A DNA stretch of 32,805 bases from the NCBI GenBank assembly GCA_034716895.1, contig JAYEKW010000156.1, positions 1 to 32,805 on the forward strand. Reading direction: 5' to 3'. The notes under the pieces were generated by a model, which saw only the letters and a program-made list of their open reading frames with translations, was not told the origin of the DNA and did no database searches. The DNA comes from Candidatus Neomarinimicrobiota bacterium (GTDB taxonomy: Bacteria; Fidelibacterota; UBA8477; JABMPR01). Both the position numbers and the translations under genes were made by a program. Numbering within the stretch: the stretch's first letter is position 1; each line of letters opens with the position of its first letter. Below are positions 1 through 32,805 of this stretch, one piece after another.

Positions 1-2068
1 TAATTGTTACTGGCGAGCTTTCCAGGTTTGAGTTTAATCCAAATGATTCCAGAATTACTTCGGTTTGTCCAGACTCATTTGCGATGACATCAAAATTCAA
101 TGTAGCAAATAGTCCATCAATCATGTTTGAAGTTCCACTGGCTGCTGCAAGCTTGATGGTATTCCCTTCAATTCTGTGTCTTGCCCCAAATCCAATAATA
201 TTTTCTGGATATTCGATGAAATTTGTCTCTCGGGGTGCAAGAACATCTGGATCAAATGTCAGAGTGAAATCATGGGAAAAGATATTTTCACCATTTGTTA
301 TCCTGATTGGAATTCCGATAGTATTTTGAACTTCTGCTTGAACTGTTTCGTCGATATCCAAAGTACCACCAGCTAATAGCTCAGGTACACCCGGGATTGC
401 AGGTAAAGAATCAATACTATCAACTACAAATTGCAGAATAACCGAGGCATCCAGAGGATCAACAACTGAATCAAGATAGACATTGGCATTTGCCCAGGCT
501 TGACAATCAAGTTCTAATGAATCAATTGCATAGAGTAAGATATCAGACGCATCAAGAGCTTGGATAAAACCATTCTCATCTACATCACCATAGTCTGGTA
601 TGGGCTCAATATAGACTGAGCCATTGGTAATATCTGTGACTTCCACATCATTGAACAGGGCATAGTCACAGTTCACGGGAACCGTAGTACAAACCGCACC
701 CGTTACCAGAAATTCCAGATAGCAGAACACACCCTCACCAGTGATCTCATCTGAGCCAGCAAAAGCAGTTTGTAACACACTGCCTGATTCGTTTACTGCC
801 CAGGTCCAGTCTATACCACCGATCATGGTGCCGATTGTGTCGATGCCGATGAATTCGAGGCCTTCTGTGTAGGCGGAGAAGTTGAGTTCGGCGGCGCGGC
901 CACGATTGATTTCTGCCAAGACAGGTAAATTAACTGAAGTACCTACCCTTGCATTAACATTTTCAACAACAACATTGACCTGGGGCCGTTGGTAAAGTAT
1001 TGAGATAGAATTTGAGCCCTCATTAGTTACCACCATATCCAGATGATCATCATTATTAATATCTGCAAAACATACAAATTTTGGATCATCTCCAACGTCA
1101 TATGTACCACCAGAAATGAATTCTCCTGCTACCGTATTCTGAAATATTGAGACACTATTCATAGTTCGACTCACAACAGCCAGGTCAAGCAAGCCATCCC
1201 CGTTCACATCACCCAGGTCAACACCCCACGACGATTCCACTCCTGGAAAATGTTCAACTGGATCATATGTCTGCCCCCCCAGGTTATTAAGGATTGAAAA
1301 TGAGTTGCCTCGATGATTAGATGTGACAATATCAGGTAATCCATCTTGGTTAAGGTCACCAACTTCAACATTATAGCTACCATCGCCTACGCTCATTGTT
1401 ATTGAGGATGCGAAATCGCCATCACCCAGGCCATAGAGGACACAAACATAGTTTGAGCTGCCATTTGAAGTAATTATGTCTAATAATCCATTACCATCCA
1501 GGTCATCAGCAACAATGGAATAGTTACTTCCATAAACAGGATGATGGATCGCATTGGAAAATATACCATCCCCCTGATTTAACAGGATGGACACATTATT
1601 AGATGAACTTTGTACGGTTGCGATGTCAAGATCGCCATCTTGATCAAGATCCGCCATTAAACATCCTTGTACTTGGATTCCAACATCATATACCACCTGC
1701 CCAAGGAAGGAACCATCCCCATTATTTTCAAACACCGATACACTGTTTGACGACTGATTTGAAACTGCCAGATCGATATCTCCATCGAAATCGAGATCCC
1801 CACATGCAATTCCTGATGGAGAATTTCCAGTGTTATATGTTTCTGAAATCAACAATCCTGAACCCACCTCTGATAGAATTATTGAAATTGTGTTGTCAGT
1901 TCCATTACTAACTATGATATCCAATTGATTATCACCATTAAGATCAGCGGTATTAACCGCTCTGGGTCCACTGCCAACAATTAGCTCCTCAGATACCTGA
2001 AATTCCTGACAAAAGGCAATTGAAGTCCCCATTAGCAAAAAAAGTAAAACAATTTCTCTCAATGACAT
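1..2068 (-). CDS. Secreted FG-GAP propeller protein with cohesin-like and dockerin modules (partial, 3' end outside window)
   Basis: I translated this by hand on the minus strand from ATG at 2068; the frame stays open to the window edge (at least 689 residues). A signal peptide of about 19 residues (hydrophobic LFLLMGTSIAF) is followed by seven repeats carrying the FG-GAP/VCBS calcium motif, such as ADLNGDNQLDIIV, GDLDFDGDIDLAV and GDVNGDGLLDLAV. Seven repeats would make one closed seven-bladed propeller. Next comes a cohesin-like beta-sandwich (about residues 360-480), a dockerin-like pair (about 494-552, GDVDENGFIQALDASDILL then VDPLDASVILQFVVDSI), and a second cohesin-like domain (about 565 onward, SHDFTLTFDPDVL). 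The protein should be extracellular or surface-exposed. Its ligand is unknown. The C-terminus, which might hold a sorting signal, is not in the window. Domain names rest on motif recognition only. Confidence 0.85.
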   Translation of the reverse strand, partial: MSLREIVLLFLLMGTSIAFCQEFQVSEELIVGSGPRAVNTADLNGDNQLDIIVSNGTDNTISIILSEVGSGLLISETYNTGNSPSGIACGDLDFDGDIDLAVSNQSSNSVSVFENNGDGSFLGQVVYDVGIQVQGCLMADLDQDGDLDIATVQSSSNNVSILLNQGDGIFSNAIHHPVYGSNYSIVADDLDGNGLLDIITSNGSSNYVCVLYGLGDGDFASSITMSVGDGSYNVEVGDLNQDGLPDIVTSNHRGNSFSILNNLGGQTYDPVEHFPGVESSWGVDLGDVNGDGLLDLAVVSRTMNSVSIFQNTVAGEFISGGTYDVGDDPKFVCFADINNDDHLDMVVTNEGSNSISILYQRPQVNVVVENVNARVGTSVNLPVLAEINRGRAAELNFSAYTEGLEFIGIDTIGTMIGGIDWTWAVNESGSVLQTAFAGSDEITGEGVFCYLEFLVTGAVCTTVPVNCDYALFNDVEVTDITNGSVYIEPIPDYGDVDENGFIQALDASDILLYAIDSLELDCQAWANANVYLDSVVDPLDASVILQFVVDSIDSLPAIPGVPELLAGGTLDIDETVQAEVQNTIGIPIRITNGENIFSHDFTLTFDPDVLAPRETNFIEYPENIIGFGARHRIEGNTIKLAAASGTSNMIDGLFATLNFDVIANESGQTEVILESFGLNSNLESSPVTI

Positions 2069-2074
2069 TTCATT

Positions 2075-2081
2075 CCTCCTT
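2075..2081 (-). promoter_or_regulatory. Strong Shine-Dalgarno that fixes the start at 2068
   Basis: AAGGAGG on the minus strand lies 6 nt before ATG at 2068. Another ATG at 2073 runs into TGA after four codons, so 2068 is the usable start. The near-perfect site shows that this organism uses Shine-Dalgarno initiation. Confidence 0.75.
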
Positions 2082-2185
2082 ATGATTGATAAATTTTCTT
2101 TTGTCTATCAGCATTGGGGAAGAAATCAAAAAACTATCGGAAATAATGTTATGATTTTAGCCTAAGTTACTGTTTGGGCAGATTC

Positions 2186-4519
2186 TCAATAATTAGTCCG
2201 CCATTCGCCATCCTGATAATATTGAATTGGGTTAAGCAGACTCTCAATTGAATCTGCTGAGAAATCCGTGTAAATTGATTTTCCATGATAGGCGTAGTAA
2301 GCATCTGTGGTTATATCAGGGATGCTGGAATTGACTAATTTAAAGTTCTCATTTAGTGTGTAAATAGCATATTGACGCGAGCTAGCATTCCCCACGTAAA
2401 TTTTATACAAATTATTTGACTCGATAGTTACGCTGTACACAGTAAAATGAGCACTTCTTTTCTCCAAAGGAATCCATGACAGTGAAGGGAATCGCAAATA
2501 ATACATATGTTCAGCAATTTTTTTTTCGTTCATGGAAGAATACCTATGAGTTAAAGGATCACTTCCACTTAAATTTTCTCCGGATATGACGCCCACTACT
2601 GGCTCCCTGTCAAACCCATTATGTGTACCCGCAAAGATAATCTCCTTAAATGAATCCCCATCGACGTCATGAAATTGAATCGTATTAAAATGGCCAGCAT
2701 GTGTGTACTCTTGCACATTCTCCCCATTTAAATTCAACTTTGTGAGCACAGCTGGGAAGTATTGCCAATGTTTTTGACCTACCACGATTGAATATTGCTG
2801 ATCCTTGCCCTTCAGAAAGGCTAGTGATATTATGTTATATGGTGGTTCATATGTATACGGCCCAAACTTTATTGCATGGTTCACATTCTTTTCCCATTTG
2901 ATTTTTCCTTTATTGTCAATGAGACTGACTAACCCAGATAATGGAATTTCTCTAGTTTCAACCGCGAACAAAACTTCATTTAGTCCATCGCCATCAATAT
3001 CTTGAACGTCAAAATGAATTTCCTTATCAAAATTTTCAGTAAGTTCTCTATCTGTGGAGCCCAATAGTTCATCGCTAAACATTTGATGGTACCAAAGGGC
3101 TTTCCCGCTACTATTCCTTGCAACAACCGAGACACCTTCGATTGTTAAATTAACCGGATTCAAATCCCGCGTAAACCACCAACTCCCCCACCCAATCCCT
3201 GCGATTAACAGTATAGCTGCCGCATACCTCATGACCTGATTACGGCGGATGTGGGCTTGGGACCACTGCTTGAGAGTGATGATTTGTTTTTGGGTGACAC
3301 GTTGAGAGGTTAGGAGGTTTGAGAGTTCCGTCTCCGCCAGGCTACACCGTGACAAGTGGGAGGTTTGGAGGTTTGGGGGTTGGGATGTTTGAATGTCTGA
3401 ACCCTGAGTTCCCGGAGGGAGTATCGAAGGGTGAGTTCCCGTAGGGAGTATGGAAGGGCGGTCCCTGAGGTCACTCGAAGGGTGGTCCCTGAGGTCACTC
3501 GAAGGGTGGTCCCTGAGGTCACTCGAAGGGTGGGTTTCTGAGTTGATGTCGAGAGTTTCACTATTGGGGGTGGTGACTGAGGATCGAGATCCTTCGTTGC
3601 TCTCAGGATGACTAATTGTGGATAATTTATTTAAGGAAACTTTAATGACATCAGAATTGATTTCCGGATGAACAAAGATCTGAAAGGGAGAACAATAAAA
3701 AGCCTCAATCTTAGCAGGTAAACTCTGCTCAGAAACACCCCTGACCTGGCCATTGACATCAATCCCACCTGTAATGACTGCATTTTGGCTAATTTGATGC
3801 TGGGTGCGTTGAATGGTTGCCTTTTCCATCTGAGCTAACACTGCCAGGCTCATCCCCAAACCAAATGATTCACCTGTGTAGAAATACTCTTTATCAGCGA
3901 ATCCAAACATGACTCGAAATTTTGGAATGTTGCCTGTCCTGCGAATCTTTAACTGCTTTTTAGCAGCACCCACTGCATCCAGAGCCTGATTGTAAAAAGG
4001 GTCACCCATATTGACAGGATAATTGTTGAAGAGAATCAAGTCGTTATCAGCATCACTCCGACGCAGCTCGACCTGAACGGTCAAAGGCTGAATCGTAGCA
4101 TTCCGGATAAGTCCAAACCCCTGGGTCTGTTCCTGCTCCACGAGGGGGATCCATACAGTATCACTGGAAAAACCACTCGTTCCACCCTGTTCTTCTTGAG
4201 ATTTGCCTGATACTTGATTGCTCTCAATTTCAATACCCGTATCCTCCATCATCTGGAGGTAATGCTGCAATCGGTCTAGAAACTCATTGGAGCGAAACTT
4301 CAGCACATCTACTTGGAGAAGTTCAGGGATCTGCTCCTGGACCTCCTGAAAATATGAATAGAAGCGATGGGGTGATGATTGTTGGTCAATCATGCTTAAA
4401 AAGCTGTAGAGGATGCTAAGTTTAAGCCTGGCAGATATCCCACTGCTAAGATAATACTGTAATTCCTTGAATTTCTCCTCGATCTCGCGGAGTGGAATAT
4501 TCTGATTCATCTCACCCAA
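2186..4519 (-). CDS. Membrane-anchored Lon-like (S16) protease-domain protein with C-terminal FG-GAP-like domain
   Basis: A 777-residue protein with no AAA+ module. Residues 1-100 look helical. Residues about 120-290 resemble the Lon proteolytic domain: the nucleophile region TGESFGLGMSLAVL has Ser218, and ITGGIDVNGQVRG followed by LPAKIEAF places Lys270 where Lon has its catalytic Lys, so both dyad residues seem to be present. Residues 300-410 are a low-complexity linker built from DNA repeats. One transmembrane helix (about 432-449, AAAILLIAGIGWGSWWF) follows a basic stretch (HIRRNQVMR), which predicts a cytoplasmic N-terminus and a periplasmic C-terminus. The C-terminal 330 residues contain DIDGDGLNEVLFA and DVDGDSFKEIIFA, which are FG-GAP-like. 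The start overlaps the upstream zinc-finger gene by 8 bp, so the two are probably translationally coupled. Activity and substrate are unknown. Confidence 0.8.
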   Translation of the reverse strand: MGEMNQNIPLREIEEKFKELQYYLSSGISARLKLSILYSFLSMIDQQSSPHRFYSYFQEVQEQIPELLQVDVLKFRSNEFLDRLQHYLQMMEDTGIEIESNQVSGKSQEEQGGTSGFSSDTVWIPLVEQEQTQGFGLIRNATIQPLTVQVELRRSDADNDLILFNNYPVNMGDPFYNQALDAVGAAKKQLKIRRTGNIPKFRVMFGFADKEYFYTGESFGLGMSLAVLAQMEKATIQRTQHQISQNAVITGGIDVNGQVRGVSEQSLPAKIEAFYCSPFQIFVHPEINSDVIKVSLNKLSTISHPESNEGSRSSVTTPNSETLDINSETHPSSDLRDHPSSDLRDHPSSDLRDRPSILPTGTHPSILPPGTQGSDIQTSQPPNLQTSHLSRCSLAETELSNLLTSQRVTQKQIITLKQWSQAHIRRNQVMRYAAAILLIAGIGWGSWWFTRDLNPVNLTIEGVSVVARNSSGKALWYHQMFSDELLGSTDRELTENFDKEIHFDVQDIDGDGLNEVLFAVETREIPLSGLVSLIDNKGKIKWEKNVNHAIKFGPYTYEPPYNIISLAFLKGKDQQYSIVVGQKHWQYFPAVLTKLNLNGENVQEYTHAGHFNTIQFHDVDGDSFKEIIFAGTHNGFDREPVVGVISGENLSGSDPLTHRYSSMNEKKIAEHMYYLRFPSLSWIPLEKRSAHFTVYSVTIESNNLYKIYVGNASSRQYAIYTLNENFKLVNSSIPDITTDAYYAYHGKSIYTDFSADSIESLLNPIQYYQDGEWRTNY
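3405..3458. repeat. Two tandem 27-bp repeats inside the Lon-like gene
   Basis: Copies at 3405-3431 and 3432-3458 (TGAGTTCCCGKAGGGAGTAT followed by SGAAGGG) differ at two positions. The length is a multiple of three, so the frame is kept. They encode the PSILPTGTH / PSILPPGTQ part of the linker. The 24-bp array begins one base after the second copy. Confidence 0.85.
3460..3531. repeat. Three perfect tandem 24-bp repeats inside the Lon-like gene
   Basis: The unit GGTCCCTGAGGTCACTCGAA + GGGT occurs without mismatch at 3460-3483, 3484-3507 and 3508-3531. It encodes SSDLRDHP repeated in the Lon-like protein. The core CCTGAGGTCACTCGAAGG is the same kind of CCTGAG...CGAAGG element found between genes at 5625 and 32688, so a normally intergenic repeat is being translated here. 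Confidence 0.9.
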
Positions 4520-5393
4520 AAATAATGACGCGTATTTGCTGATCAGGCTTTACATCATGAAAAACAGCAACACCTCTGGTAACCTCACCAATTCTGGAGG
4601 GTTGGCTCTCTTTTTCAGCAATTATTTGGACCTTCTGCTTCCCCTCTGCTATTTGTGATGTGTCAAGCCGTAGCACAAGCTTATAGGTCTCCCCTTCTGG
4701 TTGGAATTCCACATAGATATGTTCATTACACTGATTTTCTACCAGGATTTCACCCTGTCCGATACGCTCCCTCCATTTCATTTCCAGAATAGAGAGATCA
4801 AACTCAGCTCGAGGGGTGTGAATCGTAACTTTGAGATCCTTCGTCTGAGGTAATTCAAGGGAACCTAGATTGATACGACCAAATTGATCTGTGATTAGTT
4901 CGCGTTGACCCGGCGTTATGGTCACTGGTACATTTTTTACTTTTTGGTCATCATCTGCAATGAGATGCAGGGAGATATCCTGGGTCTGAATATCTTCGAT
5001 GATCCGGATTAGTATAGCACCATCATCAGCGCTTAGTACACCATGGTTCTGATACCGCGTTTGAGGGTCTGGGCTTGACGTATCACCCGCCCGCATTTGT
5101 ATCCGCGGAAACTGTTTTTTCGCTGTATCATTTTCCTCCCGGTAGCCTGCAATGATACAAAACTTATTTTCAGATCCACCTGCCTTTGAAGTGGCAAGTG
5201 TATCAATCATTTGTTTTGGTATGCTGATAAACTGTTCGTCAGCTTGTCGAAATTGCTCCAATAGGTTTTCATACTGTTCTGTACAGAAGCTGCATTGATC
5301 CAGGTGTTGTTGGATATTTACAGGAACCGGCATATTGCGCAGCTTATTCAGAGCTGATTTTTCTAGCAGACTTATCGTTATGCAGCTACTCAT
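4512..5393 (-). CDS. ZAS-type zinc-finger (anti-sigma-like) protein with beta-sandwich C-terminus
   Basis: A 293-residue protein. Cys4 plus His30-x3-Cys34-x2-Cys37 (IQQHLDQCSFC) matches the zinc-binding anti-sigma (ZAS) pattern C...HxxxCxxC, with a helical stretch after it (YENLLEQFRQADEQF). Residues about 135-200 look like a small beta domain with the TDQFGRINLGSLEL pattern seen in carboxypeptidase-regulatory-like folds. The rest is strand-rich and ends in VRVIIFG-like sequence. There is no signal peptide or membrane helix, so it is cytoplasmic. It overlaps the next gene (Lon-like) by 8 bp. Upstream lies 323 bp of repeat-rich DNA and then the putative divergent sigma gene. A role as inhibitor of that protein is inferred from motif and order. 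ATG at 5393 has no clear Shine-Dalgarno. Confidence 0.75.
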   Translation of the reverse strand: MSSCITISLLEKSALNKLRNMPVPVNIQQHLDQCSFCTEQYENLLEQFRQADEQFISIPKQMIDTLATSKAGGSENKFCIIAGYREENDTAKKQFPRIQMRAGDTSSPDPQTRYQNHGVLSADDGAILIRIIEDIQTQDISLHLIADDDQKVKNVPVTITPGQRELITDQFGRINLGSLELPQTKDLKVTIHTPRAEFDLSILEMKWRERIGQGEILVENQCNEHIYVEFQPEGETYKLVLRLDTSQIAEGKQKVQIIAEKESQPSRIGEVTRGVAVFHDVKPDQQIRVIIFG

Positions 5394-5445
5394 TGTTGAT
5401 GCCTAGATTATCAATACCAAGGTTGAGGAGTATATCTCTTAGAGA

Positions 5446-5464
5446 GACAAGGCAGTGCCTTGTC
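5446..5464. repeat. Perfect GACAAGGCA palindrome, partial second copy at 5538-5550
   Basis: GACAAGGCA-G-TGCCTTGTC is a perfect 9+1+9 palindrome. GCAGTGCCTTGTC recurs at 5538-5550 with a degenerate left arm (GAGTCAAAGCA), so there are two copies about 86 bp apart. They lie 50-160 bp upstream of the zinc-finger gene. They look like a dispersed palindromic element rather than an operator, although an operator cannot be excluded. Confidence 0.7.
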
Positions 5465-5643
5465 GTTACAATGTTTACCACTCTATTGATCTTCATTGCG
5501 TTCTATGCCTCGGTGCAGGATCAGATAGAGAGTCAAAGCAGTGCCTTGTCTTTACCATATGACTTCTGCCTGTTATACTTATCATCAACCTATAAAAAAC
5601 TCTGCGCCATTTTGACAGGTGGTTCCTGAGCTTAGCCGAAGGG

Positions 5644-5698
5644 CTCAATGCAACGCTCTGCGTGCTCTGACTGCCCCGATTGTAACATCGGGGCGAGA
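5644..5698. repeat. Dispersed hairpin element, copy A
   Basis: The left part at 5644-5676 matches 16803-16835 almost base for base (shared core CAACGCTCTGCG). It continues into a perfect 8-bp stem, GCCCCGAT-TGTAAC-ATCGGGGC (5673-5694), and ends in GGGCGAGA, as copy B does. The hairpin arms differ between copies. The element lies 19 bp after the stop of the putative sigma gene and has no T-run, so it is not a classical intrinsic terminator. Confidence 0.7.
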
Positions 5699-5716
5699 TA
5701 TATTTTCTTATTGCCA

Positions 5717-6826
5717 TCATTGATCCTCTATCCTCATTGGCTCAGTATTCGGAAAATCGTGTTCATATTGATGTTGCAGCTCTTTTTTACCCAGCTTGAT
5801 CAGGTATTCCAGACGGCCTCGGTGAATTTTCCATATCGCCGATTTCATTTCACTAAATCCGGAGTTGACCTTGTATTCCGGCAGTTTTCCAGCGTAGCCA
5901 TCCATGAGCAGATCTTCAAAGTATTGATCAAGAATCTCAGTATAAATGTTTGCCTCATTTTGATCTATTTTGGATTTCTCAACAAAACGCTGGTTTATCT
6001 CATAGCGGAAGAAGGTTTTTATGCGGTCCGTATAAACCTCCTGATCTGTTTGGGATATTTCATAATTCTCAGAGTTTTCTAGAGTTGAACCAGCATATTC
6101 AGTTTCAAAGGATAAGGTTTTAAGACCCATGAGGTATTTCAATAATTTGTAAAGATCACTACGAGATATAAAGTGCCGATGATCGTCTTCTTGTTTTAGT
6201 TCGCTCAAAAAATCTCGCACAATACCAGGGAGTGTGTCATGGTCTTTTCTGCTATTTTCAAGCATGAATAAAGCATTGTCCCAAACTATCTCTGGTTTTG
6301 ATGGGTTAAAATCGTCAGGAAATACTGTTTTACCAGATTCATTTTGTAGATAGAAATAATCTTCATCCCAATGCTTAGCCAATTTGATTTCCGGATCTCG
6401 CTTATGAACCAATGACAGATTGCGATATATCCGGGCACCAGATGGATCATTTTGCTGAAATGCTCTAGCCAGGGACTGTTTGGTATGGGCCACAACCAGC
6501 CGTCTGGTCATGAATAGGGCTTCATCCTCATCAGCCTTGATTTGATCCTGAAGGGGCTCAAAATATTGGATCAGTTTATAAAATATGCCCTTGTCATCCC
6601 GGGCAAACAACTCGGCAATTGAATCCAGCGCAAGCTGCTGCATCTTAGCTTCATCAGCTCTATCATATTCAGAACCCAGCTTGCCTGCTTTTCTCCTGGA
6701 GAATAGATAAGCTGTTGATAGTGATGCACAGTACCGGATATAGAGATTCAGTTCTGATTGTGATAGATCAGATTTCAAGATTTTTAGAATTAAACGTAGG
6801 AGTTGGTTCGTGTTCAGCACCCGCAA
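5717..6826 (-). CDS. Putative highly divergent sigma factor-like protein
   Basis: A 369-residue soluble protein with no family I can name firmly. The N-terminal 80 residues are helical and contain DEAKMQQLALDSIAELFARD, which resembles sigma region 2 (the DLAQDAI..LF pattern). A middle block VHKRDP follows SLARAFQQNDPSGARIYRNL. The C-terminal FSEMKSAIWKIHRGRLEYL looks like a helix-turn-helix followed by a basic helix, as in sigma region 4. Two genes downstream are a ZAS-type zinc-finger protein and a Lon-like membrane protein, which fits a regulatory role. The reading frame opens with TTG directly after the TGA stop of the upstream ATPase and in the same frame; GTG two codons later is an alternative start. 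The sigma assignment is inference, with roughly even odds. Confidence 0.55.
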   Translation of the reverse strand: MRVLNTNQLLRLILKILKSDLSQSELNLYIRYCASLSTAYLFSRRKAGKLGSEYDRADEAKMQQLALDSIAELFARDDKGIFYKLIQYFEPLQDQIKADEDEALFMTRRLVVAHTKQSLARAFQQNDPSGARIYRNLSLVHKRDPEIKLAKHWDEDYFYLQNESGKTVFPDDFNPSKPEIVWDNALFMLENSRKDHDTLPGIVRDFLSELKQEDDHRHFISRSDLYKLLKYLMGLKTLSFETEYAGSTLENSENYEISQTDQEVYTDRIKTFFRYEINQRFVEKSKIDQNEANIYTEILDQYFEDLLMDGYAGKLPEYKVNSGFSEMKSAIWKIHRGRLEYLIKLGKKELQHQYEHDFPNTEPMRIEDQ

Positions 6827-8002
6827 TCACTCTCTTTCTATGAGTAGGGATGAAATAAAGTTGTGAATATTAATAACTCTGACCATTTCATTAAGCTGAT
6901 AACTTTCCCCCTTTGGTACAACAACATAATTCTCTTTTGATTCGATGCTTTTAAACGCCTCTGTATTTCCTTTAGTCAGTGTTGGTGAATCTGAGAATTT
7001 AAACTCTAATGCATACTTTACTGATCCACTCCTGGATAATACTAAATCGCACTCTGCCCCATCATGAGTTCTATAAAAGGCGGCTTCATAGTGGTTCTGT
7101 ACGACTCCCATTATCTGAGAAATGCAATACCCTTCCCATGAATTCCCCATTGAAGGGTGACCAAACAGCTCTTCTAAAGACCCGATACTGAGCAGCTGAT
7201 GAAGAATGCCACTATCTTGTAAAAAAAATTTTGGAGATTTGACCAACTTCTTTTTGAAATTTGAAAAATGCGGATTTAACCTTCTGATTAAAAATGCCTG
7301 TTCAAAAAAGTCGACATATCTTCGAACCGTATTTATAGAAATGCCCAGTGACGATGACAATGCTGAAAATTTTATAATATTACCGTGAGTATGAGCCAAC
7401 ATCATCCATAATCGTCGAAGTAGAAGCGGCTCTGCGGAGAGCCCCAATAGTCTTAAATCTCTTTCTAAATAGCTCGTCACAAAATTTGCGATCCACTTCT
7501 GAGCCAGATTATCATTCGGTGCAAACAGAGCTTTTGGGAATCCCCCTCTGAACCAATGAGATTCAAGTGATATGAAAGGCGGGAGTTCTTGGTCCGCGAA
7601 GGGGTGAATAACGACATAGGCAATCCTCCCGGCAAGACTCTCTGTACTTTGCTGAATCAAATCTGGAGATGCTGAACCTGTAATGATAAACTGGCAGCTA
7701 TCACCAGTTTGATCCACTAGTGCTCTCAATAAAGGGAACAGCTCCGGTTTACGTTGAATCTCGTCAATAATGACGCACTGATTTTTAAATCTGCTAAGAT
7801 ACAGTTCTGCTCTTCCAAGTTTATTCAAATCGGAATTTAATTCCAGGTCAAGGTAATGAGTTTGTTTACCTGTTCTGGTCTGAATCATTTTACATAGCGT
7901 TGTTTTGCCAACTTGTCTGGCTCCAATTAGCCCAACTACCGGGAAATAGGAGCACAAATTTGAAATCTCAAGCTCACAATAACGTTTATACGGTGGTTTC
8001 AT
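6827..8002 (-). CDS. AAA ATPase, AAA_14/DUF4143 family
   Basis: A 391-residue protein. Walker A is GARQVGKTT (residues 27-35, Lys33), Walker B is VIIDEIQ (77-83), and the sensor strand is FIITGSAS (105-112). The C-terminal DUF4143-type half contains ECDLVL and, 12 residues on, ALEFKFS, the D...ExK arrangement of a PD-(D/E)XK-like fold. Families of this kind are scattered, often horizontally moved, and mostly of unknown function. It has a good promoter with a perfect inverted repeat immediately upstream, so it can be expressed apart from the groES operon, which ends in a terminator. Its TGA stop abuts the next reading frame. The bases before ATG 8002 contain no Shine-Dalgarno, and the predicted -10 box is only 6 nt away, which suggests a leaderless transcript. 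Confidence 0.85.
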   Translation of the reverse strand: MKPPYKRYCELEISNLCSYFPVVGLIGARQVGKTTLCKMIQTRTGKQTHYLDLELNSDLNKLGRAELYLSRFKNQCVIIDEIQRKPELFPLLRALVDQTGDSCQFIITGSASPDLIQQSTESLAGRIAYVVIHPFADQELPPFISLESHWFRGGFPKALFAPNDNLAQKWIANFVTSYLERDLRLLGLSAEPLLLRRLWMMLAHTHGNIIKFSALSSSLGISINTVRRYVDFFEQAFLIRRLNPHFSNFKKKLVKSPKFFLQDSGILHQLLSIGSLEELFGHPSMGNSWEGYCISQIMGVVQNHYEAAFYRTHDGAECDLVLSRSGSVKYALEFKFSDSPTLTKGNTEAFKSIESKENYVVVPKGESYQLNEMVRVINIHNFISSLLIERE

Positions 8003-8008
8003 GGAGCA

Positions 8009-8037
8009 ATTATAATATTATCCCGCATATTATGCAA
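8009..8037 (-). promoter_or_regulatory. Predicted promoter of the DUF4143 ATPase
   Basis: On the minus strand TTGCAT (8032-8037), a 17-nt spacer and a perfect TATAAT (8009-8014) lie just before ATG at 8002. Transcription would begin at about the first codon. The call uses the general sigma-70 consensus; the housekeeping sigma factor of this lineage may prefer other boxes. Confidence 0.5.
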
Positions 8038-8056
8038 ATGATATTCATAATATGCG
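8024..8056. promoter_or_regulatory. Operator-like perfect inverted repeat 11-11-11
   Basis: CGCATATTATG (8024-8034) and CATAATATGCG (8046-8056) are perfect inverted copies separated by 11 nt, so their centres are 22 bp apart, two helical turns. The proximal arm covers the -35 box of the ATPase promoter. This is the geometry expected of a repressor-bound operator. No transcription-factor gene lies next to it. Confidence 0.55.
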
Positions 8057-8074
8057 TTATATTGTTTATGGGCT

Positions 8075-8113
8075 AAACCTGTTTGAGCGGTTTCACCGCT
8101 TGAAAACAGGTTT
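8075..8113. repeat. Long imperfect hairpin upstream of the ATPase promoter
   Basis: AAACCTGTTT...AGCGG-TTTCA-CCGCT...AAACAGGTTT forms a long stem with a small internal bulge. It lies between the groES terminator and the ATPase promoter. It has no T-run on the minus strand. It may be a second, backup stop structure or a dispersed palindrome. Confidence 0.6.
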
Positions 8114-8117
8114 ATGT

Positions 8118-8142
8118 AAAAAAAGGGAGCCCGAAGACTCCC
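8118..8142 (-). terminator. Intrinsic terminator after groES
   Basis: On the minus strand GGGAG-TCTTCGGG-CTCCC (8125-8142) is followed by seven T (8118-8124). It lies 27 nt after the groES stop. The plus-strand reading also ends in CCCTTTTT, so it may work in both directions. Confidence 0.85.
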
Positions 8143-8168
8143 TTTTTAAATACATCTGTGGAACGTAA

Positions 8169-8438
8169 TTAGCTGAGCTTGGCCAGGATATCACCCCGGT
8201 TAAGAATCAGATAATCATTGCCATCATATGACAGCTCATCGCCGGCATATTTACCATAGAGGATAACATCACCCTCACTGATCAATTCCATGAGGTCTTC
8301 ATCATTACCGACAGCGGCAACGGTTCCCCGACGAGGTTTTTCTTTGGCTGTGTCAGGAATAATTAGTCCTGAAGCAGTGGTCTCTTCCTCATCAGCTGGT
8401 ACAACTAAAACACGATCATCTAAAGGTTGAATTTTCAT
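8169..8438 (-). CDS. groES: Co-chaperonin GroES
   Basis: 89 residues, close to the usual 95-100 of the Hsp10 family. It opens with KIQPLDDRVLVVP and ends with LNRGDILAKL, both typical of GroES. The mobile-loop region is EEETTASGLIIPDTAKE, and the roof loop is followed by GDVILYGKYAG. GroES caps the GroEL chaperonin in the cytoplasm. AGGAG lies 7 nt before ATG 8438. It is the last gene of an operon with an ECF sigma factor, an anti-sigma-like protein and a glutaredoxin, and it is followed by an intrinsic terminator. groEL is not next to it, which is unusual. Confidence 0.95.
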   Translation of the reverse strand: MKIQPLDDRVLVVPADEEETTASGLIIPDTAKEKPRRGTVAAVGNDEDLMELISEGDVILYGKYAGDELSYDGNDYLILNRGDILAKLS

Positions 8439-8448
8439 TTTCTTTCTC

Positions 8449-8703
8449 CTATAAACCTAATAAACTATTGATTTTATTTCTATCGAAACCGACCACAGGG
8501 CGATTATTGATCCATATCTGTGGAACCCCCTGCTGTCCGGTCTTTCTTACCATGTCCTGAGCAGCCTTTTGATTTCTGCTCACGTCAATTTCTTTGAATT
8601 TGATTCCCTTCTCACGCAAATAACGTTTTGCTGTTGTACAATGCGAACAAGTCGGTGTCGAAAACATGATCACTTTTTTTGTTTGGGCAGTTGTAGTTAC
8701 CAT
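8449..8703 (-). CDS. Glutaredoxin-family thiol oxidoreductase
   Basis: 84 residues with a thioredoxin-like fold. The redox motif is CSHC (Cys19, Cys22) in MFSTPTCSHC, and TGQQGVPQIWI supplies the cis-Pro loop. KEIDVSRNQKA and NRPVVGFDRNKI are typical of small NrdH/YruB-type glutaredoxins. It should reduce cytoplasmic disulfides. It starts 6 nt after the stop of the Cys-rich anti-sigma-like gene and ends 10 nt before groES, so the four genes form one operon. A role in resetting the redox state of the neighbouring anti-sigma-like protein is plausible but inferred. Confidence 0.9.
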   Translation of the reverse strand: MVTTTAQTKKVIMFSTPTCSHCTTAKRYLREKGIKFKEIDVSRNQKAAQDMVRKTGQQGVPQIWINNRPVVGFDRNKINSLLGL

Positions 8704-8709
8704 AACTCT

Positions 8710-8961
8710 TTATGCGTCCTTCTTCAATTCATTTAAATTCAAAACTTTGAAGAGGCGTTCAGATACGGCATCAGGAAGTTCACACTCATCTTCCACTACC
8801 CGATATAATTTCACGGAACGCTGCATGGTGTCGTAGTAAACCTTACATTCAGGACATTCCTCCATGAGAGAACCAACCTCCTGACACAATTCAGAGCCGA
8901 TATCTGCACCGAAATCCAGGCAAATCTTTTTTTGCAGCTCTACATCATGTTGTGGTTTCAC
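8710..8961 (-). CDS. Cys-rich anti-sigma-like protein
   Basis: A small soluble protein of 83 residues (87 if read from the TTG at 8973). CQEVGSLMEECPECKVYYDTM resembles the zinc-binding segment of ZAS anti-sigma factors. In the 87-residue numbering the cysteines are 18, 30, 40 and 43. The usual His of HxxxCxxC is replaced by Leu (position 36), so a metal would need another ligand. I prefer the GTG at 8961, whose G is shared with the TAG stop of the sigma gene (TAGTG), because that fits translational coupling; the TTG at 8973 is the alternative. Position directly after an ECF sigma gene supports the assignment. Together with the glutaredoxin it suggests a thiol-sensing switch. Confidence 0.75.
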   Translation of the reverse strand: MKPQHDVELQKKICLDFGADIGSELCQEVGSLMEECPECKVYYDTMQRSVKLYRVVEDECELPDAVSERLFKVLNLNELKKDA

Positions 8962-9551
8962 TATACCAGCCAACCTTCACGTTTTAGAAAGCTACCCATA
9001 CTGTCTCGCAGAAAAAGCCTGGCCCGCATGAGTCGCACCTTCACATTACTTTCAGAAAGATCCAGCATCTCCGCAGTTTTAGCTGTGGATAACCCCTCCA
9101 GGTCACGAAGGACAAAAACCGAACGATACTTTTCGTCCAGATCATCCAAACCCACTTTCAGGGCAAACTTGAACTCCTCGTCAGTAACCTTGGTCTCAAT
9201 ATACTCCGGCCAATCTGAAATATCCAGACCGTGGAGATTCTCGAAATCAGGCTCCTGAATTGAATAGGAGATCTTCATTCTGGATTGCTTTCGCAATTTG
9301 CCGAGAGCGGTGTTCACACCAATGCGGTAGATCCAGGTGTAAAAACTGGACTTACCTTTAAACGCGTTGATCTTTTGAAATGCTGTAATGAAGGTTTCCT
9401 GAAGCATATCCTCAGCATCCTCATTATTACGCAGCATTCGCAAACCCAAATTATAAAGTCGAGCAGAGTACATAGTCACCAGCTGTGACTGTGCTTTCCG
9501 ATCTCCCTCACGGGCTGCCTGGATCAGCTCCGGCGTCTCTTCACTTTTCAA
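8961..9551 (-). CDS. ECF-type RNA polymerase sigma factor
   Basis: 196 residues, the usual ECF size. Region 2 is seen in NNEDAEDMLQETFITAFQKI and SFYTWIYRIGVNTA. Region 4 is seen in LDEKYRSVFVLRDLEGLS, then AEMLDLSESNVKVRLMRAR, the DNA-reading helix-turn-helix. It directs RNA polymerase to stress promoters. The next gene begins on its stop codon and looks like the cognate inhibitor. The frame starts at TTG 9551, with no ATG and no good Shine-Dalgarno. An in-frame CTG 21 nt upstream, next to AGGAA, is an alternative. ECF operons are commonly autoregulated, but I could not pick out the promoter. Confidence 0.93.
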   Translation of the reverse strand: MKSEETPELIQAAREGDRKAQSQLVTMYSARLYNLGLRMLRNNEDAEDMLQETFITAFQKINAFKGKSSFYTWIYRIGVNTALGKLRKQSRMKISYSIQEPDFENLHGLDISDWPEYIETKVTDEEFKFALKVGLDDLDEKYRSVFVLRDLEGLSTAKTAEMLDLSESNVKVRLMRARLFLRDSMGSFLKREGWLV

Positions 9552-9616
9552 TTCACGATTAATTGGATGCAGTTCCTATTCAGACGTTACAGTACATTTC
9601 ATGATGATAAAAAGCT

Positions 9617-9832
9617 TTAAAGCAGGACCAGACCGGTTGAGACCATGGTGTAGCGCATCTCAGCAGTCGTATTTGCAGTTTTTTCAGCTCGCTCATTTTC
9701 ACAACCGGCTTCACCACCGTGATCACCACCTTCAGCACAACCATCGTGTGATCCCAATGGTTTATTGATCTTCTCAGCGATCAAAAGCCCCTCAAAATCC
9801 ACCTTGCGACCCGATCCACTTGCTGTAACCAA
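9617..9832 (-). CDS. Uncertain small ORF rich in Gly, Cys and His
   Basis: 71 residues from TTG 9832. It is in the same frame as prfA, whose TGA stop precedes it by 18 codons. It contains HDGCAEGGDHGGEAGC, a cluster of two His and two Cys that could bind metal, but I recognise no family. There is no Shine-Dalgarno. The stretch 9552-9886 (335 bp) holds nothing else convincing, so this may be noncoding DNA or a gene remnant. Confidence 0.25.
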   Translation of the reverse strand: MVTASGSGRKVDFEGLLIAEKINKPLGSHDGCAEGGDHGGEAGCENERAEKTANTTAEMRYTMVSTGLVLL

Positions 9833-9886
9833 AAGTGTATCGATGAAATTTACGCCAGGTACGCATAGAACGGGTGGGAACTTTAC

Positions 9887-10951
9887 TCAAAGTGACTCCA
9901 GCCGATTGATCATCTCGGCTGCTACCAGTTTGTTGTGGAGTTCCGAAAGATCTCCATTGGTAATTTCTTCCAAGCGGTATAAAGTCAAATTTATACGGTG
10001 ATCAGTTACTCGTCCCTGGGGGTAATTATAGGTACGGATCTTGGCACTCCGGTCACCGCTGGACACCAGGGTTTTGCGCATGGCAGCCACTTTACTGTTT
10101 TGCTTTTCACGCTCATTCGCCAGCATTCTGGCTCGTAGAACCTTCATCGCTTTTTCTTTATTCTTATGCTGGGAGGATTCATCCTGACATGAGACAACCA
10201 TACCCGTGGGCATATGTGTAATACGAATGGCGGATTCAGTTTTATTTACATGCTGACCCCCGGCTCCACTGGCCCGAAAAGTATCGATCCTAAGATCTGA
10301 GGTATTGATCTCAACATCAACTTCTTCGGCTTCCGGTAATACTGCCACAGTGGCAGCGGATGTATGGATGCGGCCGCTGGACTCTGTTTGCGGAACCCGC
10401 TGAACCCGATGAACACCACTCTCAAACTTCAGTTTGCCATAAGCAAGCTCTCCGGTAATCTGGATGATGGCTTCTTTGGTTCCGCCCACCCCGATTTCAC
10501 TAAGGGTGATAAATTCATGTTTCCAACCGTTGTTCTCAGCATAACGCAAATACATACGCATGAGATCTGATGCAAATAGAGCTGCCTCATCTCCACCAGC
10601 TCCAGCTCTAATTTCCAGGATGGCAGCCCCATCATCAGCTGGATCAGTAGGAATAAGCAGTATTTTCAGCTCATCTTCCAATTTTACCTGATCTTCGAGC
10701 AAACCATCTAATTCTTCTCTAACGATCTCCTTCAGCTCGTCATCGTCACCCTGAAGGATAGATTGATCTTCCTCAATATTTTCAACGAGCAATTCATATC
10801 GCTTAAATGCTTCCAGCACGCGGGTCAGGTCATTGTGCTCACGGGCAACTTTCGCATATTCACGATTATTGGCCATGAGTTCTGGATCAGATAGCTGAGT
10901 TTCCAGACCTGTATATTTTTCCTGTAATGCGGGAAGTTTGTCAAGCAGCAT
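9887..10951 (-). CDS. prfA: Peptide chain release factor 1
   Basis: 354 residues, close to the usual 360. It reads UAA and UAG stop codons on the ribosome and triggers peptide release. The catalytic GGQ is at 231-233 ([16 protein letters not shown]). The stop-reading PxT motif is PQT at 187-189 ([16 protein letters not shown]), where E. coli has PAT; the third residue is kept. [15 protein letters not shown] and [13 protein letters not shown] are also family signatures. It lies downstream of rpmE and the DUF1385 gene, an arrangement common in many bacteria, but the methyltransferase gene prmC, often next, is not here. Confidence 0.97.
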
Positions 10952-11235
10952 TAGATGACCTGCAACTCAATTTTTAGCCACTCGGCTTCGCAAGTTTTTG
11001 TCACGGATACCAAAAATGGCAAAGGTTTGATCAGCTTAGAAGTCATAGCTATCTCCCGAACTGTTTTCTGAGTGATAGCTATTACCGCAGCGGATGTTAG
11101 TCGCAATATTCTGTTTTCGAATATTTTCCTCGAGAGGTTTATATCTCTCGACTCCGCTCGGGATGACGGACGTTGGTTTCGTACGACTATCTGCCGCCAG
11201 TTTAATATTTTCTGCACAATTCTTATTTTCTGTTA
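10952..11235. other. Intergenic spacer with a dispersed repeat
   Basis: 284 bases between the DUF1385 gene and prfA. On the minus strand CATCCCGAGCGGAGTCGAGA at 11147-11166 is the kind of motif often dispersed between genes. Next to it TCGAGAG...CTCTCGA (11130-11136 and 11145-11151) is a 7-bp inverted repeat. Reading frames that cross it are not protein-like. Confidence 0.6.
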
Positions 11236-12228
11236 TCAATCAATAGCTTCAGCAACATAGGTTTGGCCATGGTGTTTTTCCATATCCTCACCGAAGGCGA
11301 ACTTTAATGATTCCAGGGCAACCGACAGTTGGTCATCGTCTGGTTCACTCGTCGTAATATACTGTAGCCATATCCCGGGGGCAGCTAAGGCCCGAACCCA
11401 GGCAATATGACGATATTTGGCAGTCAATTTCAGAACTTCGTAGGATACACCAGCTACCAGAGGGATCAAAGGCAGGTGGGTCAACAGACGTATCTCCAGG
11501 TTCATCTCACCAACAAATAACTTCACCACACTGTCAATGAGAGCAAACATGATAATGGATGCTAAAAGCACGATAAAAATAAAGCTGGTACCGCATCTGG
11601 GATGTTGGGTCTGAAAAGGCCTGGCTGATTCCAAATCCAACTTTTTACCGGCTTCAAAAGTGTACACGGTCTTATGTTCAGCACCGTGATACTGGAAGAG
11701 TCGTTTTACATCATCCATGAGGGAGATACCCCACAAATACGCCAAAAACAGGGCGATACGAATCACACCAGAAACGATATTGAAGGTGAACGCAGTTTCA
11801 GACAGATGTAACAGATTCCCGGTTACAAATAGAGGGGTCACAAAAAACAGACCCAGACCAATGCTCAGAGCCAGTATGGTCCCCAGAAAGGAAAGTAGCT
11901 TATCCTTAAAACCTGGTTCTTTGTCAGCTTCTTCCTCGTAAGCGATTTCAGCTGATTCATTCAGCGTTCCCACGCCCATTTTCATGGACTCGAACAAGGC
12001 GATCATCCCTCGAATTACCGGTTTTTTCAGTAAAGCATATTTCTCAATAAGCGATGTAAACTCAGTCCGACGAGTTATGATCTCTCCCTGAGGATTTCTA
12101 ACTGCGATAGCATAGGCTCCCGGTACACGCATCATAACTCCTTCGATGATGGCTTGACCACCAACCAGAATGGTTTGCTGTGCCGCGAGAAATGCGTGAA
12201 GCAGAACGCGATATTTGCGCTTTGTCAT
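11236..12228 (-). CDS. DUF1385 (YqhQ-like) membrane protein
   Basis: 330 residues from ATG 12228; I rejected the upstream extension because it runs through rpmE. Family signatures are VGGQAIIEGVMMRVPG near the N-terminus, LFQYHGAEHKTVYTFE, HPRCGTSFIFIVLLAS and APGIWLQYITTSEPDD. There are about four to five hydrophobic segments (for example LGTILALSIGLGLFFVTPL and SFIFIVLLASIIMFALI), so it is an inner-membrane protein. The biochemical function of the family is not established. It begins 22 nt after the rpmE stop and precedes prfA in the same direction, so it is probably cotranscribed with rpmE. Confidence 0.9.
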   Translation of the reverse strand: MTKRKYRVLLHAFLAAQQTILVGGQAIIEGVMMRVPGAYAIAVRNPQGEIITRRTEFTSLIEKYALLKKPVIRGMIALFESMKMGVGTLNESAEIAYEEEADKEPGFKDKLLSFLGTILALSIGLGLFFVTPLFVTGNLLHLSETAFTFNIVSGVIRIALFLAYLWGISLMDDVKRLFQYHGAEHKTVYTFEAGKKLDLESARPFQTQHPRCGTSFIFIVLLASIIMFALIDSVVKLFVGEMNLEIRLLTHLPLIPLVAGVSYEVLKLTAKYRHIAWVRALAAPGIWLQYITTSEPDDDQLSVALESLKFAFGEDMEKHHGQTYVAEAID

Positions 12229-12250
12229 CAATTCAGCTTTCAGAAATGAT

Positions 12251-12460
12251 CTATTTAGCTTTGGCAGTGCCGTATTTCTTACGGAATTTGTCGATCCGAC
12301 CAGCCGTATCGAGCAATTTCTGCTTGCCGGTAAAGTATGGATGACACTCGTTGCAAATTTCAAGATGCAGATCACCTACTGTGGTAAATGTCTCAAAAGA
12401 ATTCCCACAGGCACAAACCACTTTATTCAATTTGTATTTAGGATGGATTCCTGGTTTCAT
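12251..12460 (-). CDS. rpmE: Ribosomal protein bL31, zinc-binding form
   Basis: 69 residues, a full-length bL31. [10 protein letters not shown] opens it. The zinc-ligand cysteines are in VVCACGNSF and [15 protein letters not shown], so this is the Cys-containing (C+) form rather than the zinc-free paralogue. It is part of the large ribosomal subunit and contacts the head of the small subunit. It starts 18 nt after the stop of the aminotransferase gene and leads the rpmE-DUF1385 pair. Confidence 0.96.
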
Positions 12461-12478
12461 TTTATAATAACTCCTTTA

Positions 12479-13666
12479 TCAATTCAATTTAGCGACGGCA
12501 CTGGCAAATCTGTCCAGGCCGGTTTTAATTGCGTCCAAAGATGTTGCATAGGACAATCTAATATGCTCTGCGGCACCAAAAGCTGAGCCTGGAACCACTG
12601 TAACATGAGCAACATCCAATAAATATTTTGTCAGATCCATGTCATTTTCAATGATAACATCGCCTGCTTTTTTCCCAAACAGATCAGAGACTTTCGGAAA
12701 AGCATAGAAAGCTCCCTCTGGCATAAGACAGGTCATACCGGGCATATCATTTAAAGCCTTAACCATATAGTTACGACGTTCTAAAAATTGTTTCCGCCAG
12801 CCATCCAGAAAAACAGGTTCTTCAGTGAGAGCTGTTTCAGAAGCATACTGGGCGATGGAGTTGGGGCAGCCGGTAGCCTGGCCCTGAAATTTCCCCATAG
12901 CGCTGGCCAGTGCAGGGGTTGAGGCCGCATATCCAATACGCCAACCAGTCATTGCAAATGCCTTGGACATGGTCTGAACTGTGATAGTCCTTTCATAGGC
13001 ACCTTCAAACCCGGCCAGACTGATATGTTCGCCTTCATAGACCAGGGCTTCATAGCATTCATCGCTAATGATCCAAAGGTCATGCTCATTGGCAACATCT
13101 ACGATTGCCTGCAAGCTGGCTCGATTAAGCACGGCACCGCTGGGATTGGATGGTGTGTTAATTATCATCCCTTTGGTATTCCCCGTTACACCAGATAGAA
13201 GCTGCTCACGAGTAATCTGAAAACCATCACGCTCATGGGTTTCCACATAAACCGGTTCTGCCCCGCTCAGTTTGACAACTTCAGGGTAGGTCACCCAATA
13301 CGGTGTCAGAATAATCACTTCATCCCCTGCTTCAAAGAGGCTCATCATAATATTGAACAGTGAGTGTTTTCCACCATTTGAGACCACAATCTGACCTGGC
13401 TCATATTCAAGACCATTGTCTTGTTTCATTTTTTTTGCAATGGCTTGTTTTAGGGTACTGGTTCCTGAGCCTGGCGTGTAGCGTGTTTTTCCTTCAGCTA
13501 GAGCTCTATTTGCAGAAGCAATAATATGCTCAGGTGTATCAAAATCAGGTTCTCCGGCACCAAAGGAAATAACATCCACTCCTTGTTCGCGAAGACGGGC
13601 TGCAGCTTCAATTACAGCCATGGTGGCTGAGGGTTGTAAGGCGTTGATTCTTTTGGCAAATGTCAT
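12479..13666 (-). CDS. Class I/II pyridoxal-phosphate aminotransferase, aspartate aminotransferase type
   Basis: 395 residues from ATG 13666, preceded by GAGAGG at a good distance; an in-frame extension to 13726 lacks such a site. TMSKAFAMTGWRIGYA holds the PLP-binding lysine (SxxK). NTPSNPSGAVL and DECYEALVYEG carry the cofactor-contacting Asn and Asp/Tyr, and the C-terminal IRLSYATS holds the Arg that binds the substrate carboxylate. FGAGEPDFDTPEHI is typical of subgroup I-beta aspartate aminotransferases. It should interconvert aspartate and oxaloacetate with glutamate/2-oxoglutarate, but related enzymes accept prephenate or other amino acids, so the exact substrate is open. Confidence 0.92.
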   Translation of the reverse strand: MTFAKRINALQPSATMAVIEAAARLREQGVDVISFGAGEPDFDTPEHIIASANRALAEGKTRYTPGSGTSTLKQAIAKKMKQDNGLEYEPGQIVVSNGGKHSLFNIMMSLFEAGDEVIILTPYWVTYPEVVKLSGAEPVYVETHERDGFQITREQLLSGVTGNTKGMIINTPSNPSGAVLNRASLQAIVDVANEHDLWIISDECYEALVYEGEHISLAGFEGAYERTITVQTMSKAFAMTGWRIGYAASTPALASAMGKFQGQATGCPNSIAQYASETALTEEPVFLDGWRKQFLERRNYMVKALNDMPGMTCLMPEGAFYAFPKVSDLFGKKAGDVIIENDMDLTKYLLDVAHVTVVPGSAFGAAEHIRLSYATSLDAIKTGLDRFASAVAKLN

Positions 13667-13750
13667 TTCTTTTCCTCTCTCCTTAAAAAGCCGCGCAATA
13701 TATCGGCGGACCCCCTGTCTTAGCAATATAAATTACGGATTTGGAATTAC

Positions 13751-13864
13751 GAATTATGAGTGCGAAAATCGGGAGGGTGCATAGATTTTTGAGAAGGGTA
13801 TTGTTGTAGAGATTGATCTGAGATCGGTCTCTACAACAATAACAAACAGGTATGAATTATGAGT
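13751..13864. repeat. Palindrome flanked by 11-bp direct repeats, between rho and the aminotransferase gene
   Basis: GAATTATGAGT occurs at 13751-13761 and 13854-13864. Between them ATTGTTGTAGAGA (13800-13812) and TCTCTACAACAAT (13828-13840) form a perfect 13-bp inverted repeat around a 15-nt loop that itself holds GATC-TGA-GATC. The right direct repeat overlaps the rho stop codon. It could be a small inserted palindromic element with target duplication, or a rho-proximal stop structure. There is no T-run. Confidence 0.55.
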
Positions 13865-15110
13865 TCATTGAGCGAATAAATTCCTTGTTGGTCCCAGACC
13901 GCTGCATCCGCTCCAGGAGGAATTCCATAGCCTCAACCGGTGTCATTTCATTGAGCAACTTTCTCAATATCCAGGTTCTGGATAGCTCTGCCTTACTAAG
14001 CAGCAATTCCTCTTTACGAGTACCCGATCGGTTAATATCGATAGCAGGATAGATCCGACGATCACTCAGACGACGATCCAGAACTAATTCCATATTGCCA
14101 GTTCCCTTGAACTCCTCAAAGATCACATCATCCATACGCGAGCCGGTCTCGATCAAAGCTGTGGCCATAATAGTTAAACTACCGCCATGTTCAACGTTAC
14201 GGGCTGCTCCGAAGAAGCGCTTGGGACGATGCAGAGCATTTGAATCAATACCACCTGACAGAATCTTGCCACTGTGAGGGATGACTGCGTTGTGGGCGCG
14301 TGCGAGACGAGTCAGACTATCCAAGAGAATAACAACGTCTTTTCCAAATTCAACCAGGCACTTGGCTTTGTTCAAAACCATATCAGCTACTTGAACATGT
14401 CGCTCTGGTGGCTCATCAAAAGTTGAGGCGATCACTTCAGCATCAACCATACGACGCATATCAGTCACTTCTTCAGGTCGCTCATCAATCAACAGCACGA
14501 TAAGGATCACATCAGGATGATTTCGAGTGATCGAATTTGCAATATCCTGAAGTAAAATGGTTTTACCGGTCTTTGGTTGGGCAACAATTAGCCCACGTTG
14601 CCCCTTACCAATGGGACTCAGAAGATCCATAACACGCATGGAGTAGCTTTTGGGACCTCTTTCCAGAGTTAGCTTATTATCTGCATAAAGTGGAATTAAA
14701 GTGTCGAATTGAGGCACAACACGACCCTCTTCAGGGTCCTGATAATTGATTGCCTCGACCTTTAGTAGTGCAAAATAGCGTTCATTGTCCTTGGGTGGTC
14801 GAACCTGACCCCAAATGATCTGACCCGTGCGCAGGACAAACCGTTTGATCTGAGATGGGGAAACATAGATATCGTGAGCACCTGCCAGATAATTGTTATC
14901 AGCATCTCTCAAGAATCCATATCCATCCGGTAGAATCTCCAGGACACCCTTGGAGAACATCATTCCGGCACTCTCGGTTTGGGCTTCGATGATGGCTTCC
15001 ACCAGATCCATCTTCTTTTGACCAGTAACTACTGGAACAGCAAGTTCCTGGGCGATATCGGACAATTCTTTCAACTTCATCTTTTGAAGCTGGCTAATAG
15101 TATAACTCAT
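13857..15110 (-). CDS. rho: Transcription termination factor Rho
   Basis: 417 residues, the standard length. A Rho N-terminal helical domain covers about 1-47. The RNA-binding cold-shock-like domain covers about 52-130 ([16 protein letters not shown], then [11 protein letters not shown]). The hexameric ATPase has Walker A AQPKTGKT (177-184), Walker [18 protein letters not shown], and [15 protein letters not shown]. The Q-loop/R-loop region includes [19 protein letters not shown]. Rho unwinds RNA:DNA hybrids and stops transcription. The upstream 244-bp leader contains a hairpin followed by T8, which could be the folC terminator or a rho control element. Confidence 0.98.
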
Positions 15111-15162
15111 TGAAATAAACCTGTTCTTCTGTAATTAATATTATGATTATGTCTGTTGCAAA

Positions 15163-15232
15163 AAAAATAGTGTTGTCGGGAGTTTAGATCGGCAATTCAG
15201 TTTATGAATAGCAATATGAATTTAAACCCGAC
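15163..15232 (-). terminator. Candidate terminator or leader hairpin between folC and rho
   Basis: On the minus strand GTCGGGTTTA (15232-15223) can pair with TAAA-CT-CCCGAC (15186-15175), giving a 10-bp stem with a two-base bulge and a loop of about 36 nt. Eight T follow at 15163-15170 after a few bases. The large loop makes it atypical as an intrinsic terminator. It lies 65 nt upstream of rho. Confidence 0.4.
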
Positions 15233-15354
15233 CTATACCTTGTCAATTAAAAACCTTATTTATTATTCTGGTGTGATATATGTCAGAAACGCACTATAAT
15301 TCTGCATTCAGTTCCAAATATATCGCGCCCTTAATAAAACTCTCTGTTTGCAGG

Positions 15355-16617
15355 TCAGCCTTCCACGCCAAAGAGTTCAAAAAGTGCTTCTGCCAGATAA
15401 TGACTACCAAAAAAACAGATCGCCTGATCATCGCTATTGCGTAATTTGAGTGCACTCACATAAGCTTTTTTCGGATCGGGATGGATCAGTGCCGGGGCAA
15501 CTCCCAACTTGATCAGCTCATCGGCTCCCACAGCTGAATGTCCTTTAAAAGCGGTAAACAATACTGGTCCTGTCCAACTTTCAAGGAGCTTCAGCAATTC
15601 TACAATATTCTTTCGGGCATTAAATGCGGCAATTAATATGGAACTTCCCAGGGCTGCTTGTCTAAGTGATTCCAGCAAACGATCCAAACCCTCTCGATTA
15701 TGGGCCACATCATAGAGCACCAGAGGCTGAATCTGCAGAGACTGAATCCGACCATGCCATTGCAGATCATCCAATCCCATTTGGATTTTTTTCGAATTCA
15801 GGTCAAACCCTAGCTGAAGCAAAGTGACCAGCACATTGCTGAAATTCTCAGCCTGGTGTAAGCCCAGCAACGAGAGCGTGGACTCAATCGTTTGACCAGC
15901 CAGGGAGATCTTGACGCTTTGTGAGGTTCCTTTAACGGTAAGTTTTTTAATTTTAGCTACATCAGGCACATAATTATAGGATGCGTTTTTTTTCCGGCTT
16001 GCGGTTTCCATGATCCGGCGAACGGTGGGCGAATTCTTACCCAGGATCAGGGGTCTTTCCCGTTTTATGATTCCTGCTTTTTCAGCGGCGATCAACTCGA
16101 TAGTGTCCCCCAGGATATTCTCATGATCCATGGATATTGCTGTAATAATACTCACCACTGGATCCACTACATTTGTAGCATCAAGCCGTCCCCCAAGTCC
16201 AGTCTCAAAGACCGCGTAGTCCACCCTTTGCTCATTGAAATAGACCATCCCCAAGGCTGTCAACACTTCAAAGAAAGTGATCCCCAGAGCATCAATGTGA
16301 GGACGCCATGCTTCAACTTTCTCGATAATAAATGCATCGGGAACGAGGGTGTCTCCGATCCTGATGCGTTCATTTGGTTTTACCAGGTGCGGTGATGTAA
16401 ATAGTCCCGTTTTCAGCCCGTAGGAATTCAGAATGGATGCCAGCATGGCTGCCGTAGAACCCTTACCATTGGTCCCTGCAATATGAATGACCGGGTAACC
16501 TGCGGTTGGTTTCCCCAGAATCTCCATAAAGCGCTCTACTCTGGATAACTCCAGCTTAACCCCGGGAAAGGTTAGCCCGAAGATGTAGTCAAAAATCGAT
16601 TGAGTATCAGAACTCAT
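15355..16617 (-). CDS. folC: Bifunctional dihydrofolate / folylpolyglutamate synthase
   Basis: 420 residues from ATG 16617, which has GGA five bases upstream; a TTG three codons earlier is possible. The Mur-ligase type P-loop is HIAGTNGKGSTAAML. FETGLGGRLDATNVV and ISMDHENILGDT are FolC signatures, and DVAHNREGLDRLLESL begins the C-terminal domain. It adds glutamate to dihydropteroate and to reduced folates in the cytoplasm. It stands between murI and rho on the same strand but is separated from murI by 516 bp of repeat-rich DNA, so it probably has its own promoter there. Confidence 0.95.
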   Translation of the reverse strand: MSSDTQSIFDYIFGLTFPGVKLELSRVERFMEILGKPTAGYPVIHIAGTNGKGSTAAMLASILNSYGLKTGLFTSPHLVKPNERIRIGDTLVPDAFIIEKVEAWRPHIDALGITFFEVLTALGMVYFNEQRVDYAVFETGLGGRLDATNVVDPVVSIITAISMDHENILGDTIELIAAEKAGIIKRERPLILGKNSPTVRRIMETASRKKNASYNYVPDVAKIKKLTVKGTSQSVKISLAGQTIESTLSLLGLHQAENFSNVLVTLLQLGFDLNSKKIQMGLDDLQWHGRIQSLQIQPLVLYDVAHNREGLDRLLESLRQAALGSSILIAAFNARKNIVELLKLLESWTGPVLFTAFKGHSAVGADELIKLGVAPALIHPDPKKAYVSALKLRNSDDQAICFFGSHYLAEALFELFGVEG

Positions 16618-16637
16618 AGTTTCCAAGATATCATTCT

Positions 16638-16670
16638 AACCACGGATCACACTGATTTCACGGATTGAAG
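16638..16670. repeat. ACCACGGAT dispersed repeat, left copy
   Basis: AACCACGGATCACACTGATT followed by TCACGGATTGAAG. A degenerate inverted copy lies at 17087-17116 (reverse complement AAAACCACGGATTTCACAGA). The two face each other across the folC-murI spacer. Confidence 0.6.
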
Positions 16671-16802
16671 GTTTCAGTGTTGACGAAACCGCAAAAAGTA
16701 TCTGAGAATTCATAAAATGTGCCCTAAAACCATTAAATACAACCGCATATAGTGAATAAGCTTAAAACCATATATATCAACACATCGCGTCATTTCGATG
16801 AA

Positions 16803-16863
16803 CTCAATACAACGCTCTGCGCGCTCTGCCTGCCCGCACGAAGTTATACGCAGGCGGGCGAGA
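16803..16863. repeat. Dispersed hairpin element, copy B
   Basis: The left part 16803-16835 matches 5644-5676 with few differences. It runs into the stem GCCCGC (16832-16837) / GCGGGC (16854-16859) and ends GGGCGAGA, as copy A does. The stem and loop sequences are different from copy A, so the ends are conserved while the hairpin is not. It is preceded by GCGTCATTTCGATGA, itself like a dispersed intergenic motif. Confidence 0.7.
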
Positions 16864-16927
16864 GGGACTTTTTGCGAGGGCGTCAGTGTTAAATGGCACA
16901 TAAAAGAGAATATTATCCATTTCAGTT

Positions 16928-17030
16928 GAGAGGTTCGTTCTTAACCTCTCCTGTGGGCGCACGGGGAACAAGTATAAGGATATGGCTTACTGGGCACCGA
17001 TGAAATATATCTCACATTTCCCAGGAGGTT
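16928..17030. ncRNA. Candidate structured RNA segment with alternative pairings
   Basis: Read on the plus strand: GAGAGGTT (16928-16935) pairs perfectly with AACCTCTC (16943-16950), and AACCTCTCCTG (16943-16953) can instead pair with CAGGAGGTT (17022-17030). Inside lie CTGGG (16990-16994) / CCCAG (17020-17024) and GAAAT/ATTTC. The set works on either strand. I do not recognise a known RNA family, and no T-rich end is visible. Confidence 0.3.
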
Positions 17031-17086
17031 AATTTTCACCATTTAAATATCTTGCAGGAATTGTTTCATACTATCTGCCGTTAACA

Positions 17087-17116
17087 ATCTGGGTCATCTG
17101 TGAAATCCGTGGTTTT
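17087..17116. repeat. ACCACGGAT dispersed repeat, right copy (inverted)
   Basis: ATCTGGGTCATCTGTGAAAT followed by CCGTGGTTTT. This is the inverted partner of 16638-16670 and lies 17 nt after the murI stop. Confidence 0.6.
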
Positions 17117-17133
17117 ATCTATTTTTTTAGCCC

Positions 17134-17967
17134 CTATTTGTAGGCTTCCAGCACTTCCAACTCGATCTTAAATAGATTTTCCAATGGCCGACCCAGGAAA
17201 CGTGAGGCAGTTTCTTCAAATTTTTGGGGGAAATCAGATACATAAAACTTGTGTTTACCCGGATCAATCCTTTCAGAATTCAACAGCTCCATCTCAGCCA
17301 ACACACGCTGTACTTCAGCAGCAGTTTCCTCACCGGAATCTACCAGCTGGACATCGTCTCCAATAACTTCCTGGATGGCAACTTTCAGATAGGGATAATG
17401 GGTGCAACCCAGGATCAAAGAATCTGGTTTATCATTTTCAAAGGTTTTCAAATAGCGTTGGATCACTTGTTTAACCACGCTATCATTGAGCCAGTTCTCT
17501 TCAACCAGCGGCACCAGTAATGGACATGACTGATCAGCTACCTGTACTTCCGGGTCGATTTCCCGGATCGCTGATCGATAGGCTCCTGAGCGGATCGTTG
17601 CTGAGGTTCCAATCACCCCGATTCGTTTATTTGGTGCAAACTTGACAGCAGCTTTCGAACCAGGTTCAATCACACCCACGATGGGAATATCAAAACTCTG
17701 TTTCAGGGAATCCAGAGCAACGGCAGAAGCAGTATTACATGCCACCACGATCATTTTGACCTGTTGCTCCAACATAAATGATGAGATCTGATGCGAAAAC
17801 CGGATGACTGTATCTTTTGATTTAGAGCCATAGGGAACTCGTGCTGTATCACCAAAATAGATCAGATGTTCATGGGGCAATAGATCGACCAATGCTCGCA
17901 CGACTGATATTCCCCCCAGACCTGAATCAAATATTCCAATAGCTTGTTCAGGATTTAGATTTTTCAT
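17134..17967 (-). CDS. murI: Glutamate racemase
   Basis: 277 residues, full length. It makes D-glutamate for peptidoglycan in the cytoplasm. FDSGLGGISV holds Asp14 and Ser15; the two catalytic cysteines are Cys77 (VVACNTAS) and Cys188 (LGCTHYPYLK), with His190 after it. IYFGDTARVPYG is also typical. Its ATG overlaps the TGA of the amidase gene (ATGA, 17964-17967), so the two are coupled, which links precursor synthesis and wall cleavage in one transcript. Confidence 0.97.
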   Translation of the reverse strand: MKNLNPEQAIGIFDSGLGGISVVRALVDLLPHEHLIYFGDTARVPYGSKSKDTVIRFSHQISSFMLEQQVKMIVVACNTASAVALDSLKQSFDIPIVGVIEPGSKAAVKFAPNKRIGVIGTSATIRSGAYRSAIREIDPEVQVADQSCPLLVPLVEENWLNDSVVKQVIQRYLKTFENDKPDSLILGCTHYPYLKVAIQEVIGDDVQLVDSGEETAAEVQRVLAEMELLNSERIDPGKHKFYVSDFPQKFEETASRFLGRPLENLFKIELEVLEAYK

Positions 17968-19496
17968 GGAGAGAGTAACTTTTCATGACGTGTTTTGTAT
18001 TTCATCAATGCTTTATAGATGGCTTCAGCGGCTTTTTGTCGGTAAGCCGCCTGCTTCAAACGTTTCGCATCATTTCTGTTGGAGATAAACCCCAGCTCGA
18101 TCAGCACATTTGGCATGGAAGCCCCAATGAGGACAATAAAACCGGCCTGTTTCACGCCTCTATTTTGTCCAACCAGTTTTTTATCAAATTCACTCTGAAC
18201 CAAATCAGCCAAGGTTTCACTTTGCTGCATGAAAGAGCTCTGCGCCATAGTTGCCAGAATAAGCTGTTCAGCACTCAATTTGCTGTAATGTTCTGATTTC
18301 TCTTCCAGTTTGATAACGGCATTTTCCATTTCAGCAACTGCCACAGCAGCATCCGTCTTACCAGGACGCAGTAAATAAGTCTCAAATCCTGAGGCTCGCT
18401 TATTCTTATTGGCATTCACATGAATACTTAGGAATACTTTGCCACCAGCTTCATTGGCAATCTTGGTTCGCTCCCAGAGTGGAATAAACACATCTGTTTT
18501 ACGTGTATAAACAACTTCGATATCTGTACGGGTTTCGATCAATTTCCCCAAACGCTTGACCACATCCAGAGTTACATCCTTTTCCTTAAGACCATTGCCC
18601 CGAGCTCCGGGATCGTATCCACCATGACCGGCATCCAGCACGATCTTATCCAGTTTCCATTTTGCCCGTTCCCGATTCAGATAATGGGTCTGATCAATAA
18701 CATAGGGTCGTCTGATCGATAACAGGATCTCCGGTGGTGAATCGCGGTGGATCACATCCACTCCTTCCACCGTCCCTCGCAGACGAAAGGTCAGTTGAGA
18801 AGTACCATCCAACTGATCCGCTGTAACTGAGCGGATGGTACTGTTTTGGGGGATGGCAGTCCGGTCAATACCCGGTTTATTTACAATTGCCCCAGGCAAA
18901 GTAACGTAGAGCCACTCATCCCTGTTGATCCAGGCTTTAACTGATTTGGCATCATAGCGATTTGCCGTACGAATACGAATAACAGTCCCGTTCTGGCGTT
19001 CTTCAATACTCGAGGAAACAATATCAAATGGCGAATACTCCAAGGGCGCTTCAGCTTTTTTAATCTGCAGTGGCGCGGTGTCTGAGCCAGTTAGCAGCGT
19101 AACCCCTGAGACCAGCCCAGTTTGTTTTAGTATTTTCACAAAATCAGACATGGGTAGATAGGTATCCCCATCGAAATAGATCACTCCATGAGCCATCTGA
19201 AAAGTACGATCTTCAACCATGACATAGTGATTATAGGCTGTTACTTTGAATTTTAGACTACCCAGCCTAAAAACTGATTTACGGACTGCCGGATTAATAA
19301 AAGCCGTGATCTTGTAGGCATCCAACAGATCCTGTAATTCAATATATTGATACTGATTAATGACATACACAGGGATAGCTGGAATGTAGCGTTCATTGGA
19401 AGCTTTTTGCAGGATGAGCTCAGTTCTACGCGCGTGTAAGGATGAAATAGCTATTAAAATGAAAATCAGCAGAACTTTTGTATAATTGCGAATCAT
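17964..19496 (-). CDS. N-acetylmuramoyl-L-alanine amidase (Amidase_3)
   Basis: 510 residues with an N-terminal signal peptide (VLLIFILIAISSLHA). Residues about 30-260 form beta-rich N-terminal domains, probably of AMIN type. The C-terminal zinc amidase starts at KIVLDAGHGGYDPGA (first zinc His), has the Glu of NGLKEKDV, the second His in FLSIHVNANKN, and VLIELGFISNRND with the catalytic Glu. It should cut the amide bond between MurNAc and the stem peptide in the periplasm during cell separation. Family members often need activation by EnvC/NlpD-like factors; none is next to it here. It lies 27 bp after the HHH barrel gene and overlaps murI by 4 bp. Confidence 0.95.
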   Translation of the reverse strand: MIRNYTKVLLIFILIAISSLHARRTELILQKASNERYIPAIPVYVINQYQYIELQDLLDAYKITAFINPAVRKSVFRLGSLKFKVTAYNHYVMVEDRTFQMAHGVIYFDGDTYLPMSDFVKILKQTGLVSGVTLLTGSDTAPLQIKKAEAPLEYSPFDIVSSSIEERQNGTVIRIRTANRYDAKSVKAWINRDEWLYVTLPGAIVNKPGIDRTAIPQNSTIRSVTADQLDGTSQLTFRLRGTVEGVDVIHRDSPPEILLSIRRPYVIDQTHYLNRERAKWKLDKIVLDAGHGGYDPGARGNGLKEKDVTLDVVKRLGKLIETRTDIEVVYTRKTDVFIPLWERTKIANEAGGKVFLSIHVNANKNKRASGFETYLLRPGKTDAAVAVAEMENAVIKLEEKSEHYSKLSAEQLILATMAQSSFMQQSETLADLVQSEFDKKLVGQNRGVKQAGFIVLIGASMPNVLIELGFISNRNDAKRLKQAAYRQKAAEAIYKALMKYKTRHEKLLSP

Positions 19497-19523
19497 ATAG
19501 CGTTGAAAGTAGTTGGGAGAGTT

Positions 19524-21281
19524 TTACAAGACAATGGACAACTGAAAACTTAGCTCAAGTTGTTTTGCCGGCTCCCCGATCTCAAAAGTATGAGTTTGGG
19601 CTATTCTAAATTCAAGATCAGCTGATCCATAATAATTATTTTTCAGATACAAAAACCAACGTTGGCCGGTCTCATAAGCTGTAAAAAAATTAAAGCTTTC
19701 CCGCAGACCTGACTCATAAATACTGATCCTTAGATCGTATCCCGGAATTGCATACTTGGCGAAGCCAACTGCGCCCTTCCAGTTCGGTAAAGACCATAAG
19801 ATGCGCTGCTGGATGAGTACTGATCTACCCAACGACTGAGAAACCGTCTTAAGATTCAAACGATATTGCAGTTGGGAAGAAATCTTTTGATCCAGGGATA
19901 CACCAAGTTTAATAAGCTTTGTGGAGGAGGTATTTTCAAACCAAATATCATCAGGAATCAAAGGACCGGATGTTTTATTGTTCCAATCTAACTGCCATTT
20001 CTGCTCAGTATTCCGATACTGCAGTTGTGCTCTGTGCTGCCAAACGCTTCGTGAATCTGACAGCCTCAGTAACTGGCTCGCAGCACCTCGATCCAATGCG
20101 TAACGTATCAGCAAATGACTCCGTGGTCTGAACTGCAATCGGGTAGAGAAGCCTCTTTCATTTAATGCTTGAGCCCCAAGCATTGAGATAACCGATCCAC
20201 TGTTCCCGGATTGAGTGTGTGGGTAATTTCTGTATTGGATCGAAAGTTGAACAGGACCGGTTCTATAGGACCAACTGCTGATGGAACGACTACTTTTGAG
20301 CTTGGGATCATCGACATACACTTGCAAGAATTGCTTTGCACTGATGCGCCAATATAGGCCCAGTTCATGTCCAATGCTTTTACCGCTCAGAGACTCATGC
20401 ATAAGTGCCAAATACACACACAGATCGTTAAATTCATAGATTCCCGCCAGGCCTGCAGCATTAATATTCTGCTCAGCATAGGATTTTCCCTGGGGATGGA
20501 TCCCGTCTGAATCCTCCTTAAACACACCTGTTTTAATCTGTCCCCGAGCCTTCCGGCTAGAAACAAAGGCAATGCCTCGCAGACCTTTTATCTGCCACTC
20601 GCCGGCAATTCCATGGAAATAGTTCTGTTCCCGTGTTGAATAGTGAGGCCTGAGAACGTGACGGGGCTGTTTCACCAGACTTGCAGGTGTAAAACCTGTT
20701 CTACTTCCACTTTGATTCAGCAACAGACCATTTCCCCACGATATATGGAAATCGCCCAGGATCAATTTCTCAAACCCGGGAACTTTGTCACTACTAATGG
20801 CAAAAACCGCATGATCAGTGAGGTGCTCTTCACCGGGATCCTGCTCAGCTAAAAAAACCAGGTCACCCCAACTGCCTCGTACGCGTCCTTTTTGGAGAAT
20901 GCGCCAGCCAGCCAAAGGGGTGCTATACTTGATCTTCTGTCGTAAAACGATCTGGGTGGAGAGCTGACTTCCTCGATCTGACCTGGAGAGCAGCTGACTG
21001 TCTGTCTCACTCAATTTTTTCAATAATCGCTTATATCCTGCTGTCGTGATACCGGACTGTTGCCAATGCAGTATCAGACCTATAGCTGGTCCGGAAAACC
21101 CTCGGGATCGCAATTGGGAGGAATCTGCCAGCTCAATATCAAGCGGATCAAAAAGATTTTTAAGTAAGGTATTGACGTATTGCTGTTCGTCAGGGTCATC
21201 CGGTTCCTCTATCGATGGGTCAAGACCTGTTTGAGACCATGAGACAACGAACCATAATAAGCATAAAAGAGTAGATCTCAT
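19524..21281 (-). CDS. Helix-hairpin-helix outer-membrane barrel protein
   Basis: 585 residues. A signal peptide (LLCLLWFVVSWSQ) is followed by a ComEA-like helix-hairpin-helix segment near residues 50-85 (IELADSSQLRSRGFSGPAI). The remaining 450 residues are amphipathic strands typical of a beta-barrel, with the motif LILGDFHISWGNGLLL that recurs in HHH-containing envelope proteins of FCB bacteria. The C-terminus ends in LELSFQLSIVL, a plausible barrel-closing strand. Its role is unknown; DNA uptake has been suggested for ComEA-like domains but I cannot show it. It overlaps the PorV-like gene by 4 bp. Confidence 0.75.
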   Translation of the reverse strand: MRSTLLCLLWFVVSWSQTGLDPSIEEPDDPDEQQYVNTLLKNLFDPLDIELADSSQLRSRGFSGPAIGLILHWQQSGITTAGYKRLLKKLSETDSQLLSRSDRGSQLSTQIVLRQKIKYSTPLAGWRILQKGRVRGSWGDLVFLAEQDPGEEHLTDHAVFAISSDKVPGFEKLILGDFHISWGNGLLLNQSGSRTGFTPASLVKQPRHVLRPHYSTREQNYFHGIAGEWQIKGLRGIAFVSSRKARGQIKTGVFKEDSDGIHPQGKSYAEQNINAAGLAGIYEFNDLCVYLALMHESLSGKSIGHELGLYWRISAKQFLQVYVDDPKLKSSRSISSWSYRTGPVQLSIQYRNYPHTQSGNSGSVISMLGAQALNERGFSTRLQFRPRSHLLIRYALDRGAASQLLRLSDSRSVWQHRAQLQYRNTEQKWQLDWNNKTSGPLIPDDIWFENTSSTKLIKLGVSLDQKISSQLQYRLNLKTVSQSLGRSVLIQQRILWSLPNWKGAVGFAKYAIPGYDLRISIYESGLRESFNFFTAYETGQRWFLYLKNNYYGSADLEFRIAQTHTFEIGEPAKQLELSFQLSIVL

Positions 21282-22096
21282 GGGAAGAGCAATTCCAGTC
21301 CAAAACCGTGTGAAAGGGGAAGATCGGGATGCATGACTGTTGAATAATGCATGCCAATATTTTTGTACTCAAGCCGCCAACCAGCTGAAACAGTTTGACT
21401 GAGATCCCGATAACCCACTGCTAATTGCCAATGCCGTTGGGAGGACGTTAGCAGGGCAACATTGAGTTCCAGTGGCAGGGCGGCCTCTTGTTCCAAAGCG
21501 AACAACAACACAACCTGGCCTCCATCATACTCAACTCCAAAATGGAATCTCTGGGGCACAGTTAACCCTTTTCCATGCTGAACGATATGCTGAAGTACCG
21601 AACCAATTTGGAGATCCTCAGCTAATTTTAAATTGGTACTGATGGACACAGACATAGCCAGTTGGGTAGCGATATCCGTAATATTCAATTGAAAAAGGTT
21701 GAGACTCATCCCCGTTCGAAACTGTTGGCTAAGTGCCCAGGATGTTCCTGTTGTAAGCATCAATTCTGAATATTTGTCATCACCAAAATAGCTCAAACCG
21801 CCAATCATTGGCAGCTTTCCGATACGAGTTTGAACGGTCATGGATCCTGCGTGAATATCCAGCCCTGAAAATGGGTTGAAGTATTGGAAACCCGCACGAG
21901 GAACCACATCCCTGCTCAAGAGTGCTGGATTTAGCACATGACGATCCGGATGAGGGTCGCCAACAACCCTTATATTGGCTGCTGCAGAAGCCCACCCCAC
22001 CCCTTGAAATTCGAATGCCGCAAAAAGCGAAACACTTCCTGTGATCGTGCCAAACAGCAAATACCACACAACCAGCAGTTTTTTTAACTGATTCAT
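21278..22096 (-). CDS. PorV/PorQ-like outer-membrane beta-barrel protein
   Basis: 272 residues. The signal peptide is LLVVWYLLFGTITGSVSLFA. HVLNPALLSR near residue 55 resembles the NPA motif of the PorV/PorQ barrels, followed by GFQYFNPFSGLDIH. The rest alternates polar and hydrophobic residues and ends GFGLELLFP. It probably sits in the outer membrane. It is the first gene of an operon with the HHH barrel protein, amidase and murI. The family is assigned by pattern only. Confidence 0.65.
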   Translation of the reverse strand: MNQLKKLLVVWYLLFGTITGSVSLFAAFEFQGVGWASAAANIRVVGDPHPDRHVLNPALLSRDVVPRAGFQYFNPFSGLDIHAGSMTVQTRIGKLPMIGGLSYFGDDKYSELMLTTGTSWALSQQFRTGMSLNLFQLNITDIATQLAMSVSISTNLKLAEDLQIGSVLQHIVQHGKGLTVPQRFHFGVEYDGGQVVLLFALEQEAALPLELNVALLTSSQRHWQLAVGYRDLSQTVSAGWRLEYKNIGMHYSTVMHPDLPLSHGFGLELLFP

Positions 22097-22331
22097 AAAA
22101 TTACCCGACTTTTAACTTTGAAGAATGTTTTTAAAGTGTAGGCTATGTTAATGTTGAAGTTGGGGTAACGCAATAGCTTTCATGTTGGATCCAAAAAAAT
22201 GTCAAGCTCATCTCGGAAGCATGGTTAAACCATAGAGATAGACCCGGATTCAGTTTAGTGTGAAACGCCAGGCAACCGACTCAGTTACTGAATTTAGGTT
22301 ACTGTACACAACCATAGAACAGGACTAAAAT

Positions 22332-22577
22332 ATGATCCACACATTTTCACGTGAGCAGAAGAATAAATTGATATCAAGCATACAACGCTATTTTTCTGTA
22401 GAATTAGATCAGGAGTTAGGGAATTTCGAGGCGGAATTTCTGTTGGATTATTTTAGCGAATACCTGGGACCACACTACTACAACCAGGCGATCAAAGATA
22501 TTCAAAAACACCTGGCTGGACACCTGGATACGCTAAATGAGCGTATTGATGAGTTGGCGCAGCCTTTGCCAAGGTAG
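22332..22577 (+). CDS. DUF2164 family protein
   Basis: 81 residues, an entire small domain. FSREQKNKLISSIQRYF, then LGNFEAEFLLDYFSEYLGP and HYYNQAIKDIQ match the DUF2164 pattern (GxFxAExLLDF..LGP.YYNQ). It is helical, soluble and of unknown function. AGGA precedes the ATG by 7 nt. It is transcribed divergently from the PorV-like operon; the 235-bp space between them should hold both promoters, though none is clear. It converges on the barrel gene at 22618, and only 40 bp separate their stops. Confidence 0.85.
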   Translation: MIHTFSREQKNKLISSIQRYFSVELDQELGNFEAEFLLDYFSEYLGPHYYNQAIKDIQKHLAGHLDTLNERIDELAQPLPR

Positions 22578-22617
22578 TTATACCAATTATAGCACGCAAA
22601 AGTGTATTGAAAGAGTA

Positions 22618-24534
22618 TTAACGATAGACCAAGGTCAAGTAAACCTTAGGCAATAGATATTCCCGGTCCTGATCCTTGACCGAGATGAATCTGAAATCTG
22701 AATCGAGAGACAAACGATTTCCCAGACGGTAGCGTACTCCCAGCAAGGGACCAGCGCCATGCCATAACTCCGGTTTTCGGGTTTTCAATGTATAGCGGGT
22801 TGACCTTTCGTGGGTCAAATAGCCGATCCACCCCTTCCAACCACGATAATCATAGAACAATTTAATAATAAGTTCAAATTGTTCCCGATCACTGCTTACT
22901 TGCTGCACAAAAATATCCCAATCCAATTGTCCCTCATCCTCCCAACGGGCAGCCAGTTTGGCACTAAAAGACCAATGACTATCAAAGCTGTATATGAGTC
23001 GCTTTTGAAGATCCAGGGATCGATGCACAAAACTGCGGGTGGGTTGGTCAAACTCAACAAAAAGATCATCATAATCATAATCAAAGTAATTGCTACGAAT
23101 CTGTGCTCTTCCCGTACCCTGCCAGGATTGCCGGCACCACTCAAAACCAGACCATAGTACCAAATTGCGATTCCAGTGATTTTCCGAGCTACGGGTGTTA
23201 AACAAATAGATCAGATGAAATAACCCTAATTTTGCTCCGAGATCAAGCTGGTAGAACGGGCTTGGGTGCCATACCAAATTCAACTCAGTATTGAAGCGCC
23301 ATTCATCCCGGTCATCATCATTGGTTGTGTCAGGTGTATTGTATTCCAGCCGTGAAAGAGTTGATCTCGACGAAAGCGAATCCACCCAGCCAGACACTTG
23401 CCAGAGCACTTCTTCTCGAAGTTGATACAGGGACTGAGTGTAATCTACATAATACTTGTTCTGAGAGCTCTCAACCTTGAACGCGGTCAATGTGGAAAAC
23501 CGGGGGCGTTGTAATTTCACACCGGTCTCATTCACCAGCGAAAAGCGCTTACGTTCCTCACCGGAGAGTTTGATCGTGTTTATGAGATCAACCTTCTCCT
23601 GATCGATCTCTGTCAACTGGTCGCTCCAATTGAGTGAGTGGTAAAGTTGCAGGTTCTGGCCTAAATGATAAACAAAATTATTCTGCCATAGTAAACTTTC
23701 ATTATTGCGAGATTGGGAACTACCCAGGGAATCGGTATAGAATGATTGTCTTCGAGCCTCACGTTGCAGAGAGGTCTTAAAGGTTGATATTTTGCCAAAA
23801 TGAATCAGATAATCAGCTTGCATGTTGATGGAGTGACTTAAATGTTCGGAGAGTTGGTCCCTAAACCCTGACATGTTTATGGCAGAGCGCTGGGAGCCAA
23901 ACTGCCAGGCATTTTGCATATCAAGAGCAGTGGTCCAACCCCGGTCAACGATTCCATAACGTTCAATGGAACGTCCTCCCAGAAAAAGGGAGAACCTGTC
24001 ATCCCTTTTTACCCCTCCCAGTAACGCCCAATTATTAATAGTCGAAGCCAACCCGGTTCGGTGATCCTGATACTGATTACTCTCCAGACGCAGACTTTTT
24101 CTGCGATCTGCTCCCCAGGACCAATCACTGCGCAGTCGGTGTTCTATTGAAAACTGTTCTCCCTGTGTAATGCTATTTTTGTAGGCAAATACCTTGTATC
24201 GAATGACATCGGAAATAAGCAGAGTACTACGATCCAGACCAATTTTGTAGTTGAGTTGCAGGTCATTATTGGTTGAGAGATTATCCTGTCTGAAAACGTA
24301 GGCCAGGGAATCCTGATCTGACCCCTGGACAAATTGGGGAGTGGTCAGCAGGAAAACGAACACTATCAGAATATTCAAAACAGGTGCAAGCAGAGATCGT
24401 TCACCAGATCTTTGGTTTACCAGGTTTGATATTTTCGGTGCGTTTTGAGTGGTTACCAGTGCGGAACTGTTTCCCAACATATCTTTTTGACAAACCCTGG
24501 ACAGGAAGCGATCATATTGCCCTCGCAAAGCCAT
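22618..24534 (-). CDS. Predicted outer-membrane beta-barrel protein
   Basis: 638 residues, unrecognised at family level. After a hydrophobic signal-like segment (residues about 50-70, VLNILIVFVFLLTTPQFVQG) the chain is strand-rich with many aromatic residues and ends KVYLTLVYR, consistent with a C-terminal barrel strand. Forty-odd residues before the signal are unusually many. ATG 24480 (residue 19) is an alternative start, and even that leaves a long n-region. It is the third gene after eno and ftsB, 53 bp from ftsB, on the same strand. The cysteine-poor, W/Y-rich composition fits a surface porin or assembly factor; the function is unknown. Confidence 0.7.
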   Translation of the reverse strand: MALRGQYDRFLSRVCQKDMLGNSSALVTTQNAPKISNLVNQRSGERSLLAPVLNILIVFVFLLTTPQFVQGSDQDSLAYVFRQDNLSTNNDLQLNYKIGLDRSTLLISDVIRYKVFAYKNSITQGEQFSIEHRLRSDWSWGADRRKSLRLESNQYQDHRTGLASTINNWALLGGVKRDDRFSLFLGGRSIERYGIVDRGWTTALDMQNAWQFGSQRSAINMSGFRDQLSEHLSHSINMQADYLIHFGKISTFKTSLQREARRQSFYTDSLGSSQSRNNESLLWQNNFVYHLGQNLQLYHSLNWSDQLTEIDQEKVDLINTIKLSGEERKRFSLVNETGVKLQRPRFSTLTAFKVESSQNKYYVDYTQSLYQLREEVLWQVSGWVDSLSSRSTLSRLEYNTPDTTNDDDRDEWRFNTELNLVWHPSPFYQLDLGAKLGLFHLIYLFNTRSSENHWNRNLVLWSGFEWCRQSWQGTGRAQIRSNYFDYDYDDLFVEFDQPTRSFVHRSLDLQKRLIYSFDSHWSFSAKLAARWEDEGQLDWDIFVQQVSSDREQFELIIKLFYDYRGWKGWIGYLTHERSTRYTLKTRKPELWHGAGPLLGVRYRLGNRLSLDSDFRFISVKDQDREYLLPKVYLTLVYR

Positions 24535-24587
24535 TTCATTCTTCTTGTGAAAACTGAAAAGTCTTCAAGCAGACCCATATTTTCATA

Positions 24588-24950
24588 CTACTGTCCCCGA
24601 CCAGCCGGTTTGGATTCGATAACCACATGGAAAACTTTTTCACCTGGTTTGGCCATGCGAAAACGTTCCCGGGCAATACGCTCGAGGTAATCCGGATCAT
24701 TCAGTAAGCGGTCATGTTCACTCTCTAATTCTGCTTTTTCAATTTCCAAACGCGTAATATGAGATTCCATGTCCTTGATCTCTTGTTTGAGCTGCATCAA
24801 GCTATATATACCTTCATCGTGCAGGACAAACAATTGAATGAGGATCAATAAAATGATCGTCGCAGAAATCCAGGCAAGCTTGTTTTCAAAGATGCCACCA
24901 AAGTGTTTAGTTTTGCGAGTCTTAGCTCGGCGTGACCGTTTTTTGGTCAT
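24588..24950 (-). CDS. ftsB: Septum formation initiator FtsB/DivIC
   Basis: 120 residues from ATG 24950, preceded by AGGAAAAAC and starting 7 bp after the eno stop; the in-frame upstream extension lies within eno and is rejected. A basic N-terminus (TKKRSRRAKTRKTK) is followed by one membrane helix (27-43), a coiled coil (50-83, LKQEIKDMESHITRLEIEK), and the family tail DPDYLERIARERFRMAKPGE. It joins FtsL and FtsQ in the periplasm to activate septal wall synthesis. eno-ftsB adjacency is common in diverse bacteria and supports the call. Whether the name ftsB or divIC is better cannot be decided from the sequence. Confidence 0.9.
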   Translation of the reverse strand: MTKKRSRRAKTRKTKHFGGIFENKLAWISATIILLILIQLFVLHDEGIYSLMQLKQEIKDMESHITRLEIEKAELESEHDRLLNDPDYLERIARERFRMAKPGEKVFHVVIESKPAGRGQ

Positions 24951-24957
24951 GTTTTTC

Positions 24958-26268
<1,311 letters not shown>

Positions 26269-26303
26269 CTATTATAAATTTCTTAATGACGATTTCAATA
26301 TTC

Positions 26304-26489
26304 ATGAGCAAGCAATCTAAACTGAAAGATGCGGGTCTGAAAGAGAGAGGTCAGACTGAAGAGGTTTATGTTTTGAAGGTTAAAGGCGACTTGATCGGGC
26401 TCCCATCATATAAAAATTTGCCACCACTTACAATTTTCATCCAACCTCTTGCCGACACAATTGTAAGCCTCGGATTCATTTATAATTAA
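26304..26489 (+). CDS. Uncertain 61-residue ORF in the eno/K+ channel spacer
   Basis: A small open frame with plausible composition (KDAGLKERGQTEEVYVLKVK) but no Shine-Dalgarno and no recognised family. An 8-bp inverted repeat TTACAATT (26428-26435) / AATTGTAA (26459-26466) lies inside it, which fits noncoding regulatory DNA better. Confidence 0.2.
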   Translation: MSKQSKLKDAGLKERGQTEEVYVLKVKGDLIGLPSYKNLPPLTIFIQPLADTIVSLGFIYN

Positions 26490-26536
26490 TAATTTTACAA
26501 TTTTCAATTAGCAGATCCTTGTCCTATTATTCAGGC

Positions 26537-27532
26537 ATGTTAAATACGCGAATTACACAATTGGTTCTGACCATGTTGGGTATCGTCTTTATCGGTACTA
26601 TCGGTTATGAGTTGATCGAGAAAGTGGGCTGGTTCGAAGCTTTTTATATGACTGCCATCACCTTGGCAACCGTTGGCTTTGGAGAGATCTGGCCGATGTC
26701 AGATCTGGGACGTCTGTGGACCATCATTATCATGTTTTCCGGGATTGGTGTCTTCTTCCTGATCGCCGGCAACATCGCCCAGCAAGCCGTTGACCTTAAA
26801 CGCTACAGGAGATTTCGCATGGCGAAACGAGTCAAGAGATTAAAAGATCATTTTATACTTTGCGGGTTTGGTCGAATGGGTCAATCCATTGCCAAGGAAC
26901 TCAGTAATGCCGGTGAAAAGTTTGTAGTTATCGAGAAGGAAGTGGATGAAGAAACAGTGGTACTCCACCCTAAACTTATCTTTATTGAGGGAGATGCAAC
27001 TCAGGATGAGATACTGCTCAAGGCCGGGGTTGAGCGAGCCAAAACTCTCATTGGCGTGCTAAAGGATGATCAGGACAATCTATTCCTAACCCTTTCGGCC
27101 AGAAGTCTAAAAAACGACCTATTCATTTTAACACGGGCAACTGTTCCCGAATCCATCCCCAAAATGAAGCGGGCTGGTGCTGACAAGGTGATCAATCCCT
27201 ATGAGGCTGCCGGCACCAAATTAGCCAGACAAGCCATGGCACCTGGTGTAGTGGACTTTATCGAGCTGATCCTGAATCGGGGTAATCTGGATTTGGCTCT
27301 GGAGACGATAACCATTATGTCCGATTCCCAGGCTGAGGGTAAGTCAATCATTGATCTGGAGATCAGAAAGAATTTCAATATCATCATCACTGCCATTGAA
27401 CAAATAACCGGTGAAGCTAATTTCAATCCTGATCCTCATTACAAATTTTTAGCTAACGACAAGCTGATCGCGCTGGGTACGGTGGAAAATCTGATGCGGT
27501 TTGAGAAGCTGTGTGAGACAGTAGAAACATGA
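26537..27532 (+). CDS. TrkA-type (RCK) potassium channel protein
   Basis: 331 residues from ATG 26537; TTG 26519 would add six residues and neither start has a strong Shine-Dalgarno. Two membrane helices (LVLTMLGIVFIGTIGYELI and IIIMFSGIGVFFLIAG) flank the pore with the selectivity filter TLATVGFGE. An RCK/TrkA-N Rossmann domain begins at HFILCGFGRMGQSIAKEL, and a TrkA-C-like domain ends the chain. It is an MthK-like ligand-gated K+ channel of the inner membrane. Its stop overlaps the start of the parvulin lipoprotein (ATGA, 27529-27532), so expression is coupled. Confidence 0.93.
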   Translation: MLNTRITQLVLTMLGIVFIGTIGYELIEKVGWFEAFYMTAITLATVGFGEIWPMSDLGRLWTIIIMFSGIGVFFLIAGNIAQQAVDLKRYRRFRMAKRVKRLKDHFILCGFGRMGQSIAKELSNAGEKFVVIEKEVDEETVVLHPKLIFIEGDATQDEILLKAGVERAKTLIGVLKDDQDNLFLTLSARSLKNDLFILTRATVPESIPKMKRAGADKVINPYEAAGTKLARQAMAPGVVDFIELILNRGNLDLALETITIMSDSQAEGKSIIDLEIRKNFNIIITAIEQITGEANFNPDPHYKFLANDKLIALGTVENLMRFEKLCETVET

Positions 27533-29172
27533 TCAGAGTTTCAAGCCTATTGCTTCCGCTCCTGCTTGCAATTTTTAGCGCCTGTTCTCAGGAAGAGCAG
27601 GTCACAGATAACCGGAAAGTGATCATTGCAACTATTGATAACCAGGGGATCACTGAAACCAGTTTTCAACGCACTTATCTCCCGATTTTACTGTATGGTG
27701 ATAAATTTGATAGCGAGGAGACCAGGGATGAGGTCCTCAATTATCTGATCGGTCAAAGGTTGTTGGCTCAGGTAGCTCGAACTGCCCAACTAGATACCAG
27801 CCTCCATATCCAACGCATGCATGATCGAATCCAGCAACAAGCCATGTCTCGCCAACTTTACCAAAAATGGGTCAGGGATAAGCTTGAATACCCCACTGAA
27901 CAGGATCTGAGAACGGGGTTTGCACGCGGACAGAAAGCCATTTTCACCCGACATCTGTTTGCTGATTCAGAATCAGAGATACGTGACTATGCCCTGCGCC
28001 TGAAGAATGGATCAGAGACATTTTACACCTTGGCCCAGGATGTTTTCAGCGATACCCTGCTTTCCCGCAGTGGCGGAGCATTGGGCTGGATCACCTTTGG
28101 TGATTTGGACGAGACCCTGGAAGATACGGTATACAATTTACAGCCAGGACGGATCTCAGAACCGGTTAGAAGTCAATATGGTTGGCATATTCTCGCCATA
28201 GACGATACCCAGGAAGAATTATTTATCACAGAGGATGATTTTCAGAAAAATCGGGATCTGATCCAAAAAAAGATCATTGAGAGACGAGAAAATGTTCTGG
28301 GAAAACAGGTTATCAATGACTTCATGCAACAATTTAAGATCGAGTTCAACCGGGAGATCACTATGCAGGTCTGGCCATTGGTTAAAGAACGGTTAGAATC
28401 AACTGATCTAAGCTCTCTGAATACTACAGAATCTAATGGAACAGGTCCCAGCCTGGAATCATTGCATTCAGAAACCCTGCTCAGCGTAAATGGTGAAGAT
28501 TGGAGTGTCCTTGAAATTCTCGATCGCTTGCCTGAGCTCAATCGTGCTGTACTTCAGGGAAATCTATATGTGGCTGCTTCCAATCTGATCCGTAATGAAA
28601 TGTTAGGCCGGGAAGCTAAACGTCTCGATCTGGATCGCCACCCGGCTGTTCTGGAAGAGGTTGGAGACCATCAGGACCAGCTACTGGCAGACACCTATGT
28701 CAATTTGATAGCAGATACGCTGGTGTTTACTGAATCTGACCTGAGAACTTACTACAAGACCCATCAATTAGATCGTTATCATGCTCCTGACAGTCTATTG
28801 GTCGACCTGTTCGTCTTTTCAGACAGCACCACCGCACTCAAAGCGCTTTATCAATTGCGTAATGGCATTATCACAACCAATCCCAGTGATGATCAGAGGT
28901 GGGTAACCGCAGCTGATCAGGATACTCCACTTTATCAATTGGCAAAGCGTATCTCCACTGGTACCATGGGTGGACCGGTGCTCTTTCAGCAAAATTGGAC
29001 GCTGGTGAAACTGTTAAAGCGACATCGGTTCCCTTTGGATTATGCAAAGGTTGAAAAGCGTATGCGTGAAGACATGGAAAATGAGCGTTTTAGCAGTACC
29101 CGTACTATCCTGCTGGCTGAGATTCGACCCAAGCATCAGATAGAAATCAATGTTGAATTGTTAAATCGTTAA
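27529..29172 (+). CDS. Peptidyl-prolyl isomerase lipoprotein (PpiC/SurA type)
   Basis: 547 residues. A lipoprotein signal peptide ends in FSAC with Cys19. The helical N-terminal part (about 30-130) resembles the SurA/PrsA chaperone arm. A parvulin domain follows at about 136-226 (RHLFADSESEIRDYALRLK, then GGALGWITFGDL and VRSQYGWHILAIDD). The C-terminal half repeats a SurA-like helical pattern (NEMLGREAKRLDLDRHPAV). It should help fold envelope proteins, plausibly the many barrels of this genome. The gene overlaps the K+ channel gene by 4 bp. Confidence 0.9.
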   Translation: MIRVSSLLLPLLLAIFSACSQEEQVTDNRKVIIATIDNQGITETSFQRTYLPILLYGDKFDSEETRDEVLNYLIGQRLLAQVARTAQLDTSLHIQRMHDRIQQQAMSRQLYQKWVRDKLEYPTEQDLRTGFARGQKAIFTRHLFADSESEIRDYALRLKNGSETFYTLAQDVFSDTLLSRSGGALGWITFGDLDETLEDTVYNLQPGRISEPVRSQYGWHILAIDDTQEELFITEDDFQKNRDLIQKKIIERRENVLGKQVINDFMQQFKIEFNREITMQVWPLVKERLESTDLSSLNTTESNGTGPSLESLHSETLLSVNGEDWSVLEILDRLPELNRAVLQGNLYVAASNLIRNEMLGREAKRLDLDRHPAVLEEVGDHQDQLLADTYVNLIADTLVFTESDLRTYYKTHQLDRYHAPDSLLVDLFVFSDSTTALKALYQLRNGIITTNPSDDQRWVTAADQDTPLYQLAKRISTGTMGGPVLFQQNWTLVKLLKRHRFPLDYAKVEKRMREDMENERFSSTRTILLAEIRPKHQIEINVELLNR

Positions 29173-29220
29173 TAAATACCAATATCTCTTGGTTATATAA
29201 TTGCTTAGAAGGAAAGAAAT

Positions 29221-30321
29221 ATGGCTTTAACCTGTGGAATTGTGGGGCTGCCCAACGTTGGCAAATCAACAGTCTTCAATGCGCTGACCGCTTCAGATAT
29301 CCCGGCAGAGAATTACCCGTTTTGCACCATTGACCCCAACATGGGAATAGTCCCGGTTCCAGACCACAAGCTCAAGGCTCTGGCCAAGATCTATGAACCG
29401 GAGAAAATCACTCCGGCAGTTATGGAATTTGTAGATATCGCGGGCCTGGTGCGAGGTGCCAGCAAAGGTGAGGGTCTGGGAAATCAATTTTTAGGGCACA
29501 TTCGTGAGGTCACCGCCCTGGTGCACGTGGTACGTTGTTTTGAGGATGAAAATGTCACTCATGTTGAAGGTTCGATTGATCCGATCCGTGATGTGGAAAC
29601 CATCGAGAGTGAACTGATCATCAAAGATTTGGATTCAGTGGAAAAGCAACTGCACAGAGTTACCAAAATAGCGCGTTCCGGGGATAAAAATGCGAAAGCT
29701 GATGAAAGCCTCCTGAGCCGCATTCACTTGCATCTGGATGAGATCAACCCGGTGCGCAGTATGCAGTTTGATGAGGAAGAATTGAAGCGGGTGAAAGGTT
29801 ATTTCCTGCTGACCATGAAACCCATTCTATATGTTGCGAATGTTGATGAAGATGAGATCCTGGCTGAGACTCGCAGCGACCTGACTCAGCGTCTCTTTGA
29901 CTATGCTGAAAAAACTGGCGCTGGAGCATTAAGACTATGCGGCAAACTGGAACAAGAGATCGCCTTGCTGGATGAAGATGAAAAATTTGAGTTCTGTGAA
30001 GAGTACGGTCTACCAGAGCCGGGTTTGAATAAACTGATCCACCGAGCCTATGATCTATTGCACCTGCAGTCCTTTTATACGGCTGGACCAAAAGAAGTGC
30101 GAGCCTGGACCATTCACAAGGGGTCCACAGCCCCAAAAGCGGCTGCGGAGATCCACACTGATTTTGAGAAAGGTTTTATCAAAGCGGCCATCTTCAAATT
30201 TGACGATCTGATGATCCACGGCTCTGAAAAAGCCCTGAAAGAAAAGGGGCTGATCACACTACAGGGTAAGGAGTATATCGTTCAGGAAGATGACTGCATC
30301 TATTTTCATTTCAATGTGTAG
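29221..30321 (+). CDS. ychF: Redox-regulated/ribosome-binding ATPase YchF (OLA1 type)
   Basis: 366 residues, the usual length. The P-loop is GLPNVGKSTVFNALT, DIAGLVRGASKGEGLGNQFL is the switch II region, and the TGS domain occupies the C-terminus (FYTAGPKEVRAWTIHKGSTA, then DFEKGFIKAAI). YchF hydrolyses ATP rather than GTP and binds ribosomes. AGAAGGAAAG lies upstream of ATG 29221. It stands alone between the parvulin lipoprotein (48 bp away) and the hydrolase (59 bp away). Confidence 0.97.
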   Translation: MALTCGIVGLPNVGKSTVFNALTASDIPAENYPFCTIDPNMGIVPVPDHKLKALAKIYEPEKITPAVMEFVDIAGLVRGASKGEGLGNQFLGHIREVTALVHVVRCFEDENVTHVEGSIDPIRDVETIESELIIKDLDSVEKQLHRVTKIARSGDKNAKADESLLSRIHLHLDEINPVRSMQFDEEELKRVKGYFLLTMKPILYVANVDEDEILAETRSDLTQRLFDYAEKTGAGALRLCGKLEQEIALLDEDEKFEFCEEYGLPEPGLNKLIHRAYDLLHLQSFYTAGPKEVRAWTIHKGSTAPKAAAEIHTDFEKGFIKAAIFKFDDLMIHGSEKALKEKGLITLQGKEYIVQEDDCIYFHFNV

Positions 30322-30380
30322 GCATCATCTGTGGCTATTATTTCTCCACCAAACAATTAGCCGTCAACGCCTAAAATGAT

Positions 30381-31160
30381 ATGGTGAAACTCCACTATAG
30401 AAAATATGGTTCAGGTCCACCCCTCATCATTCTCCACGGCCTATTTGGGTCTTCTGATAATTGGCACACTTTAGCCAAACGTTGGGGGACTTCATTTACG
30501 GTCTATGCGCTTGACCAACGCAATCACGGTAGCTCCCCTCATGAATCGGCCATGGATTATACTGAGATGGCTCAGGATCTGGATCAATTCATTGAACAAC
30601 AACGACTGGGAATGGTCTATATCGTTGGCCACTCCATGGGTGGTAAGGTGGCGCTTCTGCAGGCCTCTCTCCATCCTGATAAAGTTGCTGGATTAGTTAT
30701 CCTGGATATTGGCGTAGGCCGGGTAGCTGGACAACACCTGGCCATCTTGGGGGCACTTAAAACCATGGATCCTGGGGACTATTCGTCGCGGCAGGAAATT
30801 CAAGAGGCGCTTGAAACATTTATCAAGATCGCCCCTATTCGTCAATTTCTTCTGAAAAATATCATGCGTCGGGTTGATGACAGCTTCGCCTGGAAATTCA
30901 ATCACAGCGCCCTGATTGAGCACTATGAAGATCTAATTGCTGCTCTGGATCTGCAGGATCTGTTTATGGGTCCAGTTCTTTTTCTACGCGGAGCTGACTC
31001 AAGTTATCTTGACCCGGACCTCACCCCGGATATTTTGCAGTATTTTCCATTGGCTCAACTCGCTACGATTGAACACGCCGGTCATTGGCTCCATGCTGAG
31101 CAGCCGGATCAGGTATTTTCTTCCGTGCAAGATTTCTTTATTGGAGGTCCTTTTTCATGA
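30381..31160 (+). CDS. Alpha/beta hydrolase, YbfF-like esterase
   Basis: 259 residues. LHGLFGSSDNWHTLAKRW carries the oxyanion HG motif, DQRNHGSSPH follows, and the nucleophile elbow is GHSMGGKVAL. The acid is probably the Asp in LRGADSSYL, and the catalytic His is in EHAGHWLHAEQP. It is cytoplasmic with no signal peptide. The closest pattern I know is E. coli YbfF, an acyl-CoA thioesterase/esterase, but the substrate cannot be told. It overlaps trmO by 4 bp (ATGA). Confidence 0.88.
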   Translation: MVKLHYRKYGSGPPLIILHGLFGSSDNWHTLAKRWGTSFTVYALDQRNHGSSPHESAMDYTEMAQDLDQFIEQQRLGMVYIVGHSMGGKVALLQASLHPDKVAGLVILDIGVGRVAGQHLAILGALKTMDPGDYSSRQEIQEALETFIKIAPIRQFLLKNIMRRVDDSFAWKFNHSALIEHYEDLIAALDLQDLFMGPVLFLRGADSSYLDPDLTPDILQYFPLAQLATIEHAGHWLHAEQPDQVFSSVQDFFIGGPFS

Positions 31161-31636
31161 AACCTGTTATCTTTACACCCATTGGAATTATTCACTCAGA
31201 GCATAAGACCAAGGTTGGCACTCCGATCCAGCCCAGCCGCTTAAAACGGTCAGAAGGCAAGGTGGAGATCTTTCCCGCGTTCAAAAATGGATTGAAAGAT
31301 TTAGCCGGTTTTTCCAAAATCTGGTTGATCTACCACTTTCACGCCATGGAGGGCTTCAAGCTTGAGGTGACCCCCTATCTGGATGACCAGACTCGTGGAG
31401 TATTTGCTACCCGGGCTCCTTCCCGACCGAATCCCATCGGACTCTCCCTGGTGGATTTGGTCTCCATCGAGGATGAAACCTTAAAGGTCAGTGGACTTGA
31501 TATTCTAGATGGCACGCCCCTCTTGGATATTAAGCCATTTATCCCGGATGTGGATCATGCTGAAGGGTTGAAAGTCGGCTGGCTGGAAGGTAAAACTCAC
31601 CATTTTAGGAGCCATCGGGCTGATAAGCGGTTTTAA
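31157..31636 (+). CDS. trmO: tRNA (t6A37-N6) methyltransferase TrmO (TsaA/YaeB family)
   Basis: 159 residues, somewhat shorter than E. coli TrmO (235), lacking its C-terminal extension. FTPIGIIHSEHKTKVGTPIQ opens the domain and ATRAPSRPNPIGLSLVDL is the family signature. TrmO uses S-adenosylmethionine to methylate t6A37 in threonine tRNAs. Family members vary in substrate, so the exact tRNA role is inferred. It is coupled to the upstream hydrolase gene. Confidence 0.88.
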   Translation: MKPVIFTPIGIIHSEHKTKVGTPIQPSRLKRSEGKVEIFPAFKNGLKDLAGFSKIWLIYHFHAMEGFKLEVTPYLDDQTRGVFATRAPSRPNPIGLSLVDLVSIEDETLKVSGLDILDGTPLLDIKPFIPDVDHAEGLKVGWLEGKTHHFRSHRADKRF

Positions 31637-31645
31637 TAGTCGAAA

Positions 31646-31773
31646 GTTGAAAGCTTGCCAGAGCATAGCCAATAGGCGAAGCCTGGTTGAAAGCTTGCCA
31701 GGGCGTAGCCGATAGGCGAAGCCTGGTAGAAAGCTTGCCAGGGCGTAGCCGATAGGCGAAGCCTGGTTGAAAG
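31646..31773. repeat. Three tandem 40-bp repeats plus a partial fourth
   Basis: Units at 31646-31685, 31686-31725 and 31726-31765 begin GTTGAAAGCTTGCCAG (GTAGAAAG in the third) and end GGCGAAGCCTG; an 8-bp fourth start follows. Copies 2 and 3 differ by one base, and copy 1 by three. Each unit has imperfect dyad symmetry (CCAGG...CCTGG). They begin 9 bp after the trmO stop. Units are contiguous, so this is not a CRISPR array. Confidence 0.9.
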
Positions 31774-31856
31774 TCGAAAAAAATGCTCACAGATTCCATT
31801 TCCCATTTTTTTCTGGATCATTGTGGACAATTCACTTTTTATAATTGATTGCACCC

Positions 31857-31883
31857 TTGACCTCTCTCATATTTAGCGATAAT
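31857..31883 (+). promoter_or_regulatory. Weak candidate promoter of the SGNH lipoprotein gene
   Basis: TTGACC and GATAAT separated by 15 nt, about 40 bp before the start at 31925. The short spacer makes this only a suggestion. Confidence 0.3.
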
Positions 31884-31924
31884 GTAACTCTCAAATATCT
31901 GAATCTTAATTGGAGCATGCGATC

Positions 31925-32641
31925 ATGACTATGAATCACCTCAATCAACGCCTTACTACCGTTTTATTCTTGACTGTTTTTTCAATGCTGTTGCTTGGCA
32001 GTTGCGGGTTAAAACCCCTGGCTGCGCCGAAAGAAATTATTGTTGACCCCCTGCGTTTCACTGAAGTGGTTGATGGCTACAAAGCAGCTGATAAGATTAA
32101 GAAACCACGTACCAATTCAGTTTTATTTGTTGGGAGTTCAAGTATTCACGGCTGGAAAACGCTGGCTGATGATTTCCCGGAACTCAATGTGATCAATCGC
32201 GGGATGGGCGGCTCCCATATGTCTGATCTAAATTATTACCTCAATGACCTGGTCTTTCCCTATCATCCCAATGCTGTAGTGATCTATGAGGGAGATAACG
32301 ATATCGCATCAGGTAAAACACCGGATAAGGTACTGGCTGACTATAAAACCTTTGTCACCACTATTGGCACGAAGTGGCCTGAATTACCCCTCTTCTTTAT
32401 TTCCATTAAACCCAGTCTGGCTCGCATCCAGCATCTGGAAAATATGGCCAAGGCAAATGCCCTGATCAAAGCCCATACTGAACAACAGGAAAATTTGTTC
32501 TACATCGATGTTTTCACCCCGATGTTAGGAGCAGATGGTACTCCTCGTTCTGAAATCTTCGGTGAAGATGGTCTCCACATGAATGAAGCTGGTTATGCCT
32601 TGTGGACGCAGGAGATCAAGCAGGAGCTAGGGTTGGAATAG
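31925..32641 (+). CDS. SGNH/GDSL-type hydrolase lipoprotein
   Basis: 238 residues from ATG 31925, with GGAG 9 nt upstream; TTG 31910 is a less likely start. A lipoprotein signal (VLFLTVFSMLLLGSC) anchors it to an envelope membrane. Block I is FVGSSSIHGWKTL with the nucleophile Ser, the block III motif is EGDNDIASG, and block V is DGLHMNEAGY with the Asp and His of the triad. These enzymes remove acyl groups from lipids or polysaccharides; the substrate is not evident. It stands alone after the 40-bp repeats. Confidence 0.9.
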   Translation: MTMNHLNQRLTTVLFLTVFSMLLLGSCGLKPLAAPKEIIVDPLRFTEVVDGYKAADKIKKPRTNSVLFVGSSSIHGWKTLADDFPELNVINRGMGGSHMSDLNYYLNDLVFPYHPNAVVIYEGDNDIASGKTPDKVLADYKTFVTTIGTKWPELPLFFISIKPSLARIQHLENMAKANALIKAHTEQQENLFYIDVFTPMLGADGTPRSEIFGEDGLHMNEAGYALWTQEIKQELGLE

Positions 32642-32805
32642 GGGTTTGATTTGTGAGTTTTGTGAGTTTTTGGGCTGGAGTGCCGAACCCTGAGTGACCT
32701 GAGTGGAGCGAAGATCGTATCGAAGGGATCGGTGGTTTTAAAGGATATGGTTAGTGAGTTTCTGAGTTTCTAAGTTATTGAGTTCAATGAGGTTTGGGGG
32801 TCACT
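32642..32805. repeat. Intergenic repeat-rich tail of the window
   Basis: It holds degenerate TGAGTTT repeats (GTGAGTTTTGTGAGTTTTT and GTGAGTTTCTGAGTTTC) around an element with CCTGAGTGACCTGAGTGGAG and TATCGAAGG (about 32688-32727). The same CCTGAG...CGAAGG theme forms the coding array at 3405-3531 and the element at 5625. Confidence 0.65.

Follow-up and report, generated by a model that had tools for sequence, protein, structure and literature searches.

Alternative short modules at the centre of a MITE family in a Candidatus Neomarinimicrobiota genome

The closest known parallel to the elements described here is formed by the small dispersed repeats (SDRs) of Nostoc and its relatives, reportedly set out by Elhai et al. 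in 2008 (Genome Res. 18:1484) as units of 21-27 nt that often lie within mini-transposons or arrays of short tandem repeats and can be nested in each other. SDRs with compensatory changes in the predicted hairpin are also said to exist. Among bacterial MITEs, PMC3733652 names Nezha, RUP, ERIC and NEMIS, and it marks the REP super-families by a tag, GTAG or CGTC, that adjoins the palindrome. The BOX elements of streptococci are described in PMC3049150 as MITE-like repeats built of modules, the middle one of which may be absent or vary in number. A literature search, mostly among journals free of subscription, returned no paper on the Marinimicrobia MITE family reported here.

The window is the whole 32,805-nt stretch that was analysed, contig JAYEKW010000156.1 (C156) of a 3.45-Mb genome in 258 contigs. 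An earlier note had picked out two copies of a dispersed element in it, near 5.6 kb and 16.8 kb, with common ends and different hairpins that both pair. This much holds. A repeat search pairs 5637-5676 with 16796-16835 (40 nt, 85% identity), both copies read GGGCGAGA after the hairpin, and the stem-loops differ while both still pair, folding better than shuffles clearly in the 5.6 kb copy (z -3.4 to -4.0) and only modestly in the 16.8 kb copy (z -1.3 to -2.3). Within the window alone, the three matches to the 12-mer at two or fewer mismatches are not significant, being reached by 16 of 100 shuffles; genome-wide, the common word CAACGCTCTGCG occurs at 37 exact places and at 56 with up to one mismatch, as compared with two for the reversed pattern. 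Searches of the window returned no known RNA family from Rfam at gathering thresholds and no tRNA. A protein with ion-channel and TrkA domains is also encoded in the window.

The limits drawn in the earlier note were too tight for both copies. The 16.8 kb copy is an element of 203 bp, bounded by inverted ends and by a duplicated target (Table 1), and it stands between a Mur-ligase-like gene (15355-16626) and an Asp/Glu racemase-like gene (17134-17967). At 5.6 kb the full stretch listed in the table aligns to the same MITE family; with the element in L011 as partner the local score is 155, and none of 258 background stretches scores above 29. The tail of the 5.6 kb copy past the hairpin aligns no better than background, so this is a decayed copy without recognisable ends. 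Just upstream of it, a 33-nt repeat (5440-5472 and 5526-5558, 88% alike) stands around the palindrome GACAAGGCAGTGCCTTGTC.

Table 1. Position and basis of the mobile-element features in the window
Feature	Position	Strand	Sequence	Basis or remark
Left copy of 6-bp target-site duplication	16676..16681	+	AGTGTT	Read directly
Intact MITE, 203 bp	16682..16884	+		Flanked on both sides by AGTGTT
Left terminal inverted repeat	16682..16699	+	GACGAAACCGCAAAAAGT	End pattern GACGNNNNCGCAAAAAGT
Module X, 24 bp	16792..16815	+	ATTTCGATGAACTCAATACAACGC	Borders GCGTC and TCTGCG
Module A, 30-bp imperfect palindrome	16829..16858	+	CCTGCCCGCACGAAGTTATACGCAGGCGGG	Borders CTCTG and CGAGAGG
Right terminal inverted repeat	16867..16884	-	GACGCCCTCGCAAAAAGT	End-pattern search
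Right copy of duplication	16885..16890	+	AGTGTT	Read directly
Decayed copy, same MITE family	5549..5706	+		Nearest L011; no recognisable ends; local alignment
X composite, 48 bp	5609..5656	+		X unit split by inverted related 24-mer at 5620-5643
Hairpin D, 24 bp	5670..5693	+	ACTGCCCCGATTGTAACATCGGGG	Between TCTG and CGAGA, the point of A/B in other copies

The carrier is a MITE, as evidenced by its inverted ends, a duplication of constant length and a short non-coding body. Exact matches to the 18-bp end pattern GACGNNNNCGCAAAAAGT number 73 in the genome, as against none for its reversed control. Of 68 end pairs, 66 remain after removal of repeats and of pairs shorter than 120 bp, and 60 after removal of six nested or false pairs. 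The 60 elements measure 132-271 bp, the longest containing N, and carry no transposase gene of their own. Three of the 60 rebuilt elements lack a readable flank; in the other 57, exact 6-bp flank duplications stand right at the ends of 40, 7-bp duplications in five more, and neither in 12. Shuffled flanks give a mean of only 2.1 exact 6-bp duplications, with a maximum of eight in 5000 shuffles. The preferred target is AANNTT, and the elements are intergenic in position, with one of 52 lying in an ORF of 150 aa or more as compared with 1346 of 2219 random positions. The MITE ends are present in six of 60 genomes, this one included, all belonging to one genus. A second MITE-like family was noticed at L212 (3433 onward), L219 (1453 onward), L213 and L113, with ends GATGG[C/T]GTCGCAAAAAGT and GACGATCCA[A/G]TAAAAA and, by eye, inverted stretches in the centre; its copy at L213 is incomplete, and its member at L113 bears module A, described below.

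A candidate for the enzyme that moves this MITE was found in a sister species. A DDE_Tnp_1 search of the genus gave 45 matches, and among the 30 loci examined for MITE ends one, L247 in genome G014, has 18-bp matching ends around the gene: a 536-aa transposase ORF lies between GACGCCCCCGTAAAAAGT and GACGCCCTCGTAAAAAGT, 1906 bp apart. At L233 and L252 the MITE ends adjoin the transposase match rather than enclose it. The L247 protein, a DDE transposase, contains Pfam domains DUF772 and DDE_Tnp_1_6, both over their cut-offs. Its best NCBIfam model is IS1182, at 167.7 bits under a cut-off of 270, and with the domains over and this score under their thresholds we call the protein IS1182-like only. 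The flanks of the L247 element, AATCTT and AAATTT, agree at four of six bases and form no exact duplication. In the genome of the window, the L247 protein has no match at E 1e-5, and the end pattern at two or fewer mismatches occurs at no fewer than 167 places (control 42); among the matches listed and in ten regions inspected, there is no pair of ends at the distance expected of an autonomous IS copy. The MITE is presumably moved in trans by an IS1182-like transposase of this kind.

The centre of the MITE is built of CTYTGCG-like octamers, and at one fixed point of the core, between CTYTG and CGAGAGG, an element holds module A, module B or neither. For these counts and for the tree below, one copy containing N (L098) was excluded. 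A (30 bp) occupies the point in 27 of the 59 elements and B (33 bp) in nine, with 23 holding neither. A third unit, X (24 bp), is present in 34 of the 59 at an adjoining fixed point, between GCGTC and TCTGCG, and in five the left body contains another 24-bp unit. Once the units are removed, the core measures exactly 149 bp in 40 of the 59 elements. A tandem repeat of three 40-bp units, each with GGCGTAGCC/GGCGAAGCC arms, was also noticed at 31646-31773 of the window, between two ORFs; the words GCGAAGC and GCGTAG of this repeat recur in module B and in 33-mers of genome G016.

In the case of the two window copies, the intact one holds X and A, and the decayed one holds an X composite and hairpin D. 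The difference between their hairpins, on which the earlier note had dwelt, thus arises because a recent copy has A and an old, decayed copy has D at the same point. D is a single-copy sequence, with no other occurrence in the genome at three or fewer mismatches. D and A share CTGCCC close to their start and GGGCGAGA as their last part, and D may be a much-changed A or a separate unit. The inner 24-mer of the composite is related to X as judged by eye, and similar composites occur in L011 and L111. A 24-bp tandem repeat at 3453-3533, by eye of X type, lies in frame in a 777-aa ORF (2186-4519, minus strand), where it reads as HPSSDLRD repeats; units of this type seem to have found their way into coding DNA. 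By eye, a row of several X-type 24-mers also stands at L165 of genome G001, where L165 and L149 carry a different hairpin, TAGAAGATCCCGACAATCGTGTCGGGG, a few bases from the A/B point of MITE-like copies.

The most likely explanation, and one that we consider probable, is that two layers of mobile DNA are superimposed, a MITE and the very small modules exchanged at its centre. In the first layer, a non-autonomous MITE with a 149-bp core, 18-bp ends and a 6-bp AANNTT duplication would be transposed in trans by an IS1182-like DDE transposase. In the second, X, A and B would settle at fixed points of the octamer-like centre, and the A/B/empty state would turn over largely independently of the backbone, with A also occurring away from recognisable MITEs between the same TYTG and CG borders. 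The exchange of modules could proceed either by movement of the units, via RNA or a single-stranded DNA hairpin, or by short-tract copying. A search limited to Y1 enzymes found none that would serve the modules.

Evidence for the second layer comes in part from where A is found. It occurs in four of 245 genomes of the phylum, all of one genus in which 15 other genomes are without it, with 44 places in this genome (39 of them exact), 16 in G014 and three each in G016 and G017; exact copies make up 15 of the 16 in G014, one of the three in G016 and none of the three in G017. The 66 places, 44 here and 22 in relatives, yield 61 distinct contexts that were read; in 43 of them the right end of a MITE can be recognised, and in the other 18 it cannot. 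Like an SDR, then, A is a unit of 20-30 nt found in different contexts. Its borders are constant, as TYTG precedes it in 58 of the 61 contexts and CG follows it in all 61. Six of the 18 contexts without the MITE end are copies of one other repeat, and one (L183) resembles a MITE that has lost its end. A repeat that reads CTCTGCGTCYTGGCGGCTCTG..CGAGAGG also carries A at its CTYTG^CG point and was seen in four copies at L186, two at L175 and a looser one at L187. In G014, A stands at the same MITE site and the same backbone is also found without it; the MITE bodies of that species average 70-74% identity to those of the present genome (6 versus 55 bodies), yet A is letter-identical. In G016, 30- and 33-mers of related but not identical sequence stand at the A/B point, along with many copies that have none.

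The comparison of modules with backbones gives a similar picture. Among the 27 A-bearing elements, the mean p-distance is 0.007 (0.7%) for A as opposed to 0.29 (29%) for the backbones, which diverge by 17-43% across 30-nt windows. To illustrate, three backbones are identical, and one of them has A while two do not. On a tree of the 59 backbones, the A/B/empty state requires 21 changes, whereas shuffled states require 25.3 on average and as few in eight of 200 cases, which makes the states slightly clustered. The tree is poorly resolved, few of its forks being supported; its starred branches alone force seven changes for A, five for empty and three for B. Linkage was examined after exclusion of clusters with fewer than four rows, which left 49 rows at 0.10 clustering and 53 at 0.20. 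At 0.10 (49 rows), the left body of the MITE is linked to its right end (p 0.001), but the A/B/empty state is linked neither to the left body (p 0.15) nor to the right end (p 0.25); with coarser clusters its link to the left body becomes borderline (p 0.0485). For X, presence or absence shows a link to the left body at p 0.007 (0.0005 when the clusters are coarser) and a weak one to the A/B/empty state (p 0.04 and 0.08). Taken together, the linkage, tree and distance results make the turnover of A and B clear and show X to be more heritable. The A/B state is younger than the backbones and largely independent of them.

How the modules are exchanged is a narrower question. Gene conversion or other homologous recombination among MITE copies, and among the octamer arrays that these have in common with other repeats, may have copied A and B between backbones, and this is a serious contender, although we would stop short of calling it probable. 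It is not exclusive of the two-layer explanation, which leaves both routes in place. The A/B/empty state is linked to the six bases at 7-12 beyond the right border of the module (p 0.0015), which is the pattern that gene conversion would give, and CGAG follows A in 56 of the 61 contexts, the MITE-like CGAG being kept by 13 of the 18 that lack the MITE end. Conversion would account for both. Octamer-like words also stand to the left of A in most contexts, and the 44 places of A provide many donors. Five contexts (L188, L191, L194, L199 and L204), however, diverge from the MITE directly past CG, and a converted tract would need to end at the same base in each of them; moreover, the two sides of the MITE, its left body and its right end, stay linked although the middle between them is swapped. 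Alternatively, A may itself be a mobile element of only 30 bp, inserting with precision at TYTG^CG, travelling on MITEs but also leaving them, having crossed between species and giving way at the same point to other units, namely B here and the related 30- and 33-mers in G016. We advance this version tentatively, as nearly as likely as conversion. It would explain the constant borders as well as the five contexts that diverge directly past CG.

Outside the two-layer explanation, the hairpins could have been selected as RNA structures, such as 3' UTR stabilisers or terminators, whose pairing is kept while the sequence changes. The earlier note had offered selection for structure as one of its two suggestions and had proposed a covariance test, the outcome of which is modest. 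The 13 distinct 30-mers, taken with their flanks, pair in 88.5% of cells and show two-sided changes at three of 12 pairs, one of them in the flanks, with a covariation score reached by one of 500 shuffles. For the eight distinct 33-mers, 96.4% of cells pair and two-sided changes occur at two of 14 pairs, which 56 of 500 shuffles match, while the covariation score is reached by 27 of 500. Few independent events lie behind these changes in either set, and with related rows and structures drawn from the very sets that they were used to judge, the covariation lends modest support. Also in keeping with selection on RNA, the 5.6 kb hairpin is perfect inside an otherwise decayed copy and stands 22 bases past the stop codon of a minus-strand ORF (5717-6826). 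Nevertheless, the 39 identical copies of A are alike in sequence and not only in pairing, and 23 of the 59 elements hold neither A nor B. A and D beat shuffled sequences in folding energy, but B and six of the seven other 33-mers (seven of the eight distinct 33-mers), together with the three distinct 30-mers from MITE sites of G016, fold no better than shuffles. Selection for structure in pure form was rejected on the folding of 23 module sequences with flanks, all distinct: for 11 of them, 15 or fewer of 300 shuffles fold equally well on at least one strand, and seven of these 11 are A itself or variants of it, from this genome and from G017. We therefore consider selection on RNA structure unlikely as the general explanation. 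Given that A is mostly exact and the 5.6 kb hairpin single-copy, the hairpins do not look like a single stem drifting under compensation. Hairpin exchange between repeat copies can arise by the turnover of modules, as under the two-layer explanation, and not by selection for pairing.

The other suggestion of the earlier note was a mobile palindrome family similar to REP elements; in the form considered here, a REP-associated tyrosine transposase would move it. Mobility and dispersal are borne out, and short imperfect palindromes in many intergenic copies, in a genome with two partial Y1 transposase genes, would suit such an origin. The carrier, however, has the 18-bp inverted repeats and the 6-bp duplications of a MITE, and no tag of the GTAG or CGTC kind described in PMC3733652 accompanies the modules, A having TYTG and CG as its neighbours instead. 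The search for a REP-associated transposase that the note had called for led, in this genome, only to the two partial Y1 genes, which are adjoined by other hairpins, with no A, B or X at four or fewer mismatches at either locus, one of which is cut by a contig end. A REP/RAYT origin was rejected on these grounds, both Y1 genes of the genome being partial and neither flanked by A, B or X, and we regard it as very improbable. The two genes (L210, which begins at a contig end, and L211) are of IS200 type and are probably remnants of a separate element.

The weakest alternative, in which a repeated element was wrongly joined during short-read assembly and the mixtures are chimeras, draws on the fragmentation of the genome into 258 contigs, on several copies at contig ends and on N runs in some, but it can be set aside as most improbable, because exact 6- or 7-bp duplications, which chimeras would break, span 20 of 25 A-bearing, nine of nine B-bearing and 15 of 22 module-free elements, and because the same pattern recurs in separate genomes.

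Set beside described systems, the carrier resembles Nezha, RUP, ERIC and NEMIS, as named in PMC3733652, in being short and non-coding with inverted ends. It shares with known MITEs the target duplication, the intergenic site and ends in common with a transposase-bearing element; it differs in its 6-bp AANNTT duplications and in the alternative modules at its centre, and we found no family name for it. BOX elements also vary in the middle, but boxB varies as copies inside BOX (PMC3049150), whereas A is found in other contexts as well, with constant borders. REP and REPIN sequences, with their RAYTs, are similar in having short palindromes in many intergenic copies (PMC3733652, PMC3116915); the present elements differ in having no REP tag, no linked Y1 gene in the genome and a MITE carrier with duplications.

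The nearest likeness remains that to the Nostoc SDRs, and it is one of description: both comprise gene-less units of 20-30 nt. To our knowledge, the module sequences themselves differ from those of the Nostoc SDRs, and the spread of gene-less 20-30 bp sequences with exact borders is known to us mainly from the SDRs of cyanobacteria. The present modules belong to another phylum, and one of them, A, keeps exactly the same letters from one species to another in carriers that differ. The carrier, a candidate for the enzyme that moves it, a backbone found both with and without the module, and a short target are all available, which makes the movement of a 30-bp unit directly testable. Should A prove to be a mobile unit, it would be among the smallest in DNA and would provide a second, phylogenetically remote case beside the SDRs of Nostoc.
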